Shown here: positions 1 to 64,000 of the stretch, piece by piece
Layout: every line of letters begins with the position of its first letter
Position numbering within the stretch: the stretch's first letter is position 1
Origin: Ensifer canadensis
Lineage (GTDB): Bacteria > Pseudomonadota > Alphaproteobacteria > Rhizobiales > Rhizobiaceae
Direction of reading: 5' to 3'
NCBI RefSeq assembly: GCF_017488845.2
Contig: NZ_CP083374.1
Location: 405,501 to 469,500, forward strand
Length of the DNA stretch: 64,000 nt
Made by a program: the position numbers and the translations under genes
Notes under the pieces: model-generated
What the model was told of the DNA's origin: nothing
What the model saw: only the letters and a program-made list of their open reading frames with translations
Database searches by the model: none

Positions 1-22
1 ATCGACGCTGGGAGGCGCGGAA

Positions 23-1552
23 ATGGGAACAGCAACAAGACTACCGCTCGTTGCGGCAACTTTATATCTAGGCGCTTCGGTCTTGGCCGTTCATCCGGCG
101 TCGGCTTCCGAACTCATCAGGATCGTATCCCCGTACAAGACCACGACGCTCGACCCGTTGCGCTCTGCCGCGGCGGGCAACATCGAGACATACGGCCAAC
201 TCTATGCGCGCCTTGTGCAGCGCAACACCGCAAACGGCGAACTTGAAGCAGGACTGGCTGAAAGCTGGGATATTTCGGAGGATGGCCGCACTTATACATT
301 TCGCTTGCGGGACGCAAAGTTCTCGAATGGCACAACCATCACGGCCGATGACGTCGTGTTCAGTCTGTCGCGCATCCACGATGACAAGCAGTCAGCCTAT
401 CCCGCCCCGCTCGGTGCAGTGGTGACCATCACGGCATCTGACCCCAAGACGGTGGTGATTAGACTGAAGTCTGCGTTCGCACCATTCCTGGGCAATCTCG
501 AAATTTGGAACATGGGGATTGTTTCCAAGGCTGACGTCGAGGCTCAGGGCGCGGAGAAGGCTTTCAGCAGCGCGCCAGTGACATCGGGCCCGTACGCCGT
601 CAAGGAATGGAAGCCGAATGATAAGCTCGTGCTGCAACCCAATGAGCACTATTGGCGCAGCGGCTATCCAAAATCGGACGCGATCGTCGAACTGAAAGAA
701 GTTGCCTCTCCTGAGACGCGAGCGGCGATGTTGAAGGCCGGCGAGGCTGAAGTGGTGCGCGCAGTACCGTGGGCGCAGATTGATGACCTGAAGGCAACGG
801 ACAGCATTGATATGCGGCTCGAACCTTCGACCACGATCTATATGACGTTGATGAACCACAAGCGCGAGCCGTTTTCAAACATGAAGGCAAGGCAGGCCGC
901 AGCCTATGCGATTGACAACAAAGCAATGGCAAAAGCGATCACGCGGGGTTACGCAGAACCCGCCAACACGACCCTGCCAGGCAGTATCGATTTCCACGAC
1001 AAGGACAACCCTGGCATCCCCTTTGATTCTGCGAAGGCAAAGCAGTTACTGATTGAGTCTGGAATGTCCGGACACGAGGTGAAGATCCTCGCCACATCGG
1101 GCGCGACCGAGCAGCAGATGGCGTTGCTGTTGCAGGCACAGTGGCAGGCCATCGGACTGAAGCCAGTCATTGTAAACGTTGACTCCGGCGCTTGGTGGGA
1201 TGCAACCGCCAAGGGCGACTACGATGCGGCGGCAAACTGGTGGTATAACGAGACGCCCGATCCCGATCTGGCTGTTCGCTGGGCAGTCTGCGGCACTTGC
1301 GGCTCCAACTCCTACAACACCTTCTACGCCAACCCGAAGGTCGACGAGTTGGTTGCGCAGGGCACCATGGAGACCGATCTCCAGAAGCGAGCGGAGATCT
1401 ATAAGGAGATCCAGAGGATCACGACCGAAGAGGTGTCTCAGATTCCTCTGTTCTATGCGCCGAACGCGGTCGCCTACTCGAAGAACCTCGAAGGCATCAA
1501 GCTTACCCCCTCCCTCCAGTGGACCCTCGAAGATACGACGGTCGCCAAGTAG
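23..1552 (+). CDS. ABC transporter substrate-binding protein, family 5 (dipeptide/oligopeptide type)
   Basis: Periplasmic solute receptor of a Dpp/Opp/Nik-type importer, 509 aa, the usual family length. Residues 1-29 form a Sec signal peptide (hydrophobic core, Ala-Ser-Ala before SE). The mature protein has the family 5 pattern: a DPLRS segment near residue 41, a GLAESWDISEDGRTYTF motif near 76-92 and a late QIPLFY motif. The ATG at 23 follows GGGAGG at 10-15. Two permeases and a fused double ATPase follow in the same direction, so this is the first gene of a complete importer. The nearby NylA-like and NylB-like hydrolases suggest a small amide or modified peptide as ligand; that is inference, since the family fold does not reveal the substrate. 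Confidence 0.93.
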   Translation: MGTATRLPLVAATLYLGASVLAVHPASASELIRIVSPYKTTTLDPLRSAAAGNIETYGQLYARLVQRNTANGELEAGLAESWDISEDGRTYTFRLRDAKFSNGTTITADDVVFSLSRIHDDKQSAYPAPLGAVVTITASDPKTVVIRLKSAFAPFLGNLEIWNMGIVSKADVEAQGAEKAFSSAPVTSGPYAVKEWKPNDKLVLQPNEHYWRSGYPKSDAIVELKEVASPETRAAMLKAGEAEVVRAVPWAQIDDLKATDSIDMRLEPSTTIYMTLMNHKREPFSNMKARQAAAYAIDNKAMAKAITRGYAEPANTTLPGSIDFHDKDNPGIPFDSAKAKQLLIESGMSGHEVKILATSGATEQQMALLLQAQWQAIGLKPVIVNVDSGAWWDATAKGDYDAAANWWYNETPDPDLAVRWAVCGTCGSNSYNTFYANPKVDELVAQGTMETDLQKRAEIYKEIQRITTEEVSQIPLFYAPNAVAYSKNLEGIKLTPSLQWTLEDTTVAK

Positions 1553-1616
1553 ATGAGATCAGGCGGGGCGGCGGCGCTTTGGTGTGCTGCCCTTCCCTCT
1601 CACCGGAGGAACCAGA

Positions 1617-2555
1617 TTGAACTTTCTGTCACTCATATCGCGGCGCATGCTGCAGTTGCTTGCCGTGATGGTCGGGATCAGCATCGTCACCTTCCTGCTG
1701 CTGCACCTCGCGCCCGGCGATCCCGCCCGTCTCCTTGCAGGCGACCGTGCGAGCCCCGAAACGATCGCGGCCATTCGTTCGCACTATGGTTTGGATCAGC
1801 CACTCTGGCGGCAGTACCTGACCTACACCATCAATCTACTTGGAGGTGACATCGGTCAATCATTGCGATTCCAGCGGCCGGTAAGCGAACTCATTTTGCA
1901 GTTCATGTGGCCAACCTTGTTCCTTACGGGTTACGTCGTGACACTGGCCGTTCCGCCAACAATTGCGTTGGCGATCGCCAGCGCCCGCGAACCAGGAGGT
2001 GCCGCCGACCAGACCATTCGGATCATCGGCATCATCGGCCTCACCATTCCGGTTTTCTGGCTGGGTATCATGATGTCGCGCTTCTTCGGTGTTTCGTTGG
2101 GATGGTTTCCTGTTTCAGGCTACGGCGAGACCTTTGCCGAGCATCTGCACCATTTGTTTCTGCCTGCGATGTCGACGGCGATCTGGCTTGTTCCGGTGCT
2201 GACCCAGAGTCTCCGCGCTGCGCTGATCGAAAAGACCACGGCCGACTTCGTAACCGCGGCGCGTGCTCAAGGTGCAAGCGAGCGGGAGATCTTCTGGAAA
2301 ACCATCCTGCCCAACGCCGTTCTTCCGACGCTCAACCTTCTGGGCGTTATGGTCGCCTTCATGATCGGCGGAGCCATCATCGTTGAAACGGTCTACGCTA
2401 TACCTGGCCTCGGCTCGCTGATGGTCGGCGCACTCCTCGGCCGTGACTACTATGTGGTGCAAGGGCTCACGCTCGTTTTTGCCTTCTCCACCGTATTCAT
2501 AACGCTAGCCGTCGATCTTGTTTCGGCTTTGATCGATCCCCGAATCCGGCTCTGA
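1617..2555 (+). CDS. ABC transporter permease, DppB type
   Basis: First inner-membrane subunit of the importer. From a TTG at 1617 it is 312 aa; this start is chosen because GGAGGA at 1605-1610 sits seven bases upstream, whereas the earlier in-frame start at 1584 has no such site. The N-terminus (RRMLQLLAVMVGISIVTFLL then HLAPGDPA) is the classic first membrane helix and GDPA loop of DppB. The EAA-type loop that contacts the ATPase is at TAARAQGASEREIFWKTILP. The end DLVSALIDPRIRL is also typical. About six membrane segments are visible. It is followed nine bases later by the partner permease. Confidence 0.93.
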   Translation: MNFLSLISRRMLQLLAVMVGISIVTFLLLHLAPGDPARLLAGDRASPETIAAIRSHYGLDQPLWRQYLTYTINLLGGDIGQSLRFQRPVSELILQFMWPTLFLTGYVVTLAVPPTIALAIASAREPGGAADQTIRIIGIIGLTIPVFWLGIMMSRFFGVSLGWFPVSGYGETFAEHLHHLFLPAMSTAIWLVPVLTQSLRAALIEKTTADFVTAARAQGASEREIFWKTILPNAVLPTLNLLGVMVAFMIGGAIIVETVYAIPGLGSLMVGALLGRDYYVVQGLTLVFAFSTVFITLAVDLVSALIDPRIRL

Positions 2556-2564
2556 GGTACCACA

Positions 2565-3416
2565 ATGTTGAAATCACCTGCTTTATCAGGGATCGTTGCA
2601 TTCACAACGCAGCTCTCACCGATGATGGTGCTGGCGATCGCCATTCTTGGCGGCTGGTTGTTCATCGCCTTGGCCGCTCCCCTGATCGCGCCATACGACC
2701 CGGACACGATCGACATCGCCAGTATGCTGACAGCGCCCAGTGCAGATCATTGGTTTGGAACCGATCAGGTAGGTCGCGACGTTTTCTCCCGTGTCATTTA
2801 CGCAGCGCGCGTGGACCTGTTTCTTTGTGTCATCGGCGTCCTGCCTCCGCTTGTAATCGGCACCATCGTCGGGCTCTTCAGCGGTTACTTCGGAGGCATG
2901 GTCGATAGCGTCTTCATGCGGGTCTATGACCTTACGGTCGCCTTTCCATTTTTTGTCTTGGTTCTGGCTATCGTCGGCGTGATCGGACCGGGCCTCGTCA
3001 ATTTTATCATCGCACTGACGATCGTCGGCTGGGTCAGCTACGCGCGTCTTGTCAGAGCTGAAGTCCTGACGGTTCGCGAAAGCGAATTCGTCCGCGCCGC
3101 CGAATGCCTCGGCTACCCGAGACGAGCGGTCCTTTTCCAACACGTTCTGCCGAACGCAATCGGGCCAGTCATTGCCTATGCCGTGAGCGACGCCGTACTT
3201 GTCATGCTGGCCGGGGCGAGCTTTGGCTATCTCGGCATGGGCGCTCAGCCGCCGCTCGCAGAATGGGGCGTCATCATTGCCGACGGACAGGCGTTCATCC
3301 AGCAAGCATGGTGGATCTGCCTCTTCCCAGGTCTCGCGGCAATTTCACTCGGACTGGGCTTCGCCTTTCTCGGAGACGGTCTCGGTCAATGGCAGCGTCG
3401 AGAGGTGGCCGCATGA
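2565..3416 (+). CDS. ABC transporter permease, DppC type
   Basis: Second membrane subunit, 283 aa. It has the DppC signature HWFGTDQVGRDVFSRVIYAA after the first membrane helix, and the coupling loop RAAECLGYPRRAVLFQHVLP. Five to six membrane segments are visible. Its stop codon overlaps the ATG of the ATPase gene (ATGA at 3413-3416), which indicates translational coupling. With the upstream DppB-type subunit it should form the heterodimeric channel. Confidence 0.93.
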   Translation: MLKSPALSGIVAFTTQLSPMMVLAIAILGGWLFIALAAPLIAPYDPDTIDIASMLTAPSADHWFGTDQVGRDVFSRVIYAARVDLFLCVIGVLPPLVIGTIVGLFSGYFGGMVDSVFMRVYDLTVAFPFFVLVLAIVGVIGPGLVNFIIALTIVGWVSYARLVRAEVLTVRESEFVRAAECLGYPRRAVLFQHVLPNAIGPVIAYAVSDAVLVMLAGASFGYLGMGAQPPLAEWGVIIADGQAFIQQAWWICLFPGLAAISLGLGFAFLGDGLGQWQRREVAA

Positions 3417-5068
3417 GCATGGCAAGCAAGCTCTCACCATTGATGGAGGTTGAAAACCTGTCGATCTCCTTCGGATCCCTCGAGACTGTGAAAGGAGTGT
3501 CGTTTAGTGTCAATGCTGGCGAAATCCTCGGCATCGTCGGGGAAAGCGGGTCTGGGAAGTCCCTCACGTGCCGCGCGCTCATGGGCATTCTTCCCAGAAC
3601 AGCAACAACAATGGGCGCTGTCCGGTTGGAGGGGCGAAGCCTCCTCGAACTTGGCGAGCCTGACTGGTGCTCGATCCGCGGCCGCGAACTCGGTATGATC
3701 TTCCAGAACCCCGCTTCACATCTCGACCCGCTCCGTCGCATCGGCAAGCAAGTCGCAGCACCGATGGTGCGGCATCTGGGAATATCGAAGCGCGAAGGAG
3801 AGCGGCGGACAATCCAACTGCTTGAGGATGTTGGCATCCAAGATGCGCACGCGCGATCGCGTTCTTATCCGCACGAATTCTCCGGCGGAATGAAACAGCG
3901 GGCCATGATCGCCGCTGCAATCGGCTGTGGACCGAAGCTACTGATCGCCGACGAGCCGACCACAGCACTAGACGTTACTGTCCAGGCGCGCATCCTTAAG
4001 CTTCTGCGCGATCTGAACCGAAATCGCGGCTTGTCGATCATCCTGATTTCTCATGATCTGGCCGCAATCGCCAGCACCTGCTCGCGCGTGATCGTCATGC
4101 GCAACGGAGAAATTGTTGAACAGGGCCCGACTGAGGAGATCATTAACCGCCCCAAAAGCAGCTACACACAGCTCCTGATCGCGTCGCAGCCAAACGGCTG
4201 GAGCAACACCGGTGATCCAGCGCCTGCATCGCGGTCCATCCCCCTGATCAGCGTTGACAAGCTTTCCGTGTCGTTCGTGCCGCGAGGCAATCTCCTAACC
4301 GGTTCGGCATCCAAACGAATCCCATTCCTTGCCCTGAACGAAGTCGATCTTCAGGTCAGCGCCGGAGAAACGGTGGGCATCGTCGGCGAAAGCGGATCGG
4401 GCAAGAGCACGCTCGCGCGGGCGATTGTACGGCAGAACAAGCCGAGCAATGGCGCGATCAGTTTCGATGGCAGCGATGTGCATGAGTTGAGCGGCGCGGA
4501 GCTCATGCGTTTCCAACGGCGCGTGCAAATGGTTTTCCAGAATCCGTACGACTCCCTCAACCCCCGAATGAGTGTCCGGGACGCCGTCGCCGAGCCGATA
4601 TGGAGGCACGGCCTGTCAGACCGACGCTCGGCTCTAATGCGCGCAGACGACCTTCTGGAGATGGTCGAGCTGCCGAGGGCGTTGCGAGAGCGTCGCCCCC
4701 GACAGCTATCTGGCGGCCAATGCCAGCGTGTCGGCTTGGCCAGGGCACTCTCGCTAGAGCCAGAATTGTTGATCGCAGACGAAATCACGTCCGCTTTGGA
4801 CGTGACAACACAGGCACAAATCCTGGAACTCCTGGGCAGACTTCAGCGCGAGCGGCAACTCGCATTGCTCTACATTTCCCACGATCTCGGCGTCGTCAAC
4901 AGCATTTGCCAACGGGTCTATGTCTTTAAGGGAGGCAGGATCGTTGAGAGCGGCCCGACACAACAGGTCCTGAACAAGCCACAAGATAGCTACACCCGCG
5001 AGCTTGTCGGTTCAGTCACCCACCTAAAGCCCCATGCAAGACAAGGAATGTGCCATGCGCCTCGATGA
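3413..5068 (+). CDS. Fused dual ABC ATPase (DppD-DppF type)
   Basis: A 551-aa protein carrying both ATPases of the importer in one chain. The start at 3413 overlaps the permease stop; the reading frame is open much further upstream but that part lies inside the permease gene. First domain: Walker A GESGSGKS at about 43-50, signature FSGGMKQR at 156-163, Walker [13 protein letters not shown] from 176. Second domain: GESGSGKS at about 325-332, signature LSGGQCQR at 432-439, then LLIADEITSALD. Two small oddities in the second domain are Cys in the signature (usually LSGGQRQR) and DEIT in place of DEPT after Walker B; the catalytic Glu is kept. The linker near 260-280 follows a short oligopeptide-type C-terminal segment. 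Confidence 0.93.
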   Translation: MSMASKLSPLMEVENLSISFGSLETVKGVSFSVNAGEILGIVGESGSGKSLTCRALMGILPRTATTMGAVRLEGRSLLELGEPDWCSIRGRELGMIFQNPASHLDPLRRIGKQVAAPMVRHLGISKREGERRTIQLLEDVGIQDAHARSRSYPHEFSGGMKQRAMIAAAIGCGPKLLIADEPTTALDVTVQARILKLLRDLNRNRGLSIILISHDLAAIASTCSRVIVMRNGEIVEQGPTEEIINRPKSSYTQLLIASQPNGWSNTGDPAPASRSIPLISVDKLSVSFVPRGNLLTGSASKRIPFLALNEVDLQVSAGETVGIVGESGSGKSTLARAIVRQNKPSNGAISFDGSDVHELSGAELMRFQRRVQMVFQNPYDSLNPRMSVRDAVAEPIWRHGLSDRRSALMRADDLLEMVELPRALRERRPRQLSGGQCQRVGLARALSLEPELLIADEITSALDVTTQAQILELLGRLQRERQLALLYISHDLGVVNSICQRVYVFKGGRIVESGPTQQVLNKPQDSYTRELVGSVTHLKPHARQGMCHAPR

Positions 5069-6515
5069 GTACGTCACCTACGATGGCGTCGGCCTTGCGC
5101 AACTCTTGGCAAAGGGTGACGTAAGCCCGAGAGATTTGGGGCGGTGCATTACGAGCTCGGTGGCGGCAGTGAACTCAAAGATCAATGCCGTCATAGAACT
5201 GTACTCCGACGCCTTGGATTGCCTTCCGGAGAAGCCGGGCCCGGGCCCGTTCTACGGGATCCCGACACTGACAAAGGACTTTCCGGTCGAGGCGGGGCGC
5301 CCTGCCGAGTTCGGCAGTCGGCTTGCTGAGGGAAACCGGGCGACGCAGGACGCCGTTTATTGGGAACGACTTAGAAACGCGGGCCTGGTCAATGTCGGCC
5401 GTACGACCAGCTCGGAGTTCGGCGTGGCCGCAACGACAGAAACGCTGCTCTACGGCAACACCTCTAATCCATGGGATCCCAAGCGCGGCGTCGCGGGGTC
5501 AAGCGGCGGTGCGGCCGCGGCAGTTGCAGCGGGCATTGTGCCATTCGCGCAGGGCAGCGACGGTGGCGGATCGATCCGCAATCCCGCCTCCTTCTGTGGA
5601 CTGATCGGGCTCAAACCCTCACGCGGGCGCATTACCGGATCTCCACGCGCCAACGCTCCGCTTCTGGGACTCGCCACGGCATTCATGTTGACAAGATCAA
5701 TTCGCGACACGGCCCTCCTGCTGGATCTATCCAATGGCCCTGACGCTGGGGATGGATACGAGATTTGCAGGCCGACCAGCAGCTATAGCGAGACAATTCA
5801 GCGTCCGCCGAAGGGCTTGCGCATCGCACTCTGCACAGACTCCTGGTCGGGGTTCCAATGTGATCCCGAAGTCGTGAACGCTGTAAGAATGACGGCGGGA
5901 CTGTTAGCTGCCCTTGGTCATCACGTCGTGGAAGCGCGGCCAGAATTCGACTACGCCGCGTTTCTCCATGCACAGAAAATCATCTGGGCAGCCGATAGCG
6001 CTTCGGGATTGTCGAAAATTGCAGAACACATGCAAAGGAAGCTCGGCCCTGAAACTGTTGGCACCACTGTCCTGGCCTTGCATCGCTACGGAACGACGCT
6101 TAGCGGCGCGGAACTGATCGGTGCGCTTGCCACTTATGACGATGTGACGCGCCAAATCGGCCGCTTCTTCAATCAATACGATCTCCTCTTGACGCCGACC
6201 AGCGCCATTCTGCCGGAGATCGTGGGGACATTTGACCCCGCGCGGCCGGAAATCGATGCGGACGATGTCTTCGCCGACCTCGAACCGAAGGAAACGTTTA
6301 CAGCTCTTTTCAATGGCACTGGTCAGCCAGCAATCTCGCTTCCGACGGGAACATCCTCAGGCGGAATCCCTATCGGCAGCCAGCTGGTGGCCCGGTTCGG
6401 GCGCGAGGACTTGCTGCTTGCTGTCGGACGCCAGCTCGAAGAAGGTCTGGATCGTAACAACGGCATATGGGGGCAAGGATTTCCCCCTGTCTTTGCAGGT
6501 AGCATGCGGGAGTGA
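5055..6515 (+). CDS. Amidase-signature hydrolase, NylA-like
   Basis: Amidase-signature enzyme, 486 aa from the ATG at 5055, which has AAGGA at 5043-5047; it overlaps the ATPase gene by 14 bases. The Ser-cisSer-Lys triad is visible as Lys74 (TLTKDF), Ser149/150 (AGSSGG) and Ser173 (GGSIRNPAS). From memory, the spacing is almost that of NylA, the 6-aminohexanoate cyclic dimer hydrolase (Lys72, Ser150, Ser174). The C-terminal block GQPAISLP, then PIGSQLVA, then GREDLLL also follows NylA. It should hydrolyse a carboxamide or lactam in the cytoplasm after uptake. Exact substrate unknown; GatA, AtzF or generic amidase functions cannot be excluded, but no GatC or allophanate partner is nearby. Confidence 0.9.
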   Translation: MRLDEYVTYDGVGLAQLLAKGDVSPRDLGRCITSSVAAVNSKINAVIELYSDALDCLPEKPGPGPFYGIPTLTKDFPVEAGRPAEFGSRLAEGNRATQDAVYWERLRNAGLVNVGRTTSSEFGVAATTETLLYGNTSNPWDPKRGVAGSSGGAAAAVAAGIVPFAQGSDGGGSIRNPASFCGLIGLKPSRGRITGSPRANAPLLGLATAFMLTRSIRDTALLLDLSNGPDAGDGYEICRPTSSYSETIQRPPKGLRIALCTDSWSGFQCDPEVVNAVRMTAGLLAALGHHVVEARPEFDYAAFLHAQKIIWAADSASGLSKIAEHMQRKLGPETVGTTVLALHRYGTTLSGAELIGALATYDDVTRQIGRFFNQYDLLLTPTSAILPEIVGTFDPARPEIDADDVFADLEPKETFTALFNGTGQPAISLPTGTSSGGIPIGSQLVARFGREDLLLAVGRQLEEGLDRNNGIWGQGFPPVFAGSMRE

Positions 6516-7441
6516 TGACAGTGACATTTGCCAATGACGAAAGCTCGAACGAGGCTGGTGCGGAGAAGATCGACATTGAAGCGATCCTCCGCGCGCGCAT
6601 GAACGAATTCTCTCCCTCGGAGCAGAGCCTCGCTGTCTACATGCTCGATAATGTTCAATTGTTGCCCTTTGAGACGGGCAGCACCATCGCGCGCGCAGTA
6701 GGCGTGAGCGAGATGACGGTGACGCGTTTCGTACGATCTCTTGGCTTTGAAAATCTTCGCGATCTGAAGAACCGGATGCGCAGCTCTGTTGTAGAGAGAG
6801 ACGGAGAAGTCGATGACTACATGGCGCGTTTCCAGGTCCGCAACAGCCGACAACAGGAACTCCAAGAGAGCTTGAAACTCGAGCTGGACGCGATCGTGAA
6901 GGCGTATGGGCTGACTGCGACTGAACAATGGGATGAGGCCGCAACGCTTCTTGCCAAGACCCGCCACGTCTATGTCGTCGGATTCCAGGCGTCCAAAGGT
7001 TTGGCGATGGATTTCTCGAGCCGTCTGCTATGGGCGCGCCCAAACGTTCTCTTCGCCGACAACGCTACAGGCACCTTTGGCGAAGTCCTCTCAAGCGACC
7101 CCAAACAGAGCGTGGTTGTACTGGTTGATACTGCGGCCTATGCCGCCCGAGGGATCAAGTTGGCTGACAAGCTCAAGGCATTCGGAATTCCACTCATCAT
7201 TGTGACCGACCGCTACAGTCATTGGGGCTTCACCTACACGCCGCTTGTCTTTGAGGGGCACACACACGTGAAAACCTTCTGGGACTCGACGGCGAGCCTT
7301 GGAGTGATCCTCAACCTCATGATCGACTCTGTGGCGGTGAAGCTCGGCCCCAAGGCGAAGCGCAATTTTGCGACAATGAGCGAGATGGGTCAGTTGTTCG
7401 GCGAGTTCGTCGGCGGATCGTACCTAAGGCGAAAAGACTAG
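6512..7441 (+). CDS. RpiR/MurR family transcriptional regulator
   Basis: A 309-aa regulator with an N-terminal RpiR helix-turn-helix (GSTIARAVGVSEMTVTRFVR, about residues 57-76) and a C-terminal SIS sugar-isomerase-like ligand domain (about 130-270, VVGFQASKGLAMDFSSRL). Translation may begin at GTG 6512, overlapping the amidase stop, or at ATG 6515. It sits between the amidase and the NylB-like hydrolase in the same direction, so it probably controls this operon. RpiR proteins usually sense phosphosugars or amino sugars, so the effector here is an open question. Confidence 0.92.
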   Translation: MMTVTFANDESSNEAGAEKIDIEAILRARMNEFSPSEQSLAVYMLDNVQLLPFETGSTIARAVGVSEMTVTRFVRSLGFENLRDLKNRMRSSVVERDGEVDDYMARFQVRNSRQQELQESLKLELDAIVKAYGLTATEQWDEAATLLAKTRHVYVVGFQASKGLAMDFSSRLLWARPNVLFADNATGTFGEVLSSDPKQSVVVLVDTAAYAARGIKLADKLKAFGIPLIIVTDRYSHWGFTYTPLVFEGHTHVKTFWDSTASLGVILNLMIDSVAVKLGPKAKRNFATMSEMGQLFGEFVGGSYLRRKD

Positions 7442-7471
7442 TATTATCAAGGAAATGCGAAAGAAGTACTG

Positions 7472-8662
7472 ATGACATCGAGCTCTACGCTAACCTTCCG
7501 TGATCCCAACAAACCCGGCGCACCCCTTGTCCCGCGGGCGGAGTGGGATCGCGCGCCGTGGAATCGCTGGACCTTCCAGAACGTGCGTTCGATCGTGCCC
7601 ACAGCACAGGTCTGGCGAGGTCAGGGTGGACCAACGGAAATGCTCAGTGCGCATCAGGATATTGATCGCGTTGAGTTCGAGCTGGACGGGACCCGCCGGA
7701 CGGTCGCTAACTTCATGCAAGCGCAGTATACCGACGCGTTTCTCGTTCTGCACCGCGGGAAAGTGGTCGCGGAGAGATATCTCAGCGGCATGACCGCCAG
7801 GACGCCGCACCTCTCGCAATCGGTGGCCAAATCCATTGTCGGCACCGTGGCAGGCATTCTTATCGAACGCGGTGAAATCGATCCGGCCGCTCCACTCACC
7901 CAGTATCTCCCCGAACTCGAAACCACAGCGTACCGGGGTGCTACCGTTCAGCATGTGCTGGATATGACCAGTGGCGTGGTATTCGACGAAACCTACACTG
8001 CCCACGATTCCCACATGGCGCAGTTGGATGTCGCAAGCGGTTGGAAAGACGGACATCAGCCAGACTGGCCGAAGAACGTTTGGGAATTGATCCTCACGCT
8101 AAAGGAGGCCGAATGCCCGCACGGGGCTTCGTTCCGCTATCGCTCTATCGAAACAGACGCACTCGCCTTCGTTCTTCAGCGGGTAAGCGGTCTGATGCTA
8201 TCTGAGCTCGTAAGCCGCGAATTGTGGTCGCGTATGGGGGCTGAGGAAGATGCCTATTTCACTGTGGATCCCGCAGGCTATGCGCTTGGTGACGGCGGTT
8301 TCAATGCCACGCTGCGTGACTACGGACGCTTCGCATTGTTGCACCTCGGGCAAGGCAACATTGGTGGTCGGCAGGTTGTTCCCTCAAGATGGATCGAAGA
8401 AACTCGCCACGGAAAATCGTACCCACTTGGAGACAACTATTGCCAGACCTTACCGCGCGGCAGTTATCATAACCAGTTTTGGATCGAGGACCAGAAAAGA
8501 CGCGCCTATATGGCACGCGGCGTGTTCGGTCAGTTGATCTATATCGACCCGGAAGGCGACTTCGCCGCTGTGATCCTCTCAAGTTGGCCACAGTTCCTCA
8601 GCACGGATCGGACGCGGACGGCACTAAGTGCGATACATGCCATCCGTGATGCCTTGAATTAA
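7472..8662 (+). CDS. Serine hydrolase of beta-lactamase fold, NylB-like (6-aminohexanoate-dimer hydrolase family)
   Basis: A 396-aa penicillin-recognising-fold hydrolase. The catalytic SxxK is SVAK at Ser117-Lys120 and the catalytic Tyr is Tyr223 in FRYRSIETDALAF; these match Ser112, Lys115 and Tyr215 of NylB as I remember them. Other NylB-like blocks are NRWTFQNVRSIVPTA (31-45), TDAFLVL (87-93) and VQHVLDM (159-165), well beyond what a generic class C beta-lactamase would share. No signal peptide is seen, so it should be cytoplasmic, like NylB. It would cleave a linear amide, perhaps the product of the NylA-like amidase. Esterase or D-aminopeptidase activity is also common in this fold. Confidence 0.88.
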   Translation: MTSSSTLTFRDPNKPGAPLVPRAEWDRAPWNRWTFQNVRSIVPTAQVWRGQGGPTEMLSAHQDIDRVEFELDGTRRTVANFMQAQYTDAFLVLHRGKVVAERYLSGMTARTPHLSQSVAKSIVGTVAGILIERGEIDPAAPLTQYLPELETTAYRGATVQHVLDMTSGVVFDETYTAHDSHMAQLDVASGWKDGHQPDWPKNVWELILTLKEAECPHGASFRYRSIETDALAFVLQRVSGLMLSELVSRELWSRMGAEEDAYFTVDPAGYALGDGGFNATLRDYGRFALLHLGQGNIGGRQVVPSRWIEETRHGKSYPLGDNYCQTLPRGSYHNQFWIEDQKRRAYMARGVFGQLIYIDPEGDFAAVILSSWPQFLSTDRTRTALSAIHAIRDALN

Positions 8663-9022
8663 GTGCTCTCGGACGAGGGCAGCCCCGGCCGCATGGTAAG
8701 CGTTCTGATGGCCTTGGTCATCGTGCCCTTCGCGACGGCAAGCACGACTGTAGCGGCGGCTTCTTGCGCCGATTGTGTGCAACTCCACGATCGGCATCTT
8801 CATCACATTGCCAGCAGTCTCCCCTCGGCCGACGACGTCATTCGTCCATCAATCACGAGGCTGACATCCACGATCGACCCGTCTGCTTTGCGGTAGGGCG
8901 GATTACAAACTTGGCTGCCACAGGGGTGGCATCGCTTTTTTTGAGCCACTGCGCCTTGAAGCGCATTTGAGCGAAACGCATTATTGTTGGTGGGAGCGAT
9001 CGCGTCTCGAGGAGTGGTGCAA
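8663..9022 (+). other. Intergenic region without an intact gene
   Basis: About 360 bases between the serine hydrolase and the patatin gene. Open frames here are short and lack ribosome binding sites. The minus strand shows weak PAS-like remnants (see the entry at 8803-8960). The last part should hold the promoter of the patatin gene; AGGAG at 9010-9014 is its ribosome binding site. Confidence 0.5.
8803..8960 (-). pseudogene. Possible remnant of a PAS-domain protein
   Basis: On the minus strand one frame reads YRKADGSIVDVSLVIDGRMT followed by a GRLLAM stretch and a stop, which resembles the second half of a PAS domain. A neighbouring frame just upstream reads RFKAQWLKKSDATPVAAKF. Joining the two needs a frameshift. 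The match is short and by eye only, so this is a weak call. Confidence 0.2.
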
Positions 9023-10906
9023 ATGTCTTCCGTCGAGTCCCTTGCGGCGAGATTATTGTCGGCGACATTGATGTTCGATCGGGCGTCTTTGGCGGCACTC
9101 GAGGCTTTGGCTGCCGAATCCGACAGGCGGATATTGCGACGTGGGGAGGCTCTGGTTCGCGAAGGTGAGCCATCGGATCGGTTCTTTATCGTGCTATCGG
9201 GCCGCTTTACGGTGCACAAGGAAGACTATGCTGGCGCGGTCGCCGAGATCGGCCAGGGCGAGCTCGTCGGTGAGGTCGGTTTTTTTGCAGGGCTGCCCCG
9301 CATGGCGACCGTGCTGGCTGCCCGCGATTCGATCGTCCTTGAAATCCGCGGCAGCCAGTTCGAGAAGGCGGCCAAAGCTTTGCCAAGCCTGCGGCAGGCG
9401 GTCACCACGTTTCTCGCGCGCCGGTTCGCCATGCAGTCTCCGAATTCGTCGCGCCCAAAGGAACCTGCCAAGATCCGAACGCTTGCGATCATTCCAGCTG
9501 GCGGAAGTCGCATTTCACCAGTTTTCATCCGTCACCTGCGAGCGGCGTTCGCGGCGGGAATGCGCGCTGAGTTCCTTGCCCGGCCTGACATTGAAGCGCG
9601 GTTCGCCGGTCGTCCGATCGACGATCAGTCGGTTCTCAACTGGTTGAACGAACTCGAGGCCAAGACCGAGATCATCGTCTATGTCGCCGATGAAGAGCCC
9701 AGTGAATGGACACGGGTCTGCATTCGCCAGGCGGATAGCGTCCTGCTGCTCGCCGACGCGTCCTGCTCGCCCCGCCTGAACCGGTCCGAGGAATTGGCGC
9801 TATCGGTTCATTCACCCTCGACCGCGCGGCTCATCCTCATTCACGACAAACGCTCGGCAACGGTTTCTGGTACGGCGAAATGGCTAAACGAGCGTCCTCA
9901 TGTTGGCCATCATCACCATGTTGCACTGGGGGACGGGTCTGACATCCAACGCCTGGTTCGATTCTTTTCCGGCAAGGCAAGGGGCTTCGTAGCGGCGGGG
10001 GGCGGGTCCCTCGGCTGTACGCATCTTGGTGTTTGCAAGGCCTTCGTCGAGGCGGGCGCTTGCTTCGACTATCTCGGTGGGACAAGTTCCGGAGCGGCAA
10101 TGATGGCCGGTTTCGCCAGAGGGCTGAATGCCGATGAGATAGACCAAGGCACGCACAACATATTCATCAAGGGCAGAGCGTTTCGCCGTCCCACCCTGCC
10201 GCATTTCGCTCTCCTGGATCACAAGGTGTTCGATCAGGCCCTTCAGGCCGAGTACGGCGACGTTCTGATTGAGGATCTGTGGCTTCCGTTCTTTGCGCTT
10301 TCGACCAATCTCAGCACTCGTCAGCCTCATGTTCATCGCCGCGGAAAGCTCTGGCAGGCGGTTCGCGCGTCAGGCTCGATCCCCGGTGTCCTGCCGCCAT
10401 TCTTTACGGGTGACGGCGATATGCTCGTGGATGGCGCGATCATGAACAATCTGCCGCTCGAACAGATGAAGGAACTCAAGACCGGGCCCAATGTCGTCGC
10501 GAGCTTGGAGTCAGGTGGTCCACAGAAATACCACATCGACTATGACCGCATCCCCGGAGCTTCCGAGTTGGCGCTCGCCTGGCTAAACCCTTTCGGTCGC
10601 GCCAGCTTGCCAAAGGTGCCCAGCATGATTCAGGTGATTGCTGCGAGCATGCTGGCACACCGGCCGCAGGACATTGCCATTGGCCCAGAGGATGTCTTGG
10701 TTTGTCCGCCGGGTTCGAGCGCGGTGAGCTTCATGGATTGGAGCCGGCATTCCGAATTGTTTGCCGGGGCCCACGATTGGGCCATCCGATGGATCGACGA
10801 ACGCCTGCGCCAGAACGACCCGGCACTCCACGCGGTGCTGGGCACCTCAGCTCAGAAGGGCCCGATCCAAGTCCGTGGCGACAGCATGGACAAGTCCACC
10901 ACGTAG
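9023..10906 (+). CDS. Patatin-like phospholipase with N-terminal cyclic-nucleotide-binding domain
   Basis: A 627-aa cytoplasmic or membrane-associated lipid hydrolase of the NTE/RssA type. The start at 9023 is preferred over in-frame TTG and GTG codons upstream because AGGAG (9010-9014) fits it. Residues 1-125 form a cNMP-binding fold (GEPSDRFFIVLSGRF, GELVGEVGFFAGLPRMATV). A middle domain follows (about 145-320). The patatin domain begins near 322 with the oxyanion GGGSLG, then the nucleophile GTSSGA near 352 and the Asp of VDGAIMNN near 470, giving the Ser-Asp dyad. Nucleotide binding may control lipase activity. It stands alone, with regions lacking intact genes on both sides. Confidence 0.92.
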   Translation: MSSVESLAARLLSATLMFDRASLAALEALAAESDRRILRRGEALVREGEPSDRFFIVLSGRFTVHKEDYAGAVAEIGQGELVGEVGFFAGLPRMATVLAARDSIVLEIRGSQFEKAAKALPSLRQAVTTFLARRFAMQSPNSSRPKEPAKIRTLAIIPAGGSRISPVFIRHLRAAFAAGMRAEFLARPDIEARFAGRPIDDQSVLNWLNELEAKTEIIVYVADEEPSEWTRVCIRQADSVLLLADASCSPRLNRSEELALSVHSPSTARLILIHDKRSATVSGTAKWLNERPHVGHHHHVALGDGSDIQRLVRFFSGKARGFVAAGGGSLGCTHLGVCKAFVEAGACFDYLGGTSSGAAMMAGFARGLNADEIDQGTHNIFIKGRAFRRPTLPHFALLDHKVFDQALQAEYGDVLIEDLWLPFFALSTNLSTRQPHVHRRGKLWQAVRASGSIPGVLPPFFTGDGDMLVDGAIMNNLPLEQMKELKTGPNVVASLESGGPQKYHIDYDRIPGASELALAWLNPFGRASLPKVPSMIQVIAASMLAHRPQDIAIGPEDVLVCPPGSSAVSFMDWSRHSELFAGAHDWAIRWIDERLRQNDPALHAVLGTSAQKGPIQVRGDSMDKSTT

Positions 10907-11211
10907 CGCGATCCGCCACGTTGCGCCACCAGCGAGCAGTCACTTCATGGCAGATTGAGGTACGCCCGACTCTCGACCCACGGCCGAGCACGAGGAATAG
11001 GAGTACGTATGCGATCCGCTACGGCAGCACGGTTGCGCCGACTGTCGCCGAGCTTGAAAGCCGCATTTGGGAGCGCTCGTGTGAAACCCGCAGAATGCGA
11101 ATCCGATTCGCGTTCACGTTGCACGCGAACACAGGCTGGAATAAAGTCTAGGAATAGATCCGGCCTTGTTTCGGTAGGTTCGTTCCATAGAAGTCGCGAA
11201 GAGATTGTCGT
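10907..11211 (+). other. Intergenic region, no gene recognised
   Basis: About 305 bases between the patatin gene and the AraC-like gene. Two short frames are open across it but have arginine-rich, low-complexity translations and no convincing ribosome binding site. One frame reads IRYGSTVAPTVAELESRIWE, which is faintly like a PLP-dependent sulfur-amino-acid enzyme, but too short to name. Confidence 0.4.
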
Positions 11212-12003
11212 TTGAGCTTATATAGTAAAGACATGGCATGCGTGGGCGTCTGCTTCGGGACGCCTGAAGCCCCGTGCCTGACCACCGTACCAATCCGCGC
11301 CGCGAGCTTTTCCGTGACCAGCATTTGCCGGGAGCTTTGGGCGGGTGACGCAAACGACGTTCGACTTCCGGCCTGCGAGTCCTACTTTCTCATGCTCTAT
11401 CTAGAGGACGCCGAACACGCAGACATCCGGTCAGACGGCTCCTGCGCTCCGGTTCGCCGCTTTGGGCGTGGCACGATCTGCATCGTCGATCTCGGGGACG
11501 GGGCGGCCATTCGCCTCAACAGTCGACTGCGCTCGCTGGCCTTCGTGCTACCCAAGGCCCTGTTCGGCGAGACGGCGGAGCTATCGCCGGACACCGGACC
11601 ACGCCGCCTGGTGTGCCGTCGTGGCGAACCGGATTCGGTGCTCTGCAATCTCGGTACGGCGCTGCTGGCATTTTTCGCCGGTAGCGGAAAAGCGCCTTCA
11701 CCGGCGCCCCTGGGGCCTGTAGCAGTCGCTATCTGCGCCCACCTCCTGCACCGGTATGGCGAGCCGATTGAGGCGAGCGGTGGAAAGGCGGCAAGGGTGT
11801 TCCTGCGGGAAGATCTCGGCACCCCGCTGTTGCCAATCGCCACACGGATCGACAGGGCCAAGGCGTACCTCGCCAATCATACCCTCTCGCTGGAGGACAT
11901 TGCCTGCGCGTGCGGATTCGGCAGCCTTGAACATTTCGCAAAGGCATTTGTCGGCGAAACGGGCGTTACGCCTTCGGTCTGGCGGCGGGGGTGCCTCCAT
12001 TAG
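11212..12003 (+). CDS. AraC-family regulator with incomplete DNA-binding domain
   Basis: A 263-aa protein with an AraC-type N-terminal ligand region and a C-terminal half helix-turn-helix domain. The end reads RIDRAKAYLANHTLSLEDIA then CACGFGSLEHFAKAFVGETG, which is the linker and second helix-turn-helix of AraC. The first helix-turn-helix, normally about 45 residues before RIDRAKAYL, is missing: HLLHRYGEPIEASGG runs into the linker within about 25 residues. The protein may therefore bind DNA poorly. The start is uncertain (TTG 11212 or ATG 11233; neither has a strong site). A second AraC tail lies just downstream, so the locus appears rearranged. Confidence 0.6.
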   Translation: MSLYSKDMACVGVCFGTPEAPCLTTVPIRAASFSVTSICRELWAGDANDVRLPACESYFLMLYLEDAEHADIRSDGSCAPVRRFGRGTICIVDLGDGAAIRLNSRLRSLAFVLPKALFGETAELSPDTGPRRLVCRRGEPDSVLCNLGTALLAFFAGSGKAPSPAPLGPVAVAICAHLLHRYGEPIEASGGKAARVFLREDLGTPLLPIATRIDRAKAYLANHTLSLEDIACACGFGSLEHFAKAFVGETGVTPSVWRRGCLH

Positions 12004-12177
12004 TCCAATTGCTTGAACGAAGAACTTGGCCAGTCTTTCGTTCGCCTGTTAGTTGGGAGTCGTACGATAGGGAGGCCGCCCCGGAAAGCACCCAGGAGCC
12101 GAACGCCATTCGCCGATCGATCGTCGGCGCATCCACAATCTCCATCATACGGAGATCCGATCGCGAAGGCTTGGCAC

Positions 12178-12347
12178 CGTGCCCGGCCAACGCGCGCGAT
12201 AAGGCTCGCGACCTGCTCGTCTCCTCACCGCTGCCAATCGCCGAGATTGCAATGGCGTGTGGCTTTGCCGACCAAAGCCACTTCACGCGCGCCTTCTCGC
12301 GTGTGGTCGGCACCACGCCGGAATGCCGGCAGCGCCATCAGCGTTGA
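12178..12347 (+). pseudogene. AraC-family C-terminal fragment
   Basis: One frame encodes NARDKARDLLVSSPLPIAEI then AMACGFADQSHFTRAFSRVV, the linker and second helix-turn-helix of an AraC regulator. No ligand domain and no first helix-turn-helix precede it; the upstream residues look like random sequence. It is best read as the tail of a second, deleted AraC gene. Confidence 0.6.
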
Positions 12348-12745
12348 GCGCAATCACCGTTATGTGAACGATGTATCCCTGCCGTCCGCCGAGTTTCCCT
12401 TCGTTGCGGGTAAACGGGAGAATCTTCAAAAAGCAGACATTCCGGACAAGAACCTGCAGCGGGATAGAAGCAATATCGGGGAACCACTTCCGCAACCGGC
12501 AATTACTCGGGGAGAAGCCGATGATCCTGACAGTCACGCCGCCGTCATGCCCGACTGGTCACCGGTCAGGACCTTCGGTGGCTATGCCGCCTGGGGCGGT
12601 CCGGAAGGCGCCGGCGCCTGGACATCACGCCTGCCGATCGCCGATCTCAAGGGCTTCTTCGGCGCGCTCGGCTGCGCCTGCAGGGCCGTTCAGCGACAGA
12701 GGAACGCACGGCATCGTTAGTTAAACTCCCGCAAAGGATCAAAGA
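12348..12745 (+). other. Region without a recognisable intact gene
   Basis: About 400 bases after the AraC fragment. One frame contains MPDWSPVRTFGGYAAWGGPE, which looks protein-like, but it has no clear start and loses sense within about 60 residues. I cannot name the family. It fits the decayed character of 11.2-13.4 kb. Confidence 0.35.
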
Positions 12746-12991
12746 ATGAAAAACATGGCCGGACCTGCCGCAATAGCGGCAGTCTCAATCTTGATCTGTT
12801 CATCTGTCGCTCTCGGCGATGACCGTGCCCCAGCAACGGGCAAGGCCCGCCCCTCTTGGGCGAAGGTCGTTGTGAACCATCCGACGCCGAAGCGTGGCGC
12901 CTATTACAAGGGGATATCCTCGACCGCGTTCGCAGCTTCGAATGGCAGCAGATCCGATGAGGGTGGTGGCACTCGCCCCACGTTAAGATGA
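12746..12991 (+). CDS. Short secreted hypothetical protein, possibly truncated
   Basis: An 81-aa frame with a plausible signal peptide (MKNMAGPAAIAAVSILICSS then VALGDDR) and an AAAGGATC-type site upstream of the ATG. The middle (WAKVVVNHPTPKRGAYYKGI) looks protein-like, but the last 25 residues are low-complexity and run into the antisense LysR remnant. It may be the 5' end of a longer gene cut by the rearrangement that broke the LysR gene. Function unknown. Confidence 0.4.
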   Translation: MKNMAGPAAIAAVSILICSSVALGDDRAPATGKARPSWAKVVVNHPTPKRGAYYKGISSTAFAASNGSRSDEGGGTRPTLR

Positions 12992-13036
12992 TGACCGCCA
13001 GAGAAGGAGGGTTGGCTGCCCATGAGTTTGCGTGGC

Positions 13037-13383
13037 TTACTGCAGCGTCGCCACGAAGGCAGGCACATACTGTTGCCAAACCAGGTCGGCGCGCTGATGC
13101 GAAGCCGCCCCTGATCCGCCTTGTGGGCGTCGATCACGTCATTGCGCGCCGTTTCGAGCGCCGGCATGGCGGGCTGGACCTGTGCGGCGAAGATCGCCCC
13201 GTCCGTCGTCAGCGACACCTGCCGCGTCGTGCGCACGAAAAGCTGGATGCCGAGATCGTCTTCCAGAGTGGAAATGGCCCGTGTGATCGCGGCGGGCGCC
13301 AAGTTGAGCTCCCGCGCTACCTGGGCAAAATTTCGTTTTTCGGCGGCAAGCAGGAAGATGCGCAGGGCCTTCTAGTCGTTCAT
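13037..13383 (-). pseudogene. LysR-family regulator remnant (internal stop and frameshift)
   Basis: Reading from an ATG at 13383 gives MND, then an amber codon at 13374-13372, then KALRIFLLAAEKRNFAQVAR and the rest of a LysR helix-turn-helix (LAPAAITRAISTLEDDLGIQ). Sense continues through LRISAPTW, after which a one-base shift is needed to continue as QQYVPAFVATLQ and a stop at 13039-13037. The effector domain is absent. It is divergent from the cysteine hydrolase at 13546, the usual geometry for LysR and its target, so the target has probably lost its own regulator. Confidence 0.8.
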
Positions 13384-13401
13384 CTTGATTATTTCCAAAA
13401 A

Positions 13402-13443
13402 CGCAATTCATTCGCAATTTTTATTGCAATTACTCGACGCAAT
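13402..13443. promoter_or_regulatory. Four phased GCAAT sites between LysR remnant and hydrolase
   Basis: GCAAT occurs at 13403, 13414, 13426 and 13439, that is every 11 to 13 bases, about one helical turn. The last two also give an inverted pair, ATTGC (13423-13427) with GCAAT (13439-13443), matching the T-N11-A style of LysR sites. It lies between the broken LysR gene and the hydrolase it probably controlled. Confidence 0.45.
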
Positions 13444-13545
13444 CAACGGGACTACACCTATTCTCACCAAACAAGTTTACCGCAGAAACCGGCGAAGGCG
13501 GCGGCAGACGCCCTGCTTCCCACCAACTCAAAGAGGAGATAACCC

Positions 13546-14238
13546 ATGTCCAGCAAACTCGAAGTCCTGACCCCGCAAAACAGCCAGCTCATCTTCATCG
13601 ACCAGCAGCCGCAGATGGCTTTCGGCGTGCAGTCGATCGACCGCCAGGTGCTGAAGAACAATGTCGTGGGCCTCGCCAAGGCCGCCAAGGTCTTCGATAT
13701 TCCGACGACGATCACCACCGTCGAGACCGAATCCTTCTCCGGCCACACCTATCCCGAACTGCTCGCCGTCTTCCCGGAAAACGACATCCTCGAGCGCACT
13801 TCGATGAACTCCTGGGACGATCAGAACGTCCGCGATGCGCTGGCGAAGAATGCTGCGAACGGCCGCAAGAAGATTGTCGTGTCAGGTCTGTGGACCGAAG
13901 TCTGCAACACGACCTTCGCACTCTCGGCTCTCCGCGATGTTCCGGACTACGAAATCTACATGGTTGCCGACGCTTCCGGCGGCACTTCGGCCGACGCACA
14001 CAAATACGCAATGGACCGCATGGTTCAAGCCGGCGTCATTCCGGTGACCTGGCAGCAGGTCCTCCTTGAGTGGCAGCGCGACTGGGCGCGGAAGGAAACC
14101 TATGACGCGGTTACCACACTGGTGAAGGAGCATTCCGGCGCCTACGGAATGGGCATCGATTATGCCTACACCATGGTCCACAAGGCCGCTGAACGCGTCA
14201 CCCACGGCAAGCGGATTGGCCCGAACCCCGCAAAATAA
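13546..14238 (+). CDS. Isochorismatase-family cysteine hydrolase (YcaC-like)
   Basis: A 230-aa cytoplasmic hydrolase. The isochorismatase/nicotinamidase fold is shown by the N-terminal strand QLIFIDQQPQMAFGV with the catalytic Asp19, and by the nucleophile Cys120 in VVSGLWTEVCNTTFAL. The YcaC-type block ILERTSMNSWDDQNVRDAL replaces the Lys-containing loop of nicotinamidase. A strong AAAGAGGAGA site precedes the ATG. Substrate unknown for this subfamily. It stands alone, divergent from a dead LysR gene, and is followed by a GC-rich stem-loop. Confidence 0.88.
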   Translation: MSSKLEVLTPQNSQLIFIDQQPQMAFGVQSIDRQVLKNNVVGLAKAAKVFDIPTTITTVETESFSGHTYPELLAVFPENDILERTSMNSWDDQNVRDALAKNAANGRKKIVVSGLWTEVCNTTFALSALRDVPDYEIYMVADASGGTSADAHKYAMDRMVQAGVIPVTWQQVLLEWQRDWARKETYDAVTTLVKEHSGAYGMGIDYAYTMVHKAAERVTHGKRIGPNPAK

Positions 14239-14251
14239 TCATCACCGGTCG

Positions 14252-14286
14252 CCTCCCTGGTTTGTCGTCGAGACGCACCAGGGAGG
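14252..14286 (+). terminator. Stem-loop after the hydrolase gene
   Basis: CCTCCCTGG (14252-14260) pairs perfectly with CCAGGGAGG (14278-14286) across a 17-base loop, starting 14 bases after the stop codon. There is no T-run, so it may be a Rho-assisted terminator or an mRNA 3' stabiliser. Confidence 0.45.
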
Positions 14287-14494
14287 TGGAGGCCCTGACC
14301 ACAGGGTTCGATTTCACTTTCGAGCACACGTTGGAGCACCGGACCGGTATTAAGGAGAAAGCACGCAGCACCTGAATAGCGTCGTTAAATCGCCTCACCC
14401 GGCCGTCGTCGGAGGACAAGCGTGGATCGCTTGCTGCGCCCGCTTTGCAAGAAGGGCCGGAATCAGTCTCAACCAATAGGGGTCACCGCAGACA

Positions 14495-15169
14495 ATGCTG
14501 AATATACTTCGCGGGAAAAGCAATTCACTGGTACTGGCATTCGTCTCCGGATTCGCGGACGCGCTCTTCTTCATTCATTTGGGCGGCCTTTTCGTTGGAC
14601 TGGTCACCGGCAATGTCGTGCTCCTCGGGCTGGGGCTGGTCGGTCACGAAAAAGGTGGTTTGCGTGGTCTTCAGATCATGTCATTCCCTCTCTTCATGGT
14701 GGGCGCGGGTTTGGCGGCGATCATGGTCACCTCGATCAAGCCTCTCGAACGCGCGACGTTCTGGACGCTCATGGTCGCCGCAGCCGCGTTCGCGATGTCC
14801 GCTCTTCTTGCAATCTTCGATGCCGGGCCGGTATCCGCCTGTGCACTTCTCGCCGTCGTCGCGATGGGGATGTTGACGGCCATCGAGCGTCTCGACACCA
14901 GGCTCGGCCCGCCGTTCTCGCTGATGACAGGCAACATCGCCGGGCTCGCCACCGCCGCTGCTCGTCGCCTCATCGGCTACACCGAGAAGCCGGAAGAGTG
15001 GGGGCAATCATTGACGTCGATCATCCTGGTGCTTGGCTTTGTGCTAGGGTGCGCCGCCGGCGCGTTTGCGCAAGTCACGGTTGGCGTTGCCGGCATGCTC
15101 TTGCCAGCCTCTTTGTTGCTCCTGATCGGCCTTTTCTATTCTCCTCAGAGCGCACAGAAGTCGAGCTAA
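14495..15169 (+). CDS. DUF1275 (YoaK-like) integral membrane protein
   Basis: A 224-aa inner-membrane protein with about six hydrophobic segments. The DUF1275 signature is clear: the N-terminal SGFADALFFIHLGGLFVGLV and TGNVVLLGLGL, and the repeat-like SLMTGNIAGLATAAARRLIG in the second half. The ATG at 14495 has AGGGG somewhat far upstream. Biochemical role unknown. It is not obviously co-transcribed with its neighbours. Confidence 0.88.
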   Translation: MLNILRGKSNSLVLAFVSGFADALFFIHLGGLFVGLVTGNVVLLGLGLVGHEKGGLRGLQIMSFPLFMVGAGLAAIMVTSIKPLERATFWTLMVAAAAFAMSALLAIFDAGPVSACALLAVVAMGMLTAIERLDTRLGPPFSLMTGNIAGLATAAARRLIGYTEKPEEWGQSLTSIILVLGFVLGCAAGAFAQVTVGVAGMLLPASLLLLIGLFYSPQSAQKSS

Positions 15170-15371
15170 GCGGATGGTCGCTGTCATTTTGTCGCCCGAA
15201 GGTGCGATCGCTGCGGCTCGACGGAGACCGCACGACCGCTCGTCGGGCAGACGTCTGGACCTACCCCCTATGCGAATGAGTGGCCTCACCATGTCGCTAC
15301 TCTGTTGGATCTCTCAACGATGTCATCGACCGCGGTTGAAGGAATGACCTTCCGCAGACCCCTTGACGCAC

Positions 15372-16199
15372 TTAGACATCCAAATCCGTTTGTGCGTAAT
15401 TGAGGAAGTACCCCGTAAATACCGTCGCCCCCACGTAAGCAAACACGTCGGCTAGTTGCTCATCGCTCCAGCCGGCGAATTGAGCGGCCTTCCAGGTGAC
15501 GTCGGCGACGTTTCCCGAATTGGCAGCCGCTTCCCTGGCCAGGCCGGCGAGCACATCGATTTTGACGTCGTTTGTCGAGGTGCCCGTTTTTAAGGCACCG
15601 ACCTGCTCTTCGGTCCAGCCATTCATCTGGGCGAGCCGACTGGCGATACGGGTCATGTAGGCGTTGCCGACCCCGGCCGCAGCCGCGAGGGTGAGGGCCG
15701 CACCCACCTTCGGGTCGAAGGTAGTGTGCTCGGCAAGCACGGCGCGCAGGGACGTGTACGCTGTCAGGACCGTGGCACGCACGCCGATCTCGGCGATGTG
15801 CTTTTCGACCTCGTACTTGCTGTCGAAGTGCGGGACGCCCGTCTGTCGATTGGCAGAGCCGACCGAGTTGAAGACGAGGTGTACGCCTGCGGCCTTGGAT
15901 GCGTCCGCGGCGGAGTTGCCCTGCCGCGTCTCGGCTTGCGGACCTCCTTCGAATGGCGTCGTCATCACGAAGAGAGAGGTCGCTCCTTCGAGCGCCTTGG
16001 TGAGCGTGGCCGTGGCTTCGAGTGAGGCGCGGAAGAGTGTGGCGCCAGCGTTTGCGAGCTTCCTTGCCTTCGCGGAGTCGGTATTGCGCGTGACGGCGCG
16101 AACCTCGTGGCCGCGCTCCAGCAGGTTCTTCGCGACAGCGCCGCCTTGTTGGCCTGTGGCTCCCGTGACGACGACAGCAAGCTTCCGACTGATGACCAA
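15372..16199 (-). CDS. NmrA-like NAD(P)-binding domain fused to a carboxymuconolactone decarboxylase/AhpD-like domain
   Basis: About 275 aa from a TTG at 16199, the only in-frame start after the preceding gene ends. Residues 1-145 are NmrA-like: Rossmann motif TGATGQQG (12-19), VRAVTRNTDSAKARKL and FDSKYEVEKHIAEIGVRATV. Where NmrA proteins continue with RPVYFMEN-like sequence, this one switches to a CMD/AhpD-type domain (about 146-275): FDPKVGAALTLAAAAGVGNA, WTEEQVGAL, and an end AYVGATVFTGYFLNYAQTDL. The CxxC-His peroxidase motif is replaced (GNAYMTRIAS where GCxYCxxAH is usual), so the domain should lack redox activity. Either a true fusion or two truncated genes joined by deletion. It follows the FMN reductase gene on the same strand. 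Confidence 0.75.
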   Translation of the reverse strand: MVISRKLAVVVTGATGQQGGAVAKNLLERGHEVRAVTRNTDSAKARKLANAGATLFRASLEATATLTKALEGATSLFVMTTPFEGGPQAETRQGNSAADASKAAGVHLVFNSVGSANRQTGVPHFDSKYEVEKHIAEIGVRATVLTAYTSLRAVLAEHTTFDPKVGAALTLAAAAGVGNAYMTRIASRLAQMNGWTEEQVGALKTGTSTNDVKIDVLAGLAREAAANSGNVADVTWKAAQFAGWSDEQLADVFAYVGATVFTGYFLNYAQTDLDV

Positions 16200-16260
16200 T
16201 CCCCTTTCACTGGACCAGATTGGGCCGCCGCCGGTTGGGCCGAGCGGCGACCCAACGCGT

Positions 16261-16863
16261 TCAGCCGACTGAAGCCAGTGCGGATGTGGCCTGACGCCCT
16301 GTCTGCAGCGTGTGGCTCCACCAGGAAAAGTCATCCAACAGAACGCCCGCCGCCTGTTCGAGATGCGGAAAATCCGCGAAATCCTTGCCCTGCTGCCAGA
16401 TGCCAAGGAACTCGGCCATGCCGATGTTCACGGACTTGGGGATCGGCGCCATCTGAAGTTCGACGGCAACCATGCGCAGTTGCTCGATGGCGCGTGCGGC
16501 CCCGACGCCGCCATACCCGACGAAGGCGGCCGGCTTGCGGTTGAATTGCTGGAAGGCATAGTCCAGCGCGTTCTTCAGCACTGCGCTGTATCCGTGATTG
16601 TATTCCGGCGTGACGAAGACGAACCCGTCCAACGCGGCCAGCTTCGCCGCCCAACGCTCTGCGACGTGATCCTTCGGCTGCATCCAGGCCGGCGATGCCG
16701 GCTCATCGAAGAATGGCATCGGGTAGTCGCGCAGGTCGACAATTTCGACGCTGAGATCGCTGCGCCGAGCGGCAATCTTGTGAAACCATGCGGCCGCCCG
16801 CTCGCTGAAGCGGCCCTCTCGCGTCGAGCCGACGACGATGCCGATATGTGGGTTCTTGGACAT
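16261..16863 (-). CDS. NADPH-dependent FMN reductase family protein
   Basis: A 200-aa flavodoxin-fold enzyme expected to reduce FMN, quinones or azo compounds with NAD(P)H. Diagnostic segments are GIVVGSTREGRFSERAAAWF (phosphate-binding loop), FVTPEYNHGYSAVLKNALDY, and FVGYGGVGAARAIEQLR. The ATG at 16863 has GGAAG upstream. The fused NmrA/AhpD-like gene follows 60 bases downstream, and a LysR regulator is divergent at 17000, so the pair is probably LysR-controlled and induced by a redox or aromatic signal. Confidence 0.9.
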   Translation of the reverse strand: MSKNPHIGIVVGSTREGRFSERAAAWFHKIAARRSDLSVEIVDLRDYPMPFFDEPASPAWMQPKDHVAERWAAKLAALDGFVFVTPEYNHGYSAVLKNALDYAFQQFNRKPAAFVGYGGVGAARAIEQLRMVAVELQMAPIPKSVNIGMAEFLGIWQQGKDFADFPHLEQAAGVLLDDFSWWSHTLQTGRQATSALASVG

Positions 16864-16999
16864 GTGGGTGCTTCCTTTCAGGCTTGTCGAACAATCGGGA
16901 CTGCGTGCAATTCCCGCTGTCCCTAAAATGCTCGCCGCATATTTAATTGACTAGGCGGGGCTATTGGATTTAACTCCCCCATTTTTAGAAGGAATATCG

Positions 17000-17962
17000 A
17001 TGCTCGACCTGAACGACATCGGCCTGTTCGTGCAGGTTGTTCGCTTTGGCAGTTTCGCGGAGGCCGGACGTCGTTTGGGGATCCCCGCCAATACGGTCAG
17101 CCGGCGCATTCAGGAATTGGAAGAGCAGCTCGGCGCCCGGCTCATGCAGCGATCCACCCGGAAGCTGAAACTCACCGATGCCGGACATGAACTCTACGAT
17201 AATAGCGCTGCGGCCGTGGACGGACTGCAACAAGCGGGAGAGGATCTGATTGCCGGCGCGCGGGTGCCCAGGGGGCTGATACGTGTGGCGATGCCCGCCG
17301 ACTTCTTCGACTTCTACAAAATGGAATGGATAGCCGAATTCCTGGCCTCGCACCCACAAGTGCGTATCGAGTTCGTGTTAAGCGACGCCACGGCTGACCT
17401 TATCGAAGAAGGCATCGATGTCGCCTTCCGAGGGAACGCAACCCGTGGTCCGAACTATGTTGTGCGCAAGATCCAAACCCGCTCGTTCGGACTTGTCGCC
17501 AGCCCCTCCTACCTTGCCGCGCGCGGGACGCCTGCCACATTGCAGGAGCTGACCCGTCATGACTGTCTGTTTATGCCACAGGCCCGGGACTATGCGACCT
17601 GGCGCCTTCAAGGTCCCGACGGACCCGAGGAGGAGGTGACCGTCACCGGCCGCGTGATGGCGAATACCGCACAGGCGATCCGAAAGGCGGCTATAGCAGG
17701 CCTCGGCATCGCGTTGACACCAATCCTGGGCACAGCCGATTTCGCGGCTGGCCGACTGGTGCCGGTGTTGCCCCAATACATGCGCCGCAATCTCGGCATG
17801 AGCGTCGTCTACCCCAACCGGGCTCACTTGCCACTGGCGGTTTCTGCTTTCATCGACTCCGTCGTCGGCAAGATACGTGCCGAATTGTTGAGCGCAGAAG
17901 GATCGCAGCAATTCGCGCCAATTGCCGATCCAACTTCAGAAGGGCCGGACCCACGGCTCTGA
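17000..17962 (+). CDS. LysR-family transcriptional regulator
   Basis: A 320-aa LysR protein. The ATG at 17000 is chosen for its AGAAGGA at 16987-16993; an upstream in-frame ATG at 16964 has no such site. Helix-turn-helix: FGSFAEAGRRLGIPANTVSR (about 17-36), followed by the effector domain with IEFVLSDATADLIEEGIDVA. It is divergent from the FMN reductase gene, the likely target. Confidence 0.92.
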   Translation: MLDLNDIGLFVQVVRFGSFAEAGRRLGIPANTVSRRIQELEEQLGARLMQRSTRKLKLTDAGHELYDNSAAAVDGLQQAGEDLIAGARVPRGLIRVAMPADFFDFYKMEWIAEFLASHPQVRIEFVLSDATADLIEEGIDVAFRGNATRGPNYVVRKIQTRSFGLVASPSYLAARGTPATLQELTRHDCLFMPQARDYATWRLQGPDGPEEEVTVTGRVMANTAQAIRKAAIAGLGIALTPILGTADFAAGRLVPVLPQYMRRNLGMSVVYPNRAHLPLAVSAFIDSVVGKIRAELLSAEGSQQFAPIADPTSEGPDPRL

Positions 17963-18100
17963 TATAGCATCGGTAGGTCGGCAATAGACGTCAAAATGCC
18001 CCGGTTTTCCGGGCCTTTGTCAGTGTTCCGCTTCGTACGCGCTCCTGCAGGACTCCAGGCACGCTCGTCGGGTCCTTTCAGCCGCGAAGCCTCGTCCGCC

Positions 18101-18979
18101 TCAGGAAATCGCCCCAAGCACCTCGTGGGTTATGGCCCACAATGCCTGCCGCGCATTCGGGTCGTCGGCGGGCGAGACAGGCTCCAGCGGCGTTGCATCC
18201 TTCACCGAGAAATATCCGCCCGTAGCGGTCCCGAACTCAGCATCCATGGCGAGACGAACGATGATGCCCGCGCCTCGACGGGGATCGCCAATCTTCAGCC
18301 TCGTCAGGATCCGTTCGAGCATTGGCGCAAAGCTCAGCTCGCGCCCCAGACCAGTGACATTAAAACCTGGGTCCAGGCAGTTCACTGCCACGCCGGTTCC
18401 TTCCAGCTGCCGCGAAAGTTCGAGGGATAACATGATGTCAAGCAGTTTCGTCCGTCCGTAGATCCGTGAGGAGCCTAGCCGGGAAAACCGCGTGGGCGCG
18501 AACATATCGCCCGTCAGTTCGATCTTTCCGTGATGGCGGGACGCTTCCGATGCCGTGGTCACAATGCGCGAGGGTGCAGACCGGATCAGCGTCTCGCGCA
18601 GGGTGCTCGTGAGCAGCCAGGGTGCGAGATAATTGACCGCCATCATCTCGTCGTAGCCGTCGACCGTGGTGCGCGGCGCGAAGGCGTGAATGCCGGCATT
18701 GTTGATCAGCACATCGATCTTGTCATGTTCCCTCGCGATCGTCTGGCCGACTGCGGAGACTGTCTCCAATCGCGTCAAGTCCGCATAATGAATGTCGATC
18801 TGCGCCTGCGGCGCGACCGTCCTGATTGCATTACCGGTGGCTTCCGCATTGACCTCGGAGCGTGCAATCAGCACCAAATGCGCACCACGACTGGCCAGCT
18901 CGATCGCCGCCAGACGCCCGATTCCGCTCGTAGCGCCGGTCATGACGACGATGGGCGCGGAAATCTCGGACATGGACAC
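18101..18979 (-). CDS. Short-chain dehydrogenase/reductase
   Basis: A classical SDR of 292 aa: cofactor motif TGATSGIG (about 14-21), LINNAG, active-site Ser in VTTASEAS and the catalytic YGRTK. The C-terminal region (VNCLDPGFNVTGLGREL) resembles retinol-dehydrogenase or oxidoreductase-like SDRs of 290-310 aa. The start can be 18979 or the next Met at 18973. The gene is divergent from a MarR gene, with a long palindrome between them, so MarR control is likely. Substrate unknown. Confidence 0.9.
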   Translation of the reverse strand: MSMSEISAPIVVMTGATSGIGRLAAIELASRGAHLVLIARSEVNAEATGNAIRTVAPQAQIDIHYADLTRLETVSAVGQTIAREHDKIDVLINNAGIHAFAPRTTVDGYDEMMAVNYLAPWLLTSTLRETLIRSAPSRIVTTASEASRHHGKIELTGDMFAPTRFSRLGSSRIYGRTKLLDIMLSLELSRQLEGTGVAVNCLDPGFNVTGLGRELSFAPMLERILTRLKIGDPRRGAGIIVRLAMDAEFGTATGGYFSVKDATPLEPVSPADDPNARQALWAITHEVLGAIS

Positions 18980-18985
18980 CTCATA

Positions 18986-19013
18986 GATATAGTGGATATA
19001 TATCCATCATATC
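18986..19013. promoter_or_regulatory. 28-bp palindromic operator between SDR and MarR genes
   Basis: The core TGGATATATATCCA (18993-19006) is a perfect 14-base palindrome. Outer arms GATAT (18986-18990) and ATATC (19009-19013) continue the symmetry about the same centre, giving 24 of 28 matching positions. Its size and place between a MarR gene and its divergent neighbour fit a MarR dimer site. Confidence 0.7.
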
Positions 19014-19047
19014 GATAACGCCAAGGAATGGAAAGGGGAGCGACTGC

Positions 19048-19512
19048 ATGGCGTCCCTCACCGAAGACGAAACAAATGAGACGCCCCTGCTGTGGCTATC
19101 GCTCGGCGAACAGCTCAATGCACTGCTGAGCGCGTCGCGCGCGGTTGCGACTGAAATGGCCGCCAGCTTCGACGCCGATTTGCAACCGGCCGCCTACCAC
19201 ATCATCCAGTGGCTTCACGCGTACGGGCCGGCTCAGGCGAGCCATGTTGCAGATGGTTTGGCTATGGACCGTAGCGCGACTAGCCGCCTGGTGCGACAGC
19301 TAAAGCAAGCCGGAATCGTCGAGTCTCGTCCCGATCCGGCCGATAAGCGTGGCGTAATACTGTCCCTGACAGACCAGGGCGTCACCAAGATACGCGCAGC
19401 GATCAAGTACAAGGGCGAGGTTTTTCGCCGTCGTCTCGACGGCTGGAGCGAGGCGGATCTACGCCTCTTTACGGCCCTGCTTCGTCGCTTCAACTCCGGC
19501 AAAGCAAACTAG
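19048..19512 (+). CDS. MarR-family transcriptional regulator
   Basis: A 154-aa winged-helix regulator. The recognition region is ASHVADGLAMDRSATSRLVR, followed by QLKQAGIVESRPDPADKRGV, the MarR wing with its Asp-x-Arg motif. The ATG at 19048 has AGGGGAG upstream. It is divergent from the SDR gene and is expected to repress both genes through the palindrome at 18986-19013. Confidence 0.93.
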   Translation: MASLTEDETNETPLLWLSLGEQLNALLSASRAVATEMAASFDADLQPAAYHIIQWLHAYGPAQASHVADGLAMDRSATSRLVRQLKQAGIVESRPDPADKRGVILSLTDQGVTKIRAAIKYKGEVFRRRLDGWSEADLRLFTALLRRFNSGKAN

Positions 19513-19915
19513 GACCAGCCCCCGAAGGGCACAGACATGGTGGTCGGCCTTTGTGGAACGGTCATTTGGGAACGTCAGCCGGCCTTGTAGCACGCACCGT
19601 GTCGGTGATGGACAATCTCGTCATCCGGCCATGGGCGTGTCGGCCGCTGCAATAGACAGATGGCCTCCTTTCGAGGAGGCCATCCTGCACACGATCCAGA
19701 GGGATTAGGTTCGGGATCGCTTTTGCGCGTGCACTAATATAATGGCGAAAGCGCAGGATTGTTCCCATCCAACGATCGGCTCGCGAGGGCTTCTCGCCTA
19801 CCGGCGTCAAACCCTCTGCCGACTTCTTCATGGCGGTCGAAATTTCGCGCAACGACCAATTGATATTATTGTTCCGCCTCTAGTTACCTACAAGGTAAAG
19901 CCCCGGAGGAACTAC
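19513..19915 (+). other. Intergenic region with a strong hairpin
   Basis: About 400 bases without a supported gene. Its main feature is the UUCG hairpin at 19660-19683. A minus-strand frame crossing it has no good start signal. The end carries the CGGAGGA ribosome binding site of the gene at 19916. Confidence 0.5.
19660..19683. other. Perfect hairpin with UUCG tetraloop
   Basis: ATGGCCTCCT (19660-19669) pairs with AGGAGGCCAT (19674-19683) around a TTCG loop, a very stable RNA fold. No T-run follows on either strand. It could end the MarR transcript about 150 bases past its stop or belong to a small RNA. On either strand one arm contains an anti-Shine-Dalgarno-like CCTCCT. Confidence 0.55.
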
Positions 19916-20284
19916 ATGATACGGTATGTGCTTTTGCTGAACCTGGTCGCATCTCCAGCTTTCGCCCAGTCAGGGGATCTGGAAGCGATATGCGCCACGG
20001 TCGCAAAAAACTTCCTTCTGACCGATGTGTTGCATCTTGGAATTGTTCAGTCCTTCCCGGAACTGAAGCCGCCGGGCGTGCGGCTGACCTATTCGACGCG
20101 TGCCAACGTGGCAAAATCGGAAATGTCGGACACGTTTGAATGTGAATTCAGTAACGCGAAGCCGCCCTTTTCATTGGTCCGGTTTTGCCAATCGAACACC
20201 TGCTATTCGCCCCAGGAGGAGGACGCTGCGCGAAAAAGGCGGTTCGATGAGATGCGTATCCTTTTGGAGCGATCACAAAAATAG
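19916..20284 (+). CDS. Small secreted hypothetical protein
   Basis: A 122-aa protein from an ATG at 19916 with CGGAGGA about six bases upstream; a longer open frame upstream has no such site. A signal peptide is evident (MIRYVLLLNLVASPAFAQ). The mature part has four Cys (CATVAK, CEFSN, FCQSNTCYS) that could form two disulfides, and a charged end. Family not recognised. It stands alone. Confidence 0.75.
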   Translation: MIRYVLLLNLVASPAFAQSGDLEAICATVAKNFLLTDVLHLGIVQSFPELKPPGVRLTYSTRANVAKSEMSDTFECEFSNAKPPFSLVRFCQSNTCYSPQEEDAARKRRFDEMRILLERSQK

Positions 20285-20339
20285 CCCGGCCCCCGGACGT
20301 CTGCGAAGAGAGACCGTTCCAAACTGATCCAATGCATCA

Positions 20340-20690
20340 TCAGATGGCATGTGGCGTTTGCTGATGCTGAACGAGTTTCCAGTCGTTCTCGCAAGCATGA
20401 TAGGTCGACGTACAATAGGCGTGATAAGCCTCCGTTTCGCGCCTATTCGCTAACGCACGATAGGCCAAGACCATGACGTCGTCCGACGGCTGCGCAAAAC
20501 ACTTTTCCGTCATCCTGATCCAATCCCAACGCGGCGACTGTCGAATGCTTTCGATGATTTCGGACCCTTGAAGAATGCCGAGAGGCGCCACGAAAACCAT
20601 AATGCAGCCGGGGTGCACAAGATCCCTGTAGGCACTCTCGCCTTCACACCAGAGACGCTCTTCCATTGTCCAGGCGTCATTGTCGATCAT
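20340..20690 (-). CDS. DUF4440/SnoaL-like (NTF2-fold) small protein
   Basis: A 116-aa protein from the ATG at 20690, which follows an AGGAGG site. The NTF2-like pattern is visible: an N-terminal helix EERLWCEGESAYRDLV, then HPGCIMVFVAPLGILQG, then a Trp-rich helix region and beta strands DDVMVLAYRALANRR and YHAYCTSTYHACENDWKLVQ. Such folds act as small enzymes or binding domains; the role here is unknown. Confidence 0.75.
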   Translation of the reverse strand: MIDNDAWTMEERLWCEGESAYRDLVHPGCIMVFVAPLGILQGSEIIESIRQSPRWDWIRMTEKCFAQPSDDVMVLAYRALANRRETEAYHAYCTSTYHACENDWKLVQHQQTPHAI

Positions 20691-20789
20691 AACCACCTCC
20701 TGAGTGCAATGAGCAGCAAAATACTGCCTGCCCGATTTCGGTTCCCTTGCATGCCCGCCCAGTGCTTCGCTTAAGAAACTTCAGAACGC

Positions 20790-21410
20790 TCAGACGAAAC
20801 TTCCTTGAAGATTAGGGTTTGCTGATGTGACAGTGAAAAGAGTTTCGCAATGGCCCTGATCGCGCCCGATGGTGGCAGACTTCATGGATGTAGCGCAGAC
20901 GCAGCCGCGCTCCTGGCTTCTATACGCTGGCTGAGGAGATTGCCGTAACCGAGCGCGTGATCGTCCGCATTGGTTGCCCGCTGGATCTACCCGAAGCCAA
21001 GGGATGCCAGTCGTGCACCACAATGCCGGCGATTTTCCCTTGGGACATGGATCGGCGGCCCGCATTTGTTCGTTTGGCTCAAAGGGCTTGGGATTTTCAA
21101 CGTGATCTCCTTCAACGGTCATCTCGGGCCAAAGCCGCTTCACAATTTCGTCGATCACACTTGGGTCTATCAAATCCTCGGCAATCATGATCAAAGCCGT
21201 CGCCAGTGCACCGAGACCAAAAGATGCACCGAAAGCGTAGATCTGCAACCCGAACGCAAGCGGATCAAGACTTTGGCCGTGCCCGAGGGCGACCGGAGCG
21301 ATTTTTACGATCAGAGCAGCGCTGCCCCAAGCAAAAACCCCACGCTCACGTTCAAAATAACGAACCGGATCGGCGTCGGCATAATGAACCTCATGGACCT
21401 CGCGACCCAT
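20790..21410 (-). CDS. Hypothetical membrane protein
   Basis: About 206 aa from an ATG at 21410 with a GAGG upstream. The first 110 residues look genuine: a charged start (MGREVHEVHYADADPVRYFE) and two hydrophobic stretches, FAWGSAALIVKIAPVALG and FGLQIYAFGASFGLGALATA. The last 70 residues are Cys/Arg-rich and less protein-like, so the true gene may end earlier with a frameshift. No family recognised; the antisense frame over the same bases looks like a shadow. Confidence 0.4.
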   Translation of the reverse strand: MGREVHEVHYADADPVRYFERERGVFAWGSAALIVKIAPVALGHGQSLDPLAFGLQIYAFGASFGLGALATALIMIAEDLIDPSVIDEIVKRLWPEMTVEGDHVENPKPFEPNEQMRAADPCPKGKSPALWCTTGIPWLRVDPAGNQCGRSRARLRQSPQPAYRSQERGCVCATSMKSATIGRDQGHCETLFTVTSANPNLQGSFV

Positions 21411-21696
21411 CCTAACCTCAAAATCGACTATCGGTCGATCGCTCAGAAGAAATCGATCACGAATGTGGCAACGAATGAGCGGAACAAACGACAGGAGCGA
21501 CCGTTCGCAGACCGGCGACATTCAGGTCTGACTTCCGGTTCCCAATGGCGACAAAAGACTGCGTCGTGTCTCTTGCAGACGCCGCCCGCGGAGATCCTTC
21601 CGTGACCAATACAACCGTCTTTAGTCACGTCCGTGGCGGTCCCGGAACCTTCAGTCTTGTCAATCGGTTCTTCTCATTGAACCTGGAGTACTGGAC

Positions 21697-21870
21697 ATGT
21701 CCAAGAAGACTGCTGCCCCACCCAAGAGGGTCGACCCTAGAGCACAGCCAATCCGCCGTCCCGACAACAAGGAAGCGCCATCGGAGCCCGACGACCGCAA
21801 ACATCCCGCGCGAGATATAAGAGAGATGCCAGCGCCGAACCCAAACGGTGACCCTGCAGACGGGAGTTAG
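21697..21870 (+). CDS. Small hydrophilic, Pro/charged-rich hypothetical protein
   Basis: A 57-aa protein starting MSKKTAAPPKRVDPRAQPIR and ending with PAPNPNGDPADGS. GGAG at 21685-21688 sits eight bases before the ATG. The composition (Pro, Lys, Arg, Asp, Glu) suggests an intrinsically disordered protein. Function unknown. Confidence 0.55.
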   Translation: MSKKTAAPPKRVDPRAQPIRRPDNKEAPSEPDDRKHPARDIREMPAPNPNGDPADGS

Positions 21871-22244
21871 CCCCGTCCACCGCTGCACATGATGGTGATG
21901 TGAGAATCTCTTAATTTCGCCAGGCACCGTCACCCGCTATCGGCCGGAGCTTAATTCAAGATGGATTTCAAAGGGGCAAGGTCACGGACGCTAGATGTTT
22001 ATGCGCGCGAGGGATATCTGGAGCAGCCCGGTGCGAGGTCAGCAAGTTCGGAACAATTCGCCAGCGCCCGCGTTTTATGGACACCCCATGACAGCTGGCA
22101 GTCCCCCCGCAACAGCTGTCGTTCTCTCGGCCCCTCCCGCAGGGGCCTTTTCTTTGCGGGCGTCAATTGCCCGCTTGAACATCCATTCGCGGCACCTAAT
22201 TTAACCTGTCTTTCTTCATCCACTTGCATGTGAAGGAGGAACCC
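21871..22244 (+). other. Intergenic region with structured RNA candidate
   Basis: About 370 bases between the 57-aa gene and the first DUF982 gene. It contains the two hairpins described at 22089-22155 and ends with the AAGGAGG site of the DUF982 gene. Nothing else recognisable. Confidence 0.5.
22089..22155 (+). ncRNA. Candidate small RNA 3' end with intrinsic terminator
   Basis: Two hairpins in a row. The first pairs GACAGCTG (22090-22097) with CAGCTGTC (22113-22120) around a loop containing CCCCCC. The second, GGCCCCT (22129-22135) with AGGGGCC (22141-22147) and a five-base loop, is followed by TTTTCTTT (22148-22155), a textbook Rho-independent terminator. No protein gene on this strand ends near it (the closest stops at 21870), so a free-standing small RNA or a leader attenuator for the DUF982 gene at 22245 are the options. 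The 5' end is not defined. Confidence 0.5.
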
Positions 22245-22547
22245 ATGTTCATTGCGGAAATGCCATGGTCTGTGCCGCTCTTGGTAAAGTTTCAGAACGG
22301 CACGCATCACGTCTTCTCGTCCGTCTATGAGGCTCTTGATTTCCTGGAAAATGAGTGGCCGCTTCGTCGAGGACAGCGCTACGAGCGCGCGGTCAGGACT
22401 TGCCGCGGTGCACTTCAGCGGGCGACACCAGTCGCCGTCGCGCGCGAAGCGTTCATCGCAGCCTGTCTTGAAGCCGGTTTGCCGGCCACAGCGGCATTTG
22501 AACAGGTGAAGGTGCCCGGAGGCAGTAATCCTCAAAGGGCCGCCTAA
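22245..22547 (+). CDS. DUF982 family protein
   Basis: A 100-aa protein from the ATG at 22245, which has AAGGAGG just upstream. The DUF982 pattern is clear: an N-terminal strand VPLLVKFQNGTHHVFSSVYE, ALDFLENEWP, then a helix with RYERAVRTCRGAL and the end AREAFIAACLEAGL. DUF982 proteins are small rhizobial proteins of unknown function, often in multiple copies. A second copy follows at 22674. Confidence 0.85.
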   Translation: MFIAEMPWSVPLLVKFQNGTHHVFSSVYEALDFLENEWPLRRGQRYERAVRTCRGALQRATPVAVAREAFIAACLEAGLPATAAFEQVKVPGGSNPQRAA

Positions 22548-22673
22548 GGTTACACTGGCGATCACGGAACGACCTCCGGCGATCCACGCAAACCGGGGCC
22601 CTGCTTCTGCCGGGACCGCTTCGGAACGAAGGCTGCATCCGATCGTTATCCCTGCGAAGAAAAGGACAGGGCG

Positions 22674-22919
22674 ATGATCGAAACTTGGAACGAATGCGTC
22701 ATCATCCAGCTTCCCGACCTCGACGGCGTGCAGATGGTTTGGACGCCCGCGCGGGCAGCTACTTTGCTTAACGACAGCTGGCCGGTAGACTATGGTGTCG
22801 CCTTCACCGACGCCCTCAACAAGTGCACGGACGCAATGCTTGGTACCTACCCTTGGGAACAAGCCCGCGAGGCGTTTGTGGAGGCAATTGCCGAGGCTAA
22901 GATTACAAAACTGCACTGA
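22674..22919 (+). CDS. DUF982 family protein
   Basis: An 81-aa paralogue of the preceding gene: VIIQLPDLDGVQMVWTPARA, LLNDSWP, a central helix with FTDALNKCTDAMLG and the family end AREAFVEAIAEAKI. A purine-rich AGGACAGGG precedes the ATG. Function unknown. Confidence 0.85.
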   Translation: MIETWNECVIIQLPDLDGVQMVWTPARAATLLNDSWPVDYGVAFTDALNKCTDAMLGTYPWEQAREAFVEAIAEAKITKLH

Positions 22920-23105
22920 CATCACGCTGTCGCCCCGCGCTCGCACCGCGATCGACCATGTCCCACACATGTCCGCAGGTTCAATTGGAATGCGGGGCCC
23001 GATGCGACCAGCCCTGGCGGCCGAGGCGTTGGCGAGGCGTCGAAAGCGGCCGCCCGCAGGGAACTTGTCTGCCCGTCCCGGCGTTATTTGGCCGGAGGTA
23101 CGATC

Positions 23106-23297
23106 ATGTCCAAACATATTAACGATCAAAAGCTGAATTCACAGCCCCACCAACCTGTGTTCGACGTCGTGGAGCATTGTATCCGCCACAGCATAAGCAG
23201 CAAGGATCAGGGCAAGCTCCTTTCCCTGTTGGGCAAGTTCGCGAGCAGGCATGAGCTCGAAACCAACGCCCCGCCCAAACGACCGCGCTTCCGTTAA
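23106..23297 (+). CDS. Small hypothetical protein
   Basis: A 63-aa protein from the ATG at 23106, preceded by GGAGG. It begins MSKHINDQKLNSQPHQPVFD and has a helical middle (CIRHSISSKDQGKLLSLLGK) and a basic tail. Found just after the two DUF982 genes and before a RIME-like repeat. No family recognised. Confidence 0.55.
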   Translation: MSKHINDQKLNSQPHQPVFDVVEHCIRHSISSKDQGKLLSLLGKFASRHELETNAPPKRPRFR

Positions 23298-23322
23298 CCC
23301 AACTGCTGTGCAGATCGTCTGG

Positions 23323-23389
23323 CTACAGCGCCGCTAGTCTAATAAGACGGCAAAGTTCGCTGTAGCACTTTGAATTGCTGCATGTTTTT
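23323..23389. repeat. RIME-like palindromic repeat, copy A
   Basis: CTACAGCG (23323-23330) pairs with CGCTGTAG (23358-23365), with an inner GTCT-AATA-AGAC hairpin, followed by the tail CACTTTGAATTGCTGCATGT. The same unit occurs inverted at 51442-51510 and without the tail at 51655-51698. It matches the type of palindromic intergenic element I know from Rhizobium and Agrobacterium; the RIME name is from memory. Confidence 0.8.
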
Positions 23390-23625
23390 ATCGTTGGATT
23401 TAGGGAAACAGGCAGTAGTGTGAAAAGTGGTCCGCGACGCCTCCCCTCGAACCTTATGCGAGAAAAGGGAGGGCTTGGCGTCGACCGGCGCGGCCGCACG
23501 CGACCGAGTGACGATTGCAAACCTTGGCTTCATCACCGCGCCGTCGACAACATGCCGGCTTGCACCGGACTTTGACCCAAGGACTATGCTACTCAGGATC
23601 GTCAACGATTCTGAGTGTATGTGAG

Positions 23626-24495
23626 ATGAGCTCCAAGACCCGCGGCTACCTCTTCGCCTTTCTGGCGATCTGCATTTTCGCCGCCCAGGACGCCATCACC
23701 AAGTACCTTGGTGATCGTTACCCGGCGCTTTTCATAACCATGATACGGTTCTGGGCGTTTGCGCTCTTCGTATTCTGTTTCGCCGCATCGTCACCGGGCG
23801 GATATCGCCGCGCCGTTCAGACGCGTCATCCTTGGTTACAGATCGCACGCGGACTTTTGCTCGTCGCGGAAATCGTCATCATCGTCTTTTCCTACGTTCA
23901 TGCCGGGCTCGCGATGAGCCAGTCGATCTTCCAGGCAACGCCGCTGATCGTCACGGTCCTGTCAATTCCGCTGCTGGGAGAGACGGTAGGATGGCGGCGC
24001 GGGACCGCGGTACTGGTTGGGCTGATTGGCGTTTTGGTGATCATAAATCCCGTAGATGTTCACTTCGACATGTCGCTTCTTCTGCCGCTTGCAGCATCCG
24101 TGCTGTTTGCGCTCTACAGCATCGCCACCCGCGCGGTCAGCCATGAGGATTCGGCAGTCACAAGCCTTTTTTATGCCGGGGTCGTCGGAGCTCTGGCGAT
24201 TTCGCTCATTGGCCCCTTCTATTGGACCGAAGTCCAGACTTTCGACTGGCTTGCGCTGGCAGCGCTTTGCGTCTGCGGTACGCTCAGTCACTACTTCCTG
24301 ATCAGGGCGTATGGGCTGCTGCCTGCCGCCGAAGTTCAGCCTGTCACCTATTTTCAGCTGGTTCTCAATGTCATTGTAGCTGTGATGTTGTTCGACGAGA
24401 ATTTAACGCACAACATGATCGCAGGCGCTCTCATCGTCGTCGGCGCGGGCCTTTTCACCATCTGGCGAGAACATCAATTGACGAAGCGGTCGTAG
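23626..24495 (+). CDS. EamA/DMT-family transporter
   Basis: A 289-aa inner-membrane protein with about ten hydrophobic segments and two EamA repeats: GYLFAFLAICIFAAQDAITK at the start and, after a short loop, LLPLAASVLFALYSIATRAV. Helix ten (AGALIVVGAGLFTIWREHQL) ends the second repeat. The ATG at 23626 is chosen because transporter sequence begins there; the frame is open upstream but codes for nothing recognisable. Probably exports a small metabolite. It stands alone. Confidence 0.9.
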   Translation: MSSKTRGYLFAFLAICIFAAQDAITKYLGDRYPALFITMIRFWAFALFVFCFAASSPGGYRRAVQTRHPWLQIARGLLLVAEIVIIVFSYVHAGLAMSQSIFQATPLIVTVLSIPLLGETVGWRRGTAVLVGLIGVLVIINPVDVHFDMSLLLPLAASVLFALYSIATRAVSHEDSAVTSLFYAGVVGALAISLIGPFYWTEVQTFDWLALAALCVCGTLSHYFLIRAYGLLPAAEVQPVTYFQLVLNVIVAVMLFDENLTHNMIAGALIVVGAGLFTIWREHQLTKRS

Positions 24496-24699
24496 TCAGG
24501 ATTGTGGGCGCCATCCGCGTCCAAAGGCCAGTGCCTCGCGGCGGGTGACTTCGACGTTGGTATGTTTTCATTCGAGTTATACCTTTTTCCAAGAAAGGCA
24601 TAACAACGAGAGGAGCGGAGCAAGAGAGACAATCGGCGGCGGCAAAAGTCCCTGTGCCGCGACGTTGCAAAACGTCCAACCGCGATGGCGGGAACACAA

Positions 24700-25629
24700 T
24701 CACATAACCGCTGTGATCGATCCGATGTCGCAGCCCATCCTACCCGCCTTGGCCGCGCTCATCCATTCTCGAACCTCCAGAACAGCGGCCGGGTGGCGCG
24801 GCTTGCGAGGCGAGACCAGATAGAAGTCCGCTCCAACGCGCAATTCTGGCGTGAACGGGCGGACAAGACGACGGGAACCCAGATCGTCCGTCACGAAGAA
24901 CAGGCTGGCGAGAGCGAGGCCCTGCCCGGCCGCCGCTGCCTCGATCGCGAGCGAGGTTTGGTTGAACCGGATGTTCTTGCCCGAGGTGGCGACCCCTGCG
25001 GGAAAGGCAAGATCCAGAAACTGGGGCCAGAAATCATGGGCATCATGTAGCAACGCATAATGCCTGAGATTTTCGGGCTGTGTTGGCGGTCCCAGCTTCT
25101 CGATCAATAGAGGGCTTGCGACAGCAACGATCACGTTTTCGTACAGGAGGTCGGCGATCAGACCCGGTCCGAAGGGCGGACGCCCGTAGCGCACCGCTAA
25201 GTCCACGGCGTCGGTTTGGAAATTGGAGATCCGGTCGGTCGCCAGAATGCGCAGGCCGATGTCGGGATGCATCTCCGTGAAGTCCGGCAACCGTGGGATC
25301 AGCCAGCGCGATGCGAAAGTGGGCGTCACGCTGATGGTCAGATGGCGTGGTTCGGGTTTCAGGGCTTCCGTCGCATCGGAAATCAGTTCGAAGGCGCGGC
25401 TGATATTGCCCACATAGCTGCGCCCAACGTCGGTGAGCGCAAGCGTCCGCGTATGGCGCTCGAACAGCTTCAGGCCGAGGGAGGTTTCCAAACCGCGCAC
25501 CTGCTGCGCGACTGCACCCTGCGTCACTCCCAACTCTTCAGCGGCGAGGCGGAAGTTCAGATGTCGCGATGCGGCCTCGAAGGCACGCAATGCGTTCAGC
25601 GGCGGAAGTCGCCGATTACCGTCAGCCAT
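24700..25629 (-). CDS. LysR-family regulator, GcvA-like
   Basis: A 309-aa LysR protein of the GcvA/AmpR group: LPPLNALRAFEAASRHLNFR then LAAEELGVTQGAVAQQVRGL as the helix-turn-helix (about 9-48), and the GcvA-like effector start LTISVTPTFASRWLIPRLPD. It is divergent from the SDR gene at 25737 across about 107 bases, which is its likely target. Confidence 0.93.
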   Translation of the reverse strand: MADGNRRLPPLNALRAFEAASRHLNFRLAAEELGVTQGAVAQQVRGLETSLGLKLFERHTRTLALTDVGRSYVGNISRAFELISDATEALKPEPRHLTISVTPTFASRWLIPRLPDFTEMHPDIGLRILATDRISNFQTDAVDLAVRYGRPPFGPGLIADLLYENVIVAVASPLLIEKLGPPTQPENLRHYALLHDAHDFWPQFLDLAFPAGVATSGKNIRFNQTSLAIEAAAAGQGLALASLFFVTDDLGSRRLVRPFTPELRVGADFYLVSPRKPRHPAAVLEVREWMSAAKAGRMGCDIGSITAVM

Positions 25630-25736
25630 GCGATAGTTTTTCTACTGGATGATAAGTGTTGTTCTGGTTCGTGAGCCTAGACGAAAGATGCTATCACTGT
25701 GGTCAATTAACGCAAATCCCGATGAAGGAAACGAAT

Positions 25737-26441
25737 ATGTCAGCAGAAAAAGTGGCGATCGTCGTGGCGGGTGGTTCTGGTATGGGTGCGGCCTCGGCCC
25801 GGCGTCTGGCCGCTGACGGGTTCAAGGTGGCCATCCTGTCGTCCTCGGGCAAGGGAGAGGCGCTGGCGCAGGAACTCGGCGGATTTGGCCTCACCGGATC
25901 GAACCAATCCAACGATGACCTGAAGCGCCTGGTGAATGGTACGGTGGACCGTTGGGGCCGGATCGACGTGCTGGTGAACAGCGCCGGGCATGGGCCGAGG
26001 AAGCCGATCCTTGAGATTACGGATGAGGACTGGCACACCGGAATCGACGTCTACTTCCTGAATGCCGTGCGACCGACACGGCTGGTAACGCCCATAATGC
26101 AAGGCCAGAAATCCGGCTCGATCATAAACATCTCCACCGCGTGGGCATTCGAACCAAGCGCCATGTTTCCGACCTCGGCGGTGGCGCGCGCGGGTCTTGC
26201 ATCCTTCACGAAGGTGTTTGCCGACACCTATGCGGCCGAGAATATCCGCATGAACAATATCCTGCCCGGCTGGATCGACAGCCTTCCGGCCACCGAGGAA
26301 CGGCGCGAGGGCGTGCCTATGAAAAGGTATGGCACCAGCGACGAAATCGCCGCAACGGTGGCATTTCTTGCCTCCGATGGTGCGGCCTACATCACGGGCC
26401 AGAACATTCGTGTTGACGGCGGCATCACGCGCTCCGTGTGA
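25737..26441 (+). CDS. Atypical short-chain dehydrogenase-like protein (catalytic Tyr and Lys replaced)
   Basis: A 234-aa SDR-fold protein from the ATG at 25737, which has GAAGGAA upstream. The fold is clear: VAGGSGMGAASARRLAADGF at the cofactor site, DVLVNSAGHGPRKPI, and the C-terminal AYITGQNIRVDGGITRSV. The active site is odd. Aligning RAGLASFTK with the usual KAGLxSLTK puts Ser where the catalytic Tyr should be and Arg in place of Lys (SAVAR instead of YxxxK). It may be a binding protein or use another chemistry. Divergent from a GcvA-like LysR gene. Confidence 0.85.
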   Translation: MSAEKVAIVVAGGSGMGAASARRLAADGFKVAILSSSGKGEALAQELGGFGLTGSNQSNDDLKRLVNGTVDRWGRIDVLVNSAGHGPRKPILEITDEDWHTGIDVYFLNAVRPTRLVTPIMQGQKSGSIINISTAWAFEPSAMFPTSAVARAGLASFTKVFADTYAAENIRMNNILPGWIDSLPATEERREGVPMKRYGTSDEIAATVAFLASDGAAYITGQNIRVDGGITRSV

Positions 26442-26792
26442 TCGCTGCTGTCGGATCGTCATGTGAGAAGGTTGGGGTCAACGATTGTTGGGTGGGATCC
26501 AGATTTCCTCCATCCAGGCCTGAGAGACCGGCATCTTACCGGCCCGGTCTACGGGCCTGTACAACCTCAATGGCCGGCTCAGTCTGCGTGCCCTGCGGGC
26601 TCACTCATTGGGGCGCTACCCTTCTGGGCACCCCGCCCCTGTTCCTTGCCATTGATGGCTGAGACATGCCATTAAGCTCTGACCCGCAAAACGGCCGCGA
26701 AGGACCGCTTTGCAGCGCAAGCGCAAGGCGCAGCAAGCGGCACGCTCCGGCTGCTTCTCCGTGAGGCAGGCCGACACATTTCAGGAGAACTC
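26442..26792 (+). other. Intergenic region with stem-loops
   Basis: About 350 bases between the SDR-like and VOC genes. CAGGCC (26515-26520) and AGACCGG (26525-26531) pair with CCGGTCT (26544-26550) and GGCCTG (26554-26559), giving a long imperfect hairpin about 75 bases past the SDR stop; a probable transcript end without a T-run. A second GC-rich inverted repeat (GGGGCG with CGCCCC) follows near 26610-26640. No gene seen. Confidence 0.45.
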
Positions 26793-27167
26793 ATGTTTGA
26801 CCACGTCAAATTCGGAGTGAGCGACTATGCAGCGAGCAAAGCGTTCTTCCTGAGCGCACTCGAGCCGCTCGGTGTAGCTGTCGTCGCGGAGGGACCGCCG
26901 ACATACGGTGTCGAGCTTAGCCCAAAGGGTAAGGCTTCACTGTGCCTGTACCAAACCGAGGAGAAGCCGGCGCATCTTCATTTGGCGTTCACGGCCGACA
27001 ATCGCCAGCAAGTCGAAGCTTTCTATCGCGCGGCTCTGCAGGCCGGTGGCAAAGACAACGGTGCGCCCGGTCTGCGCCCGCACTACCACGCGAACTACTA
27101 TGCAGCTTTCGTCATTGGCCCCGACGGGCACAATATCGAAGTGGTTTGCCACGAACCGGGGGCCTAA
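26793..27167 (+). CDS. VOC-family (glyoxalase/dioxygenase-fold) protein
   Basis: A 124-aa single VOC module. It starts MFDHVKFGVSDYAASKAFFL, the usual first beta-alpha unit with a metal-position His4, has HLHLAFTADNRQQVEAFYRA in the middle and ends with GPDGHNIEVVCH, the usual second metal Glu. CAGGAGA precedes the ATG. Function could be lyase, isomerase or resistance; not determined by sequence. Confidence 0.88.
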   Translation: MFDHVKFGVSDYAASKAFFLSALEPLGVAVVAEGPPTYGVELSPKGKASLCLYQTEEKPAHLHLAFTADNRQQVEAFYRAALQAGGKDNGAPGLRPHYHANYYAAFVIGPDGHNIEVVCHEPGA

Positions 27168-27302
27168 CCCCTCCATCGCGGCGACGTCCACAAGCGGGCT
27201 TCCCCCACCGGCCGCCACCGCTCATGCCAAGCGTTGACCGTCTGCTTCCAGACCCAAAAACCGAGACCGGATCAACGCCTTGGCTGGGTTCCGCGTCGGA
27301 CA

Positions 27303-28094
27303 TCACGCTCGACAAAGAGCCTCCAGCGCTGCCCGATGGATTTTTTCGTTCGCCGCCATCAGCACCGCATCATATCGGCGCGCGTCCGCTAGTGGTCTGC
27401 CTTCCCAATCCGTCACAATGCCGCCGGCGCCGAGCACGATCGGGATCTGCGGCAAAATATCGTAGTCGAAGACATTGCTTTCGAGGAGGAGATCGATGCC
27501 GCCTAGGGCCAGGAGGCCGGCAGCGTAGCAGTCGTGCGAAAACCGGGTGAAGTGGACCTTTGCGGCCAACACGGCGAATTGGCCGTGGCGCTCGCGGTCG
27601 AACTGTTCCAGAGCAGAGGTGTAGAGAACCGCCTGATCGATAGCCGCTCGATCGCCGGTGCGGATCGGGTCCCCGTTGAGGGTCGCCGGCGTGCCGGACA
27701 GGCCAAGCCAGCGTTCGCCCGTGATCGGCTGATTGATCATGCCGAGTACGGGTTCACCGCGATAAAGAAGGGCGATCTGCGTGCCGAAGGCGAGCGAGCC
27801 GGAGACGAAGGATTTCGTGCCGTCGATGGGATCAAGCACCCAGATCCATTCGGCATCCGTCCGGCAGGCGCCGAACTCCTCGCCCCTGATGCCGTGATCG
27901 GGGAAATGGACCTCGATCAGTTGCCGCATCGCTGCTTCCGCATCGCGGTCGGCGATGGTTACGGGACTGGCATCGGCCTTGGCGTCGATGGCAAGGCGCT
28001 GGCGGAAATACGGGCGGATGACATCGGCGGCAGCGTCCGCCATGGCGTGGGCGAGCGCCAGAAAGGCCGGCGGGCAGGTCTGTGCAGGCGTCAT
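27303..28094 (-). CDS. Inositol-monophosphatase-family phosphatase (HisN-like)
   Basis: A 263-aa Mg-dependent phosphatase. Metal ligands are visible in the GEEFG motif and in WVLDPIDGTKSFVSG (DPxDGT), with the third near VFDYDILPQIPIVLGAGG. GTKSF following the DGT motif is typical of the HisN (histidinol-phosphatase) branch. The ATG at 28094 overlaps the stop of the TIM-barrel gene (ATGA), and it is the last gene of the ABC operon starting at 33070. In this context it probably dephosphorylates an imported or isomerised phospho-compound. No other histidine genes are present. Confidence 0.88.
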   Translation of the reverse strand: MTPAQTCPPAFLALAHAMADAAADVIRPYFRQRLAIDAKADASPVTIADRDAEAAMRQLIEVHFPDHGIRGEEFGACRTDAEWIWVLDPIDGTKSFVSGSLAFGTQIALLYRGEPVLGMINQPITGERWLGLSGTPATLNGDPIRTGDRAAIDQAVLYTSALEQFDRERHGQFAVLAAKVHFTRFSHDCYAAGLLALGGIDLLLESNVFDYDILPQIPIVLGAGGIVTDWEGRPLADARRYDAVLMAANEKIHRAALEALCRA

Positions 28095-29122
28095 GCTTGG
28101 TTCCTTTCGGCTTCGGTCGCGATCTCGCGCAACAGGGTTCTGACGGTCTCGACCTGTCTTTGGGCGGCGGCGGCCTCCTGCCGCAGACGCGCCGTCAGGT
28201 TGCCTGGCCCGATATCGGTGAAGCTCGCCGGGCGGGCGGCAATGAACGGGTCCGGCTCATCCGAAGGCAACCGCAGGGCGGGCGCGAAATACCCTTCTTC
28301 CTCCTCCAGCCCGAAGGCCAGAACCTGCGGTCGGTCTTCGCCCAGAAGCAGCAATTCCACAAACATCGCCGCCATCGGCAGATGCCCTTCGCCGGACAGG
28401 CAGGCAAGATGAGCCCAGCCGCCACGATCCGGTTGGACGAGGCAATCCTTCACATGCACTTCGGCAATGTAGGGCGCCTGCAGCGCCAGCGCCGGCAGCG
28501 GCAATTCGTAGGCGTTGATCATGTTGCCGAAATCGAACAGCAGGCCGAGGCGCGGGTTGTCGACGGCCCGCAGGATACGGATCAGCTCCCCGGATGTCAG
28601 GTCCTCGTGCTGTTCGAGCGTGTAGCGCAGCCGTGCCTGCGGATCGAAGTCGACAAGGCGCCGCAGGTCTGCGATCGTCCACTCGACGATCTCCGAAATG
28701 CGACCCTCGTAACGCGGATAGCAGCGCAGCGAGGTGGCGCCGGCGGCAAGCGCGATGCGCACGGCATCCGAAAGCCCGGCCGCTTCCGTCGTGCTGGTCT
28801 CGACATGCAGTTCCAGCCCGTGGCGCCCGACAGCCCCCGCAAAGGCTTGCAGAGCCGCGTCCGGCATCCGGCTCAGGCTTGCCTCTTCGCCGTCCTCAAT
28901 ATGGATCTTGATGCCGCAAAGCTGCTGCGCATGGGCGAATTCGATGAGATGCAGCGGCGTCATGCCGCCGAAGCGCATGTTGAGATGAAAGGCATAGGCA
29001 TGCGCAAACAGCGGGGCGCTCCTCGCCCGCGCGGCAAGTCGGCCGCGGCTTTCAGCGGCAAGGGCTGCAATTCTCGCCCGCCAGTCCGGGCGCGGCATGG
29101 CGTTCCATGGCATATCCGTCAC
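28091..29122 (-). CDS. Sugar phosphate isomerase/epimerase-like TIM-barrel protein
   Basis: A 343-aa xylose-isomerase-like TIM barrel. Metal-binding positions are visible: TLEQHEDLTSGELIRIL (Glu), LLFDFGNMINAYE (Asp) and AEVHVKDCLV (His). The N-terminal 35 residues are an extra Arg/Ala-rich helix. The GTG at 29122 has GGAGGAA about ten bases upstream; ATG 29113 is the alternative. It is translationally coupled to the phosphatase and follows the ABC ATPase gene, so it should act on the compound the transporter brings in. Confidence 0.87.
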   Translation of the reverse strand: MTDMPWNAMPRPDWRARIAALAAESRGRLAARARSAPLFAHAYAFHLNMRFGGMTPLHLIEFAHAQQLCGIKIHIEDGEEASLSRMPDAALQAFAGAVGRHGLELHVETSTTEAAGLSDAVRIALAAGATSLRCYPRYEGRISEIVEWTIADLRRLVDFDPQARLRYTLEQHEDLTSGELIRILRAVDNPRLGLLFDFGNMINAYELPLPALALQAPYIAEVHVKDCLVQPDRGGWAHLACLSGEGHLPMAAMFVELLLLGEDRPQVLAFGLEEEEGYFAPALRLPSDEPDPFIAARPASFTDIGPGNLTARLRQEAAAAQRQVETVRTLLREIATEAERNQA

Positions 29123-29176
29123 GGTGCCGGTTCCTCCGCAAGATAATCGTGTTGGTTGAAGGGCGATCCGCCGTCG

Positions 29177-30235
29177 TCAGGCGGCCAGCACCAGCAGGTC
29201 GCGATCCGAAACGCTGACCTCGACTGGCGCGCCGATCGCCGGCGGCGGCCTGTCGGGCTGGTTGAACGTATCGAGCGAGAGGAGCTGGCCGGCAACCGCG
29301 ACGCGGACGCGGATCACCGAACCGAGGAAATGCACCTCGGCGATATGGCCGGAGAGAACGACATTGCCGTCCTCCTTGCGCCCCAACGCCACCGTTTCCG
29401 GCCTGAGCGCCAGGCTGATGCGGTCGCCGGAACGCCCCGCCAGCGTCCGGTTCAGCGCCACCGGCACGTCGCCCAGCCGGATCCGGCCGGCAGCGGCGTC
29501 CGTGAGCTCGGCGTCGATGAGGTTCAGCGTGCCGACGAACTCGGCTACGAAGCGCGTTGTCGGCCGGTTGTAGATCTCGAACGGGGTTCCGACCTGGTCG
29601 GCCACGCCCTGATGCATGACCACGACGCGATCCGACATGGAGAGCGCCTCTTCCTGGTCGTGCGTGACGAAGATGGTGGTGATGCCGAGGTCGCGCTGGA
29701 TGCGGCGGATCTCTTCGCGCAAGCTGACGCGGATTTTCGCGTCGAGCGCCGAGAGCGGCTCGTCGAGAAGCAACACCTGCGGGCGCACGGCAAGCGCGCG
29801 GCCCAGCGCCACGCGCTGCTGCTGGCCGCCGGACAGCTGGAAGGGATAGCGGCCGCCCAGCTGCGGCAGGCCAATCAGCTCAAGCATCTCGGCGACCCGG
29901 GTGCGGATCGCGGCCTTGCCCTCGCCCGCCACCTTGAGGCCGAAGCCGATATTGTCGGCCACCGTCAGGTTGGGGAACAACGCGTAGGCCTGGAACACCA
30001 TGCCGATGTTGCGCCGGTTGGCGGCAATGCGCGTCACGTCCCGCCCGTCGATGCGGATCGAACCGGAAGTCGGCGTTTCGAACCCCCCCACCATGCGCAG
30101 CACCGTGGTCTTGCCGCAGCCGGAAGGACCGAGGAAGGAGACGAACTCGCCTTTTTCGATGCCAAGATTGAAATCCTTGACGACGCGCGCCGCGCCGAAG
30201 GATTTTTCCAGATGATGAATGTCGAGAAAGGCCAT
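29177..30235 (-). CDS. ABC transporter ATPase, PotA/FbpC type
   Basis: A 352-aa ATPase from the ATG at 30235. Walker A is [18 protein letters not shown] (about 33-50), the signature is QLSGGQQQRVALGRAL, Walker B is VLLLDEPLSALD, and the C-terminal 110 residues form the TOBE regulatory domain typical of PotA and FbpC. Frame open upstream lies inside the permease gene and is ignored. Powers the two permeases encoded just upstream. Confidence 0.94.
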   Translation of the reverse strand: MAFLDIHHLEKSFGAARVVKDFNLGIEKGEFVSFLGPSGCGKTTVLRMVGGFETPTSGSIRIDGRDVTRIAANRRNIGMVFQAYALFPNLTVADNIGFGLKVAGEGKAAIRTRVAEMLELIGLPQLGGRYPFQLSGGQQQRVALGRALAVRPQVLLLDEPLSALDAKIRVSLREEIRRIQRDLGITTIFVTHDQEEALSMSDRVVVMHQGVADQVGTPFEIYNRPTTRFVAEFVGTLNLIDAELTDAAAGRIRLGDVPVALNRTLAGRSGDRISLALRPETVALGRKEDGNVVLSGHIAEVHFLGSVIRVRVAVAGQLLSLDTFNQPDRPPPAIGAPVEVSVSDRDLLVLAA

Positions 30236-30237
30236 GG

Positions 30238-31026
30238 TCAGCGCCTCGCGGTGGAGAATTTGGAAAAGCGGGTGAAAAGCTGCATCAATCCCATGCAGGC
30301 CCAGGTGATGGCGAAGGCGACCACGGCGAGTGCCGAGGGCTCGTATGCCCGGTTGCCGCCCATCCAGACCATGTAGGGACCGAAGGAATTGACGTTGAGG
30401 AGTGCTGCGAAGACGTATTCGCCGATGACGATGGCGAAGGTCAGGAACGCCCCCGACATGACCGAGACGAAGACGTTCGGCAGGATGACGGCAGCGAGGA
30501 TGCGCGCCCAGCCTGCCCCGAGGCTTTGCGCCGCCTCGGTGAGGCTCGCGATGTCGATGGTGCGAAGACCGGTGTCCACCGAGCGGTACATATAGGGCAG
30601 CGACAGCGTCGCGTAGCCGAACAGCAGCAGGATGTTCGTGCCCCACCAGCTTCCGGTCAGCGGCAGGATCGAGGAGGTGTTGTAGATGCGGATATAGCCG
30701 AAGACGATGACGATCGGCGGAATGACCAGCGGCAGCAGCGTGATGAATTCCACGACCGGGCGCAGGCCCGGTAGGCGCAGCCTGACGAAATAGGCCGTCG
30801 GCACGACGATCAGGATGCCGAGCACGATGGTCAGGAGCGCCAGTACGACCGAATAGCCGAAGGTCTGCTGGAACTGCGGATCGGCCAGCACGACACGGTA
30901 GGCCTCGAAACTGTATTCGCCGCGCGTCATGCGCATCGAGAAATCGAACATGCCGAGCAGCGGCAGCAGGAAATAGAGCCCGCCGAGAGCAACGGCGAGC
31001 CAGGACCAGAGGCGTTTTCCCGTCAT
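30238..31026 (-). CDS. ABC transporter permease, PotC/FbpB-type half
   Basis: A 262-aa inner-membrane permease with about six segments, starting MTGKRLWSWLAVALGGLYFL. The coupling loop is EAAQSLGAGWARILAAVILP. Its ATG overlaps the stop of the first permease (ATGA at 31026-31023), showing coupling. Pairs with the 294-aa permease. Confidence 0.92.
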   Translation of the reverse strand: MTGKRLWSWLAVALGGLYFLLPLLGMFDFSMRMTRGEYSFEAYRVVLADPQFQQTFGYSVVLALLTIVLGILIVVPTAYFVRLRLPGLRPVVEFITLLPLVIPPIVIVFGYIRIYNTSSILPLTGSWWGTNILLLFGYATLSLPYMYRSVDTGLRTIDIASLTEAAQSLGAGWARILAAVILPNVFVSVMSGAFLTFAIVIGEYVFAALLNVNSFGPYMVWMGGNRAYEPSALAVVAFAITWACMGLMQLFTRFSKFSTARR

Positions 31027-31907
31027 TTTACCCACCGTTCGGCGCGCATGCGCAGGAGGATGTAGATGCCGTTGGCGATGCCGGTCAAAACGATCATGGC
31101 AAAGGCGATGGCATAACCGAGGTGCGGATCGTTGAGCACGTCGCCGCGGATCTGAGCGAAGAGCACGATGGGCGCGATGGAGAGCGACGAGCCGGTGAGC
31201 GCGATGGCGGTTGCAACGGCGCCGAAGGCATTGGCGAAGAGCAGGGCCAGCGTGCCGAGCAGCGACGGCCAGAGCACCGGCAGCGCCACCAGGCGCCAAT
31301 ACTGGAAGCCGCTCGCTCCGAGGCTTTCGGCCGCCTCGCGCCATTCGCGCCGCAACCCGTCCAGCGCCGGCGTGATGATCAGCACCATCAGCGGGATCTG
31401 GAAATAGAGATAAGTGAGTGCCAGGCCGAGGAACGAGACGATGTTGAAGCCGGAGCCGTAGAGGTTGATGCCGAACCAGTTGCGCAGCAGCATCGTCACG
31501 AAACCGAGGCGACCGAGTGTGGCGATGAAGGCAAAGGCGAGCGGCACGCCGGCGAAATTCGAGGCGACGCCGGAAAAGGTGAGTATCCCGTTGCGCAGTG
31601 GGCGCGGCAGGTCGCCGAGCGAGATGGCGGCGGCTATGAGGAAACCGATCACGCAGCCGAGCACCGCCGTCAGCAGGCTGAGTTCGATGGAGATCCAGAA
31701 GGCTCCCCGGATCGACGGCGAGAAGAGCTTGCCGATGTTTTCCAGCGTTGCCTGCCCGTCCGTGTTGCGGAACGCGCCGACGACGATGTTGAACGTCGGC
31801 AGGATCAGGAAAAGCAGAGCGAAGATGAAGAAGGGGGCAACCCCGAACCAATTGCGAACCTGCCGCGGCCTGAGGGCGGCCGGCAGGGATGCGGCGCTTG
31901 TCGTCAT
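31023..31907 (-). CDS. ABC transporter permease, PotB-type half
   Basis: A 294-aa permease with about six membrane segments (WFGVAPFFIFALLFLILPTF first) and the coupling loop EAAESLGASGFQYWRLVALP. It lies 44 bases after the substrate-binding protein gene in the same direction and overlaps the next permease by four bases. Confidence 0.92.
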   Translation of the reverse strand: MTTSAASLPAALRPRQVRNWFGVAPFFIFALLFLILPTFNIVVGAFRNTDGQATLENIGKLFSPSIRGAFWISIELSLLTAVLGCVIGFLIAAAISLGDLPRPLRNGILTFSGVASNFAGVPLAFAFIATLGRLGFVTMLLRNWFGINLYGSGFNIVSFLGLALTYLYFQIPLMVLIITPALDGLRREWREAAESLGASGFQYWRLVALPVLWPSLLGTLALLFANAFGAVATAIALTGSSLSIAPIVLFAQIRGDVLNDPHLGYAIAFAMIVLTGIANGIYILLRMRAERWVK

Positions 31908-31951
31908 CGGATTTTTCCCTGAGGGTGGAGCCTCTGTAGCAAACGCGAACC

Positions 31952-33070
31952 CTATTTCACGTTGGCGCCGACGACCTTGTCCCAGCCTTCGACGATGGCG
32001 GTCTTGTTGGCGGAGAGCTCCTCGACGCTCGGGAAGATGGCCTTCTCATAGGCTTCCGCCGGCGGCAGCTTGTCCAGAAGCGCCTGGGGGAACTTGCCGG
32101 CCTTCAGCATGGCGTTGAAGCGCGCCGGGTGGCAGTAGCCCTTCAGCCAGCCGATCTGGCCCTCGTCGGAATAGAGATACTCCATCCAGAGCTTGGCGGC
32201 GTTGGGGTGCGGCGCATAGGCCGAGATCGCCTGCACATAGACACCGGCCACCACGCCGCTTGCCGGAACGACCACATCCATTGGCGGGTTGCCCTTCAGG
32301 CCGTCGCGCCAGGCGAGCAGGTTGTAGTCCCAGGCCGCGACGATCGGGGTCTGGCCTTGCGCGATGGTGCCGGCCTTTCCGAGTACCGGCACGAAGTTGC
32401 CAGCCTTGTTCAGCTCCGCGAAGAGTTCCAGCCCCTTGGCGCCGGAATCGGCACCGGGCTTGGCACCGCGCGAAACGCCCGCCGACATCAGCGCGAGGAT
32501 CGCCTGCGCCGAGGAGCGCGGATCGCCCGTCAGCGCCACGGCGCCGGAGTATTCGGACTTGGCGAGATCCGACCAGTCGGCCGGCGCAGTTGCAAGCAGG
32601 TCCTTGTTCACGCCGAAGGCCATGACGCCGTAGTAGTCGCCGTACCAATAGCCCTTTTCGTCCTTGATGTTGGCCGGGATCTCGTCCCAGGTCGCCACCA
32701 TGTAGGGCTGAAGCAGGCCCTCTGCAGCGGCGGCCGGCGCGAAGGCGAGGCCGAGGTCGACGACATCGGGCGCCTGCGAACCGGTATTGCCCTTGTTGGC
32801 CCGGATCGCTTCCAACTCATCGGCTGTGCCGGCGTCGGGGTTCAGCTCGTTGACGGTGATGCCCGGATACTTGGCTTTGAAGCCGGTAATGACTTCGCCG
32901 TAATTGCACCAGTCATGTGGCAGCGCGATCACCGTCAGCATGCCTTCCTTGGTGGCGGCATCCACGAGGTCCTGCGGGGCTTCCGCACGGGCAAGCCCCG
33001 GTAGCGCGACCGCAAGGGCAAGCGTGGAGACGAACGCGCGGCTCGCGGCGCGGGATACGTAGCGTTTCAT
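31952..33070 (-). CDS. ABC transporter substrate-binding protein, SBP_bac_6 type (Fe3+/phosphosugar/polyamine group)
   Basis: A 372-aa periplasmic receptor. The ATG at 33070 follows AGGAGGACTCC. Signal peptide: basic start, then AFVSTLALAVALPGLARAEA with cleavage after ARA. The mature start DAATKEGMLTVIALPHDWCN and the region YYGVMAFGVNKDLLATAPAD are typical of family 1/6 receptors for Fe(III), spermidine, 2-aminoethylphosphonate or sugar phosphates. There is no obvious Tyr pair for iron. Operon partners (TIM barrel, IMPase-like phosphatase) favour a phosphorylated organic ligand, as in AfuABC; this is inference. Confidence 0.9.
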   Translation of the reverse strand: MKRYVSRAASRAFVSTLALAVALPGLARAEAPQDLVDAATKEGMLTVIALPHDWCNYGEVITGFKAKYPGITVNELNPDAGTADELEAIRANKGNTGSQAPDVVDLGLAFAPAAAAEGLLQPYMVATWDEIPANIKDEKGYWYGDYYGVMAFGVNKDLLATAPADWSDLAKSEYSGAVALTGDPRSSAQAILALMSAGVSRGAKPGADSGAKGLELFAELNKAGNFVPVLGKAGTIAQGQTPIVAAWDYNLLAWRDGLKGNPPMDVVVPASGVVAGVYVQAISAYAPHPNAAKLWMEYLYSDEGQIGWLKGYCHPARFNAMLKAGKFPQALLDKLPPAEAYEKAIFPSVEELSANKTAIVEGWDKVVGANVK

Positions 33071-33293
33071 GGAGTCCTCCTGTTGACCGTCTGTGACGGT
33101 TCGTGGGCGATGGCTGCGTGCTGTCATTGCATCCGGTCGTCGGCGTCGCCGCCCGTCCGGTTCCCCTTGCACCTGTCTGCGTCCTCGGGAGCTGCATCGG
33201 TGCGTTTTTATGTAAGGGCAGGATGTAACAATTGGACAACAATCAAACGTCCATTATGGTGCATTTGACTGTACCAATTTTCGGAGGCACGCC
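33071..33293. promoter_or_regulatory. Divergent control region of ABC operon and MocR gene
   Basis: Holds the MocR promoter candidate: TTGGAC (33232-33237) and TATGGT (33255-33260), 17 bases apart. ATTGGACA (33231-33238) and TGTACCAAT (33270-33278) form an imperfect inverted pair that could be a regulator site. GGAGG at 33283-33287 is the MocR ribosome binding site. Confidence 0.4.
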
Positions 33294-34778
33294 TTGGCCA
33301 AACAGTTCGAAGGCCCGATCCTGCCCTTCCTTCGCCTCGACGCTGCAAGCGCCCTGCCGAAATTCCGCCAGGTGCAGGACCAATTGCGCATGGCGATCCT
33401 GCGCGGGCACCTGCGCGCGGGGACGCGCCTGCCGGCAAGCCGCATCCTTGCCGAGGAACTGGACCTGTCGCGCCAGACCCTGGTGCGCGTGCTGGAGAAC
33501 CTGAGGGCGGAGGGATATCTGGAAGCGCGGCAGGGCGCCGGCACCTTCGTCTCGGCGGCCCTGCCGCGCCAACTGACGAAACCGCGCCTCACACCTGTCC
33601 GTGGCGACGCATCGGATATCGCAGCGCCCCGGCTGTCGCGGATCGGCGAACTGTCGCGCGAGGTGTCGGCCGAAATCGGCCAGATGGAGCATAAGCCCTT
33701 CCTGCCCAACCAACCGGCGCTCGACCGCTTTCCCTTCGCCGTTTGGCGCAAGTGCTGGAATGCGGTAACGCGCAGCGGCAAGGCGGTGGCCATGGGCTAT
33801 GGCGATATCGCCGGCGAGCTGGTGCTGCGCCAGAGGATCGCCGAATATCTGGCGCTTCACCGGCGCGACCCTTGCGATCCGGAACAGATCGTCATCACCC
33901 CTGGCGGGCATGCCGCCTTCACGCTCGCTGCGCTCGCGCTGGCCGATCCCGGCGACGGCATCTGGTTCGAGGATCCCGGCCCGGTGACGACCAGCAACCT
34001 GTTTCGAACGCTCGGGCTGCGCCTCTGCCCTGCCGATGTCGACGCCGACGGCATGGACATCGCGGGCGCCATGGCGCGCCATCCCGACGCGCGTCTCGCC
34101 TTCGTCATGCCGTCGCGTCACCACCCGCTCGGGGTGACGCTGTCGCTGCCGCGCCGGCTCACGCTCCTGGAATGGGCACGAACGAACGACACCTGGATCA
34201 TCGAGGACGATTATGACAGCGAATTCCGCTACGACGGCGCACCGCTGCCCTCCATGCGGTCCATCGACAGCCATGACCGGGTCATCTATGCGGGCAGTTT
34301 CAGCAAGGCGCTCTATCCCGGCATTCGCGTCGGGTATCTCGTGCTGCCGCCGCAGCTCGTCGGCTCCTTCCGCAGCCTTTCGGGACTGATCCACCGCAGC
34401 GTCCCGGTGGAAACCCAGCTCGCCCTTGCCGAATTCATCGGCGGCGGCCACTTTGCCAGCCACCTGCGCCGCATGCGCGGCCTCTATGCGGAGCGCCGCG
34501 CGGTGTTCGTGGAGGCCGGACGGGCGACGCTCGCCGGCCTCGCGCGCATCGACTGCTCCGACAGCGGGCTCAACGCGCTTGCCTGGCTGGAGGATGGCCG
34601 GAACGACCGGGCCGTGCACGCCGCCGTCCGCGATGCCGGGCTGCAATGTTACCCACTGTCCGACTATACGATCGCAACACCCCGGCCGGGCGCCCTCATC
34701 CTCGGCTATGCGGGCGTTCCGACAGACCGCATGAAGCCTCACCTTCTTCGCCTCGCCGAGGCGATCGCCCGCACATGA
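33294..34778 (+). CDS. MocR-family regulator (GntR helix-turn-helix fused to aminotransferase domain)
   Basis: A 494-aa MocR/PdxR-type protein. It begins at TTG 33294, six bases after GGAGG. Residues 20-85 are a GntR winged helix (GTRLPASRILAEELDLSRQT then LVRVLENLRAEGYLEARQGA). The rest is a class I aminotransferase fold: ITPGGHAAFTLAALAL, EDDYDSEFRYDG and the PLP lysine in VIYAGSFSKALYPGIRVGYL. It is divergent from the SBP_bac_6 ABC operon and is its likely regulator. MocR effectors are often PLP-reactive amines, which sits oddly with a phosphate-ester hypothesis for the operon. Confidence 0.93.
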   Translation: MAKQFEGPILPFLRLDAASALPKFRQVQDQLRMAILRGHLRAGTRLPASRILAEELDLSRQTLVRVLENLRAEGYLEARQGAGTFVSAALPRQLTKPRLTPVRGDASDIAAPRLSRIGELSREVSAEIGQMEHKPFLPNQPALDRFPFAVWRKCWNAVTRSGKAVAMGYGDIAGELVLRQRIAEYLALHRRDPCDPEQIVITPGGHAAFTLAALALADPGDGIWFEDPGPVTTSNLFRTLGLRLCPADVDADGMDIAGAMARHPDARLAFVMPSRHHPLGVTLSLPRRLTLLEWARTNDTWIIEDDYDSEFRYDGAPLPSMRSIDSHDRVIYAGSFSKALYPGIRVGYLVLPPQLVGSFRSLSGLIHRSVPVETQLALAEFIGGGHFASHLRRMRGLYAERRAVFVEAGRATLAGLARIDCSDSGLNALAWLEDGRNDRAVHAAVRDAGLQCYPLSDYTIATPRPGALILGYAGVPTDRMKPHLLRLAEAIART

Positions 34779-34910
34779 CGGCGCAACGGGCGACCAAGCG
34801 GCTCAGGAACGCCTCGATGGCGATAGCCCAATCCTGCGGCTCCGCTGGGTCATCGCAATCCCGCCGGGCAATGACATAGCCTATGCCGCGCAACATCTCC
34901 GCCCCCGATC

Positions 34911-36596
34911 TCAGTGCCGGACGGCGCGCACGGGCGTACCGCTGCGCTGGGTCACCCCGACGCCGGGCGCAATACCCACGTCCGCATTGGAGGCGGCGAG
35001 CATCGGCTTGCCGCGCACGATGTCGGAGGCGCGCTCGGCCAGCATGATCGTCGGCGCGTTGAGATTGGCGTTCGGCTCCGTGGGGAAGACGGAACTGTCA
35101 ATGACCCGCAGTCCCGCGATGCCGCGCACCTTCAGGTCGCTGTCGACCACCGCCATGGCATCCTCGCCCATGCGGCAGGAGCCGCAGGGGTGATAGGTGC
35201 TTTCCATCGTCTCGCGCACCCAGGCGTCGATCTCGTCATTGCTGCGCACATTGGTGCCGGGAGCGATCTCCTCGCCACGGAAGCGGTCGAAGGCCGGCTG
35301 GGCGATGATTTCGCGCGTCAGTCGCAGGCAGCGGCGGAAGCCTTCGCGGTCCTCCTCGCGGTCGAGATAATTGAAGAGGATGTCCGGCTGCTCGTGCGCC
35401 TCCGGCGAACGCAGACGGACATGGCCCCGGCTCTTCGGCTTGTTCGGCCCGGTGAGCACCATGAAGCCGTGGCCCTCGAGCGGCTTCTTGCCGTCGTAGC
35501 GCATGGCGGCGGGCAGGAAATGAAACTGGATGTCCGGCCATTCGAGCGCGACATCGGAACGGATGAAACCGCCGCTCTCGAAATGGTTGGAGACTGAAAG
35601 TCCCTTCTTGAACAGCAGCCATTCCGCACCGATCAGGGCACGGCTGAGAAGGCCCATCTTGCCGTTGAGCGTGATCGGCTCCTTGCAGGCATATTGGATA
35701 TAGACCTCGGAATGGTCCTGCAGGTTTTCGCCGACGCCCGGCAGATCGTGCAGCACCGCGACACCCGCCTTTCGCAGCACCGCCGCCGGCCCGATGCCAG
35801 AGCGTTGCAGCAGGTGCGGAGAGCCGATCGGACCGGAGGAGATCAGCACCTCGCGGCTGGCCTTCGCCACGACGCGCGTGCCGCCAAACTCATATTCGAC
35901 ACCGACGGCGCGTTTCCCCTCAAGGATCACGCGACGCGTCATGGCGTGGGTTATGACCGTGAGGTTCGGCCGGCTCATCGCCGGCTTCAGATAGGCGTTG
36001 GCTGTCGACCAGCGCACGCCGTCCTTCACCGTCATGTGCATCGGCCCGAAGCCTTCCTGCATATGGCCGTTCGGGTCGTCGGTGGCGATGTAGCCGGCCT
36101 CGCGGCCGGCATCGACGAAGGCGCGGTAGAGCGGGTTCTGCATGCGGTTGCCGGCGTTGGTGGCGAGCGGACCGGAAGCGCCGCGATAGGCGTCGCCCCC
36201 GTCCTGCCAGCTTTCGGCACGCTGGAAATAGGGCAGGCAATTGGCATAGCGCCAGCCGCGCGCGCCGCGCTCCTCCCACTCGTCGAAGTCGCGGGCGTGA
36301 CCGCGCATGTAAACGAGCCCGTTGATCGAGGACGAACCGCCGATGACTTTCCCGCGCGGGCAGTGTACCCGGCGACCGTCGAGGCCGGGTTCCGGCAGGG
36401 TCATGTATTTCCAGTTGTACTTCGTGCCATTCATCGGGATGGAGAGCGCCGTCGGCATCTGGATGAAGATCGACTTGTCGCTGCCGCCGTATTCCAGCAC
36501 GAGGACCTTCGTGGCCGGGTCTTCCGAGAGCCGGTTGGCGAGCACGCAGCCAGCCGAACCGGCACCGATGATGATGTAGTCGTATGTGTCGGTCAT
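34911..36596 (-). CDS. GMC-family FAD-dependent alcohol dehydrogenase (choline dehydrogenase-like)
   Basis: A 561-aa flavoenzyme oxidising an alcohol to an aldehyde. FAD-binding start [20 protein letters not shown] (5-24), GMC signature 1 around [20 protein letters not shown] and signature 2 around [18 protein letters not shown]. Active-site His is in [11 protein letters not shown], and the second residue in NLNAPTIM. It is the last gene of the operon from the ureohydrolase. Although BetA-like, it lacks betI or betC beside it, so choline need not be the substrate; an amino or guanidino alcohol would fit the operon. Confidence 0.9.
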
Positions 36597-36612
36597 GACG
36601 GTTTTCCCAAGG

Positions 36613-38076
36613 TTACGGATACTGGCCCCAGCCGCGCCCGCGGGCGAAGAGCCGGGTCAGGACGTAGTGGACCGCACCTGCAGCGACACAGGCGGGTATG
36701 GAGGCGGTCAGGTACTTGAAGGCCGGCAGGCTCGCGAGCGTCTGCGGATTGAAGATGACGACGTAGACGATGCAGCCGACGGCAAGGGCGAGGAGCCCAA
36801 TGGGATTGAAGCCGGCCCAGAAGCGGTAGGGACCGTTTTGCTGGGGGCCATGCAGGCTGCGCATGTCGAGCTTCTGGCCGCGCAGGAAGAAGTAATCGAC
36901 GATGCCGATGCCGGCGAGCGCAGAGTTGAGCGCCGAGGTCCAGACGAGGAAAATGAAGAAGCCGTCGTACATCTGCGGATAGAACACCACCAGGCCGAGC
37001 GGGATGAGGCAGAACAGGAAGAGGACGGTGCCCCAGGGAATGCGGCGCACTGACGCCGTGCCGACCTGGCGCAGCCCGACGATGGAGGTGTAGAGGATGT
37101 TCGCCATCGAGGTCATGTTGGCGAAGGCGACGAAGAGCAGGGCAATGATGCCGATGACCGGGCCGGCGATCTTGGTCATCCAGATCGTCGGATCGCTTTC
37201 GCCGAGTGAGACGGCCGCAAGCAGACCGACGATTTCGCCAAGGGCAGCCGCCCCGAAGATGCCGAGGATGTTCGGCCAGAAGGCGGTGCGTTCGTTCTTG
37301 GTGAGGCGCGCCAGGTTGCCGATATAGGGCCACCAGGAGAAGCCGGCGGCCAGATTGACCTCCACCGCGACGATGAAGTTCAGCGTGTTGTCCTCGAAGG
37401 GCGGATCGAGCGCCGGCAGCGCCAGAAGCTCGCTGAAAGACCGCTGACTGAGGATGAGGTAGAGCATCACGCCCATCAGGATCACCAGGGCCGGTGACAC
37501 GACCATGTTGAAGAACTTGATCGAGGTTGGGCCCTTGGCGACGATGAACCAGGTGACGAGGATGGCGCCGATCGCGGCAATGACCATCTTGACGCCAGTC
37601 GGGTTGGCCGCCTCACCGGCGCTGAGGGCCATCAGGCCGTCGATCGAGCGGCCGAACATCATGGCGAGCACCGCCAGCCAGCCCATGGTGAGCAGCACCA
37701 CGGCCAGAACGTAGACAACACGGCTACCGTTGTAGCCGAACTGGCTGCGCAGCGCGATGAACTGTTCGACACCGTAGCGCCCGGACATGCAGGTGGTAGC
37801 GAGCGACGTCAGCACCACGCCAACGATGTTGCCGATGACGATCGCGGCGATACCTTCCTTCGGCCCGACGAACAGGCCAATCGCGCCGCCAATGAGGAAG
37901 GCCCAAGTGGCGATGGCAAGCGCCGAATTGGCATAGGTGAATTCCCAGAAGCCCCAGAGCCTTTCGGAGGGCAGGAGCGGCGCATCACCGCGCTCGGCAG
38001 CGGCGCTGTGGCGGGCGGCGTCCTCGCGTTCGATTTCTGCGGCCGAGAGACCGCCACGGGCGACATGATCGGTCAT
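36613..38076 (-). CDS. NCS1-family permease (nucleobase/cation symporter type)
   Basis: A 487-aa inner-membrane protein with about twelve membrane segments. NCS1 features include the start [40 protein letters not shown] and the late [23 protein letters not shown]1 carriers take up nucleobases, allantoin, hydantoins or related compounds, and recent work links some to guanidine-type substrates. The ATG at 38076 overlaps the stop of the small membrane protein gene by four bases. Confidence 0.9.
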
Positions 38077-38249
38077 CTCAGGCCCCCCCAGATCCAGAAG
38101 GCGGCGACGAGCACGACCGTCAACACGGTCATGCCGGTATAGTCGAGCACAGTCATCGTGCCCTCGAAGCGGTGCCCCGCCTCGATATCCTCATAGATGC
38201 GGGCGCGGCGCGCCAGCTCGTTTTGCCAGGCGGTATCGTTGTCTTCCAT
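38073..38249 (-). CDS. 58-aa single-pass membrane protein coupled to the NCS1 permease
   Basis: From the ATG at 38249 (GGGGAACGACA upstream) the protein has a charged N-terminus (MEDNDTAWQNELARRARIYE) and one C-terminal membrane helix (YTGMTVLTVVLVAAFWIWGG). It overlaps the permease gene by four bases, so the two are made together. Possibly a small subunit of the transporter. An upstream in-frame ATG at 38309 has no clear site. Confidence 0.75.
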   Translation of the reverse strand: MEDNDTAWQNELARRARIYEDIEAGHRFEGTMTVLDYTGMTVLTVVLVAAFWIWGGLR

Positions 38250-38369
38250 TGTCGTTCCCCTTGTCGCGTCGCGCCTTCTGGCGTCTTTCCGCGAGAAATG
38301 CGGCTCCATCAGCCGCCGATCCTTGGAACCGGCCGCCCATGGGCGACGGCCGGGCGATGGGTCAGGGCC

Positions 38370-39878
38370 TCATGGCAGCGTGATCCAGACAGCCTTCGTT
38401 TCCATCAGGTAATCCAGCTGCTCCGGCCCCAGATCCTTGCCGAAGCCCGATGCCTTGAAGCCGCCGAACGGCATGGAGGGATCGATGGTGCTGTGGGCGT
38501 TGACGTAGATCGAGCCGGCGTTAAGGCGCGGAATAAGCCCATGCACACGGGACAAGTCGTTCGAGTAGATGGCGGCGGCGAGGCCGAAAGCGGAGTCGTT
38601 CGCCAGCGCGACCGCGTCGTCCAGTTCGTCGAAGGCATCGGTTACAAGCACCGGGCCAAAAATCTCCTCCCGCACGATGCTCATCTCGGGTTTGCAGCGG
38701 GCGAAGATGGCGGGCTCGATGAAATGGCCCGGCCGATCGGGGCTGCCGCCCCCATGGATCAGTTCGGCGCCTTCGCGGCGGCCGGCCTCGATATACGCAG
38801 AAACGACCTTCTTCTGCTGCGCCGACACCAGGGGGCCGATATAGCAGTCGCGGTCCAGTCCGGGCGCGACCTTCAGCGTGCGGGTGACGGCGACCAATTC
38901 GTCGAGGAAGGCGTCATGGACCGAGCGCTGGACATAGACGCGCGTGCCGGCGTCGCAGACCTGTCCGGAGTTGAAGAATACGCCGTTGACCACCGCGCGG
39001 GCCGCACTTGCCAGATCCGCATCGTCGAGCACCAGGACGGGGGATTTGCCGCCCAGTTCCAGCGTCACATGCTTGAGATGCCCGACGGCCGTGCGCCCGA
39101 CCTCCTGGCCGACCGGCGTCGAGCCGGTGAACGTGACCTTGTCGATGCCGGGGTGGGCCGACATGGCCGCGCCGATCACGCTGCCCCGGCCCGTTACAAT
39201 GTTGACCACACCGTCCGGAATGCCGGCTTCCTGCACCAGTTCGCCGAAGCGCAGGGTCGCAAGCGAGGTCAGCTCGGCCGGCTTGACGATAGTGGTGCAG
39301 CCGACTGCAAGGGCAGCTGCAAGCTTCCAGGCCATGGTCTGGAGCGGGAAATTCCACGGCACGATGGCCGCGACGACGCCCAGGGGCTCCTTGCGGGTAT
39401 AGGCCAGGTAATTGCCCGGCAGGGACGGCTCGACCGTGCGCCCATGCAACTTGGAGGCCCAGCCGGCGAAATATCGGAAGGTATCGATCGTGCCCTGAAC
39501 GTCGACCTCTCTGGCGAATGTCACCGACTTGCCCATGTCGATGGCTTCGATCTCCGCCAGTTCGTCGGCGTGCGCTTCGATCAGGTCTGCGAGGCGGTGG
39601 ATCAGGCGCTCGCGTTCGAGCGGCTTGAGGCGGCGCCAGGCGCCCCCATCGAACTGGCGGCGCGCGGCCTTGACGGCGCGGTCGAGATCCTCGGTCGTGC
39701 CTGACGGCACCCGGGTTACCAGGCCGCTCGTGGAAGGTTCGAAAACGTCGAAGGTTGCACCGTTGCCGCTGTCGACCCAGGCTCCGTCGATGAACATCTT
39801 CTGGGGCTTCGCCAGAAACCGCCGGGTCGCGTCGCTGACGCCGTATTGATCCAGATAATTGCGGACGTTTTCGTCCAT
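38370..39878 (-). CDS. NAD(P)-dependent aldehyde dehydrogenase (betaine/aminoaldehyde dehydrogenase-like)
   Basis: A 502-aa class I-type ALDH. Catalytic residues are visible: Asn in VPWNFPLQTMAWK, Glu in THVTLELGGKSP-like HVTLELGGKSPVLVLD, and the nucleophile Cys in FFNSGQVCDAGTR. The C-terminal Glu region is EEIFGPVLV and the end PFGGFKASGFGKDLGPEQLD. It oxidises an aldehyde to the acid; in this operon perhaps the product of the GMC enzyme. Lies 28 bases after the ureohydrolase gene. Confidence 0.93.
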   Translation of the reverse strand: MDENVRNYLDQYGVSDATRRFLAKPQKMFIDGAWVDSGNGATFDVFEPSTSGLVTRVPSGTTEDLDRAVKAARRQFDGGAWRRLKPLERERLIHRLADLIEAHADELAEIEAIDMGKSVTFAREVDVQGTIDTFRYFAGWASKLHGRTVEPSLPGNYLAYTRKEPLGVVAAIVPWNFPLQTMAWKLAAALAVGCTTIVKPAELTSLATLRFGELVQEAGIPDGVVNIVTGRGSVIGAAMSAHPGIDKVTFTGSTPVGQEVGRTAVGHLKHVTLELGGKSPVLVLDDADLASAARAVVNGVFFNSGQVCDAGTRVYVQRSVHDAFLDELVAVTRTLKVAPGLDRDCYIGPLVSAQQKKVVSAYIEAGRREGAELIHGGGSPDRPGHFIEPAIFARCKPEMSIVREEIFGPVLVTDAFDELDDAVALANDSAFGLAAAIYSNDLSRVHGLIPRLNAGSIYVNAHSTIDPSMPFGGFKASGFGKDLGPEQLDYLMETKAVWITLP

Positions 39879-39905
39879 GTCGTGTCCTCCTCGTGGGCCT
39901 GGGCC

Positions 39906-40877
39906 TCACGTTCCCCTTGCATGCATGACGCGACCGATGAGGTTCATGAGCACCTGTGCGGCCAAAGTGGATGTTGAACCGGAATGATCGTAGTCCGGTG
40001 CAACCTCTACGAGATCGATGCCGACGACCGTGCCGCGCTTGACAAGCGCGGCGAGAATTTCCAGCACTTCGTAGTAGATGAATCCGCCATGCGACGGCGT
40101 GCCGGTGCCCGGCGCGATCGACGGATCGAAGCCGTCGATGTCGATGGTGACGTAGTAGCGTGCGCCGGGCGGCACCCGTTCGGCCACCGCATCCGTGCCG
40201 AGCGCGCGGATCTGGCGCACCGAGAGGATGTCGGAGCCCATCTTGCGGGCATCCTCGTAGCCTTCCCTGGCGGTGGAGGAGACATTGCGGATGCCGAACT
40301 GCGACAGACCGCTGACATAGGGCTTTTCGGCGGCGCGGCGCATCGGGTTGCCGTGGCCGTAGCGCACGCCATGGCGCTCGTCGACGAAATCGAGATGGGC
40401 GTCGATCTGGACGATGTGGATCGGGCCGTTCTTTTCGCAGTCCTCGGCAAAGGCATTGATACAGGGGATGTTGACGGAATGGTCGCCGCCCAGCACCACC
40501 GGCAGCGCGCCGGCAGCCAGGATCTTGCGCACGCCGAATTCGATATTGGCGTGGCTCTTCATCGTGTCGGTGTGGACGATGTCAGCATCGCCGATATCGA
40601 CGATCGAGACCTCACCGCTCGGCAGATAGGTGACGTCGTCCTCGTGATCGTAGGCGCCGCCGTGGCCGAAGGAAAACAGCGTCGAAGCTTCGCGGATCGA
40701 GCGTGGACCGAAGCGGGTGCCCGCCCGCCACTGCGTGCCGCAGTCGAACGGCGCGCCGAGGATCGCCACATCGGCGTCGATGGCGTCCCAGTCCGGCTGA
40801 TAGGGATATTTGCCGAACGTGCAGATGCCGACGAACGGCAGGTTCAAACGTCCGGTTTCGTAGGAATTGCTGGCCAT
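39906..40877 (-). CDS. Ureohydrolase, agmatinase/guanidinobutyrase family
   Basis: A 323-aa binuclear-metal amidinohydrolase from the ATG at 40877 (GGAGGGG upstream). Metal motifs: GGDHSVNIPC, QIDAHLDFVD and TIDIDGFDPS, plus the family end GIDLVEVAPDYDHSGSTS. It should remove urea from a guanidino group (agmatine, 4-guanidinobutyrate, 3-guanidinopropionate or similar); the length and LysR-divergent setting recall the guanidinobutyrase GbuA/GbuR pair. First gene of a five-gene operon. Confidence 0.92.
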   Translation of the reverse strand: MASNSYETGRLNLPFVGICTFGKYPYQPDWDAIDADVAILGAPFDCGTQWRAGTRFGPRSIREASTLFSFGHGGAYDHEDDVTYLPSGEVSIVDIGDADIVHTDTMKSHANIEFGVRKILAAGALPVVLGGDHSVNIPCINAFAEDCEKNGPIHIVQIDAHLDFVDERHGVRYGHGNPMRRAAEKPYVSGLSQFGIRNVSSTAREGYEDARKMGSDILSVRQIRALGTDAVAERVPPGARYYVTIDIDGFDPSIAPGTGTPSHGGFIYYEVLEILAALVKRGTVVGIDLVEVAPDYDHSGSTSTLAAQVLMNLIGRVMHARGT

Positions 40878-40968
40878 GTCACCCCTCCATAGGTGGAAGG
40901 AGTGTGCCGGAGGGAGATACATTTAAAAGCATCTATGATTGCATGTTCACTTGTGCATTAATCAATGA

Positions 40969-41901
40969 ATGATCAACAAGGTCCGCCACCGCGTCCTCCA
41001 TCTCTCGCTCGGCGATGCCGAGCTTCGGCTCCTGCGGGTCTTCGCTTCGGTCGTGCAGCACGGCGGTTTTTCCGCCGCGCAATCAGCGCTGGGCATGACG
41101 CAGGCGACGATCTCCACCCATATGCGCCATCTGGAAGAACGTCTCGGCCTGCGCCTGTGCAGCCGTGGACGCGGCGGCTTCCTGCTCACCGACGAGGGGC
41201 GGCTCGTCTACGAAGCGGCCCTCGAACTCTTCGGCTCGCTGGAAAAATTCCAGGGCCGTATCGGCGAGGCGCAGGGAGAGCTTACCGGCAGCCTCAGCTT
41301 CGGCACCGTGGACGCCATGATCACCAACCGCAACCTCGACCTCCAGGGCGCGCTCGCCGCCTTTCATGCCAAGGCGCCGCGGGTGCACCTGGAAATCGAC
41401 GTCGCCGCGCCGCAGGTACTGCATCAGGGCCTGCTGAACGGCACCTACCAGATCGTGCTCATGCCGTCCGTCGGCCGCGTCACGCCGCATTTCCGCAGCC
41501 AGCCGGCGTTTTCCGAGATGCAGAAGCTCTACTGCGCCGAGGGGCATCCGCTCTTCGCGACACCCGATGGCGACCTAACCGACGCCGTTCTGGAGACACA
41601 ATCCTTCGCCGGGCGCACCTACATGCTGAACGAGACGATCTGCGGCGTGAACTTCACCTGGGCGGCCGCGACCCCGCATATGGAAGGGACCCTGCTGCTG
41701 CTCCTATCCGGCGCCTATATCGGCTTCCTGCCCGACCACTACGCAGACGAATGGGTGCGCGATGGCCGCCTGCGGCTGCTCGCCCCCGAGCGCATGAGCT
41801 TCGAAGACCTCTTCCACATCGCCTACCCGCGCAACAAACCCTCCCGGGCAGCCGAGACCATGGCGCAGGCGATTACCGAAAGCGTGCGTAAGCCGAGCTG
41901 A
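40969..41901 (+). CDS. LysR-family regulator, divergent from the ureohydrolase operon
   Basis: A 310-aa LysR protein: ELRLLRVFASVVQHGGFSAA then QSALGMTQATISTHMRHLEE forms the helix-turn-helix (about 18-57). The effector domain begins near residue 95 (GSLSFGTVDAMITNRNLDLQ). It is 91 bases from the ureohydrolase start on the opposite strand, so it probably activates that operon in response to a guanidino compound. Confidence 0.92.
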   Translation: MINKVRHRVLHLSLGDAELRLLRVFASVVQHGGFSAAQSALGMTQATISTHMRHLEERLGLRLCSRGRGGFLLTDEGRLVYEAALELFGSLEKFQGRIGEAQGELTGSLSFGTVDAMITNRNLDLQGALAAFHAKAPRVHLEIDVAAPQVLHQGLLNGTYQIVLMPSVGRVTPHFRSQPAFSEMQKLYCAEGHPLFATPDGDLTDAVLETQSFAGRTYMLNETICGVNFTWAAATPHMEGTLLLLLSGAYIGFLPDHYADEWVRDGRLRLLAPERMSFEDLFHIAYPRNKPSRAAETMAQAITESVRKPS

Positions 41902-41952
41902 CACCGATGACGTTCTGGGAAATGGCGGATCTGGATTGAGCGATTGTCGGAC

Positions 41953-41980
41953 AAAAAAAAGCCCCGCCTGATGGCGGGGC
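41953..41980 (-). terminator. Rho-independent terminator of the 42-47 kb ABC operon
   Basis: GCCCCGCC (41961-41968) and GGCGGGGC (41973-41980) form an eight-base stem with a TGAT loop. Eight A at 41953-41960 become the U-run when read on the minus strand. It lies about 100 bases past the last gene of the minus-strand ABC operon. Confidence 0.85.
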
Positions 41981-42079
41981 AGGCGCGCGTCCTGATCAGG
42001 GGGACGCGAGGGAATGGCAACTTCTAAAGTCGCAGAAAGAGCCGCCGACCACGCTTCGTCGGCGAGCAGCCCTCGCGCT

Positions 42080-43096
42080 TCACGCGACCGATGCCTCGGG
42101 CTGAAGGAGCGCCGATCGCTTGCCTCGATGAAGATCCCGCGCAAAAATGCAGGCGGCGCTGTGGCCCGGCGAAAGGCCATGGGACGGCGGTATAGCCTTG
42201 GCACAGTCGTCCACCGCCAGGGGGCAGCGCGTTCGGAACCGGCAGCCGGACGGTGGGTTTGTCGGACTGGGGACTTCGCCAATCATCAACGGCCCCTTGC
42301 GGAGCTTCTCGACACGCGGATCCACCTCCGGTGCTGACGCCAGCAGCATCTGCGAATAGGGGTGGCCCGGATGGTCGTAAAGTTCCTGGGACGGACCATG
42401 CTCGACGATCTTGCCGAGATACATCACATAGACCCGCGAAGCCGCCTGCCGCACCAATGCAAGATCATGGGCGATGAACAGGCATGCCACGCCCAGATCC
42501 TTCTGCAGGCGCAGGAACAGGTTCATCACCTGCGCACGAATGGAAAGATCAAGTGCGCTCACCGGCTCGTCGCAGATCAGCACTCGCGGGTTGACGGCGA
42601 GCGATCTGGCGATTGCCACGCGCTGGCGCTGACCACCCGAGAGCTCGCGCGTGTGACGGTCCCTGACCGCGGACGCCAGACCGACCTGATCCAGAAGCTC
42701 CTTCGTGCGACGATCCCGCTCCTCGGGCGATCTGGTGCCGGCGATGACAAGCGCTTCATCGATGGCCTCCCCCACCGTCTGGCGATCGTTCAAGGACGAA
42801 TAGGGATCCTGGAAGACGTATTGCAGTGCCCTACGGCTATCGCGCAGGGCCGCGCCTGAAAGGCCGCTGAGGTCGACGCCGTCGAGCAACACCCGTCCGC
42901 TGCTCGCCTTCTCGAGCCCGACAATGGTGCGCCCGAGCGTCGACTTGCCACAGCCGGATTCACCGACCAGCCCGACGATCTCACCGGGATAGAGTTCGAT
43001 CGAGACATCGTCGACGGCATGGACAAATTTGCCCCGCTGAACGCTCTTGAAGCGCGTCTGGAGATTTTCGACTTTAAGAACCGGTGCGTGTGTCAT
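42080..43096 (-). CDS. ABC transporter ATPase, DppF type
   Basis: A 338-aa ATPase from the ATG at 43096, which overlaps the stop of the DppD-type gene (ATGA). Walker [19 protein letters not shown], signature [16 protein letters not shown], Walker B VLICDEPVSALD. The C-terminal oligopeptide-transporter motif with Cys residues is present (GCRFRTRCPLAVDDCAKAIP). Last gene of the operon. Confidence 0.93.
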   Translation of the reverse strand: MTHAPVLKVENLQTRFKSVQRGKFVHAVDDVSIELYPGEIVGLVGESGCGKSTLGRTIVGLEKASSGRVLLDGVDLSGLSGAALRDSRRALQYVFQDPYSSLNDRQTVGEAIDEALVIAGTRSPEERDRRTKELLDQVGLASAVRDRHTRELSGGQRQRVAIARSLAVNPRVLICDEPVSALDLSIRAQVMNLFLRLQKDLGVACLFIAHDLALVRQAASRVYVMYLGKIVEHGPSQELYDHPGHPYSQMLLASAPEVDPRVEKLRKGPLMIGEVPSPTNPPSGCRFRTRCPLAVDDCAKAIPPSHGLSPGHSAACIFARDLHRGKRSALLQPEASVA

Positions 43097-44088
43097 GCGG
43101 CAGCCTTTCCTTGATTGACGACGGGGCAAGCCACGAGAACCGCACCGTCGTCCGACCGGACCAAAGGGCGGCGGCTATTGCTGCAGGCGGGGACGGCAAG
43201 CTCGCAACGCGGCGCAAGGGCGCAGCCCTTGATCGGCGCGCCGAGCGTCGGCGGAATGCCGGGGAGCCCTCGAAACTCCGACCCAATTGGATCCTCCCGC
43301 CTCGGTATCGCGTTGATCAGCCCCCTGGTGTAGGGGTGACGCGGGCTGACGAGGACCTTGTCCACCGGACCGCATTCGGCGGCACGCGCCGCGTACATGA
43401 CGACGATGTTGTCGGCGGCACCCGCGACCACCCCCATGTCGTGCGTGATCAGCACCATCGCCATGTTGAGACGACGCTGCACGTCCTTCAGCAGCCGCAA
43501 GATTTGCGCCTGAACCGTCACGTCGAGAGCTGTCGTCGGCTCGTCGGCGATCAGCAGCTTCGGCTCGCCCGCAAGGGCAATGGCGATGACGATGCGTTGC
43601 CTCAACCCGCCCGAAAGCTCGTGCGGGTATTGCCGGAGCCGGGCCACGGGATCGGAGATCCCGACAAGCTTCACGAGCTCGAGGGCACGTGCCTCGGCTG
43701 CCCTCGGCGTCATGTCGAGATGCAATTCGGCCATCTCGGCAATCTGCCGCCCGATCCGGCGCACCGGGTTGAGAGCGCTCATCGGATCCTGGAAGATAAA
43801 GCCGACGGACTTGCCGCGAAGCTTCTGGATCTCGGGCTCGGGCAGGCCGATCAATTCGCGCCCCTCCAGCTTGACGGAGCCGGAGAGCATCGTCGACACG
43901 CCCGTCGGCATCAGGCCAAGCGGTGCGAAGTTCATCACCGTCTTGCCGCTGCCGCTTTCGCCGACGATGGCGAGACATTCACCCTGCCGGACCGAATAGC
44001 TGACACCGTCGACGGGGCGGACCGCCGATTTCGCGGTTAGGAGGTCGACCGTCAGATTGCTGACGTTCAGGAGCGGCTCGTCACGCAT
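43093..44088 (-). CDS. ABC transporter ATPase, DppD type
   Basis: A 331-aa ATPase from the ATG at 44088, overlapping the permease gene by eight bases. Walker A IVGESGSGKTVMNFAPLGLM, signature ELSGGLRQRIVIAIAL, Walker [13 protein letters not shown], and the C-terminal Cys motif GCALAPRCELAVPACSNSRR. Pairs with the DppF-type ATPase. Confidence 0.93.
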   Translation of the reverse strand: MRDEPLLNVSNLTVDLLTAKSAVRPVDGVSYSVRQGECLAIVGESGSGKTVMNFAPLGLMPTGVSTMLSGSVKLEGRELIGLPEPEIQKLRGKSVGFIFQDPMSALNPVRRIGRQIAEMAELHLDMTPRAAEARALELVKLVGISDPVARLRQYPHELSGGLRQRIVIAIALAGEPKLLIADEPTTALDVTVQAQILRLLKDVQRRLNMAMVLITHDMGVVAGAADNIVVMYAARAAECGPVDKVLVSPRHPYTRGLINAIPRREDPIGSEFRGLPGIPPTLGAPIKGCALAPRCELAVPACSNSRRPLVRSDDGAVLVACPVVNQGKAAA

Positions 44089-44977
44089 CGGAATTCTCCT
44101 TGCCCCAGCTTGCGACCTCAAGCCGACGCGCTGCGAGCATGCGCCGAGTGAGCGGTTTTGGAATGCGGTTGAGAGCGATGGACTCCCCGAGGGTGTTGAA
44201 GCCGATGACGGCGGCCGTGAGGGCAAGCCCCGGCAGCAGAACCTGACGCGGGTCGGATTCGAGATAGGGCAACGCGTCGACGAGCATCTGGCCCCATTCC
44301 GGCGTTGGCGGCTGAATGCCGAGGCCAAGGAAGCTCAGCGTCGCAACCGCCAGAGCGGCAGTGCCGGCGTCTGCCGTCGCATAGACCATCACCGAACCGA
44401 TCGTACCGGGGAGGAGATGGCCGAAATAGATGCGCCAGGGACTGGCTCCCAGCACCCGCAGCGCCTCGATATGAGGCTTACTCATGATGCTGACTGCCAC
44501 GGCGCGGCTGATACGCCCACTCATGGGCCACCAGGCAAGTGCCAGCGCCAGCACCATCGTCCAGTATCCGGGACCGACGATCCCGATCACGGCCAGCGAG
44601 ATGATCAGGCTCGGTACGGACAGGCCCACATCAACGATGCGCATCAGGAGGTCGTCCACCCAGCCCCGGTGGTAACCAGCGATCGTTCCGAGCACGATAC
44701 CGATGGTCATGGCGATACCGAGAACCGAGCCGACGCTCACCAGCGACGTGTTCGCAGCGATAATCAGACGGCTAAACGTATCACGACCGAGGTGATCGGT
44801 TCCGAGCCAGTGTGCGGCCGTTGGCCCGAGACCGGCCTCCAGCAGGTTTTGGGCGCTCGAGTCCTGGGGCGCCAGCCAGGGCGCGAAAGTACCCAGAGCA
44901 ACGAATAGGCCGATGGTAATCAAGGTCGCCCGCGGCATCTTGTTCAATCGGGCCAGGATAGGATTGGGCATGTTCAT
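44081..44977 (-). CDS. ABC transporter permease, DppC type
   Basis: A 298-aa permease; ATG 44977 has GGAG six bases upstream (44989 is an alternative). DppC pattern: HWLGTDHLGRDTFSRLIIAA near the start of the periplasmic segment and coupling loop EALRVLGASPWRIYFGHLLP. Five to six membrane segments. Confidence 0.92.
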   Translation of the reverse strand: MNMPNPILARLNKMPRATLITIGLFVALGTFAPWLAPQDSSAQNLLEAGLGPTAAHWLGTDHLGRDTFSRLIIAANTSLVSVGSVLGIAMTIGIVLGTIAGYHRGWVDDLLMRIVDVGLSVPSLIISLAVIGIVGPGYWTMVLALALAWWPMSGRISRAVAVSIMSKPHIEALRVLGASPWRIYFGHLLPGTIGSVMVYATADAGTAALAVATLSFLGLGIQPPTPEWGQMLVDALPYLESDPRQVLLPGLALTAAVIGFNTLGESIALNRIPKPLTRRMLAARRLEVASWGKENSDA

Positions 44978-44979
44978 GA

Positions 44980-45915
44980 TCAGCTCCATTGGCGGCGAAT
45001 GCGCGGATCGGTCAAAAGAACCGCTAGATCGACGATCAGATTCACCACGATAAAGAAGGTCAGGAAGATGAGCAGGCATGCCTGCACCACCATGAAGTCG
45101 CGAAAGCGGACGCCGGCGAGGAAGTAATCCCCAAGACCCTGCCAGGCGAAAAGCGGTTCGACGATGATCGCAGTGGCCGTCATCAGCCCGACCTGGGTGC
45201 CGAGGGCGTTGATGAAGAGGGGCGTGATGTTGGGCAACGCCTCACGGAGCAATATGGCCGTGCGACCAAGACCCTTGCTCTTGGCGGTCAGAACGAAGGG
45301 GCTCGTCATCGCTTCCTCCAGACCGACCCGCACGACGCGGCTGAGGACGGCGGCCGGCAGAACGGCGACGGTGAGCCATGGCAGGATCCAGCTTTTGGGG
45401 CCGTTGAAACCGAACGACGGTAGAAGCTGGAAGGTGACGGAAAAGCCATAGATCATCAGCGCCCCGACGAAGAACGTCGGCGTCGATGCGCCGAGGAGCG
45501 CCAGACCGCGCGATACGCGGTCCGGCAGTTTGTAGGGCCAGAAGGCCCCGAGGAAACCCAAAGCCAGGCTGATGAGGGCGGCGATCACAGCCGAGCCTGC
45601 AATCAGGAGCCCGGTCACGAGCATCCGGTTCGCCAGGTCTGCGCTGACGTCCTGTCCTGTTCTGTAGGAAATGCCGAAGTCGCCGCGAACAGCATCGCCA
45701 AGCCAATCCACGTAGCGCATCAGCAGTGGCTTGTGCAGTCCTATCTCTTCGGCGACCTGTTCGACATAGCCCGGTGTAGCGACCGCCCCGCGAAGCTCCG
45801 CGATCAGAACCGCAACATTGCCGGGTGCCGACACCACGAGTGTGAAGCAAACCAGGGACGCCATGAACAGAAGGACCAGGGAATGCTTCAGCCGCTTGCT
45901 GATGAAGTGGATCAA
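44980..45915 (-). CDS. ABC transporter permease, DppB type
   Basis: A 311-aa permease starting MIHFISKRLKHSLVLLFMAS, with the APGN loop in place of the usual PGDP, the coupling loop LTAKSKGLGRTAILLREALP and the end DLAVLLTDPRIRRQ. It follows the receptor gene by 12 bases. Confidence 0.92.
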   Translation of the reverse strand: MIHFISKRLKHSLVLLFMASLVCFTLVVSAPGNVAVLIAELRGAVATPGYVEQVAEEIGLHKPLLMRYVDWLGDAVRGDFGISYRTGQDVSADLANRMLVTGLLIAGSAVIAALISLALGFLGAFWPYKLPDRVSRGLALLGASTPTFFVGALMIYGFSVTFQLLPSFGFNGPKSWILPWLTVAVLPAAVLSRVVRVGLEEAMTSPFVLTAKSKGLGRTAILLREALPNITPLFINALGTQVGLMTATAIIVEPLFAWQGLGDYFLAGVRFRDFMVVQACLLIFLTFFIVVNLIVDLAVLLTDPRIRRQWS

Positions 45916-45927
45916 AGTACCCTCCTC

Positions 45928-47505
45928 CTACTCGGCCAGCAGAATGTTTTCGTAGGGCATGTCGTATTCGGTGACCGGGCTGCTGAAGCCATGGAGCCGC
46001 TTGGAATGCGCCCAGATGCTCGGCACGTAGACCAGCGGCGCAATCGCGTCGTTGTCCCGCAGCCAGTCATAGACCTTCTGAATGGTCGGCTGGATCTGAT
46101 CGCCGGTCGCGGCCATCGCCGCATTGATCAACGGATCGAGGTTGACCGGATCGGTGACCAGCTTGCCCTCGACGTCGTTGTGGAAGGTCGACAGGCACAG
46201 TCCGACGATCGAGCCGAACGGATCGTAAGGTGCGCCATAGGTCAGGAAGAAGCCGAGATCGTACTTCTGTTCGAGCATGTCCGTGTGCTTGGAGGCATGG
46301 TCAACCGAGCGGATGACGAGGTCGATACCGATCTCCTTCATCTCGGACTGGATGACCTCGGCAATCACACGTGATCCCGGCACGGCGTCCGGGCTGACGA
46401 CCAATTCGAGCGTCAGCGGCTTGCCGTTCTTGGATCGGATGGGGCTTCCCGTCCAGCCGGCCTTTTCGAGCAGCGCCGATGCGGCCGCAGCATCCCGGAC
46501 AGGTGCATCACTTTGCGTTCCGGCATAAGGCAAGGCGCCCGAGAACATGTTGCCGGCGGGCTTGGCGTAGCCATGGTAAAGCACCTTGGAAATCGCGGCG
46601 CGATCGATGCCGATGCTGACGGCCTTGCGCACTTGCGGATCCTTGAGCGCCTCAGCACGGTCGGGATTATAGGCCATCACCAGCGTGACGTTGCCCGGAT
46701 CGACGACGACGTTGAAACCGGCCGCCTCAAGCTGCTTGCCCTCTTCCGGGGTCAAGGGCGCGATCCAGAACCCGCCGATCAGGTCGAGTTCCTCGGCACG
46801 CAATGCCGCAACCCGCGAACGGGCATCAGGGATAACCTTGGCTTCAAGGCGTTCATAGGACGGCAATTCGCCCCAGTAGCCTTCGTGATGCTCGAAGACG
46901 CTCTGGGTGTCGTCCGCGCTGATCTGACGCCACGGCCCGGTACCCACAGGCTCCTTGAACTTGCCGTCGGCACCTACGGATTTAGGCGACAGGAAGCGCG
47001 TCGGCCGCGTGTAGGAAAGTTCCTGCATGAGCGCGAGCACCGGCTCCTTGAAATGCAGGGTGACGTGGTAGTCGTCGACCACGTCGAGCGACTGGAAGTG
47101 CTTTGAGCAATTCATCCAGCTGAACTGGTCGATGCCCATCCAGCGCTCGAGATTCCATTTGCACGCGGCAGCGTCGAACTTGGTGCCGTCCTGGAATGTC
47201 ACGCCCTCGCGCAACGTCAGATGCAGCGTCTTGCCGCCGTCTTCGATCTTCCAGTCGGTTGCCAGGCAAGGTTCGATCTGACCGCCCTTGCCGTATTTCA
47301 CGAGCGGCTCGAACATGAGGTCCTGAATGGCCCAGATCGCGTAGTGACTCTGCGGATCGAGATTGCCGGCAGGCTTGGCGATGGCAACCCTGAGCGTGCC
47401 GGCGGCACCTTGCGCATAAACGATTTTCGACAAAGCACCCTGCGCCATGGCCAAGCCGATAGCGCCGGCCGTCCCTTGCAGGAACGTACGTCTATTTACT
47501 GACAT
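45928..47505 (-). CDS. ABC transporter substrate-binding protein, family 5, with Tat-type signal
   Basis: A 525-aa receptor of the peptide/nickel family. The N-terminus MSVNRRTFLQGTAGAIGLAM carries a twin-arginine motif (RRTFLQ), suggesting export in folded form. Family 5 blocks: LATDWKIEDGGKTLHLTLRE, PVGTGPWRQISADDT and the late VYDWLRDNDAIAPLVYVPSI. First gene of the minus-strand ABC operon; TTGTATACAA-like sites lie upstream. Substrate not evident; the cluster suggests a cyclic amide or nitrogen heterocycle. Confidence 0.92.
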   Translation of the reverse strand: MSVNRRTFLQGTAGAIGLAMAQGALSKIVYAQGAAGTLRVAIAKPAGNLDPQSHYAIWAIQDLMFEPLVKYGKGGQIEPCLATDWKIEDGGKTLHLTLREGVTFQDGTKFDAAACKWNLERWMGIDQFSWMNCSKHFQSLDVVDDYHVTLHFKEPVLALMQELSYTRPTRFLSPKSVGADGKFKEPVGTGPWRQISADDTQSVFEHHEGYWGELPSYERLEAKVIPDARSRVAALRAEELDLIGGFWIAPLTPEEGKQLEAAGFNVVVDPGNVTLVMAYNPDRAEALKDPQVRKAVSIGIDRAAISKVLYHGYAKPAGNMFSGALPYAGTQSDAPVRDAAAASALLEKAGWTGSPIRSKNGKPLTLELVVSPDAVPGSRVIAEVIQSEMKEIGIDLVIRSVDHASKHTDMLEQKYDLGFFLTYGAPYDPFGSIVGLCLSTFHNDVEGKLVTDPVNLDPLINAAMAATGDQIQPTIQKVYDWLRDNDAIAPLVYVPSIWAHSKRLHGFSSPVTEYDMPYENILLAE

Positions 47506-47567
47506 GAGTTTTTTCTCCTCTTTGGCGCTCCCTGCGCCCGCCTAGACACCGCGGCCTCCACGCCGTT

Positions 47568-47602
47568 TTGTATAGACAAATTGACTGTGTCATGTATACA
47601 AT
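47568..47602. promoter_or_regulatory. Putative GntR operators upstream of the ABC operon
   Basis: TTGTATAGACAA (47568-47579) and ATGTATACAAT (47592-47602, containing the perfect palindrome TGTATACA) lie 60-100 bases before the receptor start. They share the TTGTATACAA theme seen at several other promoters in 47-63.5 kb. Confidence 0.6.
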
Positions 47603-47787
47603 CTTGCGTCAAGATCGCATTTTAGATTGTCGACATTTTAGCCGACAAAGCGGTATGCAGACGAGAATTGGGATGAGAATGCGCTGGCACAACCGACGTT
47701 ATCGTCGCGTTTCGCCCGCGACGAAACGCTGTTGGCGCGAATCCTGGCAGCTGCGACGCCATTCCACCTCAACAATATCGGCAGAAC

Positions 47788-47797
47788 TTGTATACAA
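47788..47797. promoter_or_regulatory. Perfect TTGTATACAA palindrome
   Basis: A ten-base perfect palindrome, the best example of the shared site, about 285 bases upstream of the ABC receptor gene. Probably bound by one or both FCD-type GntR regulators of the island. Confidence 0.55.
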
Positions 47798-47966
47798 TGC
47801 GAGTGGAGTTGAATGCTGACGAGACCATCGGCTTCCGGAAGAAGGAGGCCGCACAATAAGGTGCGCTGATCGGCGTTGCCCGCCCGATAGGCAGGCCCAA
47901 GATAAATGCGCGGGCCGAGTTCGGTCGCCGCAATCGTTCATGTGTGGTTTTGGATGGAATCTCGAC

Positions 47967-47995
47967 AACGGCGGCCTGCGTATGCGGCCGCCGTT
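47967..47995 (-). terminator. Stem-loop after the amidohydrolase gene
   Basis: AACGGCGGCC (47967-47976) pairs perfectly with GGCCGCCGTT (47986-47995), about 65 bases past the stop of the minus-strand amidohydrolase. No T-run follows; a probable Rho-assisted transcript end. Confidence 0.5.
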
Positions 47996-48057
47996 GGTAT
48001 CATCAAGCGTATCGTAGCCGTTGCAGGAATGGGAGCGCTCGCAACGGCGGGTCGGCC

Positions 48058-49455
48058 TCAGGCTTTGCCGATACTGCCGAACACCAGACGCCCCTGGTGG
48101 AAGGTGGCGGTGCGCGCCGGCACGCGAGCCACCGCCTCCGCGGAGCAACTCGCACCGACAAGCGTGAAGGCGGCGTCATCTCCGGCAATTGGCCAGGCGC
48201 GTTTGCCTTCATCATCCAACGGCAAAACGCCGCCGGTGGCGATGGCCATGGCCCGTGACAAGTGGAACTCATCCGACCCGCGATAAAGCTGCGCGTAGAA
48301 ATAGGCCTTTTCCAGCATGTCGCCGCTGCCGAACGGCGACCAGTGATCGATGACACTATCCGTTCCGGTCATCACGAACACGCCCGCCTTGCTCAATTGT
48401 GGCAATGGCATCATCAGAGCACCAAGCGGGACCGTCGAGGCGATCGTCATCTGATTTTCCGCCAGGCGGGAGGCAGTCTCCTCCAATGCTTCAGGAGCCA
48501 GTGTAGTCAGGGCAAAGGCATGACTGATGGTTACCTTGCCACGCAGCGCGGGATTCTTCTCCGTGGTCTCGATCATGTAGTTGATCGCCGCCATCCCCGC
48601 CGGACTGGTTTCATGCAGGTGGATGTCTACCCCTTTGCCGGTATCGAGGGCAATCTGGAACATGGCGTCGAGTGACTTCTCCATCGCCCCATCGACATTG
48701 GTCGGATCGAGCCCGCCGACATAGTGCACGCCCATCTGCATCGCTTCGCGCATCAAGCCGTCGACCTTGGAATGCAACAAACCGTGTTGTGGGAAGGCGA
48801 CAATCTCGCAGACGAAGTCATCGCGGTGATTTTCCAGCGCGCGCTGCAGGTGTTCAAGGCTTTTCAGGCCACTGACCGGATCGATGTTGCAATGGCTCCG
48901 CGCGACGGTGCTCCCCTTGGATTGAAGCAGCGCGATCAGGCCCTCGGCTCGCTGCTGCGAGGTGGGCAATAATTGGGGGATCAGCTTTTCTTCCAGCGCA
49001 ATCATGTCCATGATGGTCTTGCCTTGGCGCGGCCGCGGCGCCTGCCAGGGACCACCGTAAAAGGTCTTGTCCAAATGGATGTGCATATCGCGCATGGCCG
49101 GCAGCATCAGTTGGCCATGCGCCTGATAGCGCGCGACACCGCTGGGCAGCGTTGCGTTCGCGGGATGAAGCGCGGCGATCTTGCCGTCCTTGATCTCGAC
49201 GGTGTACAGCGCGGTGCGGGTGCCGATGACGGTGTCGCCGTCATATTCGAAACCTTCTTCCAGCCGCACGTCAGCCAGCAGGTAGTGACGATCCGTCAGC
49301 ATGTTTGCTCCAATCTCGGCAACAGGTTCGGCCGTATTCGCAGATACCTCGTGAGCCAGTCCGCCAGTCAGCCCGACGACCGCGCAAGCGGTGGTCAGCT
49401 TCCCCGTTTGGCCGAGAAATGCCCGGCGGCTTTGCGACAGTGTCTGTTCCAACAT
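48058..49455 (-). CDS. Tat-exported amidohydrolase, cytosine-deaminase-like
   Basis: A 465-aa metal-dependent amidohydrolase from the ATG at 49455 (GAGGGAACG upstream). A twin-arginine signal is present (SRRAFLGQ then a hydrophobic run to about residue 40), so the enzyme should be periplasmic, unusual for this family. Metal motifs: MHIHLDK, ARSHCNIDP, DIHLHET, ISHAFAL and GTDSVIDHWSPFG; the last resembles the CodA active-site Asp region. It would act on a cyclic amide, amidine or amine before uptake. It is the third gene after the flavin reductase and racemase genes on the same strand. Confidence 0.87.
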   Translation of the reverse strand: MLEQTLSQSRRAFLGQTGKLTTACAVVGLTGGLAHEVSANTAEPVAEIGANMLTDRHYLLADVRLEEGFEYDGDTVIGTRTALYTVEIKDGKIAALHPANATLPSGVARYQAHGQLMLPAMRDMHIHLDKTFYGGPWQAPRPRQGKTIMDMIALEEKLIPQLLPTSQQRAEGLIALLQSKGSTVARSHCNIDPVSGLKSLEHLQRALENHRDDFVCEIVAFPQHGLLHSKVDGLMREAMQMGVHYVGGLDPTNVDGAMEKSLDAMFQIALDTGKGVDIHLHETSPAGMAAINYMIETTEKNPALRGKVTISHAFALTTLAPEALEETASRLAENQMTIASTVPLGALMMPLPQLSKAGVFVMTGTDSVIDHWSPFGSGDMLEKAYFYAQLYRGSDEFHLSRAMAIATGGVLPLDDEGKRAWPIAGDDAAFTLVGASCSAEAVARVPARTATFHQGRLVFGSIGKA

Positions 49456-49557
49456 CGTTCCCTCATCATGGGTTTGGAGTTTGCGTAATGATGACAATTC
49501 GATTTGCACGGACAGCCTGTAGCTGTCGCATCTTGCCGAGCTATGGGACAAGATGTG

Positions 49558-50376
49558 CTACGGTTGCAGACTGCAAAACGTTGCCGTTTCGGCCGAATTG
49601 ATCACTTCTTGGGAAATGGGCGTGAGAACCATCCGTTGATCAATGATGGGGTGGCACGCCGATACGAGATCACCGGACTTGTCGCGGGGATAAGCGTAGG
49701 CGCCAGCCTTCGAGGTCCGAAAGCCACCGCTCACCAATGCCTCGGCGAGCTTGACGGCTGCCGCCACGCCGTCGATGACGGGGACCCCCGTTTCGCGCGA
49801 TAGCCAATTGCACAATTCTGCCATGCCGGCGCACCCAAGGACGATGGCATCGACACCATCCTCGCGTATCGCAGCGCGCGCCTCATCGAGGAGTTTCGCG
49901 CGCGCGATTGCCGGGTCGGTTTCGAGTGCTAGTACCGGCAGGTCGACCGAGCGCACACGGCGGCAGCGCGAGGCAGCGCCGTAGTGCGCCACAAGATCCT
50001 CAATCACCGGCACCGACCTCGGCAGCGTGGTGATCACTGTGAAGCGGGTCGCTACGGTTACTGCGACCTGCACCGCCGCCTGGCAGATACCGATGACGGG
50101 ACCGGAGGCAACCTCGCGCGCAGCGGCAAGGCCGGGATCATCAAAGCAGGCTATCACGTGCACCGATGCGCCCCGCTTCTCGGCGGCACGGATCGCGGCC
50201 AGCATCGCAGGCACGGCCATCGCCTCGTCCGCGTAGCCTTCGATCGAGGCGGGCGTGTCCGTTGCGGTCTCCGCCTCGATGACTGTGCCCTCCGATCGCG
50301 CTGCCTCGGCCGCACGTGCGATTTGGTCGGTCATTGAGGATGTCGAATTCGGATTGATGACGTGTATGCGGATCAT
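49558..50376 (-). CDS. Aspartate/glutamate/hydantoin racemase family protein
   Basis: A 272-aa cofactor-independent racemase-fold protein. Two catalytic Cys are visible: Cys in VIACFDDPGLAAAREV and in IVLGCAGMAELCNWLS. The start MIRIHVINPNSTSSMTDQIA is typical of hydantoin racemases (HyuE/DcsC group). The last 40 residues are an extension of unclear function. Its ATG overlaps the stop of the flavin reductase gene by four bases. Alternative role: maleate isomerase-like or decarboxylase. Confidence 0.88.
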   Translation of the reverse strand: MIRIHVINPNSTSSMTDQIARAAEAARSEGTVIEAETATDTPASIEGYADEAMAVPAMLAAIRAAEKRGASVHVIACFDDPGLAAAREVASGPVIGICQAAVQVAVTVATRFTVITTLPRSVPVIEDLVAHYGAASRCRRVRSVDLPVLALETDPAIARAKLLDEARAAIREDGVDAIVLGCAGMAELCNWLSRETGVPVIDGVAAAVKLAEALVSGGFRTSKAGAYAYPRDKSGDLVSACHPIIDQRMVLTPISQEVINSAETATFCSLQP

Positions 50377-51029
50377 CGGGTGGCTCTCTCTGGCCTGGGG
50401 TTCACTTGTGCAAACTCGAAGCGCAGTAGCTCTTCCGGCTTTTTAAGTTCGAACTGGCGATCTGAAGTGATGTAGTTGTCGGCATGCAGCCTGGCGATCG
50501 GCTGGTAGGTCTCCGGATTCGCATAGCGCCCCTCGGCATCAAGGCACCGATCCTGGATATGCATGTGCACGACTTTGCCGATGACGAGCACGCGCTTGTG
50601 ATAGTCGAGGATGCGGTCGACCTTGCATTCGAAGCTGCAGGGACTTTCGGCGATGCGGGCGACGTCGATCTGGTCACACGGCACCGGTGTCAGACCGGCA
50701 AAATCCAGTTCATCCACTTCTGAAGCGAAGTTGACACCACAGACGATCATCGCCTCGGCGAGCGCCATGTCGACCATGTTGACAACGAACTCGCCGGTTC
50801 GGCGGATGTTCGAGACAGTGTCCTTCTCATCACCATTGCCGCGGTTCTGGATGCCGAGCACAACCAAAGGCGGCTCGTGGGCAAACACGTTGAAGAAGCT
50901 CATTGGCGCCGCATTGTTGTGTCCGGCCGGCGACCGGGTTCCAACAAGCGCGATGGGGCGCGGACCAATGAAATTGGTCAGCAATCGATAACGATCGGGA
51001 GGGGGTAGCATGGTGAAATCGATATTCAT
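50373..51029 (-). CDS. Flavin reductase-like FMN-binding protein
   Basis: A 218-aa protein from the ATG at 51029 with GGAGGAG upstream. It has the split-barrel flavin reductase pattern: LLTNFIGPRPIALVGTRSPA, NNAAPMSFFNVFAHEPPLVV and TGEFVVNMVD. Such proteins bind FMN and may reduce flavin for a monooxygenase or act as oxidoreductases themselves. No monooxygenase is visible nearby. First gene of its operon; TGTATACA-like and direct-repeat sites lie upstream. Confidence 0.88.
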   Translation of the reverse strand: MNIDFTMLPPPDRYRLLTNFIGPRPIALVGTRSPAGHNNAAPMSFFNVFAHEPPLVVLGIQNRGNGDEKDTVSNIRRTGEFVVNMVDMALAEAMIVCGVNFASEVDELDFAGLTPVPCDQIDVARIAESPCSFECKVDRILDYHKRVLVIGKVVHMHIQDRCLDAEGRYANPETYQPIARLHADNYITSDRQFELKKPEELLRFEFAQVNPRPERATR

Positions 51030-51228
51030 GTCCGGTTCTCCTCCATGACCGTTCAAACGCTTATCACTGCGCCGACGCACGGCGCGTCGACCGGCTGGGA
51101 CGCCCGAGCGTGCAGCCGCAGGCACGGCAAACACCCACGCACAGGAGAACCTCGCCGAGCTTTTCGCACGGAAACCGGTGTATCTGGCACGTTGCTCTCC
51201 CGGCGTCGCCGAATACCGTCTTTGATTT

Positions 51229-51278
51229 ATATCGCATCCATTTTTGTGTCAATATTGCATCCAATTAATGCATACAAT
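51229..51278. promoter_or_regulatory. Direct repeats and GntR-like site upstream of the flavin reductase operon
   Basis: ATATCGCATCCA (51229-51240) is repeated as ATATTGCATCCA (51252-51263), 23 bases on. ATGCATACAAT (51268-51278) is one base from the ATGTATACAAT site at 47592. The cluster lies 200-250 bases before the flavin reductase start and is locally AT-rich, as a promoter would be. Confidence 0.5.
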
Positions 51279-51441
51279 ATTATGAGTCAATCTCAGAGGC
51301 GTGCCTGCGCCACATTGCCGGCGCGAACCGCTGGCACAAAGGAATGCTTGGGAAGACGTTTTAACTAATGCGCTGCCGCGAAAAGGTCACAACGATGTTG
51401 CCAATCACCGACTGCGTGTTTCGTTAAATCGCATTCGATGT

Positions 51442-51510
51442 AAAAACATGCAGCAATTCAGAGTGCTACAGCGACCTTTGCGCGTCTAATAAGACGCGCG
51501 GCGCTGTAGG
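51442..51510. repeat. RIME-like palindromic repeat, copy B (inverted relative to copy A)
   Basis: The tail AACATGCAGCAATTCAGAGTG precedes CTACAGCG (51466-51473), the inner stem CGCGTCT-AATA-AGACGCG, and CGCTGTAG (51502-51509). It is the reverse complement of copy A at 23323-23389 with a longer inner stem. Confidence 0.8.
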
Positions 51511-51597
51511 TGCGTTGCTCGACGCGAGGGTATAAGCGAGAGTGACATACGGCGCGCGCCGAAATCTGCTCACCTACCGTCCAATCTGAAGAGGCAA

Positions 51598-51606
51598 ATT
51601 GTATAC
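51598..51606. promoter_or_regulatory. GntR-like operator half site
   Basis: ATTGTATAC at 51598-51606 sits in an AT-rich stretch that continues with TATGCATAATATTGTATTAT. It matches the shared TTGTATACAA theme on one side. It lies between two RIME-like repeats and is not next to a start codon, so its target is unclear. Confidence 0.35.
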
Positions 51607-51654
51607 TATATATGCATAATATTGTATTATGTTATGAGTGCAGCCGTCAAAGCT

Positions 51655-51698
51655 CTACAGCGACCTTTGCGCGGCCAATAAGACGCGCGGCGCTGTAG
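51655..51698. repeat. RIME-like palindromic repeat, copy C (stem only)
   Basis: CTACAGCG (51655-51662) and CGCTGTAG (51691-51698) enclose ACCTTTGCGCGGCCAATAAG and ACGCGCGG, nearly identical to copy B but without the AT-rich tail. It is in the same orientation as copy B, 146 bases away. Confidence 0.8.
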
Positions 51699-51790
51699 GA
51701 GTCCTGACTTTCGTCCGCGCATGGAAAACGGGCATTGACGTCCAGCAGGGAGCGCCAGTGATCACGCTGGTCACAAGGCAGCAAAACGGT

Positions 51791-52507
51791 CTAAAGGCCC
51801 TCTTCTTTTGCGTAGGCAGCCAGGAGATCCGGCAAGTCGTTTTCCGAGTTGCTTTTCAGCAGAGCGCGCGTTGTGATGGCCCCGATGTGATGGTCCATCA
51901 ATTTGCACGCCTTTTCGCGATCGTTCCGTGCAAGTGCGGCAATCAACTCGCGGTGCTCCGACACGGCGCAATCGGACGAATGAGGGCGACCATAGAGCGA
52001 CAAAATCATGGACGAGCGCGAGACGAGCTCGGTAACGTATCGCGATAGGATGGCGTTCTCCGTCAGCTGTGCGAGCAGGACGTGAAACTCACCGGCGAGT
52101 TGGATCGAGGCCGACGGATTGTCGAGCCTTGCCTTGTCTTCGGCGTCGACGTGCGCTTCAAGCTCCTTGATCTTCGGGGCCGTCAGACTGCCGATCAGGC
52201 TATCGACGACCAACGTCTCCAACGCTCGGCGCACGGCAAAGATATTATGCCCTTCCTCCAGACTGGGGTGGCTGACGCATGCTCCCTTGTTCGGCCGCAA
52301 TTCGATCAGACCCTCACCGTTCAGTCGCGCCAGAGCCTGCCGCACGATCGTGCGGCTGACGCCCAGCCGCTCACCGATCGAATCCTCGGGAAGTTTCGTG
52401 CCCGCAGCGAATGCTTGGTCGAGGATGGCACGCTTCAAGATACGATAGACCGCATCTGACTTGGGGACCGCCGATCTTGCATTGCTGTCGCTGGGTTTGG
52501 GAGTCAT
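51791..52507 (-). CDS. GntR-family regulator, FCD subfamily (paralogue 1)
   Basis: A 238-aa regulator from the ATG at 52507 (CGAGGAAAA upstream). Winged helix: DSIGERLGVSRTIVRQAL (about 42-59), followed by NGEGLIELRPNKGACVSHPS. The FCD effector domain has the expected metal-type positions, with His in SSDCAVSEHRELI and MDHHIGAI. It shares its recognition helix almost exactly with the paralogue at 62481, so both should see the same site. Last in a minus-strand run after two amidohydrolase genes. Confidence 0.92.
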   Translation of the reverse strand: MTPKPSDSNARSAVPKSDAVYRILKRAILDQAFAAGTKLPEDSIGERLGVSRTIVRQALARLNGEGLIELRPNKGACVSHPSLEEGHNIFAVRRALETLVVDSLIGSLTAPKIKELEAHVDAEDKARLDNPSASIQLAGEFHVLLAQLTENAILSRYVTELVSRSSMILSLYGRPHSSDCAVSEHRELIAALARNDREKACKLMDHHIGAITTRALLKSNSENDLPDLLAAYAKEEGL

Positions 52508-52721
52508 GATTTTCCTCGAAAATAGCCAAAGCGTGCGATTGATACCGATTGCCAAGCGTTGGATCGCAAACAACTATCACCACGCAAGCCGAACCGTAAA
52601 GCCGCGGTCGGCGGCCCGCTGAACCGGCAGGTTAGGCCGTTGCATAGTGACGGCTCGACCGATCGCGGCCCGCCACTGCGAACACCAAATTCCCGACTTT
52701 TCGCCTTTCATCGAAAAAGCT

Positions 52722-53918
52722 TCATTCGATGGCCGGCAAATCGCCAGCCAATTCGCCGCCATTCACAACCACGCGGCCGCGCCGGATGACGGTGCGCCTA
52801 TGCGGCGTCAGGGCAACGGCTTCCGCCAACGTGCGCGCGGGCACCAGCACCAGGTCGCCGAAGCAGCCTTCAGAGAGACCGTAACCGCCGAGACCGATAC
52901 CTTCAGCACCACCGAAAGTGCAGATGCGGGCGGATTCTTCGAGATCAACATCGTTGGTCATACCGTTGCGTTGCGCCAGGTACTTCGCCCGCTCCAGCAT
53001 GTCACCATTTCCAAACGGCTCCCAGGTCCCCTGAATGCCGTCAGAACCGGAGGCAACCGTGAGACCGCATTGGCGCATCAGTCGCAATGGCAATGCCGGG
53101 GCAGAGGGACTGCCGACGGTCATCACCGCGATGCGTTCTGCAGCGAGCTGGCCGATTAACGCGCTTTGCCGTGGGGCGTCGAGCGTCCCGAGGCAATAGG
53201 CGTGGCTCACCATCACCTGCCCCTGCAGCGACAAGGCGCGGGTCCGTTCGACGATGAGTTCAAGACAATAGGCACCGAGGTCGCCCGGTTCATGCAGATG
53301 AATGTCGACAGGTTTTCCGTGACGATCCGCGAGCGCGAAGATTGCATCGAGATGACGCACCGGATCGCGCTCGATCGTGGCGGGGTCGATGCCGCCGACG
53401 ATATCGGCGCCGGCCTTCAAGGCCGCATCCATCAACTCAAGCGTCCCCTCGCGCGGCAGCATGCCGCTTTGCGGGAAAGCCACAATCTGTACATCGACCA
53501 GATCGCGCATTGCCTCGCGTGTTTCCAGCACGCCTTCGACATTGGCGATGCCGATCTCGGTGTCGACATCAACGTGGCTGCGAATGCTCAAAACGCCATG
53601 GGCGAGCGTCTGAAGGATCTGACGGGCCGATTGCCGGCGGGCGTTGATGCCAAGCTCGCGCTTGGCATTGCGGTCGGCCAGGATTCGGTCGTTGCGGGTC
53701 GGACCGACCCGGTTCTCGAACCAGTCCATGCCGACAAGTGTCTTGTCGAGATGCGTATGTGCCTCGACAAGCCCTGGCAAGGCGACATGTCCGGTCGCGT
53801 CGATCTCGGCCACCGGACGGGGACAATCTGCCGCAACAAACCGACCGTCTCGGATGAGAAGGTCCTTAACAGGCCCACCGAAGGGGCGGGCATTACGGAT
53901 AAGAAGGTCTGCAGTCAT
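52722..53918 (-). CDS. Amidohydrolase, cytosine-deaminase/AtzC-like
   Basis: A 398-aa cytoplasmic hydrolase. Metal and active-site motifs: VEAHTHLDKTLVG, SHVDVD, DIHLHEPGD, VMVSHAYCLG and the CodA-like ASGSDGIQGTWEPFGNGDML. The protein has no signal peptide and is related to the Tat-exported amidohydrolase at 48058, so the two may act on related compounds on either side of the membrane. Substrate could be a pyrimidine, a hydroxy-triazine or a creatinine-like ring. It follows the AtzA/TrzA-like gene by 26 bases. Confidence 0.89.
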   Translation of the reverse strand: MTADLLIRNARPFGGPVKDLLIRDGRFVAADCPRPVAEIDATGHVALPGLVEAHTHLDKTLVGMDWFENRVGPTRNDRILADRNAKRELGINARRQSARQILQTLAHGVLSIRSHVDVDTEIGIANVEGVLETREAMRDLVDVQIVAFPQSGMLPREGTLELMDAALKAGADIVGGIDPATIERDPVRHLDAIFALADRHGKPVDIHLHEPGDLGAYCLELIVERTRALSLQGQVMVSHAYCLGTLDAPRQSALIGQLAAERIAVMTVGSPSAPALPLRLMRQCGLTVASGSDGIQGTWEPFGNGDMLERAKYLAQRNGMTNDVDLEESARICTFGGAEGIGLGGYGLSEGCFGDLVLVPARTLAEAVALTPHRRTVIRRGRVVVNGGELAGDLPAIE

Positions 53919-53944
53919 TGTAGATCCTCAATTGTCCAAGCGCC

Positions 53945-55321
53945 TTACGTGCGATCACTAAGTCCGGCCCGCGCCATCGCCAGCCGAAAAGCGCGCAGGG
54001 CACGGTCGAGGATCGCGTCTTCGTCCTGGCCGACGAGGCGTCGCCCGCGCATCAGAACACGCCCGCCGACGATGGTGGTGTCCACGTCCGCCCCATTGGC
54101 GAAGCGAGCAAGGCGCTGCACCGGATCGTGCGGTGGCCAGAGATGGGGCTGACGCATATTCACAAGGACGATATCGGCGCGCTTGCCGGTTTCAAGCGAG
54201 CCGAGTTCATCATCCATCATCAGGGCGCGCGCGCCGTCGATCGTCGCCATCTCCAGCAGCCGCAGCGGCGGCAGCACGGTATCATCTGAGAAATGGCGCG
54301 CGTGGTAGCGATGGGCCTGGAACATGTTGCGGAACATGTCGAAGGACCGATCGGGCGCCGCGGCATCGGTGCCGAGCGAAACCACTATGCCGTCCTCCAT
54401 CAGCTCCGGTGCCGGGCAGCGGCCATAGACCGACATCAGCGCACTCGGATTGTGCGCAACCTTGGCACCGGTCCGCTTCAGGACCGCCCGGTCGGCCTCG
54501 GTCAGGTCTATGCAATGGGCAAGGAGCGACCGCTCGTCAAAGAGACCAAGTCGCGCATCGTTGGCGGCGATGGATCCGTCGCGATGACCGTCCTGCACCA
54601 GAAGGCTTCGCCTCTCACGCGCGCGGTCGCGGACCTTGCATGCAATCCTGTATACCGTTTCCCCGCGCAGTTCCTGCTCATCGAAAACCGGTAGCGAAAA
54701 CACGACCTGCAACCGGTCGTCGCGTCCAACCCAGGCATCGACCAACTCGGTGGCCACGTCTATCTGCCGGTCTGGGGAGACGACGATGTCGTTGTGGGAC
54801 GTCGGCGTATACTGGCGATACACGTGATTTTGCCCGGACCGGTTCGGCCCCACGGCCAGAACCTCACGCACTCCCATGGCGGCAACCGAAGCGAGATGCG
54901 CCTCCGCCGCCTCCGGTGCCTCGGTGCGCATGATATCCGGGCCGCCGCCGAACAGCAGCGCCGCAGTCGTCGTGCCGCACTTGATCCTCTCTGCCGCCGA
55001 CAGCGCCGCTTCCGCTGCCCAGAACTCAGGGTCGGTCGCAGTCGCGTAAATGCGGCCGGTCACGTCCATCCAGTCCTCGGCTGCACTGCCCAACCCTTTG
55101 GTCAGCATATGTCCGGCATGAGCGTGTGTGTCGATCAGCCCAGGCATCGCGACCATGCCGGCAGCCTCGATGCGCTCGGCCTGCCATTCTCCGGCAAAGC
55201 TTCCCTCGCCGATGGCGCCGATGCGCCCGTCCTCGACCAGAACATGGCCGCGCTCAAGAACGCGACGGTCCGCGTCCATGGTAACGATCGTGGCGTTTTC
55301 AATCAGCAGTGCATTCGTCAT
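53945..55321 (-). CDS. Amidohydrolase, AtzA/TrzA/guanine-deaminase-like
   Basis: A 458-aa hydrolase from the ATG at 55321 (AGGGAAC upstream). The family start (ATIVTMDADRRVLERGHVLV), metal motif LIDTHAHAGHML, His in QDGHRDGS, LLAHCIDLTEADRAVLKRTG, HNPSALMS and Asp in VSLGTDAAAPDRSFDMF are in the order of the TrzA/AtzA/SsnA group. It lacks a typical HxAE motif in the middle, so the exact reaction is uncertain. Likely deaminase or dechlorinase-like hydrolase on a ring. First gene of the minus-strand operon, divergent from the second dipeptide-type ABC operon. Confidence 0.88.
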   Translation of the reverse strand: MTNALLIENATIVTMDADRRVLERGHVLVEDGRIGAIGEGSFAGEWQAERIEAAGMVAMPGLIDTHAHAGHMLTKGLGSAAEDWMDVTGRIYATATDPEFWAAEAALSAAERIKCGTTTAALLFGGGPDIMRTEAPEAAEAHLASVAAMGVREVLAVGPNRSGQNHVYRQYTPTSHNDIVVSPDRQIDVATELVDAWVGRDDRLQVVFSLPVFDEQELRGETVYRIACKVRDRARERRSLLVQDGHRDGSIAANDARLGLFDERSLLAHCIDLTEADRAVLKRTGAKVAHNPSALMSVYGRCPAPELMEDGIVVSLGTDAAAPDRSFDMFRNMFQAHRYHARHFSDDTVLPPLRLLEMATIDGARALMMDDELGSLETGKRADIVLVNMRQPHLWPPHDPVQRLARFANGADVDTTIVGGRVLMRGRRLVGQDEDAILDRALRAFRLAMARAGLSDRT

Positions 55322-55410
55322 CGGAAGTTCCCTTTCCGGCTGTCGGGCCTGGCGTTCTTTTTTGAGAAGCGTCGCCAAAACCACTTTTGCCATCTTGATA
55401 TTGTTTGCAT

Positions 55411-55469
55411 CAGATGTACACTATTACTGGGAACATTCGTATCCAATAACACAGATATTATGTATACGC
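55411..55469. promoter_or_regulatory. Divergent promoter with GntR-like sites
   Basis: ATGTACA (55414-55420) and TGTATAC (55461-55467) lie between the amidohydrolase and ABC receptor starts. The second overlaps a TATTAT (55456-55461) that could be the -10 element of the plus-strand operon, so a bound regulator would block it. Confidence 0.5.
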
Positions 55470-55485
55470 TAAACGGGAGAAACCA

Positions 55486-57060
55486 GTGAAAACCTCTTTG
55501 AAGACCCTCTTGGCGGGTCTCGCCCTTGTGGCGCCGCTTTCCGCCCCCGCCCTCGCCGAGACACTGCGCTGGGCTTCATCCGGCGATGTCATTTCCTACG
55601 ACCCCAACGCACAGGTCGACAGCTTTACCCAAAGCGTACACCATATGGTTTTCGACCCTCTGGTGCGCCGTAACAAGGACCTGAAGCTCGAGCCGGCGCT
55701 CGCCACCTCCTGGGAGGTCATCGAGCCGACCCGCTGGCGCTTCAAGCTGCGCCAGGGCGTGAAATTCCATGAGGGCCAGCCCTTCAACGCCGACGACGTC
55801 GTGGCGACCATCCAGCGCCAGATCGACCCCGGCGCGCGCAACCGCGAGAACCTTTCAACCGTCGTCGGCGTCGAGAAGGTCGATGAATACACTGTCGACC
55901 TCATCCTGCGCGGACCCTATCCGCTGCTCCTCAACGACCTTGCCGCCATCTACATCATGAGCAAGCCCTGGATGGAGGAGCACGACGCGCTCAAGCCGGG
56001 CAATGCTTCGACCGGAGTCGTCACCTATGCCAACAACCATGCCAACGGCACGGGTGCCTTCAAGCTGAAGACCTACGAACCGGATTCGCGCTCGGTCTTC
56101 GAAGTGAACAAGGACTGGTGGGATAAGCCGCAGCACAATCTGGACGAGGTCGAGTTCCGTCCGATCGCCTCCGACGCGACCCGCGTCGCGGCGCTGCTAT
56201 CGGGTGAAGTCGACATGATTGCGCCCGTTCCGTTGCAGGACGTCGACCGCATCGCCGCCACCGATGGGCTGAAGGTCGTCGAGAACCCGTCGCTGCGCAC
56301 CATATTCTTCATTTTCAGCTACCGGCCGGAACTTCATGCGACCCCCGGCAAGCCCAATCCGCTGCTCGATGTGCGGGTGCGCCAGGCCCTGTGGCACGCG
56401 ATCGATACCAACACGATCCAGAAGCGCCTGATGCGCGGCAAGTCGCGTACGGCCGGGATGCTCGTCGCACCGGCGGTGACCGGCTACGACGAAACCATCG
56501 ACGTGCCGCTTCCCTATGATGTCGACAAGGCCAAGGCGCTGCTGGCCGAGGCCGGTTATCCGGATGGTTTCAAAACGGGGCTCGCCTGCCCCAATGACCG
56601 CTACATCGCCGACGAGCAGATCTGCCTTGCGGTCGCCTCCATGTGGGCGCAGATCGGCGTCCAGGCCAATGTGAGTGTCGAGAGCAAGACGACCTATTTC
56701 CCGCGTACGGACAAGGGTGAGTTCGACGTCTATCTTCTCGGCTGGGCTTCGCTGCCGCCGATGGACGGCTTCAGCCCGTTGCAAGCGCTGCTGGCGAGCA
56801 ATGACGGCACCTTCGGCGGCAGCAACGCCGATGGGCTCTCCAATCCCGAGATCGACAAGCTGGCCTATGCCGCAGCCGTTGAACTCGACGAAACCAAACG
56901 CGTCGAGATGCTGAAGCAAGCCTTCCGCATCACCCATGATCAGGTATTCTACCTGCCGCTGCACCAGCAGCCGGTCGCCTGGGCGATGAGCAGCAAGCTC
57001 GACATGCCGCAGTTCCCGGACGAGTACGTGCGTCCGTGGTTCGCACAGATGAAGAAGTAG
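55486..57060 (+). CDS. ABC transporter substrate-binding protein, family 5
   Basis: A 524-aa receptor starting at GTG 55486 after CGGGAGAAA. Sec signal peptide: LLAGLALVAPLSAPALAET. Family 5 blocks: LATSWEVIEPTRWRFKLRQG, KFHEGQPFNADDVVATIQRQ, NGTGAFKLKTYEPDS and a late YLPLHQQPVAWAMSS. First gene of a complete importer; likely ligand is related to the substrates of the divergent amidohydrolases. Confidence 0.93.
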   Translation: MKTSLKTLLAGLALVAPLSAPALAETLRWASSGDVISYDPNAQVDSFTQSVHHMVFDPLVRRNKDLKLEPALATSWEVIEPTRWRFKLRQGVKFHEGQPFNADDVVATIQRQIDPGARNRENLSTVVGVEKVDEYTVDLILRGPYPLLLNDLAAIYIMSKPWMEEHDALKPGNASTGVVTYANNHANGTGAFKLKTYEPDSRSVFEVNKDWWDKPQHNLDEVEFRPIASDATRVAALLSGEVDMIAPVPLQDVDRIAATDGLKVVENPSLRTIFFIFSYRPELHATPGKPNPLLDVRVRQALWHAIDTNTIQKRLMRGKSRTAGMLVAPAVTGYDETIDVPLPYDVDKAKALLAEAGYPDGFKTGLACPNDRYIADEQICLAVASMWAQIGVQANVSVESKTTYFPRTDKGEFDVYLLGWASLPPMDGFSPLQALLASNDGTFGGSNADGLSNPEIDKLAYAAAVELDETKRVEMLKQAFRITHDQVFYLPLHQQPVAWAMSSKLDMPQFPDEYVRPWFAQMKK

Positions 57061-57076
57061 TCGGGATTCTCCCAAG

Positions 57077-57113
57077 GCGCAGTCCCGGCAAGCGAAGCCT
57101 GCCGGGACTGCGC
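57077..57113 (+). other. Intercistronic stem-loop between receptor and permease genes
   Basis: A perfect 14-base stem: 57077-57090 pairs with 57100-57113 around a nine-base loop, starting 17 bases after the receptor stop. Such hairpins in importer operons usually protect the receptor mRNA and lower permease expression. Confidence 0.7.
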
Positions 57114-57220
57114 TCAAACCGGGTCAACCCTTCCGCGTCGCTGGCGGCGCGGAGGACGCGGGAGCGCAACAGCCCGGTTTTCGCCCCTTCGGGCAAGATC
57201 GCTCCCTCAAGGACTATCCG

Positions 57221-58186
57221 ATGATCAGACTCTTTTCAGTCAGGTTGCTTCAGGCCATCCTCGTGATGGTCGCAGTGACTGCCATTGCCTTCGTCATGTT
57301 CCGCTTCGTCGGCGATCCCGTCGCCTCGATGGTGCGCGAAGGCGCAACCCAGGCAGAAAAGGACGCGGTCCGTGTCGCTCTCGGCCTCGACAGGCCGGTC
57401 GTGGTGCAGTTCGTCGATTTCGTCGGCCATGTGCTGACCGGCGATCTCGGCACGAGCTACCGCTACCAGCAGCCTGTGACCAGCCTGTTGCTCAGCCGTC
57501 TTCCGGCCACGCTGGAACTGGTTGTCGTCGCCACCGTGCTGGCCCTGTCGCTCGGCATTCCGCTCGGAGTGCTCTGCGCGCTAAAACCGCGTTCCCTTCT
57601 CTCCCGGCTGACCCAGTCTGCGACACTGGTCGGCATTTCGATGCCCACCTTCGTCACCGGCCTGCTGCTGATCCTGGTTTTCGCAGTGAACCTGCGCTGG
57701 TTGCCGTCCTCCGGACGCGGAGACCTCGTCGATATCGGTTTTTGGGAGACCGGCTTCCTCACCCTTTCGGGCCTGAAGTCGCTGATCCTGCCGTCGATCA
57801 CGCTGGCGCTGTTCCAGCTCACGCTGATCATGCGGCTGGTGCGCTCGGAGATGATCGACGTGCTGTCGTCGGACTATATCCGCTTCGCCTTCGCCCGTGG
57901 CCTGCCGCGCACCTATATCTACGGGCGGCTCGCTCTACGCAACGCGCTGATGCCGGTCGTCACCGTTACGGGCCTGCAGATCGGCCAGCTCATCGCCTTC
58001 GCCATCGTCACCGAGACAGTGTTCCAGTGGCCGGGCATGGGCCTGCTCTTCACGAATGCCGTCGGCTATCCCGACGTGCCGGTGTTGGCTGCCTACCTTC
58101 TGTTCGTCGGCTTCCTGTTCGTCATGATCAACATGATCGTCGACATTCTCTACACCTTCATCGATCCGCGCCTGAGGACACGATAA
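57221..58186 (+). CDS. ABC transporter permease, DppB type
   Basis: A 321-aa permease: LLQAILVMVAVTAIAFVMFR, VGDPVASMVREGA (GDP loop), coupling loop FAFARGLPRTYIYGRLALRN, and the end IVDILYTFIDPRLRTR. The stop overlaps the next start by one base (TAATG at 58184-58188). Confidence 0.93.
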   Translation: MIRLFSVRLLQAILVMVAVTAIAFVMFRFVGDPVASMVREGATQAEKDAVRVALGLDRPVVVQFVDFVGHVLTGDLGTSYRYQQPVTSLLLSRLPATLELVVVATVLALSLGIPLGVLCALKPRSLLSRLTQSATLVGISMPTFVTGLLLILVFAVNLRWLPSSGRGDLVDIGFWETGFLTLSGLKSLILPSITLALFQLTLIMRLVRSEMIDVLSSDYIRFAFARGLPRTYIYGRLALRNALMPVVTVTGLQIGQLIAFAIVTETVFQWPGMGLLFTNAVGYPDVPVLAAYLLFVGFLFVMINMIVDILYTFIDPRLRTR

Positions 58187-59082
58187 TGGCTACGCAATCC
58201 CTGATGCGCCGGCTTCCGCCGGTTTCCGTGATGATCGCCAGCCTGGTGCTCTTCATCATGCTGACCCTCGTCATCTTCGCCCCGCTGATCGCGCCGATGG
58301 ATCCTCGCGACGTCTCATCCTATTCGCTGATCGACATGGAAATCCCCCCGGCGTTCATGGAGGGTGGTGATCCCCGCTTCCTGCTCGGCACCGACAACCA
58401 GGGCCGCGACCTCGTCTCGGTCATCCTGTTCGGGCTCAGGATCTCCGTCGTCATCGGCGTCGGCGCGGTGGTCTTCGCGGCCGTGGTCGGCGTCGTGCTC
58501 GGTCTCGTCGCCGGCTTCTTCGGCGGCGTGATCGATGGCATCGTTATGCGCATTGCCGATGTCTTCGTCAGTTTCCCCACCATCCTCGTCGCGCTGCTCA
58601 TCAGCGGCATCGCCCGTGCGCAGCTCAGCGCCGAAACGATGCTTGCCTGGGCGCCGCTGGTGTTGATCTTCTCCATTGCCGTCAACGAATGGGTGCAATA
58701 TGCCCGAACCGTGCGCGCCTCGACCATGGTGGAAGTCGCGCGCGACTACGTGCGCGCCGCCAAGGTCATCGGCCTGCCATCCGGCCGCATCATGGGCCGC
58801 CACATTCTACCAAACATCATGAGTTCGGTGATGGTCATCGCCACCATCAACCTTGCGGGCGCGATCCTGACGGAGGCGACGCTCTCCTTCCTCGGCGCCG
58901 GCATGCCGCCGACCTATCCCTCGCTCGGTACGTTGATCCGCATCGGCAATCAGTTCCTGTTCTCCGGCCTCTGGTGGATTGCGGTGATGCCGGCGACTGT
59001 ACTGGTCGTCCTTGTGCTGGCCGTCAACGTGATCGGCGACTATTTGCGCGACCACTTCAACCCGAAACTGATGGTTCGCTGA
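58186..59082 (+). CDS. ABC transporter permease, DppC type
   Basis: A 298-aa permease from the ATG at 58186. DppC pattern: FLLGTDNQGRDLVSVILFGL and coupling loop RAAKVIGLPSGRIMGRHILP. An open frame reaching back to 57742 lies inside the first permease and is ignored. Confidence 0.92.
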   Translation: MATQSLMRRLPPVSVMIASLVLFIMLTLVIFAPLIAPMDPRDVSSYSLIDMEIPPAFMEGGDPRFLLGTDNQGRDLVSVILFGLRISVVIGVGAVVFAAVVGVVLGLVAGFFGGVIDGIVMRIADVFVSFPTILVALLISGIARAQLSAETMLAWAPLVLIFSIAVNEWVQYARTVRASTMVEVARDYVRAAKVIGLPSGRIMGRHILPNIMSSVMVIATINLAGAILTEATLSFLGAGMPPTYPSLGTLIRIGNQFLFSGLWWIAVMPATVLVVLVLAVNVIGDYLRDHFNPKLMVR

Positions 59083-59083
59083 G

Positions 59084-60823
59084 ATGACCGAAACCACGCT
59101 CCCCGTCCTCGACATCCGCAATCTCTGCGTCGAGTATCCGCTGGCCAACGGCAGCACGCTTAAGGCCGTCAAGAACACCGATCTCATGATCCGGCCCGGC
59201 GAAATCCACGCCCTCGTCGGTGAATCCGGCGCCGGCAAGACCACTGTCGGCAACGCGCTGATGGGTCTCTTGCAGGCCCCCGGCAGAATCGCATCCGGCT
59301 CCATCGTCATCGCCGGTAAGCAGATCGACCTACGCACCGGCCGCACCGAAGGCATTGTGCCCGGACGCGATGTCGGCGCGATCTTCCAGGATCCGATGAC
59401 GAGCCTCAACCCGCTCTTCACGGTGGAAAGCCAGCTCTGCGAAGGCATGCTCACCCATCTAAAGCTTTCGTCCAAGGAGGCGAAGGCCCGCGCGCTGGAA
59501 CTGATGAAGGCCGTCGGTATTCCGGAGCCCGAACGCCGGCTCAACAGCTATCCGCACCAGCTTTCCGGCGGACAGCGCCAGCGCGTGGTCATCGCCACCG
59601 CACTCGCATGCAATCCGCAGCTTATCGTCGCCGACGAGCCGACGACGGCGCTGGACGTCTCGGTGCAGGCCCAGATCCTCAAGCTCATCCGCGATCTTGC
59701 GGACGAGCGCGGCGTCGGCATTCTGCTCGTCACGCATAATATGGGTGTCGTCGCCGAGATCGCCGACCGCGTCACCATCATGCAGAACGGCGCGGTGGTG
59801 GAAAGCGGGCCGACGCGCGAGGTGCTGACCGCGCCGAAGGCGCCCTATGCCCGCACGCTGATCGCCGCCGTGCCGCCCATCGAAACACGCCTTGAGCGTC
59901 TACCGGTCCCAAGTGAGGAAACGCAGGTGTCGCTCGACGCCCGCGCCACCGTGCGCCGCAAGAGTGCAAAGAGCGAGGCGGGCAGCCGTGACGACGTGGT
60001 ACTCTCCGTGCGCGACCTTGCTGTGGAGTATGGCAGCCGCTCGTTGATCCCCGGCCGCAAGGCGTCGGTCTTCAAGGCGGTCAAGGGCGTCTCGTTCGAC
60101 GTCCGGCGCGGCGAGATTTTCGGCCTCGTCGGCGAATCCGGCTGCGGCAAGACCACCGTCGCCAACTCCATAGCCGGCCTCGTCACCCAGAGTTCGGGCA
60201 CCATCGATTTTCAGGGAACGGCGCTCGGCGCCCGACGTGAAAAATCGGTGCGCCAGTCCCTGCAGATGGTGTTCCAGGACCCCTATTCGGCACTCAACCC
60301 GCGCCTGCGTATCAACTCCGCGATTGCGGAGCCCATCCTGTTCTACAAGCTCGCCTCCAATGCGCAGGAAGCCCGGCAGGACGCCACGACGCTGCTCGAA
60401 GCTGTCGGCCTTCCCGCCGACGCCGGCGCGCGCTTCTCGCACGCTTTCTCCGGCGGTCAGCGCCAGCGGATCGCCATTGCGCGCGCTCTCGGGCCGCGCC
60501 CTTCGCTGCTCATCTGCGACGAGCCGACCTCCGCGCTCGACGTCTCGGTGCAGGCGCAGCTCCTCAACCTCCTGAAAGATCTGCGCGACCTCGCCGGCCT
60601 CTCCATGCTGTTCATCAGCCACGACCTCGCGGTGATCCGTCAGATGTGCGACCGCGTGGCCGTCATGAAGTCAGGGCAGATTGTCGAGCTTGCCGATACC
60701 GAAACGCTCTTCACCGCGCCGCAACACGAATATACCCGTGAGCTTCTTCGCCTTGCCCCGTCACTTGAGCGCATCCTGGGCGCGAACTCGCCTCGGCCTG
60801 GCCGTGGATGGCAAAACGGATGA
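59084..60823 (+). CDS. Fused dual ABC ATPase (DppD-DppF type)
   Basis: A 579-aa protein with two ATPase domains. First: Walker [10 protein letters not shown] (46-54), signature [16 protein letters not shown], Walker [13 protein letters not shown]. Second: [20 protein letters not shown], signature [28 protein letters not shown]. Both catalytic sets look intact. It follows the permease gene directly and completes the importer. Same fused layout as the 3413-5068 gene, whereas the 42-47 kb system keeps the two ATPases separate. Confidence 0.93.
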
Positions 60824-61095
60824 GAATCTCCCCTTGCCGGCACGCCGTTCTCGATGCCGCCCAGCTTGAAGCCGATCTCATGATCGACTGGTCAGGTTTG
60901 CGCGATACGCTGGAAACGCCGCGCGTCTTCCGCGTCACAGCCGAGATACGGATTTGATTGAATGAATCCCGTGCACGGCGTGGCTTTGCTGCTGTGCCGA
61001 AGTTATTGCACGTCGCGAACGAATTGGTGCACCACTGCGCGCATGCCTTTTCGGGTCACCGCAATAAAAAGAAGACGTAAAGGAAACACCCGATC
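60824..61095 (+). other. Intergenic region, no clear gene
   Basis: About 270 bases between the ATPase gene and the MFS gene. A 49-codon frame (60808-60957) includes AQLEADLMIDWSGLRDTLET, which looks protein-like but has no family match and a weak start. The end has the AAAGGAAAC site of the MFS gene. Confidence 0.4.
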
Positions 61096-62292
61096 ATGCC
61101 GAAATCAACCCAGCCCGCGACGGGCCGGCAATGGATGCTGCTCATCCTCGTCTTGCTGGTTGCTGTCAATTTGCGGCCGTTTCTCACCGCACCGGGGCCC
61201 GTGCTGTCCGAGATCGTCGCCGAAACCGGAATGGGATATGGCAGTCTGGCCTTGCTGACGCTGCTGCCGATGATGCTGATGGGCGTCGGCGCCTTCGTGT
61301 CGCCCTCGCTGCAGGCCAGGATCGGCACGCGCCGCGGTATTCTCATCGCCCTGCTTGTGCTAGGCGCCGGCTCCCTGCTGCGGCTCGTCGCGCCCGGCGG
61401 CGCAGCGTTGGTGACAACCGCCGCCCTTTGTGGCGCCGGCGCCGCCTTCATCCAGGCGGCCTTTCCCGGCATCATCAAGGCGGAATTTCCCCAAAGCATC
61501 CCGGTTGTCACTGGACTCTATTCCGCGTTCCTGATGGGTGGCGGGGCCTTAGGCGCGCGGCTGACGCCACTTCTCGTCAATCACGGTTACGGCTGGCGCC
61601 CAGCGCTGGCCTGGCTCGCGGCGCCCGCACTTGTCGCTCTCTGCGCCGCATGTTTCATCCTGTCGGACTCGCGCAGCGACCGTCCAGACAAAGCGCTCAC
61701 CGGCAGATTGCTCCGCCGGCCTCGTACATGGACGCTTATCGTCGCCTTCGGGTTGGTCAACGCCGGTTACTCCTCCGCCGTCGCCTGGCTGGCCTCCTAT
61801 TACCAATCTCTTGGCTGGAGCAGCGGCGACAGCGGCAATCTCGTGGCATTGATGGCAATCTGTCAGGCAGCGGCGGCCCTCGCCCTGCCGGTTCTTGCCC
61901 GCCGCAGCATCGACCGGCGAGCGTTCCTCCGCATGACGCTGGCGATGCAGGCAGTCGGCTTTGCCGGTTTCGCTTTCATGCCGCAGGCAGCGCCCGCCGT
62001 CTGGGCAGCCTTGTGCGGCGCCGGCCTCGGCAGCAGCTTCTCGTTGGCGATCGTCACCGCCCTCGATCACCTGCCGCGGCCGGAGGAGGCGGGCGTGCTG
62101 GTGGCGTTGATGCAGGGTGGCGGTTTCCTGATCGCGTCCCTCGGCCCCTTCGCCACCGCATTCCTGCACGACGTCAGCGGCAGCTTCGCCCCTGGCTGGG
62201 TGATGCATCTTCTCTGCGTCGCCAGCGTGTTCTTCCTTTACATGCGCTTCAACCCATCACGCTATGCGCAAGCGATGCAATCACCGATCTGA
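61096..62292 (+). CDS. MFS transporter, CynX/NimT family
   Basis: A 398-aa inner-membrane carrier with about twelve membrane segments. CynX-type marks: the first helix ends with LLVAVNLRPFLTAPGPVLSE, followed by LLTLLPMMLMGVGAFVSPSL and RIGTRRGILIALLVLGAG. CynX family members move cyanate or 2-nitroimidazole-like small anions or azoles; a ring-breakdown product fits this island. Upstream of the second GntR gene. Confidence 0.9.
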   Translation: MPKSTQPATGRQWMLLILVLLVAVNLRPFLTAPGPVLSEIVAETGMGYGSLALLTLLPMMLMGVGAFVSPSLQARIGTRRGILIALLVLGAGSLLRLVAPGGAALVTTAALCGAGAAFIQAAFPGIIKAEFPQSIPVVTGLYSAFLMGGGALGARLTPLLVNHGYGWRPALAWLAAPALVALCAACFILSDSRSDRPDKALTGRLLRRPRTWTLIVAFGLVNAGYSSAVAWLASYYQSLGWSSGDSGNLVALMAICQAAAALALPVLARRSIDRRAFLRMTLAMQAVGFAGFAFMPQAAPAVWAALCGAGLGSSFSLAIVTALDHLPRPEEAGVLVALMQGGGFLIASLGPFATAFLHDVSGSFAPGWVMHLLCVASVFFLYMRFNPSRYAQAMQSPI

Positions 62293-62433
62293 GCGAAAAT
62301 GATTTGCTCTGAATCGGCGGTGGCACTTTGGCCTCGTCACGTTCGGTCGACGTTGATGCCTCGGACCTCGCACAGGACGGGTGTCGAAACAGCTTGCCTC
62401 TCGAGATACCAAGGCACTGGACATGCCGCCATT

Positions 62434-62443
62434 TTGTATGCAA
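62434..62443. promoter_or_regulatory. GntR-like operator TTGTATGCAA
   Basis: One base from the TTGTATACAA palindrome at 47788, placed 38 bases before the start of the GntR gene at 62481, where autoregulation would be expected. Confidence 0.6.
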
Positions 62444-62480
62444 TTCGAGGTGACAATCACCAGGATTTGGAGAAATCAGA

Positions 62481-63185
62481 ATGGCAAAGAAAGAGAGCGA
62501 TGTAGGCGGTGGCCGCGCTCAGGCCGTTCATCGTGTCCTGAAACGCGCAATCCTCGACCAGGCGCTTTCGCCAGGATCAAAACTGCCGGAAGATTCTATC
62601 GGCGAACGGCTTGGTGTCAGCCGAACCCTGGTCCGCGAGGCGCTGGTTCGCCTTAGCCAGGAGGGATTGGTCGAGTTACGCCCGAACAAGGGGGCGATGG
62701 TTTCACGGCCGACGCTCGAAGAAGGGCGCAATCTGTTCCTTACTCGGATGGCGCTGGAACGGCTCGTGGTGGAAACACTTTCGGGCAAATTGACCAGCGA
62801 GCAAATCGACGTGCTTTCCACGCATATTTCGCTCGAGGAAGCCGCTAAGAAGGAGCGGGCTCCGTCGATCCGGCTGGCGGGCGAGTTCCATACCCTCCTT
62901 GCGCAGATGACGAACAACACGAGCCTAATTCGTTACGTGAACGAACTGGTCGCCCGAAGTTCCCTGATCCTCGCGCTCTATGGCCGACCGCATTCTTCGG
63001 AATGCGCCGTATCGGAACACCGGGACCTTCTGGACAACTTGATTGCTGGCAAGACCGACGAGGCGACCACCCTTATGGGGCATCACCTCGAGTCGGTTAC
63101 GACACGCGCACTCCTTCCCACGGATGGCGACAGAAACATCAAGGAGGTGCTGTCCGCCTACGCAGCGGCGGAGGGCCTTGCCTAG
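62481..63185 (+). CDS. GntR-family regulator, FCD subfamily (paralogue 2)
   Basis: A 234-aa regulator. Winged helix: DSIGERLGVSRTLVREAL (about 38-55), then SQEGLVELRPNKGAMVSRPT. The FCD domain has SSECAVSEHRDLLDNL and MGHHLESVTTRALLP. By eye more than half of its residues match the regulator at 51791. It is preceded by its own TTGTATGCAA site. The stop codon is the first part of a REP-like repeat. Confidence 0.92.
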   Translation: MAKKESDVGGGRAQAVHRVLKRAILDQALSPGSKLPEDSIGERLGVSRTLVREALVRLSQEGLVELRPNKGAMVSRPTLEEGRNLFLTRMALERLVVETLSGKLTSEQIDVLSTHISLEEAAKKERAPSIRLAGEFHTLLAQMTNNTSLIRYVNELVARSSLILALYGRPHSSECAVSEHRDLLDNLIAGKTDEATTLMGHHLESVTTRALLPTDGDRNIKEVLSAYAAAEGLA

Positions 63186-63288
63186 AGCATTTCCAGGAAA
63201 AGTGCGAAGCGGTTTTCCGCCAGGAAATGCGTAAAAACAAAGAGTTATGGCGTTTGTGCGGTTCCGTCTGAAGCGGAAGCGCACTAGA
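63183..63288. repeat. REP-like intergenic element
   Basis: Begins at the GntR stop (TAGAGCATTTCCAGGAAAAG). It has two stems: GGAAAA (63196-63201) with TTTTCC (63213-63218), and GTGCGGTTCCG (63256-63266) with CGGAAGCGCAC (63274-63284, one mismatch). The sequence is of a type I recognise as abundant between genes in Rhizobiales. It can also serve as the transcript end of the GntR gene. Confidence 0.7.
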
Positions 63289-63470
63289 CGAAACAGGGTG
63301 AGACGGGTGACGACCTCGTATCCCTGAGCGCTGCGCTCCGACACGTCAGGATCGCCGGATCACCCAGACTGAGCCGCAAGAGCAGGAAGACGACGAGGAT
63401 GACCGGCACCACGCCAAGCATCCTCCTTGCAACGTAGCCTGGCGTGCAACTCCAACCAGATTGAATGCAT
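63284..63470 (-). pseudogene. Remnant of an ABC permease (DppB N-terminus)
   Basis: The minus strand reads YVARRMLGVVPVILVVFLLL then RLSLGDPAI, the first helix and GDPA loop of a DppB permease. After that it turns to unrelated residues and stops at 63284. An ATG at 63470 with AGGAGA just upstream is one base out of frame with this segment, so there is also a frameshift. Another GntR-like site (63484-63493) stands directly upstream, suggesting a further deleted importer of the same regulon. Confidence 0.65.
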
Positions 63471-63483
63471 TTCTCCTATAATC

Positions 63484-63493
63484 TTGTATTCAA
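63484..63493. promoter_or_regulatory. GntR-like operator TTGTATTCAA
   Basis: Same pattern as 47788 and 62434 (TTGTATNCAA). It lies 14 bases upstream of the start of the broken permease remnant on the minus strand. It may be a relic. Confidence 0.45.
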
Positions 63494-63649
63494 TCCGCAC
63501 AAAGCCACCGAAAAGTACGGAACTCTCCGCCGAAACAGCCAATACCCTAACCTTTCCCGGACGGCCTGTAGCCAATGAAGAGCATGCTGCAAGACCCAGC
63601 GGGCGCCTTCCGGCCCCCATGCGCGTGTGGAATTTCGTCCCTCCTTGCC
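63494..63649. other. Short intergenic region
   Basis: About 155 bases between the relic operator and the 3' end of the TauE/SafE gene. No gene or structure recognised. Confidence 0.4.
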
Positions 63650-64000
63650 TCAGCGCACAATGAGAAACACTCCGCTGACGATGGCAAAACTCAGAACGGC
63701 AACGCGAAGACCGCGTCCGCCGATACGATGATGCGCCAACCTGGAGACCGCGCTTCCAAGCAGGACGGCGGGTGTCAAATAGAGTGCCGCAAGCAGCTGC
63801 TCAAAACCCAGTCGTCCGGAGATAGCCAGCACGACCAGCGACATCACCTCCCCGACGAGAAAGCAAAAGGCGACCGTTGCACGCAAGACCGGTGCCTTGG
63901 CATGCTGGTAGAGCAAGGCGAGAGGTGGGCCGCCGATGCCGGTGGCGGTTTCGGTGACCCCCGTGAACAGGCCGACACCGAGGGCGCTCGGTTTGTTCGG
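63650..64000 (-). CDS. TauE/SafE-family (TSUP) membrane protein, 5' part beyond the window
   Basis: The C-terminal 116 codons of a sulfite exporter/TauE-type permease. In the last part of the window the minus strand reads FTGVTETATGIGGPPLALLY, the second-repeat signature of the family, followed by QHAKAPVLRATVAFCFLVGE and two more membrane helices (LAALYLTPAVLLGSAVSRLA, LRVAVLSFAIVSGVFLIVR). The family moves sulfite, sulfoacetate or other organosulfur anions. The start lies beyond 64000. Confidence 0.85.
   Translation of the reverse strand, partial: PNKPSALGVGLFTGVTETATGIGGPPLALLYQHAKAPVLRATVAFCFLVGEVMSLVVLAISGRLGFEQLLAALYLTPAVLLGSAVSRLAHHRIGGRGLRVAVLSFAIVSGVFLIVR

Follow-up and report, generated by a model that had tools for sequence, protein, structure and literature searches.

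A rhizobial operon encoding relatives of the nylon hydrolases NylA and NylB with a peptide-type importer and an RpiR regulator

What the nylon-oligomer hydrolases did before there was nylon is an old question, and an operon in Ensifer canadensis may help to show the natural role of such enzymes. We analyzed a stretch of 64,000 nucleotides (the window; contig NZ_CP083374.1, positions 405,501–469,500), in which bases 23–8662 form one tightly packed operon for a peptide-type ABC importer, an amidase, an RpiR regulator, and a beta-lactamase-fold hydrolase, all on the forward strand. The importer genes encode a family 5 (dipeptide/oligopeptide-type) substrate-binding protein (23–1552; PF00496, 305 bits), ABC permease B (1617–2555; PF00528 and PF19300; start uncertain, with an alternative GTG at 1584), ABC permease C (2565–3416; PF00528), and a fused double ABC ATPase (3413–5068; two ABC_tran stretches and oligo_HPY), the start of which overlaps the stop of the permease C gene in an ATGA. 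Between the ATPase and RpiR genes lies the gene for a NylA-like amidase-signature hydrolase (5055–6515; PF01425; alternative ATG at 5034); the RpiR-family regulator (6512–7441; HTH_6 and SIS, PF01418 and PF01380) is followed by a NylB-like beta-lactamase-fold serine hydrolase (7472–8662; PF00144). The family matches and the gene packing confirm the operon that a preliminary description had proposed from the sequence alone. By eye, the N-terminus of the binding protein resembles an export signal, and neither the amidase nor the hydrolase carries an obvious one. Simple promoter and terminator scans of the operon gave weak matches only, and a search of 31 regions upstream of the binding-protein gene revealed no palindromic operator; a shared upstream motif considered for this role was discarded, since it corresponded to the region around the start codon in some orthologs and does not occur in the window. 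We found no treatment of this rhizobial operon in the open-licence PMC literature, judged on titles and the starts of abstracts.

The closest solved relative of the amidase was NylA, both by fold and by sequence (PDB 3a2p/3a2q; 37% identity by BLAST), where it lay well ahead of GatA. Lys74, Ser149, and Ser173 align to NylA residues 72, 150, and 174, bearing out the proposed Lys-Ser-Ser triad of the amidase-signature family, which the two proteins share. In our trees, the window amidase, NylA, one plasmid amidase, and one paralog from the same genome formed one clade, and the joint clade was supported 100/100 both where it held 22 rows (a tree that omits five type-A amidases for size: L022, L024, L025, L064, and L067, the last matched in two pieces) and where it held 16. 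This clade excludes the genome's own GatA, its other amidases, and the amidases of the polyamine-type loci described below. The window amidase reached 184.9 bits on the GatA model TIGR00132, below the cut-off of 481.1, whereas the genome's own GatA scores 568. Within the amidase-signature family, it falls with NylA and is a candidate member of the sub-cluster of QsdB, OctHD, and LibA. However, within the joint clade, the window amidase and NylA are sister groups on long branches, and a Trp stands at the aligned place of NylA Cys316, a residue proposed to bind the cyclic dimer (PMC7019077, accessible part). As judged by these comparisons, the window amidase is not an ortholog of NylA; the earlier statement that it follows NylA holds for its place in the family but extends neither to orthology nor to Cys316.

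Similarly, the closest solved relative of the hydrolase by sequence was NylB (PDB 2zm0 and others), at 32–37% identity in different alignments; identity to PIB-1 (8rlj) and to the putative hydrolase 4gb7 was 28–31%. In a structural model of the hydrolase (pLDDT 93.3) and in alignments, EstB, which was in no tree, lay far behind NylB by fold and by sequence. The two proteins are thus placed apart from the GatA-like amidases and EstB-type esterases among which, according to the preliminary description, they would stand were it wrong. The NylB center Ser112-Lys115-Tyr215 corresponds to Ser117, Lys120, and Tyr223, as had been predicted. NylB Tyr170, which we take to be a substrate-site residue, and Asp181 correspond to Tyr175 and Asp186. 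All 19 type-A rows keep both; of the 19 other proteobacterial rows, 17 keep the Tyr and 15 the Asp. The accessible part of PMC7019077 assigns a substrate-site role to Asp181 and describes Asn266 as important for dimer hydrolysis. Unlike the catalytic center, the latter is replaced in the window hydrolase (Asp274; Asp in 17 of the 19 type-A rows), as are Thr327 (His333) and Ile343 (Arg349). Further, among the best 120 matches listed for NylB, from ∼8,000 scored candidates sharing most words, identity to NylB was 71–100%, and the named organisms were actinobacteria or the nylon strain under its old Flavobacterium name; ten of these NylB-type rows formed a clade of their own (100/100) with the window hydrolase outside. 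On this evidence, the window hydrolase belongs to the NylB family without being an ortholog of NylB, so that the claim that it follows NylB stands for family and catalytic center but not for these three residues or the clade.

The importer has the makeup of the dipeptide/oligopeptide type, with an SBP_bac_5 protein, two permeases, and two ATPase domains with oligo_HPY. The best solved relative of the binding protein was AapF (7kz8, 282 bits), and in all 33 window-type rows, which include some genomes twice, Glu occupied the acidic place of a Trp-x-x-acid stretch. For AapF, as for 8RLJ, nothing relevant was among the open-licence PMC papers listed. No NCBIfam equivalog reached its cut-off with the binding protein or the permeases, and the two-domain ATPase, whose scores are inflated by its two domains, passed the cut-offs of several models (staphylopine, nickel, and dipeptide); the ligand of the importer therefore cannot be named from such models.

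The operon recurs, patchily. It was found in diverse rhizobia, one of them from a root nodule; carriers include Sinorhizobium meliloti SM11, with all seven genes on pSmeSM11c, and Rhizobium leguminosarum bv. trifolii WSM1689. The amidases of the recurring operons were ∼69–74% identical to that of the window, with importer-amidase-RpiR sets reaching down to 54%. A constant importer and RpiR gene occurred with both enzymes, with the hydrolase alone, or with the amidase alone. Among 53 loci found by the hydrolase in an exact-pattern scan, which recovers part of the existing loci and includes short or cut contigs, both enzymes were present in 12, and the hydrolase alone with RpiR in 3. Amidase-only operons were seen in two genomes (G725 and G758). 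We initially concluded from these that one of the two steps can be dispensed with; we have withdrawn this, because both genomes carry hydrolase relatives elsewhere (best 51–52% and 45% identity, respectively), and sufficiency of one enzyme does not follow. Conversely, close hydrolase orthologs (70–71% identity) occurred without the operon at L018 and L021. The amidase and hydrolase look like separable tools for an imported compound and not like a fixed pair.

We compared the surroundings of the regulator and of related hydrolases among Rhizobiaceae, a sample that shares some genomes with the 53 loci, so that the two sets of counts cannot be treated as independent. In 11 of 297 genomes, the window's included, an RpiR ortholog with 57% identity or more was present, and a NylA-like or NylB-like gene adjoined the ortholog in 10 of the 11. 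At one such locus, L180, RpiR (58%) stands with a NylA-like amidase and a NylB-like hydrolase, for which the best solved matches are NylA (269 bits) and NylB (116 bits), respectively, with a polyamine-type importer, and with a class-III aminotransferase; the aminotransferase is most like glutamate-semialdehyde aminomutase-type proteins, and hence an omega-amino product does not follow. At 11 loci of more distant RpiR relatives (32–38%), peptide-type importer matches were present throughout, and no NylA-like or NylB-like gene was found save one distant amidase 5–6 kb away. Around the hydrolase clade (46 loci, window excluded; the loci are related to each other, and their counts are not independent), a polyamine-type importer lay within 3 kb in 22, not counting one window-type operon with a stray match, and a window-type importer was present in 9. 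A PF00850-type deacetylase, detected by tblastn with two seed proteins and not with the Pfam model, lay within 10 kb in 21, a second NylB-family gene was present in 18, and an amidase-signature gene in 13. One background genome held 3 PF00850 genes in 8.09 Mb; a binomial value of 1e-32 for deacetylase enrichment was set aside, as it treats related loci as independent and uses this one-genome background. The hydrolases at the polyamine-type loci are more distant clade members (∼49–58% identity). Deacetylase matches occurred at 0 of the 9 loci with a window-type importer, and neither an aminotransferase nor a deacetylase was found adjoining the window-type operon. A simple gene caller, which misses genes, served only to pick neighbor families and for L031-type clusters. 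The family names of importers and deacetylases are no proof of substrate.

Our best reading, held tentatively, is import followed by intracellular hydrolysis: the operon, under its own regulator, may serve to scavenge some small amide of natural origin that bears a free amine. Acylated diamines and polyamines, short amides of omega- or beta-amino acids, and related dimers, linear or cyclic, would be examples. The ABC importer with its binding protein would take up the amide, the amidase and the hydrolase would cleave the amide bonds of the compound inside the cytoplasm, and the RpiR protein would sense a ligand and control the operon; a freed amino acid would be degraded by enzymes encoded elsewhere, probably with a class-III aminotransferase first. 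Among the substrates proposed earlier (cyclic dipeptides, lactams, and omega-amino acid oligomers), the gene context indirectly favors amine-bearing amides. Supporting this reading, an importer shares a packed operon with enzymes that lack obvious export signals, the importer and RpiR stay constant while the enzymes vary, the NylB residues Tyr170 and Asp181 are kept, nearly all RpiR orthologs, that of L180 included, adjoin a NylA-like or NylB-like gene, unlike the more distant RpiR relatives, and polyamine-type importers and deacetylases accompany many related hydrolases. It is weakened by the pocket residues unlike those of NylB (Asp274, His333, and Arg349), by Trp at the place of NylA Cys316, by the operon-free hydrolase orthologs, by the distance of the polyamine-type members and the window-type operon having no aminotransferase or deacetylase, and by the ATPase passing nickel and staphylopine importer cut-offs.

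The peptide-type importer and the importers of the distant RpiR relatives (11 of 11 loci) would also suit the scavenging of alpha-peptides, whether ordinary or modified, of cyclic dipeptides, or of peptide amides, and the Beta-lactamase Pfam family includes some peptidases. NylA, moreover, opens a cyclic diamide (PMC5408104, accessible part), the shape of which resembles a cyclic dipeptide. We consider this rather unlikely, however, given that polyamine-type importers outnumber window-type importers next to related hydrolases (22 versus 9 of 46) and that NylB residues linked to an amine-bearing substrate are kept. That the enzymes destroy incoming lactams, beta-lactams, or acylated signals such as acyl-homoserine lactones seems more improbable still: a dedicated importer fits feeding better than defense, the hydrolase scored at most 25.2 bits on class C beta-lactamase models with cut-offs of 680 and more, and NylA itself does not inactivate acyl-homoserine lactones (PMC3676327, accessible part).

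A genuine pathway for nylon oligomers, acquired in recent times to use industrial waste, would be in keeping with the NylA-like/NylB-like pair, with three PF03576 (NylC/DmpA family) genes in the same genome, none on the window's contig, and with the Opp-type importer: in Arthrobacter and Agromyces, opp importer genes share a region with smpB, nylB, and nylC (PMC7019077, accessible part). An Opp importer near nylB is therefore already known, and the contrast drawn earlier with the known plasmid-borne nylon genes was overstated, although the accessible part of that source mentions no RpiR gene. We regard such a pathway as highly improbable, because neither enzyme is orthologous to its nylon counterpart, Cys316 and Asn266 are not kept, and the operon, with the amidase and gene-set identities given above, is too diverse for a recent spread.

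More broadly, though this is doubtful, the natural breakdown of amine-bearing amides (acylated polyamines and omega-/beta-amino-acid amides) might be widespread and regularly employ proteobacterial NylA-like and NylB-like enzymes, repeatedly assembled with differing amidases and importers, partly under a single RpiR lineage. In that case, the nylon-oligomer hydrolases would have arisen in actinobacteria as an offshoot of enzymes with an existing ability to recognize a free omega-amine. Rhizobial relatives that come with importers and regulators of their own, and in several cases with deacetylases and aminotransferases, retain residues that surround the substrate in NylB. The class of the natural substrate can therefore be tested directly, and such relatives could supply new enzymes for amide chemistry.

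The amidase and the hydrolase lie in a run of seven genes, all on one strand and overlapping or separated by short gaps, across the window's opening 8.7 kb (bases 23-8662), on contig 5 of a genome of 8.09 Mb. In order, the genes encode an importer (a family-5 binding protein, two permeases and a fused double ATPase), an amidase-signature enzyme, a regulator of the RpiR family and a hydrolase with the beta-lactamase fold, which bears out the proposal in the preliminary description that both enzymes share one operon with a peptide-type importer and RpiR. Just upstream, on the opposite strand, is a separate operon for a peptide-type importer, which includes a helix-turn-helix/cupin regulator (L006:5418-11740); directly downstream, after a gap of 0.3 kb, is a gene whose product fuses cyclic-nucleotide-binding, NTE P-loop-like and patatin phospholipase parts (window 8984-10906).

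Alignment to NylA (6-aminohexanoate-cyclic-dimer hydrolase) and NylB (6-aminohexanoate-dimer hydrolase) revealed that the catalytic residues are retained in both enzymes, as had been described previously. Equivalents of NylB Tyr170, which we take to be a substrate-site residue, and of Asp181 were present in all 19 hydrolase rows of the window kind. Among 19 other proteobacterial rows, 17 had Tyr170 and 15 had Asp181; among NylB-type rows, the counts were 8/8 and 7/8, respectively. The sole Gly181 and the sole Ala112 both occur in P0246 of the nylon strain, apparently a variant engineered for crystallization. Further, the hydrolase is unlike NylB at positions 266, 327 and 343, and the amidase has Trp in place of NylA Cys316 (the roles of the compared residues other than Tyr170 are given in PMC7019077). 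Judged from these kept and changed positions, the enzymes look like NylA and NylB in their catalytic machinery and in part of the substrate site, but not in the remainder of the pocket.

In the 43-row amidase tree, a 22-row clade (100/100) united the window amidase and its relatives with NylA, with an amidase from a Mycobacterium plasmid and with one paralog from the same genome, apart from the genome's GatA, its other amidases and the amidases of loci with polyamine-type importers; a 27-row tree including the amidases of loci L180, L146 and L147 agreed. In the 93-row NylB-family tree, ten NylB-type proteins, P0246 among them, formed one clade (100/100), and the window hydrolase fell within a 20-row clade (97/87) nested in a 59-row proteobacterial clade (96/88). 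Because this tree is unrooted and some of its branches are long, we restrict the claim to the hydrolase being outside NylB's own clade.

The operon recurs, and its parts are modular. A hydrolase pattern scan with one genome per species gave 53 loci, 12 of which carry the full set (importer genes, amidase, RpiR, hydrolase) in the window order (one cut by a contig end and one with the amidase match in two pieces). Three others lack only the amidase, five keep importer and hydrolase but have neither amidase nor RpiR, and in 33 no close window-type importer was found. Of 297 Rhizobiaceae genomes, the window's counted, 40 have a member of the hydrolase clade (E up to 1e-115) and seven have the amidase; in six of the seven, the two genes are ∼1 kb apart, and in the seventh a short contig ends beside RpiR. 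Besides the window genome, the amidase search detected one of 397 order-level genomes (G688, with the hydrolase), apparently the genome of locus L024, and two of 385 class-level genomes (G725 and G758). The latter two have importer, amidase and RpiR together with no hydrolase within the stretch read, and both carry hydrolase relatives elsewhere in the genome. The operon is accessory within this genus, because none of 15 same-genus genomes sampled has, at E up to 1e-60, a hydrolase of >36% identity. It is also plasmid-borne in S. meliloti SM11 and R. leguminosarum. Four S. meliloti plasmid matches (H115, H116, H117 and H119) start no earlier than residue 147 or 169 of the hydrolase and cover its C-terminal part alone, which suggests decayed copies.

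We compared the neighbours of the hydrolase clade at 46 Rhizobiaceae loci, the window's own left out (∼20 kb read each, less at contig ends); these loci are related, so the counts are not independent. A polyamine-type importer lies within 3 kb in 22 (not counting L129, where a stray match falls at a window-type operon), a PF00850-type deacetylase within 10 kb in 21, Amidohydro_3 within 8 kb in 20, a second NylB-family gene within 3 kb in 18 and an amidase-signature gene within 3.5 kb in 13. The window-type importer is present in nine, none of which has the deacetylase, and RpiR in seven. As annotated, a Paracoccaceae plasmid carries an importer, an amidase-type gene, acetylpolyamine aminohydrolase, nylB', an aminotransferase and an aldehyde dehydrogenase, and NylB-like genes lie within 8 kb (Shinella HZN7 plasmid) and 2 kb (Pseudomonas MPC6 plasmid) of an agmatinase gene; no such neighbours were seen beside the NylB-like gene of an Arthrobacter plasmid. 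At three Mesorhizobium loci (L031, L033 and L066), an importer-hydrolase operon is followed by genes for a polyamine-type binding protein, a class-III aminotransferase and a 3-hydroxyacyl-CoA dehydrogenase, with a beta-keto acid cleavage enzyme gene and a second NylB-family gene, a cluster that may form a module for carnitine-style or amino-acid degradation.

The RpiR link, drawn from few loci, is the best evidence for related compounds being handled by the window operon and by these amine-linked loci. The 297 genomes hold 11 RpiR orthologs of at least 57% identity, the window's counted, and ten have a NylA-like or NylB-like neighbour. At L180, which is among the ten, a polyamine-type importer and a class-III aminotransferase accompany a second NylA-like/NylB-like pair, which is diverged. 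An aminotransferase and an aldehyde dehydrogenase lie near the eleventh (L181). Distant RpiR relatives (32–38%) had peptide-type importer matches at all 11 loci read.

In the nylon pathway, as set out in PMC5408104 and PMC6061476, NylA converts the cyclic dimer to the linear dimer and NylB converts this to 6-aminohexanoate; for the nylon strain, an aminotransferase, NylD1, is also described (PMC6061476). The genes here follow a similar logic, but within the operon either enzyme can occur separately. Most likely, the putative substrate, a natural amide bearing a free amine, would be taken up and then hydrolysed inside the cell. Ordinary peptides may instead be the substrates, or the operon may serve to inactivate lactams or signals. 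Neither an importer near nylB nor Pseudomonas homologs of NylA and NylB are new, because Opp importer genes have already been reported close to nylB/nylC, in Arthrobacter and Agromyces (PMC7019077), as have such homologs (PMC7019077, PMC6061476). In the literature searched, we found no description of the recurring amidase/RpiR/hydrolase operon and its modular make-up, or of the deacetylase and polyamine-type neighbours of the hydrolase family.

The same genome holds other relatives. Contig 1 carries a second pair of amidase and beta-lactamase-fold genes (L121:9869-13273, ∼2124700-2128100); its amidase falls on the NylA side of the amidase tree, and its partner, whose N-terminus looks signal-like by eye, has PIB-1 as the nearest solved protein. 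Contig 4 also carries, near 247150, a NylB-like gene (37% identity; L120); the 20-kb stretch around it includes agmatinase-like and aldehyde dehydrogenase-like matches.
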